The notes under the pieces: generated by a model
Seen by the model: the letters and a program-made list of their open reading frames with translations, nothing else
Databases searched by the model: none
Told to the model about the DNA's origin: nothing
Shown: positions 1-48,244 of the stretch, one piece after another
How positions within the stretch are numbered: the first letter of the stretch is position 1
Layout: each line of letters opens with the position of its first letter
Program-made: the position numbers and the translations under genes
From: a bacterium
GTDB lineage: Bacteria; Patescibacteriota; Minisyncoccia; Phycocordibacterales; UBA6899
Reading direction: 5' to 3'
Length of the DNA stretch: 48,244 bases
Assembly: GCA_021851895.1 (NCBI GenBank)
Contig: JAJZQJ010000003.1
Coordinates: forward strand, 63,431 to 111,674

Positions 1-180
1 GTCACTAAGTCTTTAGCCAGCAGAGCTGTCAAAAGCCTAAGTGCTCGTGACCACGGCTCGGCTACAGCCGCTTCGGCTGGGAAGCCTTCAGCGGCTGGCT
101 TCGCAGCCTCCGCCTTTCGAGTCCCGCACCGGGTCGCAGCGGGTAACAAAAAAGAGCTTGCGCTCTTTTTTGTCCCGCTG
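1..180 (-). repeat. tRNA-Leu-associated structured element (truncated by window edge)
   Basis: Minus strand: hairpin, then TGCGACCCGGTGCGGGACTCGAA (inverted copy of tRNA 3' end), then a GC-rich multi-hairpin core homologous to the tRNA-Ala element (CGAAAGGCGGAGGCYGCGAAGCCRGCCGCTGA; CACGAGCACTTAG...CTTAGTGAC). Confidence 0.8.
146..173 (-). terminator. Symmetric hairpin ACAAAAAAGAGC-GCAA-GCTCTTTTTTGT after tRNA-Leu
   Basis: Perfect inverted repeat with A/T tracts; the identical 28-mer occurs after tRNA-Ala. Confidence 0.8.
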
Positions 181-263
181 TGCCCGGGGCGGGACTCGAA
201 CCCGCACGCTTTTTATGGCGGGAGATTTTAAGTCTCCTGTGGCTACCATTACACCACCCGGAC
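181..263 (-). tRNA. tRNA-Leu (anticodon TAA)
   Basis: Minus strand GTCCGGGTGGTGTAATGG...GACTTAAAATC...GGGTTCGAGTCCCGCCCCGGGCA; acceptor GTCCGGG/CCCGGGC pairs, TTCGA T-loop, anticodon loop with TAA; no encoded CCA. Confidence 0.93.
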
Positions 264-333
264 GGTAGCACTATCGTAACCGAAAATGCTCGATAATGCA
301 AAGAAAAACCGCCAAGGAAGGGCGGCAATGAAT

Positions 334-900
334 TTAAACGGTATTGAGGCGTCGTCGAATTTCTTTGACGATGGGAGCGATAGTCTGCTCATTCACGATA
401 TCTCTTACAGTGAAATCAGCGCGACTACCGATCTCAGCAGCGAATTGCTCATTCGGCGCTGAGTCTTCCTCTAAGAACTGCTCCCACGACATTGAACCCT
501 CTCCTGTTTTTTCCTTTCGCTCGCGCAATCGGTGAAAACGGACTTCGGGGGAGGCGGTGATGTAAATGATCAGGTTGTTCTCGAATGAGCGTACGCCGGT
601 CTCATCGGTAAGCCATCGGACTCCATCAAGGAAAAGCACGTCCTCGGTCATGTGTTTTGCCTGAGCTATGACCGCTCTTGATAGTGTCCCCTTACCGTAC
701 GTATTATCCATCGCCTGGGCTGCAAGTTGGAGATTTGCTCTATTCGGTTCCAAGTTCCAAAGTTTCAGCGTCGCACTGAGGAGCTCAGAGAACCGAATGA
801 TCTTTGTTGTGTGACCCACGAGTTCTGCTTGGATGAGTTTGACTGCTGTCGTCTTGCCGGCACCGTTCTCTCCGACCACGCCGATGCAAAGAGATTCCAT
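334..900 (-). CDS. P-loop nucleotide/nucleoside kinase-like protein
   Basis: ORF from MESLCIGVVGENGAGKTTAVKLI with Walker A; the longer ORF start at 1071 overlaps the divergent gene. Confidence 0.75.
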   Translation of the reverse strand: MESLCIGVVGENGAGKTTAVKLIQAELVGHTTKIIRFSELLSATLKLWNLEPNRANLQLAAQAMDNTYGKGTLSRAVIAQAKHMTEDVLFLDGVRWLTDETGVRSFENNLIIYITASPEVRFHRLRERKEKTGEGSMSWEQFLEEDSAPNEQFAAEIGSRADFTVRDIVNEQTIAPIVKEIRRRLNTV

Positions 901-988
901 TGTCGCCTCGTTGCGTATATCTGAAAACAATATAGCGCGCACGGTGGGATTTTGCAAAGCGTGGCAAAGAGGTGGTATACTATTGTAT

Positions 989-1348
989 ATGGATAACTCC
1001 AACAATATTGTATTTGGAATAGATGTTACGCGTAATGATATTACCGCTATAGAGGTTCGTGACGCGCTCATTCCTTGCTTTGCAGCAGCACATCATATGT
1101 CACAGCTTGAGCAGGAGAAGCCAGAGAATCTCTCTCCTCGAGCATTTGATGGAATGAGCATAGAAGATGCTGAGAAGACCGTGCGCAAGACATTCTTTGA
1201 TATAGGCGCAGATTATGATCATCCGACGAAAAAGAATCTTGAGGATGTCATCATGAAGCTCGCAGAGTACTCAAAAAATTTTAGAAGTGAAAAGATCATC
1301 AAGGAAAGCAAGCGGGAGATGTGGAGGCTGATTGATAGGTTGAGTTAG
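989..1348 (+). CDS. Hypothetical protein (119 aa)
   Basis: MDNSNNIVFGIDVTRND...; TATACT 5-10 nt upstream of ATG, leaderless-type start. Confidence 0.65.
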   Translation: MDNSNNIVFGIDVTRNDITAIEVRDALIPCFAAAHHMSQLEQEKPENLSPRAFDGMSIEDAEKTVRKTFFDIGADYDHPTKKNLEDVIMKLAEYSKNFRSEKIIKESKREMWRLIDRLS

Positions 1349-1363
1349 AAGATTCAATAAGGT

Positions 1364-1597
1364 GGCACGGGCGGGAATCGGTCACAAGTTACTAAGTCTT
1401 TTGACGCTCTACGAGACGTCAAAAAGCCTAAGTACTCGCGACCCCGACTCGCCGACCGTGCACGCGGCTAGATTTATCACGAGCGAAGCTCGGATAAAAC
1501 AGCGCCGGGTGACGGTACCCGGCTCCGTCTTTCGATTCCCGCCCGTGCACCAAAACAAAGCAAAACAAACGCTTTCGCGTTTGTTTTGTCGTTTTGA
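1364..1597 (-). repeat. tRNA-Cys-associated structured element, distal tandem unit
   Basis: Minus strand: hairpin AAAACAAACGCGAAAGCGTTTGTTTTG; inverted tRNA copy 1533-1548; core; CTTAGTAACTTGTGACCGA; terminal direct copy of the tRNA-Cys 3' end at 1364-1380. Confidence 0.85.
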
Positions 1598-1812
1598 GGC
1601 ACGGGCGGGAATCGGCGTCAGCTCACCGCCGTATATTCGTTCGCTGCGCTCCGAATCTACGGGGTGGCTCCTGCCCGAGCTCGCTCGTCCTCGCGCAAGA
1701 GCGCTGCGGGCGGAGCTCCGCTTTTCGATTCCCGACGAAAGCACCTGATGAAGGTGCTTTCTCCCGTGAAAATCAAAACTCTCGAAGCTGAGCTTCGAGA
1801 GTTTTGATTTTG
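1598..1812 (-). repeat. tRNA-Cys-associated structured element, proximal tandem unit
   Basis: Bounded by direct copies GGCACGGGCGGGAATCG at 1598-1614 and in the tRNA at 1814-1830; short inverted copy CGATTCCCG at 1726-1734; 3' domain 36/44 identical to the tRNA-Tyr element. Confidence 0.83.
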
Positions 1813-1884
1813 AGGCACGGGCGGGAATCGAACCCGCGCATGGCGGTTTTGCAGACCGCAGCGTTACCACTTCGCCACCGTGCC
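1813..1884 (-). tRNA. tRNA-Cys (anticodon GCA)
   Basis: Minus strand GGCACGGTGGCGAAGTGGTAACGCTGCGGTCTGCAAAACCGCCATGCGCGGGTTCGATTCCCGCCCGTGCC. Confidence 0.95.
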
Positions 1885-1920
1885 AGTCATGCTACTATAT
1901 CAGTTTTTTATGAAAAAGCA

Positions 1921-1944
1921 AAAAGAGGCAAGCGCCTCTTTTTG
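1921..1944 (-). terminator. rho-independent terminator downstream of rbfA
   Basis: aaaagaggcaagcgcctctttttg. Confidence 0.75.
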
Positions 1945-1948
1945 AAAA

Positions 1949-2296
1949 TCATTTATCATCATCAGTGAGCAATTCACTCACACGCTGTCTGTTGTATTCA
2001 CCTTCGTCGGCGAGAAAGCGTGCATATGGCAAGATGTGCATTTTCGTGCGCTCTTTCATGAAGTCACGAAACTCATCTCGGCTACGATTGAGAAAATCAA
2101 GTGCACCTTTTTCTGCAGAGCGTGGCATAACAGAGAGCATGATGTTCACCTGTTTCTGATCACTCGAAAGGATGACCCTTGTGACTGTAAGTAGTGACTG
2201 CCTGTTGGTGTGTCGTGCGACATATTGTGCTGCGAGATCCTTGATGATGTGCATCATGCGCTCATCCTTGATCTGATGTATCTTCATCTTTTCCAT
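1949..2296 (-). CDS. rbfA: Ribosome-binding factor A
   Basis: 115 aa; IKDERMMHIIKDLAAQYV... LTVTRVILSSDQKQVNIMLSV; directly downstream of infB. Confidence 0.88.
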   Translation of the reverse strand: MEKMKIHQIKDERMMHIIKDLAAQYVARHTNRQSLLTVTRVILSSDQKQVNIMLSVMPRSAEKGALDFLNRSRDEFRDFMKERTKMHILPYARFLADEGEYNRQRVSELLTDDDK

Positions 2297-3777
2297 TATT
2301 GTTTTCGTTCTATGATAAATGGAACAAGAATATCGCGTTCCGCGATCGTCATTCTCGCTTCGACCATGAGTCCACAGTCGACACCCTCAGCTACCTCTGC
2401 TGCCTTCATTTTTGACTGCTGAAGTTCAAGTACTCGTCCTTCACCGATTTCCACCCCTCGGCGAACAATGGTGAAGCGAGCATCTCTGGTGATCTTTCCT
2501 GACTCTACTCGTCCACCAAGCACTTGCTTGTCTTTTTGTTGTGAGAAGAAACGAAGCACCTTGAGCTCGCCGAGCTTGGTTTTTACTTCGACATGAGGTG
2601 CGCGCTCCTTGATGAGGTCATCGATGAATTCAGTCAATTTATAAATGATGTTGAAATCATGGAAGGGAATCTCGTTACGCAATATGAGGTCTGCGGCAAG
2701 TGGATCGGTTTTGACACCGAAAGCTATGATAACCGCACCTTCTGCACCAATTGCAAGACGTGCATCGTTTTCACTGACATTTCCTACGCCTTTTCCTATG
2801 ATTCGAAGCTGAACGCGTTCGTGTGCAAACTTGGAAAGTTCTCCCTCGATCGCCTCAAGTGTTCCCGCGACATCAGTTTTTATGATGAGAGGGATGGTTA
2901 CGGTATCCTTACCCCTTAGGGTATTTATCTGCTTTGCACTGGTCGCAATTGGTGCTGCAGCAGCTGCTTCAGCGTCTTTTTTCGTTGCGACCATCCTCAC
3001 TGTTGCTCCAACCTTCGGTACACTTGACCAGCCGGTAAGGCGAATCGGTGAAGAAAATGTAGCTGTTTCAATCGGCTTGCCAAGGTAGTTTTCGATCATA
3101 CGAAGAGGTACGTATGCGCCTTCGCAAACAGCGAAGCCTCCCTTTGCGATAGTGCCATCAAGTATGATGAGCGTTGCCGTTGCACCCTTCTTTGGATCCA
3201 TGCGTGACTCGATGACGACTGCCTCAAGCGGTGCGGTGTGATCTCCCTCGAGTCCTTCAAGCTCTGCAGTGAGAAGAAGAAGGTCGAGTAGGGCATCAAC
3301 GCCCTCTCCGGATTTTGCAGAGATCGGTGCAAATGAAATATCACCACCATAACCCTCGACGAGAATATCAGCTTCTGCGAGCGACTGCTTCGTCCTTTCG
3401 AGGTTAGCATTTGGCTTATCGATCTTGTTTATCGCAACGACAAAGGGGATGCCTGCTTCTTTGATCGCATTGTAGGCTTCAATGGTTTGAGCTTTGACTC
3501 CGTCTTCAGCTGAGACAACAAGTACTGCTATGTCCGCAACACGTGCGCCACGCGCACGCATTCCAGTGAATGCTTGGTGTCCTGGTGTGTCGAGAAAGGT
3601 GATGCGTTTTACCACTCCTTCATTCGTCTTATGATCCACCTCATATGCACTAATGTGCTGGGTAATGCCGCCGGCTTCGGTCGCGACGATGTTCGTTTTG
3701 CGGATATAGTCGAGCAATGTGGACTTTCCATGATCCACGTGGCCCATAATGACGATGATTGGTGGTCTTTCAGACAT
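2296..3777 (-). CDS. infB: Translation initiation factor IF-2 (short form)
   Basis: 493 aa; [20 protein letters not shown]..., [32 protein letters not shown]; lacks the long N-terminal region. Confidence 0.97.
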
Positions 3778-3856
3778 AATAAAATTGCGTGAAGCGGGTA
3801 ATTAACGTCACGTGATATTACCATATTTATTGTCATCTGTCGACGTGCGGAAAATG

Positions 3857-3880
3857 AAAAAGCCCTCAGGTGAGGGCTTT
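3857..3880 (-). terminator. Terminator of the 3888-4367 gene
   Basis: aaaagccctcaggtgagggcttt hairpin. Confidence 0.7.
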
Positions 3881-3887
3881 GGTCGTA

Positions 3888-4367
3888 TCAGCACCAGTAG
3901 GTCGCGGCATCGCGCCAGTTCGGATAGTACGTGTCTACCCAGCGCGTCGCTTCGGTGATCGCACGCTCGATCATCTTGCTCTGGCCCTCTTTCTCTCTGG
4001 GGATCAGCATGCGCTCAGTCTCGAAGACGGCGGTATGCCCATCGAAGACCTTGCCGACGACAATCGTGCGATCACCATCGGGAAGGAGGTCTATGGTCAC
4101 ACAGAATCGCTGAATGAGCTGGACTACCGACTTCTCGCTGGGATGCGACCCCGAAAAGATGTTGGCGAGATGTTTGCCCGTCTTATCGATGAGCACCTTC
4201 ACCCTCGGATTGAATTTGATGATGCTGAGCCCATCGGGCAAGCTGATCTCGTAGAACATGTTGCGGAAGGGACGGAGGAATTTGATGCCAATGGCCTCAA
4301 ACAGACGTCGTCCGTCATCGAAAGATCGGTCACTGAATTCGATTGGAATATAATTCTTTGTGCTCAT
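3888..4367 (-). CDS. Hypothetical protein (159 aa)
   Basis: ORF with SD-like AGGAG before ATG; own terminator; somewhat elevated GC. Confidence 0.65.
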   Translation of the reverse strand: MSTKNYIPIEFSDRSFDDGRRLFEAIGIKFLRPFRNMFYEISLPDGLSIIKFNPRVKVLIDKTGKHLANIFSGSHPSEKSVVQLIQRFCVTIDLLPDGDRTIVVGKVFDGHTAVFETERMLIPREKEGQSKMIERAITEATRWVDTYYPNWRDAATYWC

Positions 4368-4456
4368 CAGAGCTCCTATTGGGGAGGCTGTTTTCAGGCA
4401 GAATGTTCAACTGGTAATTATTCTGCATGATTATCTATAAAAAGTCAATAGTATAG

Positions 4457-4480
4457 AAAACACCCAATTAAGGGTGTTTT
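4457..4480 (-). terminator. Terminator of the DUF4446-like gene
   Basis: aaaacacccaattaagggtgtttt. Confidence 0.75.
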
Positions 4481-4931
4481 ATGACTTTTTTGCAATGACC
4501 GCAGCCTCTTCCTCTGTAAGGTCTATGTCTGATGTATTGTTCGTAACTGGCTTTGCATATGTGCTTACGCGCTCTCTCGTATAGAGCGTAGAGAGCACAG
4601 CGCCATTTCCTTGCTCGTCGAGGAAGGCTGCAGCGAAACTGTGATTGCCTCCTGTGCCTGTGCCCTGAAATGGATTAAAGCGCTTAAGGACAATGCCATC
4701 GATCTTGCGCAATAGTCGCGCGTCGATCTTTGCAAGTTCGTCACGCATCTCAATTTCGAAATCATGATAATCTTGGATCTCTTCTTGGTTTCGCGCGATG
4801 ATGTCTTCGAGAGAGCTCGCGTTTCTTCCTGAGAGGAAAGTCGAAAGCCTTCGTTCGAGTATGATGACCCAAGTAGTCAGTACGATGATCGCCAAAGAGA
4901 GCAATCCTATTGAGATGACTGTGTAATGCAT
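4479..4931 (-). CDS. DUF4446-like membrane protein
   Basis: N-terminal TM; KRFNPFQGTGTGGNHSFAAAFLDEQGNGAVLSTLYTRERVSTYAKP motif. Confidence 0.7.
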   Translation of the reverse strand: MHYTVISIGLLSLAIIVLTTWVIILERRLSTFLSGRNASSLEDIIARNQEEIQDYHDFEIEMRDELAKIDARLLRKIDGIVLKRFNPFQGTGTGGNHSFAAAFLDEQGNGAVLSTLYTRERVSTYAKPVTNNTSDIDLTEEEAAVIAKKS

Positions 4932-4994
4932 GTGCCTATGATACAGGATAAGTATGCTCTTTTGCAAATGCGACTTGTGTGGCACAATATATCA

Positions 4995-6233
4995 ATGAAA
5001 CGCATATATTTCGACCACGCAGCTGCAACGCCAGTAGCTCCCGCGGTAATTGCTGCTATGGAGCCATATTGGTCAGCAAACTTCGGGAATGCATCCGCGA
5101 TTCATGCTGAGGGGGTTTATGCTCACAATGGTCTCGAAGCGTCTAGAAAGCGTATTGCCGACGCGCTTGGCGTCCCCAAGGAAACCTGCTTGTTCACGAG
5201 TAGTTCGACTGAGTCTATACAGCTTGCGCTTTTTGGTGCTGTAGAGAGTTGGCAGTTGAAGCATGATGGGGAACGAGCGGAGATCATCATAAGCAGCATC
5301 GAGCACGATGCTGTTCTCGAAACAGCTCGTGTTTTGGAGGAGAGGGGTGTTATTGTTAAGAGGCTTCCGGTAAATACTGATGGTATCGCCGATTTCAAGG
5401 TCCTCGCTTCGTTGATCACTAAGCAGACTGTCGTCGTCTCGGTGATGCTTGTAAACAATGAAATCGGTACCGTACAGCCTATAGCAGACATTGCGCATGT
5501 CATTCGTAAGTGGAAGCGCGAAGAAAGAGGTGTGCAGCGTGACCGTGCATTGCAGCCAGAGGATATGTTTCCGCTTTTGCATACCGACGCAACACAAGCA
5601 GTCAATTACTACGAATTGAACATACCGCAACTTGGCGTCGATATGCTCACTTGCAATAGCTCGAAGATCTATGGACCAAAAGGAGTCGGTCTATTGTATC
5701 GTTCTCCTGGGGTAGAACTGCGCGCACAACTGGTTGGAGGAGGGCAGGAATCCGGATTACGTGCCGGTACCGAACCTATCCCACTTATTGTTGGCTTTGC
5801 CGAGGCGTTCGTCTCTGCGCAGTCGAGTGCAACAAGTGAATCTGTTCGTTTAATGCCACTACGCACCCAGCTCTTCACTGCATGTGTTGAAGCAGGGAAA
5901 AAGAATAACGTTGAGGTCTTCGTAAATGGTGAGCCTGAGTATGAACGAGTTCCGAATAACGTGCATGTCTCATTTTCGGATGTCGACCATGAATATCTTT
6001 CTATTCTTCTCGATAAGGAGGGTTTTGCGGTCGCTACAAAAAGTGCCTGTAATGAGCGTGCCGCTGAAGAGTCTCATGTTTTAGCGGCGATCGCATCGGC
6101 GAGTGATGCCGCACCAGGTCAACCGCTTTCGGGTTTGCGTTTAAGTCTCGGTAGGGAAAATACTGAGGATGAAATCAAAGCTTTTGCAGAGACGCTGGCA
6201 CGGGTGTTGCCTCTTGCGCGAAAGCATACATGA
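4995..6233 (+). CDS. Cysteine desulfurase (NifS/IscS-like, class V aminotransferase)
   Basis: MKRIYFDHAAATPVAPAV...; HTDATQAVNYY; SSKIYGPKGVGLLYRSPG (PLP Lys); SACNERAAEESHVL. Confidence 0.93.
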   Translation: MKRIYFDHAAATPVAPAVIAAMEPYWSANFGNASAIHAEGVYAHNGLEASRKRIADALGVPKETCLFTSSSTESIQLALFGAVESWQLKHDGERAEIIISSIEHDAVLETARVLEERGVIVKRLPVNTDGIADFKVLASLITKQTVVVSVMLVNNEIGTVQPIADIAHVIRKWKREERGVQRDRALQPEDMFPLLHTDATQAVNYYELNIPQLGVDMLTCNSSKIYGPKGVGLLYRSPGVELRAQLVGGGQESGLRAGTEPIPLIVGFAEAFVSAQSSATSESVRLMPLRTQLFTACVEAGKKNNVEVFVNGEPEYERVPNNVHVSFSDVDHEYLSILLDKEGFAVATKSACNERAAEESHVLAAIASASDAAPGQPLSGLRLSLGRENTEDEIKAFAETLARVLPLARKHT

Positions 6234-6321
6234 TACAGGCTTACGCCTGTTTTTCATTTGCTGTATATTATAAAAAAAGCAGGGGGGTTTAATTCGCCGA
6301 TATACTTGCTATAATATAAAT

Positions 6322-6894
6322 ATGTATACAATACAGAATTTTGAAACCTTACTCGGAACTGCTGGTTTTTCCGATCAGCTGCTTAAAAATCATTTTGCGC
6401 TTTATGAGGGGTATGTAAAGAATACAAATACTCTCTACGATAAGCTCGAGTCGTTGAAGTCAGGCGGTGCTCTGTCCACTCCTGAATATGCTGAAATGAA
6501 AAGGCGTTTTGGTTGGGAGTATAACGGTATGCGTTTGCATGAACTCTATTTCGGAAATCTGAAAAAGGGTGGTGTCGCACTTGATGAGGAGAGCGCACTT
6601 GCTCGCGCGTTTGTTGCTGGATTCGGTGGTTACAATGAATGGCTAGCGGATTTTAAGGCGACAGGTGCGATGCGAGGTATTGGTTGGGTCGTACTCGTTA
6701 GTGACCATACTGATAAGCTACTGAACATCTGGATCAATGAGCACGATGTAGGACTCCTCGCTGGCGCACAGCCACTCCTTGTCATGGATGTATTTGAACA
6801 TAGCTTCATGATCGATTATGGCTTAAAGCGGGCAGACTACATCGAGGCTTTCTTGAAAGCAGTAGATTGGGAGGTCGTCAGTAAACGGTTCTGA
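6322..6894 (+). CDS. Superoxide dismutase, Fe/Mn family
   Basis: 190 aa; LYEGYVKNTN, ELYFGNLKKGG, PLLVMDVFEHSFMIDYGLKRADYIEAFLKAVDWE. Confidence 0.88.
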   Translation: MYTIQNFETLLGTAGFSDQLLKNHFALYEGYVKNTNTLYDKLESLKSGGALSTPEYAEMKRRFGWEYNGMRLHELYFGNLKKGGVALDEESALARAFVAGFGGYNEWLADFKATGAMRGIGWVVLVSDHTDKLLNIWINEHDVGLLAGAQPLLVMDVFEHSFMIDYGLKRADYIEAFLKAVDWEVVSKRF

Positions 6895-7028
6895 TAATCA
6901 AATACCCGAAAGGGTATTTTAAGTAGGATAAAAAGCATATATACTATAGATTTCCTGTATTTCTGACCTTGACCGAGCATGTTATGTGGTGTATGCTCAT
7001 TGAGAATCGCTTATTTCATCGAACAAAT

Positions 7029-9713
7029 ATGCCACCTTTTCAAAATTTTACCGCAAAAGCAAGAGATGCGATCAGACGTGCCCATGAACTTGCTATCGAA
7101 CGTGAACAAACCCATGTCACACCGATGCATCTTTTAGCTGGACTCCTTCTTCAGGAAGAGAGTATGGTACTAACGATACTCGAAAAACTCGATATTGATG
7201 CTGCTTTTTTTACCGAGCAAGTTACTGAACGAATTGACGATGGCTCAGAGCGTGCTGGAGGTATGGCGGCTTCGTATCAATTATATCTGACTGCTGAACT
7301 TGCGCAGATCCTGGAACAATCCCAGGTAATCGGCCAGGAAATGAAAGATCAGTTCATATCGACGGAACATATCTTGATGGCGATGCTGCTCGTGCCTTCA
7401 CCGGCAGAAAAACTCCTTGAGCAAAATAAGGTTACAAGGGAGCGTATTCTTGGAGCGCTTAAGCAGATACGCGAAAACGCCGATGGGGCTGGTGGTACGC
7501 CCCAGTCAAAGCAGCGTTCTATCGCAAAATATACACGTTCACTAACGAAGCTCGCACAAGAAGACAAGCTTGATCCCGTAATCGGCAGAGATGAAGAAAC
7601 CGGCAGACTCATTCAGATACTCTCAAGAAGGACAAAGAATAATCCGATATTGATCGGAGATGCAGGCACGGGAAAGACTGCCGTTGTTGAAGGACTTGCG
7701 CAGCGTATCGCAAAAGGCGATGTGCCGGAATTTTTACGTGACAAGGAGCTTGTGTCCCTTGACCTTGGCTTGCTTATTGCGGGAACAAAGTACCGTGGTG
7801 AGTTTGAGGAGCGTCTTAAGGCTATCATGAAGGAGATTGAGCGTTCGGAAGGGAAAATCATCCTCTTTATCGACGAGATCCATACGATTGTCGGCGCAGG
7901 CGCTGCCGAGGGGTCCATGGACGCTTCGAACATGTTGAAGCCCGCTCTTGCGCGCGGCGAATTGCGTGCAATAGGTGCGACAACGATAAAGGAATATCAG
8001 AAGCACATCGAAAAAGACCCTGCACTTACCCGACGCTTCCAGCCTGTTTATGTCCAGGAGCCGTCAATAGAAGATGCAGTAGCAATACTTCGAGGATTGA
8101 AGGAGAAGTATGAGATCTTCCATGGCGTGAAGATCACCGATGATGCGATACTCGCAGCAGTGAATCTTTCCTCGCGCTATATCACTGACCGTGCGCTTCC
8201 AGATAAGGCAGTGGATCTTATAGACGAGGCTGCTTCAAGTCTACGTATCGAGCTTGAGAATAAGCCAGCAGTGCTTGAGCAGGCTCATCGCAAGATCATG
8301 CGTCTCGAGATCGAGAATGAGGCACTTAAAAAAGATGCTGAGGGTGATGGTGACGCTGCAAAGCGTGCTCGCGAACGTATCAAGGCGATCAATCGTGAAA
8401 TCGCTGACCTTCGTGAGGAGACGCGTGAGTTCGAGCTCAAGTGGAATAATGAGAAGACACTCGTCGTTGATCTTAAAAACATAAAGAAAGAGCTTGAAGT
8501 GCAACGCGTTGAGGCAGAGAATGCTGAATTGCGCAGCGACCTTTCTAAGGCTGCTGAGATTCGCTATGGAAGTATTCCCGTACTTACGAAGCAGCTCAAT
8601 GACAAGACGGCGAAGCTCAAAAAACTACAGTCATCTCGTAGGATTTTGAGAGAAGAAGTCGCAGAACAAGATATAGCGAAAGTCGTTGCACGCTGGACCG
8701 GAGTACCTGTCTCGCGAATGCTCGAAGAAGAAGTTGCCAAGCTTGGTAGAATGGAAGAAGAGCTGCGACAGCGTGTCGTCGGCCAAGATGAAGCGATCGC
8801 GAAGATCGCAAACGCCGTACGTCGTTCTCGTGTTGGTATCGGCGATCCGCACCGACCGATCGGTTCGTTCCTCTTCTTGGGGCCTACCGGTGTTGGTAAG
8901 ACTGAGCTCACAAAGGCACTCGCAAACTTCCTCTTTGACGACGAGAAGGCACTTATTCGTGTCGATATGTCAGAGTTCATGGAGAAGCACGCAGTTTCGA
9001 AGCTTGTCGGTGCGCCTCCAGGTTATGTTGGTCACGAGGAGGCCGGTTCACTCACAGAGTCGGTTCGTCATCGTCCATACTCTGTCGTCCTTTTTGACGA
9101 AGTGGAGAAAGCCCATCCCGAAGTATTCAATATACTTCTGCAGGTACTTGATGATGGTCGTCTTACTGACTCAAAGGGGCGAGTGGTCAATTTCAAAAAC
9201 ACCGTCATCGTCATGACCTCGAATATCGGCTCTGAGTTCATTGATAAGATGCAAAGCATGGGATTTGGAACAGGAAATGTCGGTCAGGACGCTGAATATG
9301 CTGAAACGAAAGCGAAGGTCATCGAGCACTTGAAAGACTACTTCAGGCCAGAATTCATAAATAGGTTGGACGAAATCATCAGTTTCGACATCCTCTCACC
9401 AGAGGTCGTTCGTGATATCGTCGACGTACAGGTGAAGCGTATCGGTGAGCGTCTCGAACAAAAAGAGATATCACTTATCGTCTCAAATGATGCACTCGAT
9501 AAGCTCGCGAAGGAGGGATACAACCCTCAGTTTGGAGCGAGACCATTACGACGTCTCATTCAAGAGAAGATCCTCAACCCTGTTGCGAATGCGATGATCA
9601 AGGAGCGATTACTTTCTGGAGCAACGGTCACTGTTTCATTGAAGAATGATGAGTTGTCTGTAAAGGTAGAGAAGAAGAAAGGACAGCAAAGAGCGAAGAA
9701 GCAAAAGGAATAA
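7029..9713 (+). CDS. clpB: ATP-dependent chaperone ClpB-type Hsp100
   Basis: Two AAA domains ([30 protein letters not shown]), coiled-coil M domain, [13 protein letters not shown] pore loop. Confidence 0.93.
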
Positions 9714-9715
9714 AC

Positions 9716-9741
9716 AAAAAGCACACCCGGTGTGCTTTTTG
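9716..9741. terminator. Bidirectional terminator between clpB and the convergent gene
   Basis: aaaaagcacacccggtgtgcttttt. Confidence 0.8.
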
Positions 9742-9742
9742 T

Positions 9743-10216
9743 TTATTGATTTGCAGTTGGTTGAGGAGAAGAGCTCGTTGAGGCGTTCTGTCGTAAAGGA
9801 ACATCCGGTCTTATCTGAATCATTCGTGCATTTAGGCTGCCGTCTGGATTCGCGTCGCCAATGATCGACACATTTCCATTTTCTACAAGGTCAAATGGGG
9901 TACCTGCGGTAAACTTTGATATTTCAGTAGTTGGTGATATGAAAATTATCTTTGATCCGCCATCTCGAAGTGCGACGACAATACTTTGAGGGTTTACGGA
10001 AAGGATCTTTCCCGTGGTCATTCCCGCTCCGGCTGCTCCGCGCTGTCTATTTCCATTCATGCGATATCCGTCTGCAGCAGGTGAAGCGCTCTGTGTGCTC
10101 GAGGTTTGCGTGCTGTTCGCGCCGAAATGGGCACCTGCGTAAAATGATATAACAGCGAGAATGACAGCAAACGATAAATACATGGTTATCTTTTTGTTCA
10201 TATGTTCGATGATCAT
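9743..10216 (-). CDS. Secreted/membrane-anchored hypothetical protein (DUF5666-like)
   Basis: N-terminal TM then low-complexity Ser/Thr; TTGKILSVNPQSIVVALRDGGSKIIFIS. Confidence 0.6.
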   Translation of the reverse strand: MIIEHMNKKITMYLSFAVILAVISFYAGAHFGANSTQTSSTQSASPAADGYRMNGNRQRGAAGAGMTTGKILSVNPQSIVVALRDGGSKIIFISPTTEISKFTAGTPFDLVENGNVSIIGDANPDGSLNARMIQIRPDVPLRQNASTSSSPQPTANQ

Positions 10217-10218
10217 GA

Positions 10219-10965
10219 TCAGATCTCGATACGTGCAAAGAGTAGCGAGCCGATCGCGAGTAATAATGCCGTTGAGAGGGAGAGTATGACCAAGTCAATA
10301 CTCATAGAGAAGTGCGCTGATTGAATGAGCGCTTCCCTGAGCCCATCGACGCCATAGGCGAGAGGGTTTAGTCTTGCTACGGTCTCGAGCATCGAGGGTA
10401 GTCCACCAAGAGGGAAGAGCGCGCCTGAAAGGAAGAATGTCGGCATGACAACGAAATTCATTATCAATTGGAATCCTTGCATATCATCAAGAAGGCTTGC
10501 AATTGCCGTACCAAATGCAGTGAAAAAGAGGGCGATAAGTGCGGCGATCGCAAGTGCGATAGGAAGCATGTTGAGACTTGCTGGTCTGAAGCCTGCAACA
10601 AGCGTGATGATAAACACAATAAGGCCTTGGAGTAGCGCAACCGTCGCTCCGCCAAGCGTGCGACCGACCATGATCTGTGTACGCGAGATGGGCGCGACGA
10701 GTGTTTCTTTGAGAAAGCCGAATTGCTTGTCCCAAATGATCTCAATTCCAGAAAAGACTGCAGTAAATAGGATGCCCATTGCAATGATGCCGGGTGCAAG
10801 AAACTGAATATAGTTTCCGCCACCTGCCTTTTGAAATATCGGACCAAAGCCAAAGCCAAGCGATACGAGGAAGAGTAGGGGTTGCCCAAGAGATCCAATG
10901 ATGCGTGGTTTTGAGCGAAGATAGCGCTTGATCTGTCTTAGCCAGAGAATATATATAGTTTGCAT
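10219..10965 (-). CDS. ABC-2 type transporter permease
   Basis: Multiple TMs; LRSKPRIIGSLGQPLLFLVSLGFGFGPIF...FLAPGIIAMGILFTAVFSGIEIIWDKQFGFLKETLVAPISR. Confidence 0.9.
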   Translation of the reverse strand: MQTIYILWLRQIKRYLRSKPRIIGSLGQPLLFLVSLGFGFGPIFQKAGGGNYIQFLAPGIIAMGILFTAVFSGIEIIWDKQFGFLKETLVAPISRTQIMVGRTLGGATVALLQGLIVFIITLVAGFRPASLNMLPIALAIAALIALFFTAFGTAIASLLDDMQGFQLIMNFVVMPTFFLSGALFPLGGLPSMLETVARLNPLAYGVDGLREALIQSAHFSMSIDLVILSLSTALLLAIGSLLFARIEI

Positions 10966-10974
10966 GATCGAAAA

Positions 10975-11769
10975 TTATCTCTTCCAAACGGAGCGATGCA
11001 TACGCATGTGTTCTTTGCTGCCCGCTTCTTCTTCTCGAATCATCTTTCCTGTTAGTGAGAGAAATGCAGCCTCTAGTGAATCTTTCCCAGTCGTTTGAAG
11101 TAGCGAAGCAGTGGTGCCCTCTGCGACGATCGTGCCTTTGTCGATGATGAAGACCCTGCTTGCTGCTTGTTCGGCTTCTTCCATGTAGTGAGTCGTGAAG
11201 AAGACCGTCATACCTTCTTCTTTATTCAGTTTCCGTATATGGTCCCAAATATGATTACGCGTTTGAGGATCAAGGCCAGATGTCGGTTCATCGAGAAAAA
11301 GTACCTTTGGATGATGGATGAGTCCTCTTGCGATCTCTAGTCTTCGTTTCATTCCGCCAGAGAAGTGCTTTACAAGTTCGTCTTTCCTATCATAAAGCTC
11401 AACGAAGCGAAGCATCTCATCAATTCTTCTTCGACGATCTATTTTTGGAACACCATAGATAACGCCATGAAATTCTAGATTCTCAAACGCTGTGAGTTCG
11501 TCATCGAGACTAGGATCCTGAAAGACTATACCGAAAGAGCGTCGAACCGCATCCTTATCGTTGATCGCATCAAATCCATTTATGCGAATGGAGCCATCCG
11601 TCGGGGGCAGGAGGGTAGTGAGCATTTTTATTGTCGTGGTCTTTCCGGCACCATTAGGGCCTAAGAATGCAACAATCTCACCTTCGTCGACTGAAAATGA
11701 AATATCATTCACCGCAGTCGTTTTGTCGAAGGTTTTCGTCAGTGAGTTTGTTTCTATGATCTTATTCAT
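10975..11769 (-). CDS. ABC transporter ATP-binding protein (ABC-2/drug export class)
   Basis: FLGPNGAGKTTTIKMLTTLL; HFSGGMKRRLEIARGLIHHPKVLFLDEPTSGLD. Confidence 0.95.
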   Translation of the reverse strand: MNKIIETNSLTKTFDKTTAVNDISFSVDEGEIVAFLGPNGAGKTTTIKMLTTLLPPTDGSIRINGFDAINDKDAVRRSFGIVFQDPSLDDELTAFENLEFHGVIYGVPKIDRRRRIDEMLRFVELYDRKDELVKHFSGGMKRRLEIARGLIHHPKVLFLDEPTSGLDPQTRNHIWDHIRKLNKEEGMTVFFTTHYMEEAEQAASRVFIIDKGTIVAEGTTASLLQTTGKDSLEAAFLSLTGKMIREEEAGSKEHMRMHRSVWKR

Positions 11770-12988
11770 ATCGTAATGCTTCAATTGGGTTGAGCGCCGC
11801 AGCTCTCCGTGCGGGGTAATATCCAAAAACGATACCGATCGATGCCGAGACTCCGAATGCGAGTAGAATCGACGTCGTCGAAACCGCAGTCGCTATTCCC
11901 GATAGTGATGTCACAAGTAGCGATATGAGCCATCCGAGGACTATTCCAATAAAACCACCAAGGAAGGTGAGCATAACAGCTTCGACGAGAAACTGAATGC
12001 TTATGTCTCTGCGTTTGGCACCAATTGCTTTTCTGAGTCCGATCTCGCGTGTCCTCTCGGTGACTGTCGTAAGCATCATGTTCATGATTCCAATTCCCCC
12101 AACGATCAGTGAAATACCGGCTATTGCTGAGAGTAGCATAGTCATCGTGTTGGTGATAGAAGATGCAGTCGCGAGGATATCCTGTTGATTGAGTACTTGG
12201 AAATCAGCGAGTTTTGGATCTGAGATGTTGTGGCGACGCAGAAGCAGATCAGTGATCTCCTGCTGTATGGTTGCCATCGCATTGGGGTCTTCTGCTGCGA
12301 CGCTAATGGTCGTCACGTAAGTATCACCTGCGAGATAGCGTTGTGCGGTCGATATGGGTACGAATATCATGTCATCTTGGTTGGTGAATCCTGAACCACC
12401 CTTAGCCTTTGTCATTCCAATGATCTTGAATTGTACATTCTTTATTCTGATCGTCTCACCGATGGGATCTGCCCCTGCGCCAAAGAGGTCATCACGGGTC
12501 GTCGGACCGATCACTGCTACGCGCGCAAGGTCACGTACATTCATATCGCTGATGAAGGTTCCCGTATCTATTTCAAGATTCCTTACTATAGGATAGTCAC
12601 TTGTCGTACCGACTATTTGCGTATTCGTGTTCGTGCCCTTTGCGGTGACTTGATATCTTCGCGATATCTCAGGAGCTATCGCTTTTGCGAGCGTGACTTC
12701 CTTTGCTATTGCATCAGCATCCTCTTGCTTTAGGGTCATTGCCGATCCACGGCCCGCGCTCACTGGACTAGCACCCGCTCCACGTTGCTGGCCGGGCATG
12801 ACAAGCACAAGATTTGAGCCAATAGATTGTATGCTCGATTGTATCGATCCCGATGCACCTTGTCCTATGGCGATCATCGCAACAACGGAACCAATACCTA
12901 TGACGATGCCGAGTATCGTCAGCCCTGAGCGTGCCTTGTTTGCAGAGAGCGCCGTATAAGTCTCATGAAGAGTATCTTGTATTTTCAT
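11762..12988 (-). CDS. MacB-like ABC transporter permease (FtsX/MacB_PCD)
   Basis: ALSANKARSGLTILGIVIGIGSVVAMIAIGQGAS...; TEEREIGLRKAIGAKRRDI-type motif. Confidence 0.92.
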   Translation of the reverse strand: MKIQDTLHETYTALSANKARSGLTILGIVIGIGSVVAMIAIGQGASGSIQSSIQSIGSNLVLVMPGQQRGAGASPVSAGRGSAMTLKQEDADAIAKEVTLAKAIAPEISRRYQVTAKGTNTNTQIVGTTSDYPIVRNLEIDTGTFISDMNVRDLARVAVIGPTTRDDLFGAGADPIGETIRIKNVQFKIIGMTKAKGGSGFTNQDDMIFVPISTAQRYLAGDTYVTTISVAAEDPNAMATIQQEITDLLLRRHNISDPKLADFQVLNQQDILATASSITNTMTMLLSAIAGISLIVGGIGIMNMMLTTVTERTREIGLRKAIGAKRRDISIQFLVEAVMLTFLGGFIGIVLGWLISLLVTSLSGIATAVSTTSILLAFGVSASIGIVFGYYPARRAAALNPIEALRYE

Positions 12989-12990
12989 GT

Positions 12991-13701
12991 TCAGAGAAGA
13001 TTAACGGCTAAGCGCTGTTTGTGCTGCTTGCTGTCGCTGACGATATCTCCGTCGCGAATGTGTATGATACGCTCGGCGTGCTCAGCGATATCGGGTTCAT
13101 GGGTGATGAGTACGATCGTCCTTCCTTGCTCCTTGTGCAGGCGCTGAAAGGTTTCAAGTACCATATTTCCCGTTTTCGTGTCGAGATTTCCTGTCGGCTC
13201 ATCGGCGAGGATGAGTGTTGGGTCATTGACGAGTGCGCGAGCGATCGCAACGCGCTGCATCATTCCCCCCGAGAGTTGATTGGAATAGTGCTCCCAGAAC
13301 TTCTCTGGAAACGCTGAGGCAGAAAGTGCCTCTTTTGCTTTTTCAATACGTTCTGCTTCTCCTTTTTCCGCATAGATAAGCGGAAGCATGACATTACGAA
13401 GCACACTTGTGCGGGGGAGGAGATTGAAGGCCTGAAAAACGAAACCGATCTTCTGCATGCGGATATCCGCAAGAGCATCATCGGAGAGTTTCGCAACATC
13501 CTTTCTGTCGAGTAAATACTCACCACGAGTAGGCGTGTCGAGACATCCGATGATGTGCATAAGTGTTGATTTGCCTGAGCCTGATGGACCCATGATCGCA
13601 ACAAATTCACCATCATTGATCGTGAAAGAGACATCACGGAGCGCGTGAGTCTCCATGTCTCCGTTCACGTACGTCTTTCCTATGTTTTTACATTCGATCA
13701 T
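12991..13701 (-). CDS. MacB/LolD-like ABC transporter ATP-binding protein
   Basis: [54 protein letters not shown]. Confidence 0.95.
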
Positions 13702-13705
13702 AACT

Positions 13706-15409
13706 TTATCTTCCTCCCAGCGCTCCTACCGCGCCGCGATTACCACCGCCTCCTATTCCGGGGATACGGAAGCCGCTTTGTCCACTCGTTTGGGTGGTAG
13801 AGTTTGCGCTCGTCGTTTGGGTGACGATCGTATCACCCTCCTTGAGTCCACTCAATATCTCCGTACGGGTATCATTTGAGATTCCCGTTTCAACGGTTAC
13901 TGTTTTTGGAGAACCGTTTTCATAGAGATCGACGGTTTTCGTGCCATTTTTACTCTTGACTGCGCTGCTTGGAACAAGAAGTGTGTCTTGTTTGACATCA
14001 GTGATGATCGCAGCGGTAACGGTCATGCCAGGCTTCACACGATCATCCTGTGTATCGAATGCGAGCTTCACTGAATAGGTGACTACACCTGATGAGATCG
14101 TACCAACGGAATCGATTTCGGAGACCATGCCCGCGATTTCAAGTCCATCAATTGCATCGAAAGTCAGTGTGGCCTGCTGGCCAACCTTTGCTCGTGCAAC
14201 ATCCACCTCATTCAGCGTAACCTCAGCGATCTTTTGCTTAGTGATGAGTGTCGCGACGGTCGTTCCTGATGATGCTTCGTCTCCGACATTCACGGGGATA
14301 CTTGCAACAATACAATCAAATGGTGCGCGAATCGTATAATCAGCAAGTTTCTCTTGCGCGTCCGTAAGATCGTTTTGTCTTTGCTGGATAGTAAGTTTTT
14401 GTGATTGTATATCGAGTGGGTCAGCTCCAGACTTAAGTTTGATCAGTGATTGTGTCTTTTCTGTTATCGTACGGTCTGAGCTCGCTATCGTGTCTGTGTC
14501 GCTGCGGATAGTATTCTTCGCCGTCAGCAATGACTGCATATCCGCATTGAGTTTATCGGTATATGAGCCAAGGTTCGCAACATTCGTGTCCGTGCGTGTA
14601 TCATGAGACTGATTTTGGTTGCTGATCTTCTCTTGGATCGCATTATTGAGATCCTTAACGACGGTTGCAATTGTCTTTGTCGTTCCGTAGGTCTCGTCAA
14701 TAAGCGTCCCGATTTGATCGTTACTTGTGTAGAGGGCTATGCTCTTATAGTCCGTAAGGTTGTGCTGATATGCGCTGTCTGCGATCGTATAGGAGTCATT
14801 GAGCGCATTGTATTCGCTGAGAGAGCTCGTGTAAGCATCAAGACCATGCTGAGTGTAAAGAATGTCGTGGAGTCCAGACATGGTTGTTGAGAGATCAATA
14901 AAGGTACTCGCCACGGTATTGTACCCATCAGTATATGATCGTTTGAGATCTTCCTCGGCCGACTTCTTTGCATCTTGCGCTGAAGCGAGTGCATTCTCCG
15001 CCTGCGTGATTGAGAGGTCATCGGCGGGTTGGGTGAGTTTATCGTATGCGAGTTGCGCACTTTTAAGATTCGTTACTGCATCTCGTACTGATTTTTCCGC
15101 ATCTGAAGCATCAATTTTCGCAATGATCGTTCCTGCCTTGATTTCCTGCGCGTTATTCACTGGAATGCTTATGATCGTACCTGAAACTTTAGGCTTGAGA
15201 TCGAGCTGATTTGAAGCAGAAGTCTGACCGGTTGCACTTACTGTCGATACGATGGTGCCTTTTGTTACGACACCTGTTATGTAGCGAACGGTATTCGCTG
15301 TGGTATTCGACTTCTTGTAAGTTATGTACGAACCGATGGCGATCACTATGAGGACTATCGCAGAGATTTTCTTATGAGCCTTTGCGATGTCAATGATCTT
15401 TTTATGCAT
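13706..15409 (-). CDS. Periplasmic-adaptor/membrane-fusion (HlyD/MacA-like) protein
   Basis: N-terminal TM, coiled coil, biotinyl-lipoyl-like halves (IRAPFDCIVASIPVNVGDEASSGT); Gly-rich C-terminus. Confidence 0.88.
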   Translation of the reverse strand: MHKKIIDIAKAHKKISAIVLIVIAIGSYITYKKSNTTANTVRYITGVVTKGTIVSTVSATGQTSASNQLDLKPKVSGTIISIPVNNAQEIKAGTIIAKIDASDAEKSVRDAVTNLKSAQLAYDKLTQPADDLSITQAENALASAQDAKKSAEEDLKRSYTDGYNTVASTFIDLSTTMSGLHDILYTQHGLDAYTSSLSEYNALNDSYTIADSAYQHNLTDYKSIALYTSNDQIGTLIDETYGTTKTIATVVKDLNNAIQEKISNQNQSHDTRTDTNVANLGSYTDKLNADMQSLLTAKNTIRSDTDTIASSDRTITEKTQSLIKLKSGADPLDIQSQKLTIQQRQNDLTDAQEKLADYTIRAPFDCIVASIPVNVGDEASSGTTVATLITKQKIAEVTLNEVDVARAKVGQQATLTFDAIDGLEIAGMVSEIDSVGTISSGVVTYSVKLAFDTQDDRVKPGMTVTAAIITDVKQDTLLVPSSAVKSKNGTKTVDLYENGSPKTVTVETGISNDTRTEILSGLKEGDTIVTQTTSANSTTQTSGQSGFRIPGIGGGGNRGAVGALGGR

Positions 15410-15648
15410 AAATATTTTGCGAATGAACGCGTCTTTATCGTAATAATTACACCACCGTCAGTATGGTGGATGGATTGCTCCATATATAGTAACATTTTAA
15501 GCGAGAGAGATGTAGAGAATATGAAGAACAGGCTCATCGATAAGTAAATAGGGTGGTGCAGTAGAGCCAGAAATATATTATGTAAAATATACATTATTTT
15601 TTGTTTGCAACAGAATATAATTCTGATAGAATGAACATCTGTTCAATA

Positions 15649-15719
15649 CGGAGTGTAGTATACCGGTAGTATTTACGATTCGGGTTCGTAAGGACCGGGT
15701 TCGATTCCCGGCACTCCGA
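15649..15719 (+). tRNA. tRNA-Pro (anticodon CGG)
   Basis: CGGAGTGTAGTATACCGGTAGTATTTACGATTCGGGTTCGTAAGGACCGGGTTCGATTCCCGGCACTCCGA. Confidence 0.93.
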
Positions 15720-15960
15720 CAGTATTGTTCATTTGCATCGTGTCGGAGTGCCGTGAATCGAACGGATAGGGGCCGGGAAAGGTGTGCCTTGCCCGTGTCG
15801 GAAGGCAGCGAGTCTTCGAGCGTCGGAAACCGTGGGTTTCCGAGGAGCAATGCGGTGCGGGACCCTTTAGGGTGCGCCGCATGCGACGTGAGATGTCCCG
15901 GTGCGCGTGCAAAGTTCGTGAGATACCCCGGACAAGACGCGAAGCGTCTGTATTTTACTC
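15720..15960 (+). repeat. tRNA-Pro-associated GC-rich structured element (divergent type)
   Basis: TGTCGGAGTGCCGTGAATCGAA (15741-15762) is an inverted copy of the tRNA-Pro 3' end; followed by several GC hairpins; no obvious terminal direct copy. Confidence 0.65.
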
Positions 15961-16031
15961 GGGCCTATAGTACAGTGGTAAAACGCTGCATTCGCATTGC
16001 AGAGACGGGGGTTCGATTCCCCCTAGGTCCA
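15961..16031 (+). tRNA. tRNA-Ala (anticodon CGC)
   Basis: GGGCCTATAGTACAGTGGTAAAACGCTGCATTCGCATTGCAGAGACGGGGGTTCGATTCCCCCTAGGTCCA. Confidence 0.94.
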
Positions 16032-16234
16032 CAGCGGTACAAAAAAGAGCGCAAGCTCTTTTTTGTTTTCCGCTGTGCGACCTAGAGGGAATCGAAAGGC
16101 GGAGGCCGCGAAGCCGGCCGCTGAGGTCACGACCGAAGCGGTCGTTGCCGAGCCGGGGTCGCGAGTACTTAGCAAATAAGGAGCGCAGCTCCGCATTTGC
16201 TTAGTAACTTGTGACCGACCCCTAGGTCCACAGC
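16032..16234 (+). repeat. tRNA-Ala-associated structured element
   Basis: Hairpin; GACCTAGAGGGAATCGAA inverted copy (16079-16096); multi-hairpin core; CTTAGTAACTTGTGACCGA; direct copy CCCCTAGGTCCACAGC at 16219-16234 (tRNA copy 16020-16035). Confidence 0.87.
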
Positions 16235-16319
16235 TATCCCAATAGAGCGCAAGCTCATATCCTCCAACCTATCAACGTATATCTTAAATTAGAAAATATG
16301 ATAGTATGGCACAAAACAG

Positions 16320-17327
16320 ATGAAAAACTTTTGGAACAATCTTCCGAGGCCATTCTTTGCACTTGCCCCTATGGCAGATGTTACAGATCCAGCATTCCGC
16401 CGCATGTTTGCGAAATATGGCAAGCCTGATATCACTTGGACAGAGTTTGTCTCTGCGGACGGCTTGATGAGTGCAGGTAGAGCACGTTTGCTTCGTGACC
16501 TCATATATATTGAGGAAGAACGCCCAATCGTAGCGCAGATTTTTGGCAGTAATCCAGAGCATATCGAGGCTACGGCAGCACTCGTTCGAGAACTTGGATT
16601 CGACGGTGTAGATATCAATATGGGCTGCCCTGATAAAAATATTGAAAAACAACATTCTGGGGCAGCGATGATGAAGGATCCTGCATTAGCGCAAGAAGTC
16701 ATAAGAGCAGCAATGCGTGGCGCTGGGATGCATGAGGAGGACGGAATACCTGTATCTGTGAAAACTCGTGTTGGCTACAATAAGGTTGAGATCGACACGT
16801 GGGTGCCTGCACTGCTCGAAACGAGACCCGCTGCACTCACAATTCACGCAAGAACTCGAAAAGAGATGTCGCTTGTCCCTGCGCGCTGGGAGCATGTGCG
16901 TGAGGTGGTTGAGCTTGCAAAGGGTACAGGTGTGCTCGTCATTGGTAATGGCGATGTCTCCTCCCTCGAGGATGGACGAGTACGTGCCAAGGAGAGCGGT
17001 GCTGATGGTGTCATGGTAGGTAGGGGGGTCTTTGGAAATCCTTGGTTTTTCAATCCAAAACGCGGAATCGTAGACATAACGATTGCAGAAAGACTCGACG
17101 TACTCCTTGAGCATACTGAGCTCTTTTTGAAGCTTTCTGGCGATATAAAAAGTTTTAGTGTCATGAAGAAGCACTACAAAGCTTATGTTAACGGTTTCGA
17201 TCACGCCAAGGAATTACGAGTTGCGCTGATGGATGCCCCTGATATTCAGACAATTCGATCGCTTGTAACTGCGTTCAAAGCAGAACACCCGGAACTCGTT
17301 CTTCGAACCCCTCGAGAACTCGAATAG
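16320..17327 (+). CDS. dus: tRNA-dihydrouridine synthase
   Basis: PLAPMADVTDPAFRRMF-type start; DINMGCPDKNIEKQHSGAAMMKDP; GVMVGRGVFGNPWFF. Confidence 0.93.
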   Translation: MKNFWNNLPRPFFALAPMADVTDPAFRRMFAKYGKPDITWTEFVSADGLMSAGRARLLRDLIYIEEERPIVAQIFGSNPEHIEATAALVRELGFDGVDINMGCPDKNIEKQHSGAAMMKDPALAQEVIRAAMRGAGMHEEDGIPVSVKTRVGYNKVEIDTWVPALLETRPAALTIHARTRKEMSLVPARWEHVREVVELAKGTGVLVIGNGDVSSLEDGRVRAKESGADGVMVGRGVFGNPWFFNPKRGIVDITIAERLDVLLEHTELFLKLSGDIKSFSVMKKHYKAYVNGFDHAKELRVALMDAPDIQTIRSLVTAFKAEHPELVLRTPRELE

Positions 17328-17406
17328 ATCATCTGTATATCCACAGATGATTTTTTGTTAAAACAAATACGGTGTATAATATGCGCATACACAAACGTGT
17401 AGCGCT

Positions 17407-17691
17407 ATGAACGACTTTCTCAAGATGGACATCTTCTTCGTTATCACGACACTTGTCGTGCTTCTTTGGGGTATCATTGGGGCAGTTGTGATGTACTACA
17501 TCATACGCGTACTCAAATATGTCGAACGTCTCTCGAGGACGGTTGCCGAAGAGGCTGATGAGATACGCGATGATTTAGACGAAGTGCGTGCGCAAGTGCG
17601 TGAGGAGGGAATTCGTTTCAAGCACGTCGTGCAATTCTTCTCCGGTGCTCTTGCTCGTCCACCACAGCATACGCGAAAGAAGGGCGAATAA
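17407..17691 (+). CDS. Small membrane protein, hypothetical
   Basis: 94 aa, one TM followed by acidic coiled-coil-like region. Confidence 0.65.
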   Translation: MNDFLKMDIFFVITTLVVLLWGIIGAVVMYYIIRVLKYVERLSRTVAEEADEIRDDLDEVRAQVREEGIRFKHVVQFFSGALARPPQHTRKKGE

Positions 17692-17737
17692 TATTAATCA
17701 GATAAGTCGTTCAGTAATGAACGAAAAATAAATTGCT

Positions 17738-18292
17738 ATGGCAAAAAAGAATAATGTAGGTCTTGCAGCTGGAATTGCCGCTGCGGTAACCGGTCTCGCT
17801 GCTGCGGGTGCTGCATCGTATTATTTCCTCGGAGATAAGAATGCAGAGAAGCACCGCAAGAAGGCTGCGAAGTGGGCAAAGGACATGCAAAAGGATGTCA
17901 TGAAGAATGCAAAGAAGTTGAAGAAGATCGATGAGCAGGCACTTCGCGCTGTCGTTGATGAGTCAATGAAGGCATACAAGACACTTAAGGATGTGAGCTC
18001 AGAAGATGTAGAACGTGCAGCTACAGAGCTCAAGAATGGATGGGAGCATCTCGCAAAGGAGGCGCGCCGACTTGCACGTGCAGATAAGGCAAAGGTTGCC
18101 GCAAAGGTATCTAAGGATGTAAGGAAGGTGAAGACTGCAGTGAAGGCAGCTGCGAAGAAGGCAGCACCAGTCGTGAAGAAGGCAGTTGCGAAGCATGTTG
18201 CTGTCGCAAAGAAGGTGGCGAAGAAGGTCACTGCAAAGAAGCCTGTAGCGAAGAAGTCTTCAAAGAAGGTTGTTGCACATAAGAAAAAGTAA
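17738..18292 (+). CDS. Lys/Ala-rich histone H1-like protein with N-terminal hydrophobic segment
   Basis: LAAGIAAAVTGLAAAGAASYYFLGDK then KKAAPVVKKAVAKHVAVAKKVAKKVTAKKPVAKKSSKK tail. Confidence 0.8.
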   Translation: MAKKNNVGLAAGIAAAVTGLAAAGAASYYFLGDKNAEKHRKKAAKWAKDMQKDVMKNAKKLKKIDEQALRAVVDESMKAYKTLKDVSSEDVERAATELKNGWEHLAKEARRLARADKAKVAAKVSKDVRKVKTAVKAAAKKAAPVVKKAVAKHVAVAKKVAKKVTAKKPVAKKSSKKVVAHKKK

Positions 18293-18295
18293 ATA

Positions 18296-18320
18296 AAAGG
18301 GCCTCTCGGCCTTTTTATTT
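18296..18320 (+). terminator. Terminator of the H1-like gene
   Basis: aaaagggcctctcggcctttttatt. Confidence 0.75.
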
Positions 18321-18390
18321 ACTCCAGGTTCTCCCGTAAAGCACTATTTTACTGCTTTTCGTGACGTATCTTCGTGATATAATACACGCC

Positions 18391-19425
18391 ATGTACCGGC
18401 CTCGCGCTGAATATCGACATAAACCGTATAAGACGAATTCGCGTTCAGGGACGGGGGTATTTTTCGCGCTGCTTCAACTCTATATTGCCATCTTCACTTT
18501 TATCGGCGTAACACGTTGGGTTTTGCTCCAGCCCGAGTTGCAATTTCATCACATCATCATACATGGAAATAGGGCTGCATCCATCGATAGTGTTGCGCAT
18601 GCGGTAAAGGCACCATTTAGTAAGTCCTTCTTGTTTTTCTGGAATAAGGACAACCTTTTACTTTATCCGCGAAGACAAGTCGCTGGTAACATATTGCGGG
18701 CTGACTCTCGTATTGCTTCGGTCGTGGTTGCGTTGAGTAGAAGCACGATCACAGTCGATATTAATGAATACACTCCCGCATTCAGGTATTGTTTGCCAAG
18801 GCTTGTCCGTGCTGATGGAGGCACTCTCGGGCTTCCTTCAGCTGCGTTTAAGGATACTGATTTCGCAACAATGACCGTACCCGTTTTGGCATCAACGACT
18901 GAGCATTCCATAACTGCATCTTCGTCGTTAATGCTCGAGCAAGGAGCGATGCTTTCTGATGGGCTTATGGAACTTCCAAGCCCCGAAGTCATAGGCGTCG
19001 ATACGCATGATTGCTATTGGGCTGATCAGCGAGGTTATCTCTATGCACGCGCACCGCAATATAGTGGTTCTCCAATGCTGACAATAACAGAGAGTGATCC
19101 TTCGAAAAACGCAACGCTCGAGGGTGTCTCGCCCGTGGGGACATTCATTTTCAACGAAGATGATCTTCGACATTTATCGCAGGTTATCGATTCGTTACAT
19201 GCATCAGATTTTACTGTTCGTCGTATCGTACGTATGGATAGCGGAGATGTTGTTCTCGATATCGGTTTTCCTTGGAATCTTATCCTTAATATTCGACAGG
19301 ATCCAAAGACTGCAGTCGAGCATTTCCTTCTCGCACTTGAACAGCTTGGTCCTGTTGCAACAGGGGAGAAGAGCCAGTTGAAAACGATCGACGTACGTTT
19401 CGGGAATAAGGTATTCTACCGTTAG
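18391..19425 (+). CDS. FtsQ/DivIB-like cell-division protein (POTRA-type)
   Basis: Single N-terminal TM, FHHIIIHGNRAASIDSVAHAV POTRA-like segment, conserved overall size; TATAAT just upstream of ATG. Confidence 0.55.
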   Translation: MYRPRAEYRHKPYKTNSRSGTGVFFALLQLYIAIFTFIGVTRWVLLQPELQFHHIIIHGNRAASIDSVAHAVKAPFSKSFLFFWNKDNLLLYPRRQVAGNILRADSRIASVVVALSRSTITVDINEYTPAFRYCLPRLVRADGGTLGLPSAAFKDTDFATMTVPVLASTTEHSITASSSLMLEQGAMLSDGLMELPSPEVIGVDTHDCYWADQRGYLYARAPQYSGSPMLTITESDPSKNATLEGVSPVGTFIFNEDDLRHLSQVIDSLHASDFTVRRIVRMDSGDVVLDIGFPWNLILNIRQDPKTAVEHFLLALEQLGPVATGEKSQLKTIDVRFGNKVFYR

Positions 19426-19660
19426 AAAAATTCTATGGCTGTGGATAACTTGTAAGTATCATTTTTTTGATTTGAAAATATCCTTCCTATAGGCCATATA
19501 CTTGCCCTATGGTTAGTATACAATATGTGCATAACTAAGTTTGCATGTTGAGACTATAGTGCAATAATATAACTATCACGTTAGAGACATGTGGTTTGCG
19601 CGTTTACTGCTGTCGCCCTGCGTGAATGTTCGAAATACAATTTGGTGTGTGTATGTGTGT

Positions 19661-19697
19661 CAACGAAGCGAGTCCTCCAGACTCGCTTCGTTGTTTT
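19661..19697 (+). terminator. Strong orphan terminator in the intergenic region
   Basis: caacgaagcgagtcctccagactcgcttcgttgttttt; no ORF ends upstream of it. Confidence 0.75.
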
Positions 19698-19734
19698 TGA
19701 ACAGCATTGTAAGTGCATGGTATAATGCACATGT

Positions 19735-20127
19735 ATGAACGCGCTCTCTTTCACTTGGAGCTATATTCAGTGGCACTACACCGATGCACTGGTCGACATG
19801 TATTTCATTATGCGGAATTATGCGATTGCTGTCGTTCGGTTTTTCTCTGTAAAACAGCTTTTTCGTACGCTTTTTGCACCTTGGCATCGCATAGGATCAC
19901 ATACGACAACATTATTCAACGATCCTATCGAATATTTTGGTGATGTTCTTATTAACCTCATGATGCGCATTTTGGGTTTTGTAGAACGTATAGTGCTTTT
20001 ACTCGCTGCGCTTTTAACACTAGCCATGCTCTTCATCATAAGTACTTGTGCGTTCTTCGGTTGGTTTGTCCTGCCCGTTTTGTTTCTCTCATTATTTGTG
20101 AATGGATGTAATCAGCTTTTCATATGA
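19735..20127 (+). CDS. Membrane protein, hypothetical (130 aa)
   Basis: MNALSFTWSYIQWHYTDALVDMYF...; multiple TMs; TATAAT promoter just upstream; ATGA overlap with next ORF. Confidence 0.7.
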   Translation: MNALSFTWSYIQWHYTDALVDMYFIMRNYAIAVVRFFSVKQLFRTLFAPWHRIGSHTTTLFNDPIEYFGDVLINLMMRILGFVERIVLLLAALLTLAMLFIISTCAFFGWFVLPVLFLSLFVNGCNQLFI

Positions 20128-22664
20128 GTAGGGACGCACTCAGCAAAATAGCATCTTCCGCGCTTCCCGTCTCAGCGCTCGATGTCTATTTTGGGCCACG
20201 ATTTCGATATTGGACGAGCAAAATCTTTGGTGCCATAGCGCTATTTTTCCTATTGATAAACAGCATTTTGTTCATTGGTGCCACGACGTTGCCGTCCATG
20301 TTTATCATACCGTTTGGCTCCATATTGTCATTGATCGCTTCTCTCCCCGGTGTTGATCTCGCAAACACGACGTCATTTTCCATACCACTGCTCCCCGGGG
20401 TTGGTTTCGTGACGCTCCATCTCTCCAGGGCACTTGGAGTCTGGAATGGCGTCATGCTTCTTGCTTTGTCGTTGTATTTGCTTATAAGAATGCTTAACGC
20501 ATTTGCCCGCTCGAAATATTATCAAGATATTGCATCAGTTGAGCGAAGCAATGAAATCAAAGTGAGTTTTGTGGTTAGTGATATTTGTGCGCGTGCAAAG
20601 CATGGCGATCTTTTGCAGAGCTTCATCAGGAGTAAGGTCGGCACGGTAATCTTTGAGCGAATGGGGTTTACTGGCGAACGCTATAGTGATTTCATCTTGC
20701 ATCGTACGGAGATCACTGATTATCGTAACGATCAAAGATTAAGCTCAGTTCATGACATTCTTGACCTTGTGCGTCTTCTCTCTGAGGATAAATATCTCCT
20801 TTCCTATTTCGAATCCCATGCAGTTAGTCCTGATGATTTCGTGGCGGCTGCAGAGTGGGTCTTGGAAACTGATGAGCGTGTTCGTGCATCAGAGCGCGTT
20901 TGGGGATTGCAGGCACTTAATTCTTTAACGCCGATAGGAGGTGATATTGCGCACGGTAGAGGATATATCCTCCGGAATCATGCGATCGAACTCGACGCTA
21001 GCGAAATCTTGAGATCAAGGCGTGTTGCGGAGAAGGAGGTGCAGCGTCTGAAGCAGGCATTTTTAAGGGATCGCTCTGCGAATGCTCTGCTTGTAGCACC
21101 AAATAAAAAAATCGCAGAAGAGATCGTTCTCTTTTTTGCACATGATCTTGAGCGCGGTATCAATGTGCAGTACTTGCAGGATAAGCGCTGCCACCTTTTT
21201 GACGTACAGTCTTTCCTGCGCCAAATAAGCTCTGCAATCGAACTTGAAGAGCTTCTCTCAAGAATCCTTGACGATGCAGTCGCTGTGGGCAATGTGATAT
21301 TCGTCGTCAACGATCTTCCTACACTCTTCCGTAGAGCAGAGCAATTTGGCGCAGATCTTGGGGGAATATTGCGGCCCTACCTTTCCGGTGACTTCTTGCA
21401 AGTGATCGCGATCAGTGATATCGCAGAGTACCAAGAAGTGCTCAGTGCACAGCCCGTGTTCGCGGAGTATTTCCATGATATTCATATTCAAGAGTTTGAT
21501 GAATCTGATCTTCTCGCGCGCCTTGAGGTAGATGTTGAGCGCATCGAAGCGAAGCACGATATCTTCTTTACGGTTCCTGCATTGCGTGAAGTCATTCGCG
21601 ATGCCGGGCGCACGATGGTGCATGGAATGCTCTCCGATAAGGCAGAAGAAATACTTGAGGGAATCGCCGCATTCGCGAGAGAGAAGAAGGTAAAATATAT
21701 TCTCCCAAGTGATATTGATGAGTATGTTAGTCGAAATTCACCCGTACCGATCGGTAGGGCACTCGACAGCGAAAAAGAGAGACTACTCAATATTGAATCG
21801 ATCCTTCACGAGAGTGTTATCGGTCAAGATGTCGCAATTCGCGCAATTGGAGATGCACTAAGAAGAATTCGCGCAGGAGTGAGAAATGAGAAACGTCCCG
21901 CAGCATCGTTCTTCTTCTTCGGTCCGACCGGTGTCGGTAAGACAGAGGCGGCAAAGGCACTTGCGCGTACATTTTTCTCCGGAGAGGATAAGATGGTTCG
22001 ATTCGATATGAGCGAATTCGCAGACACGTCAGCGGTCGCGCGTCTCATAGGATCGATGCATGGAGATATTGGAGTACTTTCGTCTTCAGTGCGCGAGCAT
22101 CCTTATGGTGTCTTGCTGCTTGATGAATTTGAGAAGGCAGATAAGGCCGTACACGACTTATTTTTGCAGATACTCGATGAAGGCGTCTTCCATGATGCAC
22201 AAGGACATGTCGTTAATTGTAGGAACTTGATGATCATTGCCACAAGCAATGTTGGCGCAACAGAAATTTATGACAAGATGCGATCAGGGCAACATATCGA
22301 TGAGGATTTCACTCGAATATTGCTCGATCACATTCTGTCTGCTGGTGCACTACGTCCTGAGTTGATCAATCGATTTGATAAGAGCATCCTTTTCACCCCG
22401 ATAGATGAGGCGGGGTATCGCGCTATCGCAAAGCTCATGTTAAAGAAGCTAAGTTCCCGATTACAAAAGGAGGGGATCGTGCTCGTCATTAATGATGAGC
22501 TCGTTGAGGCGATCATGAAGAAAGGAGTCGATCCCGTATTTGGTGCGCGACCAATGCAGCGTGCGATCCAAGATATCATAGAGAAGCGCGTTGCAGAGAA
22601 GATCTTGCAAGGGAAAACAGGACTTGGTGTGCCATTAACATTCACGGAAGAAGAGCTTAAATGA
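20124..22664 (+). CDS. Membrane-anchored Clp/Hsp100-like AAA+ protein with degenerate D1
   Basis: N-terminal hydrophobic helices; D2 [36 protein letters not shown]-terminal FGARPMQRAIQDIIEKRVAEKIL; D1 P-loop missing. Confidence 0.88.
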   Translation: MSRDALSKIASSALPVSALDVYFGPRFRYWTSKIFGAIALFFLLINSILFIGATTLPSMFIIPFGSILSLIASLPGVDLANTTSFSIPLLPGVGFVTLHLSRALGVWNGVMLLALSLYLLIRMLNAFARSKYYQDIASVERSNEIKVSFVVSDICARAKHGDLLQSFIRSKVGTVIFERMGFTGERYSDFILHRTEITDYRNDQRLSSVHDILDLVRLLSEDKYLLSYFESHAVSPDDFVAAAEWVLETDERVRASERVWGLQALNSLTPIGGDIAHGRGYILRNHAIELDASEILRSRRVAEKEVQRLKQAFLRDRSANALLVAPNKKIAEEIVLFFAHDLERGINVQYLQDKRCHLFDVQSFLRQISSAIELEELLSRILDDAVAVGNVIFVVNDLPTLFRRAEQFGADLGGILRPYLSGDFLQVIAISDIAEYQEVLSAQPVFAEYFHDIHIQEFDESDLLARLEVDVERIEAKHDIFFTVPALREVIRDAGRTMVHGMLSDKAEEILEGIAAFAREKKVKYILPSDIDEYVSRNSPVPIGRALDSEKERLLNIESILHESVIGQDVAIRAIGDALRRIRAGVRNEKRPAASFFFFGPTGVGKTEAAKALARTFFSGEDKMVRFDMSEFADTSAVARLIGSMHGDIGVLSSSVREHPYGVLLLDEFEKADKAVHDLFLQILDEGVFHDAQGHVVNCRNLMIIATSNVGATEIYDKMRSGQHIDEDFTRILLDHILSAGALRPELINRFDKSILFTPIDEAGYRAIAKLMLKKLSSRLQKEGIVLVINDELVEAIMKKGVDPVFGARPMQRAIQDIIEKRVAEKILQGKTGLGVPLTFTEEELK

Positions 22665-22666
22665 AA

Positions 22667-22688
22667 AAACGCCGTTTGCGGCGTTTTT
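22667..22688. terminator. Bidirectional terminator
   Basis: aaaaaacgccgtttgcggcgttttt. Confidence 0.75.
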
Positions 22689-22689
22689 G

Positions 22690-23532
22690 CTAGTAGACCC
22701 CATAGCCAGCGTTGCGTTTAGGGTCCGTTAGTTTTCCCCAAAGGGGTTCAAGTTCGATACGATAGAATGTTGCACCGAATGCGCGGAACATCAACTTTGG
22801 GGCATTTATTGCGAGACAAAGTGGTTTCAGTGTTTCAATATCAAATTCTATGTAATAAATGTCGGGGCGTTTTCCTCCACTTGCTTCAGGCACCGAGGTG
22901 GTTTCGTCGGAAGACCAGAAGTGATGAAAGCCAATGAGGTTGTCGTAGACCATCCATATCCGGAAGAGTCCGACGCGCTCCTTGTGTAAGGAGAAGGGGT
23001 CTTCTTGGTGCTGCTCATTTTCATCGAAATGTGTCGTGACGTTTCCATGTTCTGGTGTGTATCCAGTAACGATATTTTCATCATGGTTCTTTTTTGGCAC
23101 GCTCGCTACAAATTCAAGTCCAGCTGCATCCGGAAGTGTCTGTGCAAAGAGAATCACCTTCTTCATATGCTCTTCGGGATCGCAGTCGCTATTTATAAGT
23201 GCATCCAAGGATACACTGATCTCTATGCGAGGAATATTTATATCACTGCGTTTTTTATTGTATTGCATTGCTCTACTGCGACGAGCTCTGTCCTTGATAT
23301 ACTTATCGGGAAGAATAGCGACGAAGAAAACAAATATGCATGCAATAATTAGTATTAGGTATCCGAGGAGCACGCGACCAGTTATGGCTTTATAGAGGAT
23401 ACCCCAATGAAGTTGTGGTTCTTGACCATGCCTGCGTATGCGTAGGTCAAAGATGATCTGGCTGACAATGAGCAGTAGATGCCCGACAATACCGGCACCA
23501 ATCCAGGTGATGAAGAACATGCTAAGCGTCAT
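22690..23532 (-). CDS. Membrane protein, hypothetical (280 aa)
   Basis: Two to three TMs then soluble domain. Confidence 0.7.
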   Translation of the reverse strand: MTLSMFFITWIGAGIVGHLLLIVSQIIFDLRIRRHGQEPQLHWGILYKAITGRVLLGYLILIIACIFVFFVAILPDKYIKDRARRSRAMQYNKKRSDINIPRIEISVSLDALINSDCDPEEHMKKVILFAQTLPDAAGLEFVASVPKKNHDENIVTGYTPEHGNVTTHFDENEQHQEDPFSLHKERVGLFRIWMVYDNLIGFHHFWSSDETTSVPEASGGKRPDIYYIEFDIETLKPLCLAINAPKLMFRAFGATFYRIELEPLWGKLTDPKRNAGYGVY

Positions 23533-23673
23533 ATATCCTCCAGTTGTTCTTGTTTGTTTCTACAATATCACGAAAGGGGAGTCAACAAGCATTTATGTTT
23601 TTATTCTATCGTCATATCGTCTTATACTCTTGCAATTCCCTAGAAATAGGTTATTATACATGAACAATTTCAT

Positions 23674-23756
23674 GCGTCGGTGGCGGAGCGGTCAATCGCA
23701 ACAGACTGTAAATCTGTCGTCTTCGGGCTACGTAGGTTCGAATCCTACCCGGCGCA
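23674..23756 (+). tRNA. tRNA-Tyr (anticodon GTA)
   Basis: GCGTCGGTGGCGGAGCGG...CAGACTGTAAATCTG, long variable arm, GGTTCGAATCCTACCCGGCGCA. Confidence 0.94.
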
Positions 23757-23995
23757 CAAAGGTACAAAAAAGAGGCTATACGCCTCTTTTTTGTTTACCT
23801 TTGCGACGCCGGATAGGATTCGAAGGACGGAGCCGGGGCTACCGCCGCCCCGGCTGCTGATCTTATCCGGCCAAAGGCCGTGATAGATCCAGCCGGGCGC
23901 GCGGTCGGCGAGTCCTGGCCCTACCTGCACCCCGCATTTTCTGAGCGTAGCGAAAGAAAATACGGAGGTGACAGAGGGGCGAATCCTACCCGGCA
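23757..23995 (+). repeat. tRNA-Tyr-associated structured element
   Basis: Hairpin ACAAAAAAGAGGC...GCCTCTTTTTTGT; inverted copy GACGCCGGATAGGATTCGAA; core; direct copy CGAATCCTACCCGGC at 23980-23994 (tRNA copy 23739-23753). Confidence 0.87.
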
Positions 23996-24029
23996 TTCCC
24001 TGGTTGCGCGGCATTGCGACTTTAGATTC

Positions 24030-24779
24030 CTACTTAGTATTCGATGCACTTGAAAGCTCGTCTAATCTCTCTGCGTGAGTCCTGCGATCAATTTCATTTT
24101 TCCAAATGTTATATACAAATACGATTCCTGGATATGCAGAGTTCCCGACGGAGATATTTCTACTATAAATGAGGGGTACGGCACTTGTCTCAACTGCAGT
24201 AATAAACCCAGGTTTTATTGAAAAAAGAGCATCGTGTTTTATAGTATTCGTATACTTAATTTTAAGCGATAGCTCCTCAAGTAGGTTTAGGGTGGTGACT
24301 TGTTGATAGTAAATATTCTCGTTATTTTTAAGTATATTTATTATGTCGAGTAAAGTCTTTTTGTCCTCAACTTCCTGAAGTACTTTGAGTTCGCCGTTCT
24401 TAATATCAAAATGCAATAATTCCAATTTAGTGCCCTCTGGTAAGACCCCTTTAAGCATTTCGACCGTATGATCATGAGCAGGAATCACTTTTTCTCTAAA
24501 AAATGATACTTGATCTATGACTGACAGGGTATTATCTCTTTCCGAATTTCTTCGATATTCACTAACTGCGGCAATAGCCGAAACCATAAGTACTAATGCG
24601 GAAAGTGTCTCGACAGTTTTTCCCGTGTTGTTGATATCAAAGAAATACGTAACTGAGATAACTATACTCAATCCTGAAAAAATTATCGAAATTAGTATTA
24701 AGTAAGACTTGATAATACTAAGTATTTTTATAATGACACTTCGAGCTAACGAGTTGGTGGTAGTTCCAGCTACTAACAT
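24030..24779 (-). CDS. Membrane protein, hypothetical (249 aa)
   Basis: Two N-terminal TMs then soluble domain; AT-rich relative to neighbours; ends just beyond the tRNA-Tyr element. Confidence 0.7.
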   Translation of the reverse strand: MLVAGTTTNSLARSVIIKILSIIKSYLILISIIFSGLSIVISVTYFFDINNTGKTVETLSALVLMVSAIAAVSEYRRNSERDNTLSVIDQVSFFREKVIPAHDHTVEMLKGVLPEGTKLELLHFDIKNGELKVLQEVEDKKTLLDIINILKNNENIYYQQVTTLNLLEELSLKIKYTNTIKHDALFSIKPGFITAVETSAVPLIYSRNISVGNSAYPGIVFVYNIWKNEIDRRTHAERLDELSSASNTK

Positions 24780-24879
24780 TTCCTGACTCTACGCCTTCTT
24801 GTAAATATGTCTAGTTGTTTTCTTCTTGCATCATCTCCTATCTCTAGTACTATCAACTTAGATCCTCTTTGGAGAATTT

Positions 24880-26049
24880 ATGCATCTTAAACAAATCGAA
24901 CCGACCCTACGTACTTGGATCGAGATCGACAAAAAAGCGATTGAACATAATATCAAAGCATTTCGTGCGCTTATCTCGAAAAATGTTCAGCTCATGGCGG
25001 TCGTAAAGTCGAATGCATATGGGCATAACATCCATAGCTTCAGCAAATTTGCGCTGGCGGCGGGAGCAGATTGCCTTGGTGTCGACTCGATCACCGAAGC
25101 GATTCCGCTTCGTAGGGAAGGGGTTGAACAGCAAATTCTTGTTCTCGGATACACGCTGCCAGAAAACTATTCTCTCGCGCGTGCCGCTGGTGTGTCGATA
25201 ACGATTTCTAGTATCGAACAACTTCGCGCACTGTGTGCAACAGATTTTTCTCGAAGCTGGCAGTTCGATCCAGTGCATATCCATTTGAAAGTAGATACGG
25301 GGATGTGCCGCCAAGGATTGCTCTACGAATCAGACAATGTTGAGGCTCTGGAGCTTATTCAGCAAGGAATTCGAAATAGGAAATTTGTTCTCGAGGGTTT
25401 GTATACGCATCTCGCGTCCGCAAAAGCTCTTGGTGTGAGTGAAGAAACAGAGAACCAGCTCGAGGCCTTTCAGCTTTGGAGGAAATTATTTGGCGCTCAT
25501 AACGTGTCGATACCTATCGTACATGCTGCAGCTTCGGCGGGCACATTGTTGTATCCGAATAGTCACTTCGATATGGTACGCATCGGTATGGGTTGTTATG
25601 GCTATTTCCCAAGCACGGATATCGCTCAGCATCTCAGAAACGAGGTATTGCTGCTCCCCGTACTTTCTTGGCACTCGATCGTCTCTGAAACAAAGCGCGT
25701 GCACGCTGGTATGAAAGTCGGGTATGATGGCACGTATACACTGCAGAGAGAAAGCGCTCTCGCAGTCGTTCCCATTGGCTACTGGCATGGCATTGGACGA
25801 GCGTTTTCGAACAATGGCTATGTGCTCATAAACGGACAATGTGCACGTATACTCGGTAGAGTGTCCATGGACATGATCACGGTTGATGTCACAGACATCG
25901 ATGCTGTGTCGATGGGGACAAAAGTGACTCTACTTGGAAGAAATGGATCGTCGATAATTTCAGCAGAAGAACTCGGTCGTCTCTCGAATACGACCGCTTA
26001 TGAGATCTTGACTCGGTTGAATCCTTTGATCGAACGGGTCATTGTCTAG
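24880..26049 (+). CDS. alr: Alanine racemase
   Basis: AVVKSNAYGHN (PLP Lys), HLKVDTGMCRQGL, PIGYWHGIGRAFSNNGYVLINGQCARILGRVSMDMITVDVT. Confidence 0.96.
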   Translation: MHLKQIEPTLRTWIEIDKKAIEHNIKAFRALISKNVQLMAVVKSNAYGHNIHSFSKFALAAGADCLGVDSITEAIPLRREGVEQQILVLGYTLPENYSLARAAGVSITISSIEQLRALCATDFSRSWQFDPVHIHLKVDTGMCRQGLLYESDNVEALELIQQGIRNRKFVLEGLYTHLASAKALGVSEETENQLEAFQLWRKLFGAHNVSIPIVHAAASAGTLLYPNSHFDMVRIGMGCYGYFPSTDIAQHLRNEVLLLPVLSWHSIVSETKRVHAGMKVGYDGTYTLQRESALAVVPIGYWHGIGRAFSNNGYVLINGQCARILGRVSMDMITVDVTDIDAVSMGTKVTLLGRNGSSIISAEELGRLSNTTAYEILTRLNPLIERVIV

Positions 26050-26150
26050 TGATCGCCCTACCAAGTGTAGGGCTTTTTCTTTTCGTGCGTCTTCGACTCA
26101 CCGCGGATAATGTCCACAGGACGCACCGTGTGATCTATTGTATAATATCT

Positions 26151-27971
26151 ATGAATATGGAAAAAAGTCCGCTCACTACCGGCAAGGCCCAGATATCGAA
26201 GGTTGCTGCCCCTCGCGGTGGGACATTGCTCATCGTACTTGCACCGATACTACTGCTCGTTGTCACGGTGGTCATTACCTTCCTCACCTACTGGCTACCA
26301 CAGACTGTGTACGCCCCACTCACACCGATCATCTCTGGTGTTCTTTTGCTGATATTCTCTGGAGTGATTTGGGTAATGATACGGATTACGCTTAGCCCGT
26401 ATATTGCATACTCGAATAATGCTGGCGAGGCGATAAAGGTCGTTGCGGTGGCGAGCGATCGGCATGTGCGTGCGATCATTGGATCAGGACTCGGCTACTG
26501 GGATTATGATATCCTCTCAGGAGAAGTATACTTCTCTGGGCACATGATGGCGCTTCTTGGGTATGGTGAACAGGAGCGAACTGATCGTATTGATTTTTGG
26601 TATAGTTTGATCCACCCTGATGATGTCGAGGGCGTTCGTCGCACAATGACGTATCACTTCGATAAGCGCACGCCAGAGTATTCTATTGAGTATCGTATCC
26701 GACGCGCAAATGGTGAATATATGTGGGTAGCAGATAGGGGTCGTGCAGAATATGGCCCCGATGGTAAGGCAACAAAGCTCTCTGGTGTGACTCAGGATAT
26801 GACAAACATGAAACGTGTGCAAGAGGTTCTCGACGCACGTACGCATGAGCTCGAAGTAGCAACGAAAAAGGTAGTAGAAGAATCTCGTAATGTCTTGAAA
26901 TTCAAGATGGCAACTGATGGTTCTGTGCAGGCTGTTGCGATCACTAATCCTGACGGGAAGATCATTTATGTGAATCCTGCTTGGTGTTCGCTAAATGGAT
27001 ATTCTGAGACCGAGGCTATTGGACAGACGCACCACATCCTCAAAAGCTCTGACACTCCTCCTGAGTTATTCACGCGGATGTACGCAGAGATCACAGCGGG
27101 AAATCCATTTACTACCGAAGAGATCGTTAACGTGCGCAAGGATGGTAAAACATATCATGCTGCACTCTCGATCGTGCCGATCAAAGAAGGGAAGGATATT
27201 CTTTTCTACGTTGGTCTATCTGAGGATATTACGCAACGCAAAGCAGTTGATCAGGCGAAGACGGAATTCGTCTCGCTCGCATCGCACCAGCTGCGCACAC
27301 CACTCTCTGCGATCCGTTGGTATTCTGAGATGCTGCTTTCGAAATATGTTGGCGAGCTCAATGAAAAGCAGAGACAGTATGTCCAGGAGATCTATCACGG
27401 AAATATCCGCATGGTCGATCTCGTTAATGCACTTCTCAATACATCACGCATCGATCTCGGTACATTCGCAGTAGAGCCAGAGCCGGTCAATCTTGTTGAG
27501 ATCTGTGAGTCTGTACTCCTTGAGCTCACCCCACAGATCACCGAACGACAGCAAAAAGTCGAACGAAACTTCGCTGGCGCTCCGGCTACTTATATGGGAG
27601 ATCCGAAGCTTTTGCGTATTGTCTTCCAGAATCTCTTGTCGAACTCAGTGAAATACACGCAAGTTGGAGGTACTATCGGCGCCGAAATCAGTACTCGTGC
27701 TCAGGATCTCTATATCAGCATATGGGATAATGGCTATGGTATTCCGAAACATCAGCAGTCGAGCATGTTCCAGAAGCTCTTTCGTGCCGATAATGTGCGC
27801 CAGAAGGATACGGAAGGAACAGGTCTTGGTATGTACATCATCAAGGCGATCGTTGAAGCGGCGCAAGGGAAGATCTGGTTTGATTCAGAAGAAGATAAGG
27901 GTACGAAATTCCACGTACTCATGCCACTTTCTGGCATGATCAAGAAGACAGGCACTAAGGGTCTCTCGTAG
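26151..27971 (+). CDS. PAS-domain sensor histidine kinase
   Basis: Two TMs, two PAS/PAC domains, LASHQLRTPLSAIRWYSEML H-box, N-box/G-box (DNGYGIPKHQ; GTGLGMYIIKAIVEAAQGKIW). Confidence 0.93.
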   Translation: MNMEKSPLTTGKAQISKVAAPRGGTLLIVLAPILLLVVTVVITFLTYWLPQTVYAPLTPIISGVLLLIFSGVIWVMIRITLSPYIAYSNNAGEAIKVVAVASDRHVRAIIGSGLGYWDYDILSGEVYFSGHMMALLGYGEQERTDRIDFWYSLIHPDDVEGVRRTMTYHFDKRTPEYSIEYRIRRANGEYMWVADRGRAEYGPDGKATKLSGVTQDMTNMKRVQEVLDARTHELEVATKKVVEESRNVLKFKMATDGSVQAVAITNPDGKIIYVNPAWCSLNGYSETEAIGQTHHILKSSDTPPELFTRMYAEITAGNPFTTEEIVNVRKDGKTYHAALSIVPIKEGKDILFYVGLSEDITQRKAVDQAKTEFVSLASHQLRTPLSAIRWYSEMLLSKYVGELNEKQRQYVQEIYHGNIRMVDLVNALLNTSRIDLGTFAVEPEPVNLVEICESVLLELTPQITERQQKVERNFAGAPATYMGDPKLLRIVFQNLLSNSVKYTQVGGTIGAEISTRAQDLYISIWDNGYGIPKHQQSSMFQKLFRADNVRQKDTEGTGLGMYIIKAIVEAAQGKIWFDSEEDKGTKFHVLMPLSGMIKKTGTKGLS

Positions 27972-28047
27972 ACCCTTGATGCGTCTACTATCGCCTAAGG
28001 CGTGCAATATTCATACTTTCTGTTACAATAGTTTTATCACATTGACT

Positions 28048-28467
28048 ATGGAAGACACACAGAAAACCCAAAAGACGGTTCTTGTCGTTGAGGACGAGCG
28101 GCAATTGGCCAATGCGGTAAAGGAGGCCCTTGCAGTGCATGATTTCAACGTCGTCACTGCACGAACAGCCGAAGAGGGGATTGCTCAGCTCAAGAATCTC
28201 AAGACCGTTGATGCGATCTGGCTCGATCATTACCTTATGGGGACTTCAAATGGACTTGATTTCGTCATACAGATCAAGAGCGACCCGAATTGGAGTAATA
28301 TCCCAGTATTCATCGTTTCGAACACCGCTTCACAGCAAAATGTTCATTCATATATCAGGCTTGGTGTCACAAACTATTATACTAAGGCTGATTATGACAT
28401 AGGGCAGATCATCAACGATTTGAAATTCACCCTTGATAAGAATGATCACAGTGCACACGCTCAGTAA
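28048..28467 (+). CDS. Response regulator (stand-alone receiver)
   Basis: TVLVVEDERQLANAV; AIWLDHYL phospho-acceptor region; IVSNTAS. Confidence 0.88.
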   Translation: MEDTQKTQKTVLVVEDERQLANAVKEALAVHDFNVVTARTAEEGIAQLKNLKTVDAIWLDHYLMGTSNGLDFVIQIKSDPNWSNIPVFIVSNTASQQNVHSYIRLGVTNYYTKADYDIGQIINDLKFTLDKNDHSAHAQ

Positions 28468-28479
28468 TTCAATAAAAAT

Positions 28480-28869
28480 ATGACAACTCTGCTTAACAAG
28501 AAAATATTGGTTACCGAAGATGAGGCACCGCTTCGTAATGCTGTGTCTGATATCCTGAATTTCGAGGGTTTCACTGTATTTCAGGCAAAGAACGGACAAG
28601 AAGGTCTAGAGATCGCACTCCGGGAACATCCTGATCTCATTCTCCTCGATCTCATTATGCCTGTCATGGATGGCCTCACGATGCTTGAAAAACTTCGCGA
28701 GGATGAGTGGGGGAAGACGGCCGCGGTTATTCTTCTGACGAACATCAATGACCCCGAGAAAGTCGCACAGGCGACTGAGGCGGGTACCTATGACTTCCTC
28801 GTCAAGTCAGACTGGAATATCGAAGACGTTGTTGGTAAGATCAAGACAAGACTTGGCATCACTGCATAA
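28480..28869 (+). CDS. Response regulator (stand-alone receiver)
   Basis: KILVTEDEAPLRNAV; LILLDLIMPVMDGL; ILLTNINDPEKV; FLVKSDW. Confidence 0.93.
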   Translation: MTTLLNKKILVTEDEAPLRNAVSDILNFEGFTVFQAKNGQEGLEIALREHPDLILLDLIMPVMDGLTMLEKLREDEWGKTAAVILLTNINDPEKVAQATEAGTYDFLVKSDWNIEDVVGKIKTRLGITA

Positions 28870-28870
28870 T

Positions 28871-28895
28871 AAAAACGACCCATCGGGTCGTTTTT
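28871..28895. terminator. Bidirectional terminator
   Basis: aaaaacgacccatcgggtcgttttt. Confidence 0.8.
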
Positions 28896-30279
28896 AAGCG
28901 CGCGAGATCTCTTGCCCACTCGGCGTATCCTTTACGAGGATATTGTGCGCGCTAAGCAATTCGTTTCGAATTCTATCTGACTCAGCCCAATCCTTTGCAT
29001 TTCGAGCTTGAAGTCGCTTCTCGAGAAGAAGCTCGACATCTTTACTGGCTACGATGCGCTCTTCTTTCCAGGACAACAGCTCGAGGCCGAGAAGCCTATC
29101 TATGGCGCCGATAGTCGCGCGCAATTCCGTAGCATGGACCGTTGTATCTATGAGCAGGTCATGTATAAGTGCGATCACCCTCGATGTATTGAGGTCATTG
29201 TTGATCAATTTCGCGGCACGAAGCAGCGCTTGCTCGTTCGGTGTGTGATTGCCTGCAGGTAGTGTCGCTATTTCCTTACGCAATCGATCGTATGCTTTTT
29301 GTGCTCCGAGTACCGCATCGAAAGTAAAGTTTGCTTGTGTACGGTAGTGACTCGTGAGAAGCCAGTAGCGATAACCCATTGGGGATATGCCATGCGCAGA
29401 TAATTCACCGACCCTATAAGTATTTCCGAGTGATTTGCTCATTTTCTGCCCATCTACATTCATGAAAGCGGTGTGCATCCAGAAGCGTGCGAATGTTTTA
29501 CCGGTAGAGCATTCACTTTGGGCGATCTCATTGGTGTGATGGACAGGGATATGGTCTACGCCTCCTGTATGTATATCGAGTGTTTGTCCAAGATACTTCA
29601 TGGCCATCGCCGAACACTCAATGTGCCAGCCGGGAAATCCTCGTCCCCAAGGTGAATCCCATTCTTGTGCTCGGATGCCTTGGCCAGAATGAAACTTCCA
29701 TAGTGCGAAATCAGTGATGCTGCGCTTTTCGCCAAGTTCAACACGCTCACCCCCAGAAAGTCCCGAGACATCAATATGTGCGAAATCGCCATAGTGAGAG
29801 AATTTTGCAGTATCGAAATATACTCCATCCGAAGTCTTGTAGGTGTAGCCCTTTGACTCTAAGTCAGCGATGAGTGCAATCTGTTCAGCGATGTGTTTCG
29901 ATGCTCGAGGAAAATAGTGCGCTCGCTTAATATTCAAGGAATCTATATCAGAAAGGAAGGCATTCGTATATCGAGTAATAACTTCTTCGATAGAGATGCC
30001 CTCTCTCTTTGCGCCAACATCGATCTTATCTTCGCCCTCGTCTCCATCCGAGACGAGATGTCCAACATCGGTGATATTAATTACCTGGGTTGTTTTGAAT
30101 CCGTTCCACTCGAGCATGCGACGCAGTGTGTCTGCGAATACATAAGCGCGCATATTTCCAATATGTGCGTATCCATATACCGTCGGTCCACAGTGATATA
30201 GGGTTACGTTCGGTGCATGAAGGGGCACGAATGTCTCAAGAGACCGTGAGCGGGTATTGTAAAGTTGAATCGGGGGCAT
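28894..30279 (-). CDS. cysS: Cysteinyl-tRNA synthetase
   Basis: LYHCGPTVYGYAHIGNMRAYV, GWHIECSAMAMKYLG, HTGGVDHIPVHHTNEIAQSE, KMSKSLGN. Confidence 0.97.
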   Translation of the reverse strand: MPPIQLYNTRSRSLETFVPLHAPNVTLYHCGPTVYGYAHIGNMRAYVFADTLRRMLEWNGFKTTQVINITDVGHLVSDGDEGEDKIDVGAKREGISIEEVITRYTNAFLSDIDSLNIKRAHYFPRASKHIAEQIALIADLESKGYTYKTSDGVYFDTAKFSHYGDFAHIDVSGLSGGERVELGEKRSITDFALWKFHSGQGIRAQEWDSPWGRGFPGWHIECSAMAMKYLGQTLDIHTGGVDHIPVHHTNEIAQSECSTGKTFARFWMHTAFMNVDGQKMSKSLGNTYRVGELSAHGISPMGYRYWLLTSHYRTQANFTFDAVLGAQKAYDRLRKEIATLPAGNHTPNEQALLRAAKLINNDLNTSRVIALIHDLLIDTTVHATELRATIGAIDRLLGLELLSWKEERIVASKDVELLLEKRLQARNAKDWAESDRIRNELLSAHNILVKDTPSGQEISRA

Positions 30280-30280
30280 A

Positions 30281-31198
30281 TCAATCGTTGAGTTTTCTGT
30301 AGTATTTGAGTGCTACACCAGTGCCTACGCCGACAAAAAGTATGATGCCAAGGACGAACCAGAAATCATAATGATGTCCAACGATCGGCATAGACTCGGG
30401 GCGCATGCTGAAGATGCCCGCAGTGAGTGTAGAGAAGAATATCGGAATCGAGAGTGTAGTCAAGGAACGCATCGCGGTACTCGTTTTTCCGGCGAGCAAA
30501 GAATCGTTCGTTCCGCGAAGTGCAACGACCATCTCTTTTCTATCGTCGAGCTTTTCTTCGACTTTCATGTATTCGGTTGTGAGCTCATGTGCCCAGTGTC
30601 GGTAGTCTTCGCCAAAGAATGAAATGGATTCATTTGCAAAAGAGTTGAGCATACTCTTATGGTTGCGCAGTGCACGGTGATAAAGGAGTACATCACGCTG
30701 GATGAGCGAAAGTTCTTTTACCATGTGATATTCATGTCCAGCAAATATCTTCTCCTCGGCATGCCCAATACGCTCTCCAATGAGTGAAAGAGCTATTGAT
30801 GTCGATTCATAGAGTTTTCTGAGCATGAAGAAGAGCAAGAAGCCTGCATGCTCGCTTGGGGGTTCTTTTTCGAGTATTGAATTGACTTCGAACGCTTTCG
30901 CAAAATAGTGAAGGGGGTCAAGCGCATCATAGCGAGTTGTGATAAGAAAATTCTTACCGACGATGAAATCGACTTCGTGGATCGCATGTGCACGCTCATG
31001 ATGCGGTACCGGGAAGTGGAGGATCAAATAGATGCAATCATCATAGCGGTCGACTTTTTGACGTAATGACGCGGTGAGCAGATCATCTCGGAGTATGGGG
31101 TGCAGGGAGAACTCCTCTCCAAGCTGCCAGACGTCGTCTCTCGTTGGCTTGTCGACATCGATCCAGGTTATATCACCATAAGTGTAGCGCGTGATCAT
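30281..31198 (-). CDS. CorA-like magnesium/cobalt transporter
   Basis: Family layout and two C-terminal TMs; MRSLTTLSIPIFFSTLTAGIFSMRPESMP (GMN-like region diverged). Confidence 0.8.
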   Translation of the reverse strand: MITRYTYGDITWIDVDKPTRDDVWQLGEEFSLHPILRDDLLTASLRQKVDRYDDCIYLILHFPVPHHERAHAIHEVDFIVGKNFLITTRYDALDPLHYFAKAFEVNSILEKEPPSEHAGFLLFFMLRKLYESTSIALSLIGERIGHAEEKIFAGHEYHMVKELSLIQRDVLLYHRALRNHKSMLNSFANESISFFGEDYRHWAHELTTEYMKVEEKLDDRKEMVVALRGTNDSLLAGKTSTAMRSLTTLSIPIFFSTLTAGIFSMRPESMPIVGHHYDFWFVLGIILFVGVGTGVALKYYRKLND

Positions 31199-31319
31199 AT
31201 GAGCATTATTATAACACATAGGATTCGTCGCTAACTGAAATGATTATATCGAGGAGCTCCGATTTCCACCATTGTATGTCATTGACTGATTATGCTCTTT
31301 TCTGCATAATGTACTCATA

Positions 31320-32663
31320 ATGAAACAACTATTGATGCGCGTGAATACGCGTACTGGAATTTACATATTGAGCGGAGTAGCCTTGTTTTTGGGTGGTACC
31401 ATCGTCGGCTATTATCGCGCGCCTGAAGTCAATAAAGTCGCAGGTGTTTTGAATGCATCTTCGGGGATGGTAACCGTTCCTGCTGAGGCGTCTGATGCGT
31501 CCGGGGTAAAGTGCACAGATGCAAAAGGTAAGGATGTTCCATGTAGCGACACTGACCAGGTAAAGACACAAACAGTATCTGTTCCTGCCGCTTCGATCGC
31601 TGATTTCAATCAGTTCTGGAAGGCCTGGAATTTGATCAATGACCGTTATGTTCCTGTGAAGGGCAAGGAGGCAACAAACCAGGAAAAAGTCTGGGGTGCT
31701 ATCTCCGGGCTCACGCAGTCTCTCCAGGACCCATATTCATTCTTTTTGCCACCAAAGGAGAAGACACTTTTCGAGCAAGACGTGAATGGTTCATTCGGTG
31801 GTGTCGGTATGCAGATCGGTCTTAAGGATAACATCGCAACGGTCATCGCACCGCTCAAGAACTCTCCTGCTGAACGTGCGGGGGTACAGAAAGGCGACAA
31901 GATACTTGTTGTCGATGGTGCGACAACGACAGAGATGACGCTTGACTCAGTACTTGGGAAGATACGAGGTAAGATCGGTGATAAGGTCCATTTGGTGATG
32001 CGTCATCCTGATGCACAGGATCCCTATACGGTTGATATCGTACGCGAGGAGATCCAGGTACCTACGATAGATACAGAGAAGAAGGATGGGGTGTTCATCA
32101 TCCATCTCTACGGTTTCCCCCAAACCGGTCCAAAGCTCTTCCGGGACGCGCTGAAAGAATTTGCAAACTCGAATACTGATAAGCTTGTGCTTGATGTTCG
32201 CGGTAACCCCGGTGGCTACCTCGAAGTGGCTGTTGATATGGCATCTTGGTTCCTTCCTTCAGGAAAGACCGTCGTTGAAGAACGAGGAAGAGGTTCGGAG
32301 TCACAAGTTTACCGAAGTGCTGGTTACGATCCATTCCCCGCAAATTTCAAGATGGCAATGCTCATCGATGGTGGCTCCGCTTCCGCTGCGGAGATCCTCG
32401 CTGGCGCCTTGCAGCAAAATGGTGTTGCTACTCTCATCGGAACGAAATCGTTTGGAAAGGGAAGTGTTCAGGAGCTCATTCCGATCACTGCAGATACATC
32501 ACTCAAGCTCACTGTCGCAAGATGGATCATGCCGAATGGAAAGACATTGTCTGACGGCGGTATAGATCCCGATATCTCAGTTGATATTACGAAGGATGAC
32601 ATCACTAATGGTCGTGATCCTCAGCTCGATAGGGCGATCCAATTCATGAAGACGGGAAAGTGA
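31320..32663 (+). CDS. S41 C-terminal processing peptidase (CtpA-like)
   Basis: N-terminal TM, PDZ domain, LDVRGNPGGYLEVAVDMASWFLP, DGGSASAAEILAGALQQNGVATLIGTKSFGKGSVQ. Confidence 0.95.
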   Translation: MKQLLMRVNTRTGIYILSGVALFLGGTIVGYYRAPEVNKVAGVLNASSGMVTVPAEASDASGVKCTDAKGKDVPCSDTDQVKTQTVSVPAASIADFNQFWKAWNLINDRYVPVKGKEATNQEKVWGAISGLTQSLQDPYSFFLPPKEKTLFEQDVNGSFGGVGMQIGLKDNIATVIAPLKNSPAERAGVQKGDKILVVDGATTTEMTLDSVLGKIRGKIGDKVHLVMRHPDAQDPYTVDIVREEIQVPTIDTEKKDGVFIIHLYGFPQTGPKLFRDALKEFANSNTDKLVLDVRGNPGGYLEVAVDMASWFLPSGKTVVEERGRGSESQVYRSAGYDPFPANFKMAMLIDGGSASAAEILAGALQQNGVATLIGTKSFGKGSVQELIPITADTSLKLTVARWIMPNGKTLSDGGIDPDISVDITKDDITNGRDPQLDRAIQFMKTGK

Positions 32664-32678
32664 ATATAATTCAAGGTT

Positions 32679-32770
32679 ATAGGTGATAGGTCATAGGTTA
32701 TAGGTAAATACACATGCGAGCACCGTCGGTGCTCGCGTTTGCTTTTTTCTATCACCTATGACCTATCACC
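32679..32770. repeat. ATAGGTN heptamer tandem repeat plus 17-bp inverted repeat around a GC hairpin
   Basis: ATAGGTG ATAGGTC ATAGGTT ATAGGTA at 32679-32706; GGTGATAGGTCATAGGT (32682-32698) vs ACCTATGACCTATCACC (32754-32770); central GCGAGCACCGTCGGTGCTCGC. Confidence 0.9.
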
Positions 32771-32880
32771 CTCTGTATTATCCTTGCATTTTTCCGTATC
32801 CATGGTATCTTACCTATACCACTATGTGCCCCGTGGACATTTTATTTTGTCTAAAATCACATAGATAATAAAAACACATC

Positions 32881-33327
32881 ATGAAGGTAATACTTTTACA
32901 GAACATCCCAAAGGTGGGAAAGAAATACGAGCTCGTTGAGGTTGCTCCGGGCTATGCTCGAAACTTCCTCGTTGCTCGTGGTCTCGGTGAGATCGTGACT
33001 CGTTCGAACGTTGGACGTGTTGAGGAGCTCCAGAAGCGCCGTACGATCGAGGCAGCAAAGGAGGCTGCGCGTGTCGAGAAGGCACTTGCAACACTCGAGA
33101 AGACCAAGCTCACTTTTGCTCGTGAGGTCAATGAAGAGGGTCACCTCTATGCTCAGGTCACTATGCATGATATTGCAGAGGAGATCGAGAAGATTGCTGA
33201 GGTTGCAATTCCTGTCGCACAGATCCATGCTCCACACCAGATCAAGTCTGTTGGTGAGCACAAGGTTAAGGTGCAGGTTGGAGAGCATACTGCAGAAATT
33301 ACCGTAGAGGTTACTGCAGCAGCATAA
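32881..33327 (+). CDS. rplI: 50S ribosomal protein L9
   Basis: MKVILLQNIPKVGKKYELVEVAPGYARNFLVARGLGEI. Confidence 0.96.
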   Translation: MKVILLQNIPKVGKKYELVEVAPGYARNFLVARGLGEIVTRSNVGRVEELQKRRTIEAAKEAARVEKALATLEKTKLTFAREVNEEGHLYAQVTMHDIAEEIEKIAEVAIPVAQIHAPHQIKSVGEHKVKVQVGEHTAEITVEVTAAA

Positions 33328-33330
33328 TAA

Positions 33331-33364
33331 AAGAAAAAGCCGTATTTTACGGCTTTTTCTTTTA
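33331..33364 (+). terminator. rplI terminator
   Basis: aagaaaaagccgtattttacggctttttctttt. Confidence 0.85.
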
Positions 33365-33388
33365 ATTTCTCTGGCGGTCACTCTACTA

Positions 33389-33416
33389 TTGACATATTCA
33401 AATTTAATGATATAAT
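33389..33416 (+). promoter_or_regulatory. Canonical sigma70-type promoter for the 33489 gene
   Basis: TTGACA-16 bp-TATAAT. Confidence 0.8.
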
Positions 33417-33488
33417 GCTTGATAGGGTAGGTGGGATAGTCCCACTTACCAAGAGTTCTTCCGACAAACCCCACTCTGGGAGGGAGCT

Positions 33489-34352
33489 ATGTTCAAGTCG
33501 AAGTCCGTCATTACCATGATCTTCATGCTCATGATGGGCATGGTGCTGAGCGCGCAGAGCGCCGCGCACAAGTGGGCGCTTCCGCCGAGCGCGAAGCAGG
33601 GCGTCATCCGCTCCGTCTTCGCCACACAGTCCGAGGCCGAGGCGGCGTACGCGAACGGATCGTTCACGTATTACGAACCGAAGTTCCTCGGCCATGCGAC
33701 GCTGAAGCCGGCCGATGGGAAGACCACCAAGGTCTTCATGCTCGAACGTGACAGCGTCGTCGAGATGCTGGTGTTCGGCGGGAAGTACGCCTGGGTCGTG
33801 CTCAAGGAGGGAACCAAGTGCAGGTACAACCTGTACCCGGATGGTACGCCATTCGCGACCCCCTACGCGCTCGACGAGTGCGGGAACCCCATTCGCGCGA
33901 TCGCCTATCCCGGTCCGCGACTGACCCCGACTGCTCAGCCTGCTCCGGTCGCTGCGCAGACCCCGTCTGCTGCTCCGATCGTCGTTCAGGCTCCCGCGCC
34001 CGAGGTGAGGGTCATCCCCGCGCCTCCCGTGGTTGTGCAGACGCCAGCCCCCAAGGTCGTCGTCGAGCAGCCGGCTCCGGCTCCGGTCTATGGCCCAGCG
34101 CAGGGAAGGATGATTCTTCCTCCTCCCGCGCCGCGCTACTACGACCAGAAGCTGAACTTCCCGACCGACCCGCAGCCCGCCATCCCCGAGGTAAAAAAGA
34201 TCCACTGGGGCTGGAAGGTTGCTGGGGCCGTCATCCTGGGTGCCATCGTCTGGAAGGCGCTTGACCACAAGAAGGCACCCGATCAGCAGCGTGCGGTCGT
34301 CACCGACCCCCCGTCTGCCGGGCCCAATGGCGGTCTCGCTTTTCAGTGGTAG
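33489..34352 (+). CDS. Secreted/anchored Pro-rich protein of unknown function, GC-anomalous
   Basis: Signal peptide-like N-terminus, Pro/Ala/Val-rich linker, hydrophobic segment WKVAGAVILGAIVWKAL near C-terminus; SD GGGAGGGAG; own promoter and terminator. Confidence 0.8.
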   Translation: MFKSKSVITMIFMLMMGMVLSAQSAAHKWALPPSAKQGVIRSVFATQSEAEAAYANGSFTYYEPKFLGHATLKPADGKTTKVFMLERDSVVEMLVFGGKYAWVVLKEGTKCRYNLYPDGTPFATPYALDECGNPIRAIAYPGPRLTPTAQPAPVAAQTPSAAPIVVQAPAPEVRVIPAPPVVVQTPAPKVVVEQPAPAPVYGPAQGRMILPPPAPRYYDQKLNFPTDPQPAIPEVKKIHWGWKVAGAVILGAIVWKALDHKKAPDQQRAVVTDPPSAGPNGGLAFQW

Positions 34353-34371
34353 GAAGCTCTCTGTATTGTTC

Positions 34372-34409
34372 AACCCCCGTCGCTCGACAGCGCGGGGGTT
34401 CTTTTTTCT
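34372..34409 (+). terminator. Terminator of the GC-anomalous gene
   Basis: aacccccgtcgctcgacagcgcgggggttctttttt. Confidence 0.8.
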
Positions 34410-34513
34410 ATTTACTGGACTTTATGGATGATTTTGATAGTGTTTTGAAACAGCATGAGTTTTGACCATAAGGGTCTTGACAATATGGAATAATCTGTTA
34501 CAATACTTTCACT

Positions 34514-37354
34514 ATGCAATTCACTGCAAAGATAAACAAAATAGCCATTGGTCTCCTCGTTACGTTGGGACTTTTTGCGCATGCTTCCGCAGCTCAGGCA
34601 AGCACCTCATCGGTGACTTGTAACTCAGCTACGCTTAATGGTCATACATCAACGACGGTGTTTCCCGTTAGTGTTTGGTTTGAGTGGGGAACAAATTCGA
34701 ATACCGTTTCATCGGGAGGTGGTACAAAGACCGCAGTGCAAGTGCTGAATGCGAATGCTTCATTCAGTCAGCCGCTTACGGGTCTCTCGCAGAACACTAC
34801 ATATTACTACCGTGCGATGGCACAGGATCATATCGGTCCTCTTACTGGTGCAGTCATCTCGTTCACCACACCATCTTGTGGAGGTAATGGAGGTGGCTCA
34901 ACAGTCGCTCCTTCAGCGACAACGAACAGTCCATCAAACATCGATAATTACTCGGCAACGCTGAATGGTTTTGTAGATCCGAAGGGATCGAATGATACCG
35001 TCCGCTGGTTCGAGTATGGATCAGGATACTATGGTTTTGATAGTTCAACTGCGCAAGTGAATGTAAATGGATCGGGAAACGTATCAGCGTATATCTCGAA
35101 CCTCTCTCCAAACACCAGTTATCGTTACCGTATCGTGGCTCGCAATAGCCAGGGTACGAGCTATGGTGCTACGATCAGCTTTAGGACCACTACGGGTGGT
35201 TCGAATGGTCAGGCACCATCAGCAACAACACGTGCAGCGTCGAATATCGACAATTACTCTGCAACCTTGAATGGTTATGTTGATACTAATGGTACGTCTG
35301 ATACTGCTCGTTGGTTCGAGTGGGGGACGAGCCAGAACAACATGTATCGTACAACGACGCATGTGAATATCGGCTATGCAGGTGATGCGTCAGCATATAT
35401 CTCAAGTCTCAATCAGAATACGACGTATTACTATCGTGTCGTCGCACAGAATTCGACCGGAACGAGCTATGGTCAGGTCCTGTCATTCACAACCAATGGA
35501 AGCAACAATAACAATGGACAGCTCCCGACGGTATCAACCAACAGTGCGTCGAGTATCGACAACTATTCTGCAACCTTAAATGGTTATGTGGATACCAATG
35601 GAACGAATGACACGACTCGATGGTTTGAATACGGTACGAGTCAGGGCAACCTCTATAACTCAACCTCGCGCGTTAATATTAGCTACGCGGGCAATGTGTC
35701 TGCGTATGTCTCAAATCTGTCTTCGAACACGACCTATTATTATCGTGTCGCTGCGCAGAATAGCCAGGGTACAGTCTATGGACAAGTATTGTCATTCACT
35801 ACCTATAACGGCGGTAATGGTAATCAGAACCTCACGGTCACAACGAATGCCGCATATAATATCGATAATTATTCTGCAACCCTTGCAGGATATGTGAATA
35901 CGAATGGTTCGAACTATGCTACTCGTTGGTTTGAATACGGAACGAGTTACTCAAACTTGAATAATTCAACCTCACGCATCGATGTCGGATATTCAGGTGA
36001 TGCTACGGCGTATATCTCGAATCTTTCATCAAACACGACCTATTACTTCCGTCTCGTTGCACAGAATAGTCAGGGAACGGTCTACGGTCAGACACTTTCA
36101 TTCACAACGAACGGTAACGGTGGAGGCGGTGGTGGATATTCGAATCTTCCACTTGTAACGACGCGCTCAGCAAGCAACGTCTTCTCGGCCGTCGCAACGA
36201 TAAACGGATATGTTGATACAAACGGTTCGGGTAATACCTACGGTTGGTTTGAGTGGGGTACGAATCAGAATCTTTCGCAGTCGACTTCACGTACATACAT
36301 AAGCAATGGTGGTACAAACATCGCTTCGAGCTTGACCGGTCTTTCACAGAATACAACGTACTACTATCGCGCTGTTGCACAGAACGATAGCGGAACCGTG
36401 CGCGGTTCTATTCTTACGTTCACAACTATGAATACGGGGAATACTGATACAACCGGTGCTCCAAGTGCGATCACAACGCTTCCTACGCAGATCACCAGCA
36501 CAAGTGCAATGTTGAATTCACTTGTCGTTAGTGGTGGAACAGAGCCAGTGCGTGCTTGGTTCGAGTGGGGAACGACCCAATCGCTCAGTCATAGTACTGC
36601 GTCTGTAAATCTTGGTAGCGTGCCATCAGTGCGTCATGCACAGACCATCTATGGCCTTACATCGGGTACGACATACTATTTCCGGGTTGTTGCAGAAAAT
36701 GATCACGGAAAGAGTTACGGCATCATAAGAAGCTTCGTCGCACGATATCCTGTTGTCGTGACTCCAAAGCCAGTAACACCGAAGACTACGGTAAAGGTGA
36801 TCGAAAAGCCGGTATATGTCCATGCAGAGGGCATAAACAGCCTTGTCATGCTCACGATCACTGGCGGTGCTGATACGATTTCAAAGGGTGAGCATCGTAC
36901 ATACCATGTAACATGGAAGAACGATAGCACACAGAACCTTACGAATGTCGTCCTTCGCGTTCTTGTCCCACAGACAATGAACTTCGAAAGTGCTGATTCA
37001 GGAACATTCTCAAAGGTAGACAATACACTTACTATCGAACTCGACCGCCTCAATGTAGGTGATTCGGGCGAGACGAATCTCGTTCTTAATGGTGGTGATG
37101 GTCTTCGCATTGGCGACCTTGTTGTCACAACTGCAAACATCGTCTATACCGATGAGTCGAGCGTTCAGGGAAATGCACTCGCATACACCACGCAGCGCGT
37201 TGTCGATGGTGGTGGGGCAGTGCTGGGAGCAAGTGTTGGAGCAGCAGCATTCCCAATGATGCTTCTCGGATGGCTTCTCCTCCTCATCCTCCTCGTGATA
37301 TTGATCATACTTTCAATGCATCTCTATCGTAAGCTTAAGGAAGGAACAAATTAA
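34514..37354 (+). CDS. Large surface protein with about seven fibronectin-III-like repeats, C-terminal TM
   Basis: Signal peptide; repeats SNIDNYSATLNGYVDTNGT..RWFEWGTSQ..NTTYYYRVVAQNS.GTSYGQVLSFTT; DUF11-like domain; C-terminal TM plus basic tail. Confidence 0.88.
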   Translation: MQFTAKINKIAIGLLVTLGLFAHASAAQASTSSVTCNSATLNGHTSTTVFPVSVWFEWGTNSNTVSSGGGTKTAVQVLNANASFSQPLTGLSQNTTYYYRAMAQDHIGPLTGAVISFTTPSCGGNGGGSTVAPSATTNSPSNIDNYSATLNGFVDPKGSNDTVRWFEYGSGYYGFDSSTAQVNVNGSGNVSAYISNLSPNTSYRYRIVARNSQGTSYGATISFRTTTGGSNGQAPSATTRAASNIDNYSATLNGYVDTNGTSDTARWFEWGTSQNNMYRTTTHVNIGYAGDASAYISSLNQNTTYYYRVVAQNSTGTSYGQVLSFTTNGSNNNNGQLPTVSTNSASSIDNYSATLNGYVDTNGTNDTTRWFEYGTSQGNLYNSTSRVNISYAGNVSAYVSNLSSNTTYYYRVAAQNSQGTVYGQVLSFTTYNGGNGNQNLTVTTNAAYNIDNYSATLAGYVNTNGSNYATRWFEYGTSYSNLNNSTSRIDVGYSGDATAYISNLSSNTTYYFRLVAQNSQGTVYGQTLSFTTNGNGGGGGGYSNLPLVTTRSASNVFSAVATINGYVDTNGSGNTYGWFEWGTNQNLSQSTSRTYISNGGTNIASSLTGLSQNTTYYYRAVAQNDSGTVRGSILTFTTMNTGNTDTTGAPSAITTLPTQITSTSAMLNSLVVSGGTEPVRAWFEWGTTQSLSHSTASVNLGSVPSVRHAQTIYGLTSGTTYYFRVVAENDHGKSYGIIRSFVARYPVVVTPKPVTPKTTVKVIEKPVYVHAEGINSLVMLTITGGADTISKGEHRTYHVTWKNDSTQNLTNVVLRVLVPQTMNFESADSGTFSKVDNTLTIELDRLNVGDSGETNLVLNGGDGLRIGDLVVTTANIVYTDESSVQGNALAYTTQRVVDGGGAVLGASVGAAAFPMMLLGWLLLLILLVILIILSMHLYRKLKEGTN

Positions 37355-37387
37355 AAAACAAGAGCCCAATTTGGGCTCTTGTTTTTT
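37355..37387 (+). terminator. Terminator of the repeat protein gene
   Basis: aaaaaacaagagcccaatttgggctcttgtttttt. Confidence 0.85.
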
Positions 37388-37432
37388 TGGTCTATATAAA
37401 ATAAAATCCCCAAGAGTCTTGGGGAATTTTAT

Positions 37433-37708
37433 TTATGCAGAGAGATATGCCATCTTGTGCATCTTCTTGTTACCGTCGAAACCGATCTTGCGAACGGTCT
37501 TGAACTTGACGGTACCATCCTTCACTGCATAGAGTGTGTGATCCTTGCCCACTTTGACACCCTCACCGGCTACAACGCGAGTACCACGCTGGCGAACGAT
37601 GATGTTGCCAACGATTGCCTTCTGACCGTCATGGAGCTTTACGCCAAGATATTTTGGCTTTGAGTCGGTGAGGTTTCTAGCGGTACCTCCGGCCTTTTTG
37701 GTCGACAT
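37433..37708 (-). CDS. rpmA: 50S ribosomal protein L27
   Basis: [51 protein letters not shown]. Confidence 0.95.
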
Positions 37709-38029
37709 GGTGTATTGGGATTATGGATAAAATTAAGGCGCCGTGCACATACGGTGCCCAACGTGCTGATTAGTATAGCAGAAAGTTCAAAAATATCAAG
37801 TCCGTTATCCTCAGGAGGGCAGCTTTCGAGCAGAGTGTAATTTACACCTCGATATTGCTCCAAAAGGGCCCAAAATCGTTGCGACACATATATGATCTTG
37901 TTGTAAATTGCACACAAACGTGAATCATGCTATACAATGGATAGTATGCTGGGCGCTTTCGCATATATTCATTTTACTATACTTATATAAATAAGTGAGA
38001 TATCCACAGTGTATGCACAATAGTTACAA

Positions 38030-38058
38030 TTGACACTGTAGTGCAGCCTGTGTATACT
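38030..38058 (+). promoter_or_regulatory. Canonical sigma70-type promoter upstream of the HxlR gene
   Basis: TTGACA-17 bp-TATACT. Confidence 0.8.
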
Positions 38059-38130
38059 AACCTAGCTTACCAGTCATTGAACGCGAAAAATTAATGCGCT
38101 CGATGGTAGTTAATAATTAAAAAACGCGTA

Positions 38131-38451
38131 ATGAAAAAGTACACGAAGAAGAACATCCATTCTCCAATCGAGAACACCCTTCAGGTGATCGGGAGCAAGT
38201 GGACGGTCTTGATTATTCGAGAGCTCATGGACGGAACACGTCGATTCGGCGAGCTTGAGCGAGCATTGACCGGTATTAGTCCTCGCACGCTCTCAATGCG
38301 CCTTGGCGACATGGAGGGTCACGGCATTATCGAGCGCAAGGTCTTTCCTGAAGTACCTCCACGCGTAGAGTACAAGCTTTCTCCACTCGGAAAGACACTT
38401 GAGCCGGTCCTTAAGACCATGTCGAATTGGGGTTCTTCTGTAAAGAAGTAA
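38131..38451 (+). CDS. HxlR-family winged-helix transcriptional regulator
   Basis: SPIENTLQVIGSKWTVLIIRELMDGTRRFGELERALTGISPRTLSMRLGDMEGHGIIERKVFPEVPPRVEYKLSPLG. Confidence 0.93.
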   Translation: MKKYTKKNIHSPIENTLQVIGSKWTVLIIRELMDGTRRFGELERALTGISPRTLSMRLGDMEGHGIIERKVFPEVPPRVEYKLSPLGKTLEPVLKTMSNWGSSVKK

Positions 38452-38569
38452 TCACGTTTCAGACAGACACGCACACGTCAAACAAAACATACACAGAGAA
38501 TTCGCCGGAAGGCGTCTTTTTTGTTTTGTCTCTTGTGTTCCGTCGCATTATGGCTTACTATTGCCGCAT

Positions 38570-39670
38570 ATGCCATTATCTATCGGTATCGTCGGGCTTC
38601 CGAATGTCGGAAAGTCCACACTATTCAACGCCCTGACGAAAAAAGGAGCCGAAACTGCAAACTACCCATTTTGTACTATTGACCCATCGGTGGGTGTAGT
38701 GACGGTACCTGATGAGCGACTTTATAAGCTCGCAGATTTCTCGAAGACGCAGCGCACGATTCCCGCAATCGTCGAATTCGTTGATATTGCAGGGCTCGTG
38801 AAGGGTGCGTCTGAGGGGCAAGGCCTCGGCAACAAGTTTCTTTCAAATATCCGCGAGACTGATGCGATAGCAGAGGTCGTGCGTATTTTTGAGGATAGCG
38901 AGATCATTCATGTCGATGGACGTATCGATCCCGTGCATGATATTGAGGTCATCAATATGGAACTCATTCTCGCGGATCTTCAGACGGTAACTAATAGGGA
39001 ACAGAATATCGCGAAAGATGTAAAGCGCGGTGATAAGCTGGCGCTCAAGGAGGATGCGCTCGTAAAGAAGCTACGTTCTCTCCTCGAATCAGAGAAACTT
39101 GCGAACAACCTCTTACTTGAAGACCCCGAGGAGCAAAAGATCGCACGTCAGCTTAATTTGCTGACAATGAAGCCGTTTCTCTATATTCTCAACAAGAAAG
39201 CAGGTGGCAAGAACCTCGACGAAATGAATGATCCGCGATATGAAGCGCTCCTTCAGCGTCTCTCGTCAATGGGTGCCCGTTATGTTGTTGTCGATGCACG
39301 TATCAGTGAAGAGCTTAATGCATTTGAAGGTGAGGAGCGTAAGCAATTCGCCGATGAACTCGGTGTGAAAGATGATGGAATCGATAGGCTCATAAAGGCA
39401 GGATACGATCTCCTTGGCCTTATGACCTACTTCACTACTGGAGTACAGGAAACACGCGCCTGGACCATAAAACAGAGATCTACGGCACCAGTTGCTGGCA
39501 TGGCCATTCATACAGACTTTAAGGATAAGTTCATCCGAGCAGAGGTCATCAACTGGAAAACCCTTCTTGATGCTGGCTCATTCGGCGTTGCACGTGAGAA
39601 GGGGTTGGTGCGTACAGAGGGCAAAGAATATATAGTCGAGGATGGCGATGTCATAGAGTTTAAGATTTAA
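38570..39670 (+). CDS. ychF: Ribosome-binding ATPase YchF/OLA1 family
   Basis: [67 protein letters not shown]. Confidence 0.96.
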
Positions 39671-39699
39671 AAAAAACACCCGATATGGGGTGTTTTTTT
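39671..39699 (+). terminator. ychF terminator
   Basis: aaaaaacacccgatatggggtgttttttt. Confidence 0.8.
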
Positions 39700-39829
39700 G
39701 CAAAAGACACATTAACTTGGTTGTTAGTTCTTTCTGGTGAAGAAATGGGGATAAAAATGAAGCTATACACATGTTGTTTTGACACGAACATGGTATACTG
39801 TGGCCAGCACGCATTGCGCGTTTTTAAAC

Positions 39830-41062
39830 ATGCCACGAGTTCCAAAGATTTTAATGCTAGGCTGGGAGCTACCTCCACACAACAGTGGCGGTCTTGGTGT
39901 GGCATGTGAAGGTTTGAGCCGCGGCTTAGCGGAACAAGGGGCACAAATCACCTTTCTTCTCCCATTTTACGGAAAGGACGACACGCACGGATACATGGAC
40001 GTCCATGCGATGGTCAATGCTCAGACGACAGACATAGAGACTTTGAAATCCTATGCGCGCCTCCTCGCTTCGCCATACATGTCTGAGCTCGAATATGCAG
40101 AACTACTTGAGCGCACCCCAGGTCTTTCTCTCTATGGGGCCTCACTCTTTCAGCTTGTTGAGCTTTTCGTTGATTATGCTGACCGTATGTCTCATTCGGT
40201 CGATTTCGATATCATCCACGCACATGACTGGCTGACCTATCTCGCGGGTATAAGAATCAAAGAAAGAACAGGGAAGCCACTTATCGTACACGTACATGCT
40301 ACGGAGTATGATCGCACGGGCGATAATCCGAATCCGAAGATCAGAGATATCGAATTAAAGGGTCTTCATGCGGCGGATGCGGTCATCACGGTTTCTGGGC
40401 ACACAAAAAGGATCGTCGAATCTCGCTATGGAATTCCAGCAAATAAGATATATGTCGTACACAACGGCGTGCTTCCTGTTGTACCGGTAAAAAGACTTCC
40501 ACCCGGTATTGGATTGCTTCGCGCACAAGGGAACAACATCGTCCTCTTTGTGGGGCGACTTACAATACAAAAAGGACCTGAATATTTCATCAAAACTGCA
40601 AAGAGGGTGCTCGAATACTTACCAAAGACCATTTTCCTCGTTTCGGGGTCTGGAGACATGGAACATCAAATGATGGACCTTGCCGCATCACTTGGCATCT
40701 CATCGAACGTCATCTTTATGGGATTTCTGAGAGGAGGTGAGCTTTCAGAAACCTATGGCAGTGCAGATATCTATATCATGCCGTCAGTCTCCGAGCCTTT
40801 CGGAATAACGGCGCTCGAGGCAGCGCAGCACGGTGCAGCGCTCCTCATCTCCAAGCAGTCTGGTGCAAAAGAGGTCATCGGCGGTGCAATGCATGCAGAT
40901 TTCTGGGACATCGACGAGATGGCAAATTCCGTGATCGCTATCCTTCAAAGTCCAGGCTTGCGCAGGACAATGCGCGAACACGCAAGAGATGATGCTGCGC
41001 GAGCGACCTGGGATCTTGCAGCAGAGAAGACGACTGATGTCTATAAACTCTTTTTGAAATGA
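39830..41062 (+). CDS. Glycosyltransferase, GT4/glycogen-synthase-like
   Basis: MLGWELPPHNSGGLGVACEGLSRGLAEQGAQITFLLP; VHNGVLPV; VGRLTIQKGPEYFI; PSVSEPFGITALEAAQHG. Confidence 0.9.
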   Translation: MPRVPKILMLGWELPPHNSGGLGVACEGLSRGLAEQGAQITFLLPFYGKDDTHGYMDVHAMVNAQTTDIETLKSYARLLASPYMSELEYAELLERTPGLSLYGASLFQLVELFVDYADRMSHSVDFDIIHAHDWLTYLAGIRIKERTGKPLIVHVHATEYDRTGDNPNPKIRDIELKGLHAADAVITVSGHTKRIVESRYGIPANKIYVVHNGVLPVVPVKRLPPGIGLLRAQGNNIVLFVGRLTIQKGPEYFIKTAKRVLEYLPKTIFLVSGSGDMEHQMMDLAASLGISSNVIFMGFLRGGELSETYGSADIYIMPSVSEPFGITALEAAQHGAALLISKQSGAKEVIGGAMHADFWDIDEMANSVIAILQSPGLRRTMREHARDDAARATWDLAAEKTTDVYKLFLK

Positions 41063-41101
41063 CCATTCGTGTCATTAATCGCATCAAACGATAAAACACA
41101 C

Positions 41102-42313
41102 ATGCCATCTATTTGCTTTTATTTTCAGATCCATCAACCTTACCGCGTTAAAAAAATGCGGATTTTCGATGTTGGGGGGACTGATGACTATTTCGATGAG
41201 CAGGGGGATACGTTAAGGAATAATAGAGCGATCGCTGAGAAGGTTGCTCGAAAATCATATATCCCAATGTTACGTACACTCCGCGACCTCCTCGTACAGC
41301 ACCCCGAGTTCAAGTTCACTTTTTCTATTTCGGGTGTTGCACTGCAACAGTTCGAGGCGTGGATTCCGGAAATCATTACTATGCTCCGTGATCTCGCACT
41401 CACCGGAAGAGTGGAGTTCTTGAATGAAACCTCACATCACTCGTTGTCATTCCTCTACTCACCGAAGGAGTTCCGTAAGCAGGTTGAGGCACATCGCAAT
41501 CATATCGAGCGTCTCTTTGGTGTTACTCCAACGTCATTCCGAAATACTGAGCTTATCTACAACAATGCACTCGCAAAGGAGGTAGAGGATCTCGGATTCA
41601 CTGCAGTCCTTGCCGAAGGATGGGATCCATTGCTTGGAGGAAGAACTCCGAATCAGGCTTACCGTGCCCCGAATGCATCACGCATCGTGACGCTCGTAAA
41701 AAACTATCGTCTTTCTGATGATATCGCTTTTCGTTTCGGCAACAGAGATTGGGCAAGCTGGCCACTCACCGCAGAAAAATTTGCACATTGGGTGCACAGC
41801 GTTGCGGGAAGCGGTGAGCTCATCAACCTCTTCATGGATTTTGAGACATTTGGCGAGCATCAATGGGAGGATACGGGAATCTTTGAATTCATGCGTGCCT
41901 TACCAGGAGAAATTCTCAAGCACCCTGATTTTGATTTCGTGACGGTCACAGAGGCGGCACAGCGCTATCCTGTACGTGGAATCTACGATGCACATGCACC
42001 AGTAACGTGGGCGGATACAGAGCGCGATCTCACTGCATGGATGGGGAATCCAATGCAGCTGGAAGCACTACGTTCTGTCTACTCTCTTGAAGATGCAGTA
42101 CTCGAGTCAGGCGACCAAAAAATCCTCGAGGACTGGAGGAAGCTGCAGACCTCTGATCACTTCTACTATATGTGTACGAAATACTTTGCCGACGGTGATG
42201 TACATAAGTATTTCAGTCCATACGAAACTCCCTATGAGGCGTTTGTCGCATATAACAATGCGCTCGCAGATCTTCGCACGCGCCTGCACGCACATCTTCG
42301 AAACAAAGACTAA
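41102..42313 (+). CDS. Glycoside hydrolase family 57 (alpha-amylase/glucanotransferase-like)
   Basis: CFYFQIHQPYRVKKMRIFDVGG; LAEGWDPLLGGRTPNQAYR; NLFMDFETFGEHQWEDTGIFEFM. Confidence 0.92.
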   Translation: MPSICFYFQIHQPYRVKKMRIFDVGGTDDYFDEQGDTLRNNRAIAEKVARKSYIPMLRTLRDLLVQHPEFKFTFSISGVALQQFEAWIPEIITMLRDLALTGRVEFLNETSHHSLSFLYSPKEFRKQVEAHRNHIERLFGVTPTSFRNTELIYNNALAKEVEDLGFTAVLAEGWDPLLGGRTPNQAYRAPNASRIVTLVKNYRLSDDIAFRFGNRDWASWPLTAEKFAHWVHSVAGSGELINLFMDFETFGEHQWEDTGIFEFMRALPGEILKHPDFDFVTVTEAAQRYPVRGIYDAHAPVTWADTERDLTAWMGNPMQLEALRSVYSLEDAVLESGDQKILEDWRKLQTSDHFYYMCTKYFADGDVHKYFSPYETPYEAFVAYNNALADLRTRLHAHLRNKD

Positions 42314-42323
42314 ATAACTACCC

Positions 42324-44297
42324 ATGCGTTCTTTTGCATACGGAAACGGAACTACACTCGTTATGATCGACAATTACGGAAGAATCCGTGATTGCTATTT
42401 TCCTTATGTCGGATTAGAGAATCATGTCGGTGGCGGGCTTGCACATCGCATCGGAGTATGGGTCGATGGTGCATTTTCATGGACTGACGATAATTCATGG
42501 GAGATCGTTTGTGCTTCGGACGCTGCAGATACTGGCCATATTGCAATGTACTCTTCTCGGCTTGGCCTAGAGCTGCAATTCACTGATGTGCTCTATAACG
42601 CGAAAGAAATATTCATTCGGCGCATAGCAGTGCTCAATAAAAACGCAGAAGCGCGAACCATTCGCCTATTCTTCAATTCTCAGTTTGAGATCGCGGCAAC
42701 CTCAAGAGGTGATACTGCCTACTATGATCCACGTGCGAATGCAGTCATCCATTATGAAGGCTCACGTGCTTTTCTCGTCTCTGGTCTTGTGGATGAGAAG
42801 GGGCCATCCGATTGGACTGTTGGAATATTTCAGATCGAGGGAAAGGAGGGTACCTATAGGGATGCTGAGGATGGAGTGCTCTCAAAGAATCCTATCGAAC
42901 ATGGTAGGGTTGATTCAACGTTTGCACTTGAGGCAAAGATCGATGCACATTCAACGAAAATATTCACCAAGTGGCTCTGCATGTCTGACTCTGTTGAAAA
43001 AGTCATCGACATGCACCACGATGTCATGCAACGCACTCCAGAATATCTTTCCTTGTCCGCGAAGAACTATTGGCATGCCTGGGTATCACGAACGAAATGG
43101 GATTATTACGCATTACCGACATCGGTGATCGACCTTTTCATAAAGTCACAGTTCATGATCCGCTCACATGCGGATAAGAACGGTGGAGTCATCGCTTCTG
43201 GTGACACCGATATGTTGCAGGGAGGACGAGATACCTACTGCTACATCTGGCCAAGAGACGGCTCGTATATAGCCAGCGCATTTTCACTGGTCGGAGATTA
43301 TCCAGCTTCGAGGAGATTTTTCGAGTTTTGCGCGAAAGCTATTACTGAAGATGGCTATTTAATGCATAAATATCGTCCCGATGGTTCGCTTGGCTCATCA
43401 TGGCACGGTTGGCTCGTAAATAACCATCGTGAACTCCCAATACAGGAAGATGAGACCGCACTCGTACTCTGGAGTCTCTGGGAATACTGGAAAGATACAA
43501 GAGATCTTGAATTCATCGAGAATATCTATGATGGATTCATTAAGAAGGCCGCCTATTTTCTCACCGCGCATAGAGACCCTTACACAGGACTGCCAAGACC
43601 ATCCTATGACCTTTGGGAGGAGCGTTTTGGCGTGCACACCTACACCGTAGCGGCGACTTATGCGGGACTTTGGGCAGCGGCACAATTTGCGACGATGCTT
43701 GGAAAAGACAGGAGTGCCTCTGACTTTTTGCATGTCGCACATAATATCCGACCAGCATTGATGCAGCATCTCTATAACGAGGAGACAGGACTATTCTATC
43801 GTTCGCTGACCGTGGATGAAGCAGGAAACATACACAAGGATGATACGGTTGATGCGTCGAGCGCATATGGCGTGTTCATGTTCAAGGTGCTTGAACCTGA
43901 CGATGAGCGACTCATAAAAGCTATGAAGAAAACCGAAGAGGTACTCACTGTACAGACGCCTATTGGTGGCATCGCGCGATATGCGGGAGACAAGTACTAC
44001 AAGAAGCAGAATAGCCCCCACAGTAATCCTTGGATCATCACGATACTCTGGTGGGCACAATATGCTATTGCGCGTGCCTCTAGTGATGACGATCTCGATA
44101 TCGTACGCAAATCGCTCGAACGTGTCGCTCGTTTTGCAGGCCCTACGGGGATCTTACCGGAACAGATCGATCCGCAAACCGGTGGTGCGGTCTCCGCATC
44201 GCCACTGATATGGAGTCATGCGGAATATGTGCGCACTGTTGTGCAGTACCTACAGAAATGTCGTTCGCTCGGAATCATCGATGAAACAAACTACTGA
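42324..44297 (+). CDS. Glycoside hydrolase family 15 (glucoamylase-like)
   Basis: GGRDTYCYIWPRDGSYIASAFSLVGD; ELPIQEDETALVLWSLWEYWK; YDLWEERFGVHTYTVAATYAGL; GILPEQIDPQTGGAVSASPLIWSHAEYV. Confidence 0.94.
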   Translation: MRSFAYGNGTTLVMIDNYGRIRDCYFPYVGLENHVGGGLAHRIGVWVDGAFSWTDDNSWEIVCASDAADTGHIAMYSSRLGLELQFTDVLYNAKEIFIRRIAVLNKNAEARTIRLFFNSQFEIAATSRGDTAYYDPRANAVIHYEGSRAFLVSGLVDEKGPSDWTVGIFQIEGKEGTYRDAEDGVLSKNPIEHGRVDSTFALEAKIDAHSTKIFTKWLCMSDSVEKVIDMHHDVMQRTPEYLSLSAKNYWHAWVSRTKWDYYALPTSVIDLFIKSQFMIRSHADKNGGVIASGDTDMLQGGRDTYCYIWPRDGSYIASAFSLVGDYPASRRFFEFCAKAITEDGYLMHKYRPDGSLGSSWHGWLVNNHRELPIQEDETALVLWSLWEYWKDTRDLEFIENIYDGFIKKAAYFLTAHRDPYTGLPRPSYDLWEERFGVHTYTVAATYAGLWAAAQFATMLGKDRSASDFLHVAHNIRPALMQHLYNEETGLFYRSLTVDEAGNIHKDDTVDASSAYGVFMFKVLEPDDERLIKAMKKTEEVLTVQTPIGGIARYAGDKYYKKQNSPHSNPWIITILWWAQYAIARASSDDDLDIVRKSLERVARFAGPTGILPEQIDPQTGGAVSASPLIWSHAEYVRTVVQYLQKCRSLGIIDETNY

Positions 44298-44298
44298 T

Positions 44299-45570
44299 AT
44301 GAAGTTTTCTTATAGTTCACAATTCACGAAGAGAGGGGAGCTTTCGCTGCATGCGAAACAGCTTTTCGATCAGATAAAAGGATTTAACACAATACATTCT
44401 TCTGAGTACATAGAGCAGATCGAGGTGTTACGTACGGCCTTTGACGCAAACATCCTTCTTGATGCTCGTGCAATGGCAGAAAGAATGAATACATCAACGC
44501 TTAAAGTGATCTTCATTGTTGGTATCGGTGGTTCAAGTCTCGGAACAAAGGCGATTGTCGATGCCTTGTATGACAATAACCGAAATACAAAGATCATCTT
44601 CCTTGAATCACTTCACGATAGATCGATCAAGCAAGCAGAGGAAATATGCTCTACACTTCGCTCATCACATGAATTTTGTATTAATATCATCTCCAAAGCG
44701 GGTGCTACAACGGAAACAATAGCAAATTTCAGTATCCTTTCGGGTTTCGTTGAACATATTGATGGATGGAGATCTCGAGTTGTCGTTACTACAACGAAAG
44801 AAAGTGAGCTCGCAGCGTTGTCCAAAAAAGAAGGTTATGCTTTGCTCTATATGCCAAAGGTGATCTCAGGAAGGTACTCTGTCTTCACTGCTGTTGGTGT
44901 ATTCCCGCTATTTCTCGCAGGATATCCAGTTCAAGAGATCCTTGCAGGAGCACAGGACGCACATGCATTATTACAAGCACCCCATGACCCTACAAGAAGA
45001 CTTGTTGAAGATCTTGTTGGAGGATTGAGTGCGGGCATGCATATCATCGACTTCTTCTTCTTTAACAGCGAACTCGAGTCTCTGGGGAAGTGGGCACGAC
45101 AGCTTTACGCAGAAAGTCTTGGTAAAACGCATGACAAAAACGGTAAAGAAGTGCATACCGGAATCACGCCTACGGTATCTATCGGATCAGAAGACCTTCA
45201 CTCAATGGTGCAACTCTACTACGGTGGGCCACGAGATCGCATTTCACTTCTTATTCCGCCGCTAAAAGGGCAGAAACACATCATTCCATCACATGCATTC
45301 ACCGCACTCGTTCCTGGAATAGCAGGAAGAAGCACTGATGATGTGAACGAGGCAATATATACTGGTGTTGTAGCAGCATTCAAAGCAAATCAGATCGCAA
45401 GTGTCGAGGTACTATTTCCTTCACTCGGCGGAGCGATGGTAGGTGCATTCATGCAATGGCAGATGCAAGTAGTGGCGATACTCGCCGAACATCTCAACAT
45501 CAGTGCTTTTGATCAGCCGAATGTCGAGGATTATAAGAAAGTAACACATAGCCTTTTGGTTCAAAAATAG
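44299..45570 (+). CDS. pgi: Glucose-6-phosphate isomerase
   Basis: IVGIGGSSLGTKAIVDAL; ISKAGATTETIANFSIL; FTAVGVFPLFLAGY; starts immediately after the GH15 stop. Confidence 0.92.
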   Translation: MKFSYSSQFTKRGELSLHAKQLFDQIKGFNTIHSSEYIEQIEVLRTAFDANILLDARAMAERMNTSTLKVIFIVGIGGSSLGTKAIVDALYDNNRNTKIIFLESLHDRSIKQAEEICSTLRSSHEFCINIISKAGATTETIANFSILSGFVEHIDGWRSRVVVTTTKESELAALSKKEGYALLYMPKVISGRYSVFTAVGVFPLFLAGYPVQEILAGAQDAHALLQAPHDPTRRLVEDLVGGLSAGMHIIDFFFFNSELESLGKWARQLYAESLGKTHDKNGKEVHTGITPTVSIGSEDLHSMVQLYYGGPRDRISLLIPPLKGQKHIIPSHAFTALVPGIAGRSTDDVNEAIYTGVVAAFKANQIASVEVLFPSLGGAMVGAFMQWQMQVVAILAEHLNISAFDQPNVEDYKKVTHSLLVQK

Positions 45571-45571
45571 T

Positions 45572-46432
45572 ATGACCTACGCACTATATGACATAGGGGG
45601 TACAAAGACTCGAATTGCAATAAGTCGCGATGGTATCACCTTTGAAGATCCAACGATCATCAATACACCAAAGGACTATCGAGAGGGGATCGATCAGATC
45701 GCAAAGATAAGTAAGGAACTCGCTGGTGAACCGATCACCGCCGCTGGTGGTGGTATTGCTGGTGTGCTCTCTCGTGATCGCGCACTCTACCTCGGAGGCC
45801 CGAATTTGCTTGGTTGGGGTGGACGTGCAATTCCGCAATTACTTTCTGATAAGCTCGGTTGCCCTGTATTCCTTGAAAACGATACGGCAATTGTCGGGCT
45901 TGGTGAGGCATTTCATGGGGGAGGGCGAGATGCGAATATCGTCGTCTACATGACGATCTCTACGGGCGTTGGTGGAGTGCGTATCGTAAATGGTGATGTT
46001 GATGTCTCTGCCTACGGTTTTGAGCCGGGTCATCAAATCATCGATGCGGGTGGTGCACTGCATAAAGGAGTAGGCGGTTACGGCGTAGATCTTGAGGGGT
46101 ATATTTCTGGAAGTGCGATTGAAATGCGCTATGGGAAAAAGCCTTACGAAATAACCGATTCAGATTTCTGGGACGAGATGGCAAGACTTCTCGCCTATGG
46201 ACTTAATAATACGATCGTACATTGGTCTCCAGACGTCGTCGTCCTCGGCGGATCGATGATGAAACAGATTGGTATTCCTGTGAACAGGGTTCGAGAACAC
46301 CTTTCTGGCATGCTGCACATATACCCTCAGCTTCCACGCATCGTGAAGGCAGAGCTTGGTGATATTGGTGGTATCTATGGTGCGCTTAAATTTGTCACAA
46401 AACGTCTCGAGCAGAAAAATAAGACTACATGA
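45572..46432 (+). CDS. ROK-family sugar kinase (glucokinase-like)
   Basis: YDIGGTKTRIAIS; LENDTAIVGLGEAFHGGG; TISTGVGGVRIVNG; DLEGYISGSAIEMRYG (CxCGxxGC zinc motif not seen). Confidence 0.9.
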   Translation: MTYALYDIGGTKTRIAISRDGITFEDPTIINTPKDYREGIDQIAKISKELAGEPITAAGGGIAGVLSRDRALYLGGPNLLGWGGRAIPQLLSDKLGCPVFLENDTAIVGLGEAFHGGGRDANIVVYMTISTGVGGVRIVNGDVDVSAYGFEPGHQIIDAGGALHKGVGGYGVDLEGYISGSAIEMRYGKKPYEITDSDFWDEMARLLAYGLNNTIVHWSPDVVVLGGSMMKQIGIPVNRVREHLSGMLHIYPQLPRIVKAELGDIGGIYGALKFVTKRLEQKNKTT

Positions 46433-46495
46433 ATATGATATCGATCATATTCATGTTTTTGTTTCAAATTTCGAATTTTAATGTATACTCCCTAC

Positions 46496-47716
46496 ATGAA
46501 GTTTTCAATCACAAAGCGTCTCAAAGGAACTCTTGGTCGCGTGGGACGAATCGAAACACCCCATGGAGCCATTGAAACACCTGCATTCATCGCAGTGGGC
46601 ACCAAGGCGACCGTGAAGGCACTCACTCCGGAAATGGTGCGTGAGCTTGGAGCTCAAGCGACGCTTGAAAACACCTATCATCTCTATCTCCAGCCTGGCG
46701 ATGAAATTGTTCGAGAAAATGGCGGTGTGGCCAAGTTCATGCATTGGGATGGCCCGACATTCACTGACTCAGGTGGATTCCAAGTCTTTTCTCTTGGTGC
46801 GGCATTCGGAAAAGGCGTTTCTAAGGTCGCAACAGGCGATGTTGCACGCGAGGAAGATGGACGTGCACATAAGAAGCAAAAAGAGGATCATGGAGCACTC
46901 GCAAAAATAGATGAAGAGGGTGTCACATTCAAATCACACATCGATGGAAAGACGCACCGCTTTACCCCTGAGCGATCGATGGAGATCCAACACAATCTCG
47001 GTGCTGATATCACATTTGCATTTGATGAATGTACATCACCAGTGGATCCTATTGAATATCAAAAAGAAGCTCTCGATCGAACACATCGCTGGGCGAAGCG
47101 TTCACTTGAGCATCATCAAGCGCTTGGGATATCTAGTGCGACAGGAAAGCAGCAGGCACTCTATGGGGTAGTGCAAGGAGGGAAGTATCGAGAGCTCAGA
47201 GAAGAATCTGCGAAAACACTTGGGGCAATGGATTTCGATGGTTACGGCATTGGTGGTTCATTCACTAAAGAAGACATCGGAACTGCGGTCGCTTGGGTGA
47301 ATGCATTGCTTCCTGAAGACAGACCGCGACATCTTCTTGGAATCGGGGAGCCTATCGATATGTTTCTGGGTTGCGAGAACGGAGTAGACACCTTTGACTG
47401 TGTTGCTCCGACGCGTATGGGAAGGAATGGTGGAGTGTACACCAAAGATGGCCGCCTCAATCTTTTCAACGCTAAGTTCATAAGGGATCTTGGGCCCATC
47501 GAAGATGGCTGTGCATGCTATACCTGCAAAAATTACACGAGAAGCTATGTCGCGCACCTCTTTCGCTCCGAAGAAATGCTCGCCGGTACCCTCGCATCTA
47601 TACATAATCTTCATTTCATCATTTCGCTCGTCGACAAGATAAGAGAGCTTATGAGTGAAGGTGGATACTTCGAATTCAAAGAAGCATTCTTGTCTCGTTA
47701 TTATGCAACAAAATAG
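46496..47716 (+). CDS. tgt: Queuine/tRNA-guanine transglycosylase
   Basis: MKFSITKRLKGTLGRVGRIETPHGAIETPAFIAVGT; LQPGDEIV; FTDSGGFQVFSL; GIGEPIDMFLGCENGVDTFDCVAPTRMGRNG; CACYTCKNYTRSY. Confidence 0.96.
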   Translation: MKFSITKRLKGTLGRVGRIETPHGAIETPAFIAVGTKATVKALTPEMVRELGAQATLENTYHLYLQPGDEIVRENGGVAKFMHWDGPTFTDSGGFQVFSLGAAFGKGVSKVATGDVAREEDGRAHKKQKEDHGALAKIDEEGVTFKSHIDGKTHRFTPERSMEIQHNLGADITFAFDECTSPVDPIEYQKEALDRTHRWAKRSLEHHQALGISSATGKQQALYGVVQGGKYRELREESAKTLGAMDFDGYGIGGSFTKEDIGTAVAWVNALLPEDRPRHLLGIGEPIDMFLGCENGVDTFDCVAPTRMGRNGGVYTKDGRLNLFNAKFIRDLGPIEDGCACYTCKNYTRSYVAHLFRSEEMLAGTLASIHNLHFIISLVDKIRELMSEGGYFEFKEAFLSRYYATK

Positions 47717-47738
47717 AGACCGCATTTGCGGTCTTTTT
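47716..47738 (+). terminator. tgt terminator
   Basis: agaccgcatttgcggtctttttg. Confidence 0.75.
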
Positions 47739-47806
47739 GTATGTGCATAACTAATAAACATAGCATGATTTTAAGGTATACTATACATATTAATAGCATC
47801 AAACCT

Positions 47807-48244
47807 ATGCAAAAATATAAAATCATTACATTGGTTGCTGGACTTCTTCTTTTGGGTAATGTTGCGTACGCACAGACACCTGACGTAGCATCTCTACAGA
47901 GGATCATCGACCAGCTTCGCGCGAGATCGCCGCGATGCAGCAGGCGCAAGGTCAAACAAGCATGGCAGCACTGCGCACACAGTTACAACTTTCAAGAAAT
48001 CTCGGTATTGGTCAGACCGGTGATGATGTCACACTGCTTCAGCAGACTCTTGCAACCGACCCAAGTCTATTCTCTGCGGCGCCAACAGGCTACTATGGTC
48101 CATTGACCGCAAAGGCAGTGAAAGCCCTCCAGGAGCGTTTTGGGCTTGATCAGACCGGAGCGATCGGCCCGCTCACAAGAGGTGAATTGAATAAGCTCTT
48201 TGAAGATGTAAGTTCGACGACGATCGCGCTACCCCCAGGACTCC
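47807..48244 (+). pseudogene. Secreted peptidoglycan-binding-domain protein, frameshifted and truncated by window end
   Basis: MQKYKIITLVAGLLLLGNVAYAQTPDVASLQRIIDQLRA then frame change; the other frame reads MQQAQGQTSMAALRTQLQLSRNLGIGQTGDDVTLLQQTLATDPSLFSAAPTGYYGPLTAKAVKALQERFGLDQTGAIGPLTRGELNKLF. Confidence 0.7.

Follow-up and report, generated by a model that had tools for sequence, protein, structure and literature searches.

In the Patescibacteria genome that contains the window (the whole stretch of 48,244 nucleotides analysed here; genome G000, 1.1 Mb, 99.7% complete) and in its congener G001, most tRNA genes and the tmRNA gene are followed by a gene-free unit of 0.1-0.3 kb. These units probably constitute a family of short mobile elements that carry no gene, are specific for tRNA and tmRNA 3' ends in Patescibacteria and would be mobilised in trans. 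The unit described at tRNA-Ala(cgc) in a first-pass annotation of the window is one case of these elements, whose probable mobility and spread that annotation had missed.

The unit downstream of tRNA-Ala(cgc)

The features identified at the tRNA-Ala locus are the following.

15961..16032 (+): tRNA-Ala(cgc) (ARAGORN, Rfam); its nt 54-73, termed R, are at 16012-16031
16039..16066 (+): terminator-like hairpin with a GCAA loop and A/T tracts, brought with the unit (inverted repeats, fold; trailer and inverted trailer on its flanks)
16079..16096 (+): R', inverted copy of tRNA-Ala nt 54-71 with one mismatch, one extra base ahead at 16078
16083..16225 (+): structured core of type A, closed by helix P1 (match to model R1 with E=1.4e-11; fold z=-10; covariation)
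16216..16234 (+): DIR, direct copy of the tRNA-Ala 3' end, CGA(3-nt deletion)CCCCTAGGTCCACAGC (repeat search)
16241..16258 (+): distal hairpin, decayed; either left over from a second unit or the original terminator after displacement (repeat family; sister allele)

The 16-bp direct repeat noted earlier was recovered, CCCCTAGGTCCACAGC being exact at both 16020-16035 and 16219-16234, and 0.12 chance matches to it with up to 3 mismatches are expected in the window. The true start of the direct copy is the CGA at 16216, with a 3-nt deletion inside the copy. The inverted copy, reported with one mismatch, indeed pairs 16079-16096 with 16012-16029 at 17 of 18 positions. It runs on, through one extra base, into the inverted trailer (CCGCTGTG), so that the tRNA-Ala end and the hairpin form a single long palindrome. 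Folding of the region 3' of the tRNA is far above that of shuffled sequence (z=-10).

The hairpin sequence AAAAGAGCGCAAGCTC at 16043-16058 recurs, as had been observed, at 16241-16256 with one mismatch, 198 bp downstream. The earlier definition of the repeated unit as tRNA 3' end, hairpin and core was right, and two-unit tandems are present at other tRNAs of the same genome. The accompanying proposal of a decayed second unit holds in part. In the sister allele (G001, L062) a type B unit comes first; behind it lie the 3' half of a type A unit and a further tRNA-end copy, hence a partial further unit, which supports unit turnover at this locus. The distal hairpin is absent from the sister locus. 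The hairpin at 16241 may be a decayed second unit or the original tRNA trailer and terminator, displaced downstream by insertion.

Units at the other tRNA genes of the window and of the genus

Units are present at all five tRNAs of the window. The neighbouring tRNA-Pro gene (15649) shows an identical design with a different core.

15649..15720 (+): tRNA-Pro(cgg) (ARAGORN)
15741..15763 (+): inverted copy of the tRNA-Pro 3' end (inverted-repeat pair)
15764..15891 (+): type B core at tRNA-Pro (GGGGYCGGG ... GAAACCGTGGGTTTC ...)
15892..15934 (+): two imperfect DIR-like 3' ends (GAGATGTCCCGG, GAGATACCCCGG), the end of the first B unit and a truncated further one (repeats; sister locus)
1812..1884 (-): tRNA-Cys(gca) (ARAGORN)
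1603..1737 (-): first type A unit in the tandem at tRNA-Cys (model match, E=7e-07)
1369..1544 (-): second type A unit in the tandem at tRNA-Cys (model match, E=1.8e-14)
180..263 (-): tRNA-Leu(taa) (ARAGORN)
1..129 (-): type A unit at tRNA-Leu(taa), truncated at the edge of the window (model match)
23674..23757 (+): tRNA-Tyr(gta) (ARAGORN)
23811..23991 (+): type A unit of tRNA-Tyr (model match, E=7.4e-05)

Searches with the Ala and Pro units revealed dozens of further copies in G000 and G001, nearly all adjoining tRNA genes, and closely related cores follow many different tRNAs within one genome. With a score of at least 20, a strict cut-off beyond which the unthresholded listing holds more, the tRNA's own nt 59-73 was found inverted downstream of 24 of the 40 tRNAs of G000 and 27 of the 41 of G001, compared to 0.4-0.9% in mismatched tRNA/locus pairs and to none upstream (0/39 and 0/41); chance is therefore excluded genome-wide. 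A direct copy is present downstream of 13/40 (G000) and 12/41 (G001) tRNAs against about 1% in the control, and many direct copies in this genus are worn down to 7-9 nt. Units also occur at the tmRNA (L031) and at a tRNA gene that a group I intron interrupts (L025, L073). Two-unit tandems were found at tRNA-Cys (in the window), Arg(gcg), Trp, Lys(ctt) and Leu(taa), the one at Arg(gcg) being of mixed type, A then B.

The tRNA-Leu(taa) locus (L029 3050-3450, C5 of G000, adjoining window positions 1-263) holds type A units in an array, nearly identical to one another, together with a stretch of 10 N, and several units sit at contig ends. The units probably break assemblies, and they may account for some assembly breaks at tRNA genes.

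Other structures were observed in the same loci. A different structured element of about 150 bp lies 3' of tRNA-Ile(gat) in both congeners (L038, 739-1000, and L082), with a direct repeat of the tRNA 3' half from the anticodon stem onward; it is possibly a related class that uses the anticodon arm. Short palindromes (CAAAAACCGGAACGGTTTTTGG) stand in tandem after the direct copy downstream of tRNA-Asp (L039) and also after several other units. A Cyclic di-GMP-II riboswitch match (64.6 bits) was detected in G001 at L072 2373-2456 (-).

Anatomy of the units and core types

The order of a unit is as follows: the tRNA with its nt 54-73 (R), the trailer, a hairpin with a GNRA loop, the inverted trailer, R', the core and DIR. 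R' consists of nt 54-71 in inverted orientation; type A units usually have one extra base there, facing nt 71-73. DIR starts at nt 56/57, and the duplication ends at nt 76 in genomes that encode CCA and near nt 73 otherwise. Only in the genus of the window is R' commonly long (about 18 nt and the trailer); the extra base and a long inverted copy also occur in certain other families of the order, in which R' may be split by a further hairpin at the acceptor/T-stem junction (L005, L007, L003, L004). In compact units the match of R' to the tRNA is limited to about 5-9 nt, for the most part the complement of the universal T-loop. In the genus of the window R' is both long and specific to its tRNA. 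Among 72 units of G000, G001 and G285, R' mismatches are few near the T-loop and more frequent toward the acceptor end. At Val(cac) and Leu(cag) the two congeners share identical R' mismatches although core or tRNA differs, which indicates that R' can be inherited while cores get replaced. Fold-back copying at the hairpin is a possibility for how R' becomes tRNA-specific.

At least three core types share this one geometry. Type A, the commonest, reads TCGAA-rG-sCGGAG...GAGsC-GGGGTCGCGAG...CTTGTGACC, type B GGGGTCGGG...AGGA...AACCGTGGGTT, and a third type found in G021 AAGGTGTACTG..GTAA. Type A is modular, its 5' and 3' domains being freely combined, and some copies are devoid of the 5' part yet end in DIR (L028). 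At tRNA-Ser and tRNA-Ala loci of G188, G133 and G199 (L231, L233, L240, L247), core types that fit neither A nor B were observed, and the terminal tRNA 3'-end copy of these units begins a few bases later.

The cores are covarying structures that fold on the tRNA-sense strand

A covariance model (R1), built on the compact type A form, replaced a regex extraction that had missed many units, and found 81 units in 100 loci. Its helices contain 357 cells in which both sides have changed, against 89 after shuffling and 43-72 when the partners were slid. The closing helix P1 pairs the inverted T-loop/T-stem copy (R') with the direct copy, and its covariation arises in part because both strands derive from the tRNA, an excuse that does not hold for the other helices. 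Type B possesses covarying hairpins of its own. Cells with G-U outnumber those with A-C by 105 to 26 overall and by 85 to 7 in the long helix, an asymmetry which identifies the tRNA-sense strand as the one that folds and which disfavours a tRNA-like RNA of the opposite strand.

An intrinsic terminator alone does not describe the units, as conserved covariation in the core extends beyond the hairpin. No Rfam 15 family matched the cores at gathering or relaxed thresholds.

Filled and empty sites at orthologous tRNAs

Evidence for mobility came from three congeners, G133, G188 and G199, where a tRNA that carries a unit in one species can have an ortholog with an empty site in another. At Ser(gga), G133 carries after the CCA an insert of 148 bp, composed of 127 bp and a 21-bp copy of nt 56-76, and in the empty G199 locus the sequence resumes at the same base, with a flank score of 124 past the direct copy versus 8 within the element. 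Arg(cct) and Arg(gcg) gave likewise filled and empty sites with junction-exact flanks. Leu(gag) and Glu(ctc) are in agreement, with offset or shorter flank matches, and in several other pairs the flanks are too diverged to judge. Some of these presence/absence differences could reflect units that were lost when their direct repeats recombined.

At the Lys(ctt) site of G188, the 3' end found in the empty-site congeners is preserved in the distal copy, whereas the G188 tRNA itself has changed at nt 57 and at both members of one T-stem pair; the distal copy thus represents a fossil of the end that the tRNA had originally. An intron in the T-loop that would have to be removed to restore the tRNA is disfavoured: at every locus with a called tRNA the proximal copy is intact, and it is the distal one that erodes, as in G000, or fails to keep up with changes, as at Lys(ctt) of G188.

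Distribution across Patescibacteria

Matches to R1 were obtained in 57 of 389 Patescibacteria genomes, in the same order, in the class and beyond, with a patchy distribution; this count and the numbers of hits are lower bounds, given the stricter filters and the scoring of at most 10 candidates per genome. Relatives with the type A core include Parcubacteria group, Lloydbacteria and Campbellbacteria MAGs, and the type A core pattern was found in none of the viral contigs. Twenty hits were then picked by model score alone, in genomes outside the model set and with tRNAs disregarded. Seventeen of them closely follow a tRNA on the same strand, and the 3' end of that tRNA is repeated beyond the core; one of the other three reads as a tmRNA 3' end, one is at a contig edge and one is decayed. 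In a few cases (L163, L198, L199, L200) the tRNA end next to the unit is decayed or cannot be recognised.

Insertion mechanism and alternative explanations

Taken together, these data point to insertion at tRNA 3' ends. Such an insertion would leave an intact tRNA, a spacer hairpin, the folded core and a direct copy from nt 56/57 to the encoded 3' end (73, or 76 with CCA). The tRNA would stay functional because the adjoining copy is complete, and repeated insertion at one tRNA would produce a tandem stack of units. We propose that the elements are mobilised in trans by an integrase supplied by the host or by an element, which would strike the conserved T-loop box common to all tRNAs and would use as its substrate the folded strand, as RNA or single-stranded DNA.

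The main rival to this integrase model is RNA-templated insertion, in which an element transcribed as a tRNA trailer is copied back into DNA at other tRNAs by target-primed or tRNA-primed retro-insertion. Folding of the tRNA-sense strand, the terminator-like GNRA hairpins and a duplication that stops at the encoded tRNA 3' end are all compatible with it, as are the partial copies made of the core 3' part and the direct copy, which resemble 5'-truncated retro-copies but may also stem from deletion. No match to RVT_1 (PF00078) was obtained, however, in nine genomes (G000, G001, G021, G285, G188, G199, G287, G170 and G330), and we regard this route as rather unlikely. Y1_Tnp (PF01797) gave no match in G001, G188, G199, G133, G170, G108, G330, G277 and G131. 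The carrier genome G188, which is a single contig, lacks both domains, and both were rejected as a common mobiliser given their absence from several carriers.

A host RNA function, with the inverted copy pairing with the tRNA end in 3' processing, attenuation or as a decoy, would make the units other than selfish. The structure is conserved, the pairing spans the trailer and varies with it at Ala(tgc) (AGAGGC/GCCTCT versus AGAGGT/ACCTCT), and many type A units have the extra base opposite tRNA nt 71-73. We nevertheless judge this function unlikely, since orthologous sites are empty beside intact tRNAs in congeners, the R' mismatches of Leu(cag) and Val(cac) are kept in both congeners despite the differing tRNA or core, the bias of R' mismatches to wobble-compatible changes is weak (32:20 in the same 72 units), and a long R' is largely a trait of a single genus.

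Another alternative, that a tyrosine integrase inserted non-autonomous elements site-specifically in the classical way and that these then decayed, appears equally improbable. Integrases that target tRNAs usually employ a repeat from the T-loop to the tRNA end as attachment block, which the repeat observed here fits, and the insertions are precise. On the other hand, one family occupies very many tRNAs with differing blocks, no integrase gene lies within the units, and Phage_integrase was detected in all 22 genomes, carriers and non-carriers alike, with one copy each in G000 and G001. An Xer-type enzyme is thus possible as the mobiliser, but not indicated by the presence of the domain. Finally, a process without mobility, in which tRNA 3' ends and terminators were only duplicated in tandem and decayed, would fit the tandem units and decayed copies but is already disfavoured and most improbable, as it explains neither related structured cores at unrelated tRNAs in many families nor the exact empty sites.

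Within the preferred reading of trans-mobilised elements, we raise tentatively, and with more doubt than the reading itself, the idea of a new mobile class, in which the folded tRNA-sense strand would ride on tRNA transcription and re-enter tRNA genes via the T-loop box with the help of a host enzyme other than a reverse transcriptase or any known transposase, some lineages copying part of the new host tRNA into the closing helix with every move.

Patescibacteria have tiny genomes, which tend to be described as poor in mobile DNA, yet a folded gene-free element stands at most tRNA genes of one of them, where tRNA trailers and terminators are largely element-derived. As congeners differ in the tRNAs that are occupied, they offer a natural test bed for non-coding elements that persist without a recognisable transposase.

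Comparison with known systems

We found no description of this family in the open-access literature, the only literature that could be searched, which is weak evidence of absence. Group I introns of Patescibacteria tRNAs are likewise structured RNAs in tRNA genes, and one locus has both: a group I intron match apparently within the tRNA gene (L025 782-1037 (+), 74.5 bits; L073 804-1073 (-), 67.3 bits) is followed by a type A unit in both congeners. Since the intron was seen solely as a separate insertion in one tRNA, it was rejected as the identity of the core; in contrast to it, the elements follow an intact tRNA and give no Intron_gpI match.

REP/REPIN-RAYT, BOX, ERIC and MITE sequences are, like the elements, short non-coding mobile repeats made of modular stem-loops with compensatory changes. 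The elements differ in their specificity for tRNA and tmRNA 3' ends, their long target copy and their several folded cores, and, with regard to REP/REPIN-RAYT, in that several carriers are devoid of Y1_Tnp. Islands and prophages that integrate into tRNAs by a tyrosine integrase share with the elements a direct repeat of the tRNA 3'-end segment around the insert and the restoration of the tRNA. Unlike them, the elements carry no genes, use most tRNA types of a genome and have a conserved folded core.

Casposases recognise a tRNA 3'-end target set by the TpsiC-loop segment, duplicate this target, frequently integrate in tandem and prefer a single-stranded substrate (PMC9939771). Casposons encode cas1 and polB, produce duplications of 14-15 bp and have terminal inverted repeats, whereas the elements are gene-free and too short for genes, their duplications of about 18-21 bp (nt 56-73/76) follow the tRNA end, and their only terminal pairing is P1 between the tRNA-derived ends. 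Both insert at the tRNA 3' end with duplication of the target, and the elements described here bear on tRNA ends as insertion sites and on mobility guided by RNA or single-stranded DNA.

What the first reader, a model, noticed from the sequence alone, without database searches (positions are those of the whole stretch)
16097..16218. Compensatory stem changes and modular reassortment among element cores
Stems change on both sides: GGCT..AGCC (Leu) vs GGCC..GGCC (Ala); CAGCCG-AAG-CGGCTG (Leu) vs CGACCG-AAG-CGGTCG (Ala); CGAGC-TTC-GCTCG (Cys distal) vs CGGCC-AAA-GGCCG (Tyr). 5' domains: type a in Leu and Ala, type b in Cys distal and Tyr, a third in Cys proximal. 3' domains: type I (CGGGGTCGCGAGTACTTAG...CTTAGTAACTTGTGACCGA) in Ala and Cys distal, with both 19-mers identical, and a variant in Leu. 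Type II is in Cys proximal and Tyr. The a/b and I/II types are therefore mixed, as in recombining modular elements. Stem conservation argues for selection on a folded RNA or single-stranded DNA.
Basis: seen in the sequence. Interest (0 to 1): 0.85.

Follow-up and report, generated by a model that had tools for sequence, protein, structure and literature searches.

The report
Zigzag hairpin elements at gene ends
Next to most tRNA genes of this tiny bacterium, and at the ends of other conserved genes across the Patescibacteria, sit short non-coding hairpin cassettes flanked by one upside-down and one forward copy of that gene's own end, which look mobile although no gene that could move them was found.

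Summary
Aligned copies covary strongly: 36 of 38 pairs in 97 distinct type c cores, score 0.231 against 0.076±0.003 in shuffles. 5' modules a/b/d occur with 3' modules I/II/III in all nine combinations. Orthologous tRNAs of two congeneric species often carry different cores.

The unit is a zigzag: gene end (A), usually a terminator hairpin, an inverted copy of the gene end (A'), a structured core, then a direct copy (A2). It follows most tRNAs and tmRNA, and occurs at rpsI, rplL, rpmG, hppA, lepA and other gene ends, apparently only in Patescibacteria. A' matches its own tRNA and tracks species differences 18:2.

Stem mismatches lack the strong G·U bias of RNA (44:24, against 30:0 in tRNA stems), which favours a DNA-level constraint. 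In protein genes A2 differs from A mainly by synonymous changes (86:22), which points to horizontal exchange. No RT, IS110 or TnpB was found, and usually one Xer-type recombinase.

Best reading: non-coding modular mobile elements propagated as DNA by recombination. The mechanism is unproven.

The parts
15961..16032 (+). tRNA-Ala(cgc), host gene; its end A is 16012-16032
16033..16077 (+). terminator-like hairpin between A and A'
   Evidence: sequence; fold
16078..16096 (+). A': inverted copy of the tRNA-Ala end
16097..16154 (+). core 5' module, type a
16155..16216 (+). core 3' module, type I
16217..16233 (+). A2: direct copy of the tRNA-Ala end
15649..15720 (+). tRNA-Pro(cgg), host gene; its end A is 15699-15720
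15742..15763 (+). A' of the Pro element
15769..15901 (+). type c core after tRNA-Pro, with a short remnant of A2 at its end
   Evidence: R2 match G000:C5:79200-79323
180..263 (-). tRNA-Leu(taa), host gene
116..137 (-). A' of the Leu element
55..115 (-). Leu element, 5' module type a
1..54 (-). Leu element, 3' module type I, cut by the window edge; further tandem copies lie beyond it
1812..1884 (-). tRNA-Cys(gca), host gene with two tandem elements
1724..1737 (-). A' of the proximal Cys element (core-proximal part; the rest of A' is interrupted by an extra hairpin)
1615..1723 (-). core of the proximal Cys element, 3' module type IV
1590..1614 (-). A2 of the proximal Cys element
1531..1550 (-). 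A' of the distal Cys element
1446..1530 (-). distal Cys element, 5' module type b
1380..1445 (-). distal Cys element, 3' module type I
1361..1380 (-). A2 of the distal Cys element
23674..23757 (+). tRNA-Tyr(gta), host gene
23804..23824 (+). A' of the Tyr element
23825..23914 (+). Tyr element, 5' module type b
23915..23979 (+). Tyr element, 3' module type II
23980..23999 (+). A2 of the Tyr element

Best explanation
These are short non-coding modular mobile elements of Patescibacteria (core about 60-300 nt) that live at the ends of conserved genes. Each copy is a zigzag: gene end A, a turn (usually a terminator hairpin), inverted copy A', structured core, direct copy A2. Shown by the data: the architecture, the covariation, the module swapping, the taxonomic range, the gene-specific arms and the signs of horizontal exchange. 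Inferred: they are propagated as DNA by the host's own replication and recombination. Foreign DNA carrying the element recombines at the homologous gene end, leaving a displaced or mosaic A2; cores are exchanged between copies through the T-loop motif shared by all tRNAs; A' is kept identical to the local gene end by hairpin-directed copying (template switching) at the DNA level; the conserved hairpins act in single-stranded DNA, as the template-switch structure or as a site for an unidentified protein. I give the mobile-modular-element part about 0.9 and this enzyme-free DNA mechanism about 0.45.
For: Zigzag after about 35 of 45 distinct tRNAs and at protein-gene ends. A' cognate matches 28/42 and 30/41 against 24/1722 and 26/1640 non-cognate. 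A' tracks species-specific tRNA changes 18:2. Core type differs at orthologous tRNAs; an occupied/empty pair at Thr-ggt shows an insertion with one extra copy of the tRNA end, the old flank following A2. All nine module combinations. Mismatches in A:A' symmetric, 17:17, and core stems 44:24 against 30:0 in tRNA stems. Protein-gene A against A2: 86 synonymous, 22 nonsynonymous; hppA copies near-identical over the first 46 nt then diverged. No RT, IS110 or TnpB, and no excess of tyrosine recombinases.
Against: A weak G.T excess in core stems (44:24, p = 0.02) fits an RNA role too. Homologous exchange explains spread to the same gene in other species but not how a new target first gains both A' and A2. 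Conservation of one core across the phylum suggests that something recognises it, and no such factor was found. Absence of enzymes was tested for four families only.
Confidence: 0.45

Rival explanations
1. A guide-plus-scaffold system: A' is a programmable guide abutting a conserved scaffold, and an unidentified enzyme acting in trans uses it to place the element at the matching gene end. Different targets carry different guides on the same scaffold.
For: Same core with many different A' arms, each matching its own site; in the hppA copies A' reaches about 5 nt upstream of the point where A2 begins, so it spans the insertion point; A' is kept better than A2.
Against: No IS110, TnpB/Cas12f or RT in element-rich genomes; A:A' mismatches show no RNA wobble bias; the guide would also target the resident intact gene end.
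Confidence: 0.2
2. Miniature integrative elements moved in trans by a tyrosine recombinase (for example the single Xer), with the gene end as attachment site; A-terminator-A' would be a folded attachment site usable as single-stranded DNA, as in integron cassettes or CTX phage.
For: A/A2 behave like attL/attR at classical targets (tRNA T-loop, tmRNA, rpsI, rplL, rpmG; that these are classical is own knowledge); A2 is followed by the flank of the empty site; every genome searched has a tyrosine recombinase.
Against: Only one such recombinase in most genomes, with no excess in element-rich ones; one recombinase would have to serve dozens of unrelated sites; no autonomous relative at the tRNA sites of this genome; no integrase gene in the units.
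Confidence: 0.15
3. Domesticated RNA elements: 3' trailers that fold in the transcript and control termination, processing or stability of abundant RNAs.
For: They follow highly expressed genes; strong covariation; GNRA-type loops on the tRNA strand (sequence); a weak G.T excess.
Against: Core types turn over between sister species; mismatches are nearly symmetric; elements at 5' gene ends lie antisense to the gene.
Confidence: 0.1
4. Elements enriched by biased DNA uptake during natural transformation, like uptake sequences, with no mover at all.
For: No mobility enzyme found, location at the most conserved genes, mosaic A2.
Against: Known uptake sequences are short duplex motifs (own knowledge), whereas here structure is kept while sequence varies; it gives no account of A'.
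Confidence: 0.05

Closest known systems
MITEs and small bacterial palindromic repeats (REP/RAYT, Rickettsia palindromic elements, NEMIS)
   Same: Short, non-coding, hairpin-forming, many copies, no gene of their own.
   Different: Here the terminal arms are not element-specific inverted repeats but copies of each host gene's end; no fixed short target duplication; the only RAYT has other hairpins.
Integrative elements at tRNA and conserved gene ends (tyrosine recombinase islands)
   Same: The gene end is regenerated and a displaced copy lies distally; same target genes; synonymous recoding of the gene end.
   Different: No integrase or cargo, unit of a few hundred bp, extra inverted copy A', dozens of different sites in one genome.
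Inverted triplication by template switching (ODIRA-type DUP-INV-DUP)
   Same: Order A - inverted A - A, with turns at short inverted repeats.
   Different: A conserved core family is inserted at the second turn and recurs at unrelated loci across a phylum.
Guide-scaffold RNAs of IscB/TnpB (OMEGA) and IS110 bridge RNAs
   Same: A site-specific arm joined to a conserved structured scaffold in non-coding DNA.
   Different: No cognate protein in the genomes searched; no RNA wobble signature in the arm.
Integron attC sites
   Same: Structure kept more than sequence, hairpins with unpaired bases, tandem arrays.
   Different: No integron integrase identified, no cassette genes, arms copied from the neighbouring gene.

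Membership tests
MITE | element-specific terminal inverted repeats shared by all copies | tested here: not met
   arms A' and A2 match the host gene and differ between copies
MITE | short target duplication of fixed length | tested here: not met
   direct repeats run from about 9 to more than 50 nt
REP/RAYT | hairpin shared with the flanks of the resident RAYT gene | tested here: not met
   RAYT at C4:41048 is flanked by AATGGGGTC(T/A)GACCCCATTT hairpins
tyrosine-recombinase integrative element | direct repeat of the gene end at both borders | tested here: met
   A and A2
tyrosine-recombinase integrative element | integrase gene in the element or in an autonomous relative | tested here: not met
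   no integrase inside units; one PF00589 match in G000 and G001; no large island at the tRNA sites of G000
IS110 bridge RNA | DEDD recombinase PF01548 | tested here: not met
   0 of 16 genomes
OMEGA RNA / TnpB | TnpB-type protein PF07282 | tested here: not met
   0 of 16 genomes; IscB itself was not searched
retron / group II intron | reverse transcriptase PF00078 | tested here: not met
   none in G000
known RNA family (Rfam 15, incl. introns and ribozymes) | match at or above the gathering score | tested here: not met
   only tRNAs reach it
integron attC | recombination of the folded strand by IntI | not testable with these tools
   needs an assay; no IntI-specific model was run
inverted triplication by template switching | A - inverted A - A order at short inverted repeats | tested here: met
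   37 of 75 type c loci of other genera show both repeats above shuffles, 65 at least one; the inserted core is not explained by it

The most novel reading that the evidence does not exclude
A new class of programmable mobile element: a conserved structured core carrying a site-specific arm (A') matched to the target gene end, placed at many different conserved genes by an unknown machinery that rewrites the arm at each move.
Probability: 0.2. Interest if true: 0.95.

Novelty: categorically new. Interest (0 to 1): 0.8.

Why it matters
If right, a phylum with very small genomes hosts dozens of mobile units per genome that carry no gene of their own, whose arms are rewritten to match each target gene, and which pass between species at the ends of the most conserved genes. 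That would be either a gene-free way of moving DNA by copying and recombination, or the trace of an unknown programmable integration system. It would also mean that the flanks of tRNA and ribosomal protein genes in these bacteria cannot be read as ordinary intergenic DNA.

Tried and rejected
- Rfam at gathering and permissive thresholds: only tRNAs at or above a gathering score.
- Type a exact pattern in genome and viral contigs: none. The type c pattern worked in genomes, not in viral contigs.
- Reverse transcriptase, IS110 and TnpB: none. Tyrosine recombinase: no excess in element-rich genomes.
- RAYT as mover: rejected, its own flanking hairpins are different.
- Self-splicing intron with duplicated exon: considered because A2 of protein genes keeps the peptide. 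Rejected because A2 of tRNAs is often cut to about 9 nt and no catalytic core is recognised.
- Simple local tandem duplication: rejected for protein genes, because A and A2 differ mainly by synonymous changes.
- Literature searches found no description (open-access library only).
A malformed annotated-region request. The codon script stopped early at a locus without the pattern, so the totals are my sum over the 15 sites printed; the p-value assumed 25% synonymous.

Full report
Setting. The window is G000:C5:63431-111674 of a 1.10 Mb genome in 16 contigs with 46 tRNA matches. Its genes are ordinary (IF-2, ClpB, Dus, alanine racemase). The relatives are Patescibacteria: one genome of the same order (G054) appears to be the Candidatus Yonathbacteria record behind L235, and one of the same family (G007) the Parcubacteria group record GW2011_GWA2_47_7 behind L270 (same coordinates and scores).

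The observation. Every quoted string is in the window. The hairpin CAGCCG-AAG-CGGCTG / CGACCG-AAG-CGGTCG pairs in 83 of 84 cells over 14 type a copies, and one column pair uses all four Watson-Crick types. Rfam has no family for it.

Anatomy. After the tRNA comes a terminator-like hairpin, then an inverted copy (A') of the tRNA 3' end from acceptor to T-loop, then the core, then a direct copy (A2) starting at about the same T-loop point. A, terminator and A' form one palindrome of roughly 35-40 bp. In G000 about 35 of 45 distinct tRNAs have A'; so do tmRNA, an intron-containing tRNA and the rpsI 3' end. Random window positions have such an inverted 12-mer in 36 of 20000 trials. With no gaps allowed, 28 of 42 tRNAs have an A' with at most 4 mismatches in 19, against 24 of 1722 non-cognate pairs; in the sister species G001 it is 30 of 41 against 26 of 1640. 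Tandem units occur at Cys, Val-tac and Leu-taa.

Covariation. Type a: 16 of 32 consensus pairs have compensatory changes. Type c: 21 of 38 in 11 copies. With 97 distinct type c copies from many genera, 36 of 38 pairs have changes on both sides, 95.9% of cells pair, and the covariation score is 0.231 against 0.076±0.003 in shuffles and at most 0.061 in slid controls. The alignment was fitted to the model and 80 loci were picked by an exact 25-mer in helix 1, so the weight lies on helices 2-4.

RNA or DNA. In real RNA stems G·U is tolerated and A·C is not: tRNA acceptor stems of these genomes give 30 to 0. Core stems give 44 G·T to 24 A·C beside 2087 Watson-Crick pairs, and A:A' gives 17 to 17. 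The pairing therefore seems to be kept mainly at the level of DNA, by single-stranded DNA folding or by hairpin-directed copying. A weak G·T excess (p = 0.02) remains.

Modules and turnover. 5' types a, b, d combine with 3' types I, II, III in all nine ways (a few elements between neighbouring tRNAs are counted twice). Near-identical 3' modules sit behind different 5' modules and the reverse. A type III 3' module is nested inside type c cores at C13:119.3 kb and C12:9.9 kb. Between G000 and G001 orthologous tRNAs usually both carry an element but often of another type: Ala-tgc a/b, Ala-cgc a/c, Arg-gcg b/c, Asp a/b, Trp a/b, Val-gac b/a, Val-cac a/d. Gln-ttg is occupied only in G001. Thr-ggt is occupied only in G000, where the sequence after A2 continues like the empty site of G001. 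A' follows the tRNA of its own species at 18 of 20 informative cells.

Range. In 60 relatives R2 (type c) matches 32 genomes and R1 (type a) 32. In a sample of 294 genomes of the phylum R2 matches 18. The exact 25-mer of the first type c hairpin is in 91 stretches (80 listed); those with a named lineage are all Patescibacteria groups, and a few titles say only 'bacterium'. None is in IMG/VR viral contigs.

Other gene ends. Of 75 testable type c loci, 48 have the direct and 54 the inverted repeat above shuffles, 65 at least one, 37 both. Sites include the 3' ends of rpsI, rplL, rpmG and hppA and the 5' ends of lepA, fusA, a glycosyltransferase gene, a murD-like gene and a ribonuclease H gene (genes named from the encoded peptides by own knowledge). 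A' usually fits A better than A2. A and A2 of protein genes differ by 86 synonymous and 22 nonsynonymous codons over the 15 sites printed, where about a quarter synonymous would be expected of random changes. In three hppA cases the first 46 nt are nearly identical (0, 1 and 3 differences) and the rest diverged (20/54, 11/29, 16/50). That is what horizontal exchange with a crossover inside the gene end would leave, not a local duplication.

Machinery. No reverse transcriptase in G000; no IS110 and no TnpB/Cas12f in 16 genomes including element-rich ones. One tyrosine recombinase in each element-rich genome except G014 and G019 (two), no more than in element-free ones. The one Y1 transposase has its own different hairpins. 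No large autonomous relative was seen at the tRNA sites of this genome.

Verdict. These are mobile, modular, non-coding elements with gene-matched arms. The best-supported mechanism is propagation as DNA by replication and recombination, with A' kept in step by hairpin-directed copying and cores swapped through the shared T-loop motif. How new targets gain both A' and A2, and why one core is conserved across the phylum, remain unexplained, so a guide-like or recombinase-driven system stays open.

Noticed in passing
L012 and L035 (after tRNA-Ile-gat and tRNA-Arg-cct); G000:C6:33751-33990 and C6:40875-41220; C1:263-346; C5:646-729; C13:119876-119985: A second, unrelated repeat (my type e, about 110 nt, two hairpins, consensus ..CATCAACTCA..) inserted after TA-like sites, often in tandem and inside partial tRNA copies.
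   Followed up: partly
G000:C4:41000-41750: A RAYT-like Y1 transposase gene flanked by AATGGGGTC(T/A)GACCCCATTT hairpins.
   Followed up: partly
G000:C13:51480-51700 and C13:62050-62270: Type III-like 3' modules inserted in partial copies of tRNA-Pro and tRNA-Gly that lie upstream of the intact tRNAs.
   Followed up: no
G000 ends of C2, C4, C12, C13, C14: An extra domain of about 150 nt (GTGAGCTCTCGCTCATGGG...GTACCGTTCATGTAAT) within some type c cores is nearly identical between copies, and contigs break in it.
   Followed up: no
G000:C4:21950-22070: A tRNA-like 3' half follows a stretch that looks like the end of a group I intron (TGATGATATAGTCC); it too carries a type a element.
   Followed up: no
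tRNA genes of G000, e.g. window 15961-16034: Most tRNA genes do not encode CCA; the discriminator is usually followed by CA, and the sequence then runs straight into the terminator hairpin.
   Followed up: no
window 34904-36108: Four direct repeats of about 284 nt (60-71% identical) inside the ORF 34514-37354, a repeated protein domain.
   Followed up: no

Follow-up and report, generated by a model that had tools for sequence, protein, structure and literature searches.

In the Paceibacteria, a large group of tiny symbionts, tRNA genes time and again contain a non-coding insert of ~200 nt that splits off the tail of the gene, supplies a matching one and has a shared fold. The inserts are probably miniature insertion elements, non-coding and specific to tRNA and tmRNA genes, made by a staggered duplication of the target in the T-loop together with fold-back copying. 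Chances are about even that they form a new class of mobile non-coding element, in which a folded strand inserts itself at the universal T-loop, whatever the tRNA or tmRNA gene, then duplicates the gene's tail and extends a hairpin by fold-back copying, with ends rewritten for each target and nearly the whole tRNA set filled in some genomes. If true, such rewriting of the ends would be a form of DNA movement used by no known integrase, transposase or intron, and would explain why, throughout a major branch of the candidate phyla radiation, encoded CCA has been lost and trailers are odd. The trailers of most tRNAs here would then derive from elements, which bears on how reduced symbionts make tRNA.

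Elements of the window

The features found in the window, that is the whole stretch of 48,244 nt that was analysed, are given in Table 1. The first-pass annotation had described the tRNA-Tyr element as direct and inverted copies matched to the host gene around a core shared with tRNA-Cys. The direct copy was borne out, with CGAATCCTACCCGGC found exactly at both 23739-23753 and 23980-23994, as was the fit of the inverted copy to Tyr and not to Cys: GACGCCGGATAGGATTCGAA (23805-23824) is complementary to the 3' end of tRNA-Tyr at 17 of 18 positions and to tRNA-Cys only locally, at 8 of 9. Direct copies of the Tyr and distal Cys units each match their own host at 15/15 positions, and the inverted copy of the latter is complementary to tRNA-Cys at 18/18. 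An origin of the inverted copy from the tRNA's own 5' acceptor strand was set aside because at the G-T pair of Tyr the copy agrees with the complement of the 3' strand, and because it runs on into the trailer.

Table 1. Position, strand and character of tRNA genes and element parts in the window
Feature	Position	Strand	Remarks
tRNA-Tyr(GTA), intact	23674-23757	+	3' part C56-C74 (23739-23757) is the regenerated proximal copy; no encoded CCA
Tyr trailer hairpin, running on into inverted copy	23758-23804	+	single ~41-bp hairpin with tRNA 3' strand
Inverted copy of tRNA-Tyr 3' end	23805-23824	+	ends at T-loop (..TTCGAA)
Tyr A arm, long type	23825-23914	+	invariant GGA/GA internal loop, inner hairpin; possible ACCGC/GCGGT pseudoknot (by eye)
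Tyr B arm, type B1	23915-23979	+	ends ..GGGG
Tyr direct (displaced) copy of tRNA 3' part	23980-23994	+	starts at C56; pairs with 23808-23822
tRNA-Leu(TAA, 180-263) element	1-133	-	first of three tandem units extending past window edge
tRNA-Cys(GCA)	1812-1884	-	host of two tandem units
tRNA-Cys proximal unit	1592-1734	-	inverted copy 1724-1734, core B4-like, direct copy 1592-1614; R1 match at window 1614-1722
tRNA-Cys distal unit	1358-1555	-	inverted copy 1531-1548, A-long arm, B2 arm, direct copy 1366-1380
tRNA-Pro(CGG, 15649-15720) element	15741-15920	+	second core family (F2); right end approximate
tRNA-Ala(CGC, 15961-16032) element	16079-16234	+	inverted copy 16079-16096, core 16098-16216, direct copy 16219-16234

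The Tyr core (A arm plus B arm, 23825-23979) is ~155 nt long. Scoring core and ends separately, with shuffling, placed the likeness of the A arm to that of the distal Cys unit well above background: over the first ~90 nt (GACGGAG...CGAGTC) 69 of 89 positions are identical, and the score of 71 compares with a maximum of 28 among 1000 shuffles, while the ends fit their own tRNA. The B arm of Tyr reached a score of only 14 in the same comparison, equalled by 272 of 1000 shuffles, and is a different module type from that of the distal Cys unit. The idea of a common core with retargeted ends stands in outline, with support from ~40 loci in the genome, from a second species of the genus and from the whole order, but the two units from which it was drawn have only the A arm in common. 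Cores are modular and fall into two families, F1, in which the A arm is long or short and the B arm is of types B1-B4, and the unrelated F2. At the edge of the window (positions 1-20; L017:3409-3430) a run of N together with identical tandem Leu units marks an assembly gap inside a tandem array.

Abundance in the genome

A search with blastn found the 190-nt element at 15 places in the 1.1-Mb genome, nearly all of them behind tRNAs and one behind the tmRNA. An inverted copy of the gene's own 3' end, typically at +47 to +64, was detected for 35 of the 44 tRNA or tmRNA genes with enough sequence, the threshold being a match above the 95% level of the ends of other tRNAs. The tail of the tRNA and its trailer form one hairpin of about 41 bp. 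Units measure ~150-250 nt, too short to hold genes, and are non-coding, with chance ORFs only. A search of Rfam 15 returned tRNA, tmRNA and a group I intron only, other matches being weak and far below the gathering cut-offs. The intron (RF00028, 1082-1337) interrupts tRNA-Asn (L016:1056-1384), which was for that reason missed by ARAGORN; this gene has an element too, and its displaced tail retains CCA.

Distribution across the order

A covariance model built from 21 F1 cores found matches in 192 of the 299 genomes of the order. Scanning all species genomes with a sequence pattern gave matches in Paceibacteria MAGs, among them the closed chromosome CP011215.1, that included Yonath-, Kaiser-, Nomura-, Taylor-, Campbell-, Zambryski- and Lloydbacteria and others, as well as in a number of other MAGs, in one record labelled Saccharibacteria and, apparently by chance, once in Kofleriaceae. 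Of viral contigs none matched one B-arm pattern; four matches to another pattern look like chance since no tRNA, A arm or hairpin lies nearby. Where a tRNA lies within 350 nt it is on the same strand with its 3' end toward the element in 99 of 111 cases. For 91 distinct loci compared, C56 is in most cases the first base of the direct copy, if there is one, and comes immediately after the ..TGAC that ends the element; 83 of the 91 intact tRNAs lack an encoded CCA. In many cases the direct copy has been cut down to 7-9 nt.

Several variants of this arrangement were seen. In sister genera some units pair with the acceptor end only and not with the T-loop. At L166, L148, L116 and L222 there is a second form that pairs with the acceptor end and trailer only, over about 5-8 nt, as if it had been inserted near N73. 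Loci from many genera (L215, L217, L224, L228, G002/G003) have a conserved side hairpin like GCAAGCAAACTGCTTTGCTTGC within the inverted copy, at about the boundary of acceptor and T-stem. A different insert family, with a direct copy that starts at or before the anticodon arm and hence at another subsite, occurs at L033, L104 (Ile-GAT) and L102 (Arg-CCT). Behind several units, as at L030 and L055, another segment held in common (CCTATTYWGCGYGCGCAGCG..) lies downstream of the direct copy together with a terminator. A few elements sit behind genes other than tRNAs; that at L237:5250-5430 follows the apparent end of an rpsU gene and has an inverted copy of the coding end; non-tRNA targets exist.

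Folding of the core and the tail hairpin

RNA folding of 23800-24000 gave -112.6 kcal/mol against -76.8 +- 4.4 for shuffles (z -8.1), with the inverted and direct copies closing the core; the distal tRNA-Cys unit folds alike (z -8.8 against shuffles). Across 117 distinct core sequences there are compensatory changes of pairs, with 43 G-U versus 13 A-C cells. In 113 of 116 the better fold is that of the tRNA-sense strand. The core therefore has a strand-specific fold of tRNA-sense polarity that is under selection for pairing. In A-long units a loop (ACCGY) could in addition form a pseudoknot with a 3' segment (RCGGT), and the two appear, by eye, to covary. The tail hairpin that matches the tRNA does not resemble a selected RNA helix because its mismatches have no G-U bias (53 G-U versus 52 A-C), and its complementarity looks like the product of copying.

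Evidence for insertion

Orthologous tRNA genes were found both empty and filled within a single genus (g58), and the units are therefore insertions. In G266 tRNA-Ser(GGA) is empty (..CCTCCGCCA, ending ..CCGCCA, then a terminator), while in G062 it is filled and a displaced CAAATCTCTCCACCTCCGCCA with CCA, followed by the same terminator, lies behind the element. The reverse holds for tRNA-Gly(TCC), which has an F2 element in G266 but none in G062. The tRNA-Phe of G266 has a remnant only. A displaced copy with CCA behind an intact tRNA without it was also found for Asn (L016), Ala (L128), Tyr (L318) and Glu (L343). The association of filled or empty state with CCA (p=0.003) comes from a crude classifier and is supportive only. 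Such comparisons place the element, comprising trailer hairpin, inverted copy and folded core, in the T-loop between T55 and C56. They likewise indicate that the tail of the intact tRNA is the supplied one and that the distal copy is the ancestral 3' end, displaced behind the element. Duplication of the 3' part, C56-C74, keeps the upstream gene intact; the length of this piece, about 19 nt, was read from a few clean cases.

In a second species of the genus (G001) 33 of 41 tRNAs passed the 95% threshold for an inverted copy of their own end, and comparison with it showed that one and the same tRNA often has a different type of core in each species. Ala(CGC) and Gly(CCC) have F1 in one species and F2 in the other, and Asp has a short A arm in one and a long one in the other, yet the ends still match the host tRNA after the swap. 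At Val-TAC, Lys-CTT, Ala-CGC and Gly-CCC, where the tail of the tRNA has altered between the species, the inverted copy has altered alike; rows for Ser-gct and Ile, being register errors or not elements, were left out of this comparison. The same test of G009 found an own inverted copy above the 95% level in 0 of 18 tRNAs. Mobility is suggested by the presence and absence of elements across species.

Mechanism and alternative explanations

In the insertion model an enzyme supplied in trans, probably acting on a folded single strand, would recognise the universal T-loop motif and produce a staggered duplication of ~19 nt of the target there, so that the supplied tail would automatically be the target's own. 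Copying that folds back at the trailer hairpin and runs on into the duplicated tail would make the inverted arm, and tandem units would reflect repeated insertion beside the gene. Duplication and fold-back copying together would explain how one core comes to have ends fitted to any tRNA. The duplication step seems well supported by the anatomy of the loci; the fold-back step and the enzyme are inferred. Weighing against the model are the searches for a mobilising enzyme, which found none that accounts for the elements, the many shortened direct copies, the units that pair at the acceptor end only and the few elements behind other genes. The idea can be tested directly by means of the pairs of empty and filled genes, the constant T55/C56 junction and the covariance model. 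As drivers, Cas1, reverse transcriptase and extra integrases were rejected on presence counts: Cas1 occurs in 13 of the 299 genomes of the order and in none of this genome's family, RVT_1 was found in 0 of 4 genomes, and each of the four has a single Phage_integrase-type protein, probably Xer.

It is unlikely that the elements are instead cis-acting RNAs of pre-tRNA trailers, in which the folded core tips the pairing of the inverted copy, either with the 3' half of the tRNA, which breaks up the cloverleaf, or with the direct copy, which leaves the cloverleaf free, and all tRNAs and the tmRNA are switched together. The nearly constant downstream position in tRNA orientation (99/111), the compensatory changes in a core that folds on the tRNA-sense strand, the GNRA loops of trailer hairpins on that strand (52 to 1) and the presence of elements at ~80% of tRNAs plus the tmRNA in two species would all fit such a switch. 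However, the pairing with the tRNA tail shows no preference of G-U over A-C (53 versus 52), both the presence of elements and the type of core vary between close species, and the trailer hairpin often resembles a strong terminator ahead of the core. An RNA role and insertion can both hold, so the confidences placed in the explanations overlap. An artefact of assembly, or a fold-back chimera formed where contigs end, might be thought of because units are cut off at the ends of several contigs and one has a run of N, but it deserves almost no credence: it is already contradicted by many contig-internal loci, by many independent assemblies including the closed genome CP011215.1 and by covariation.

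Other movers than that of the insertion model were considered. We regard as doubtful an origin as REP-like single-strand elements moved by a HUH transposase of Y1/RAYT type, with the GGAG at the foot of the A arm as the REP tag; REPs are short and have a tetranucleotide tag, GTAG in the published case (PMC3733652). A strand-specific fold agrees with this, and 135 genomes have both Y1_Tnp and the core (odds ratio 2.8, p=4e-5, by statistics that ignore phylogeny). Against it, 57 of the 192 core-bearing genomes are without Y1, no Y1 transposase was found in G001, a genome full of elements, no element lies within ~1.5 kb of six Y1 genes, and REPs are 20-40 bp without a copy of their target; Y1/RAYT as mover is suggestive only. 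That the elements are satellites of tyrosine integrases, i.e. very small tDNA islands with an attachment site in the T-loop, is quite improbable. A regenerated gene, a displaced fragment and a T-loop subsite are indeed the marks of such islands (PMC4383910), but the one integrase match per genome is probably Xer, a fixed attP cannot give fitting tails for >30 different tRNAs, there is no cargo and the inverted copy is left unexplained.

Comparison with known systems

Descriptions of such elements were not found in the open-access papers searched or in Rfam. T-box and other tRNA-linked regulatory RNAs also use alternative pairing with tRNA sequence, but the element lies in cis behind the tRNA gene itself and has no Rfam match. 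Non-LTR retroelements, which are target-primed, duplicate about 20 nt of their target; the element differs in having no coding capacity, and no reverse transcriptase was found in four genomes. Casposons and CRISPR adaptation, which depend on Cas1, resemble it in duplicating a fixed target at the 3' end of a tRNA and in array growth on the gene-proximal side, but Cas1 has the sparse distribution given above.

Like REP/BIME sequences with their RAYT (PMC3733652) the elements are palindromic repeats that are short and non-coding and may move in single-stranded form, with GGAG at the foot of a hairpin, and Y1 genes are common in the order. Unlike them they have a far larger fold, a fixed target in tRNA genes and copies of that target, and Y1 genes are not flanked by them. 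The tDNA-integrated islands catalogued by Islander (PMC4383910) are alike in T-loop insertion into tRNA and tmRNA genes, in regeneration of the gene and in the displaced 3' fragment at the far end, and both the regenerated tRNA and the displaced fragment were found here. No integrase beyond Xer was found in four genomes and no cargo genes in units of 150-250 nt; the elements further differ from such islands in their length of about 0.15-0.25 kb, their number of dozens to a genome, the fit of their tails to each tRNA, the inverted copy that they have of the target and their structured core. The element is accordingly filed under none of the systems compared, since it differs from tDNA islands in its lack of genes and integrase and its tails for >30 tRNAs, and from REPs in its much larger size and the target copy that it carries.
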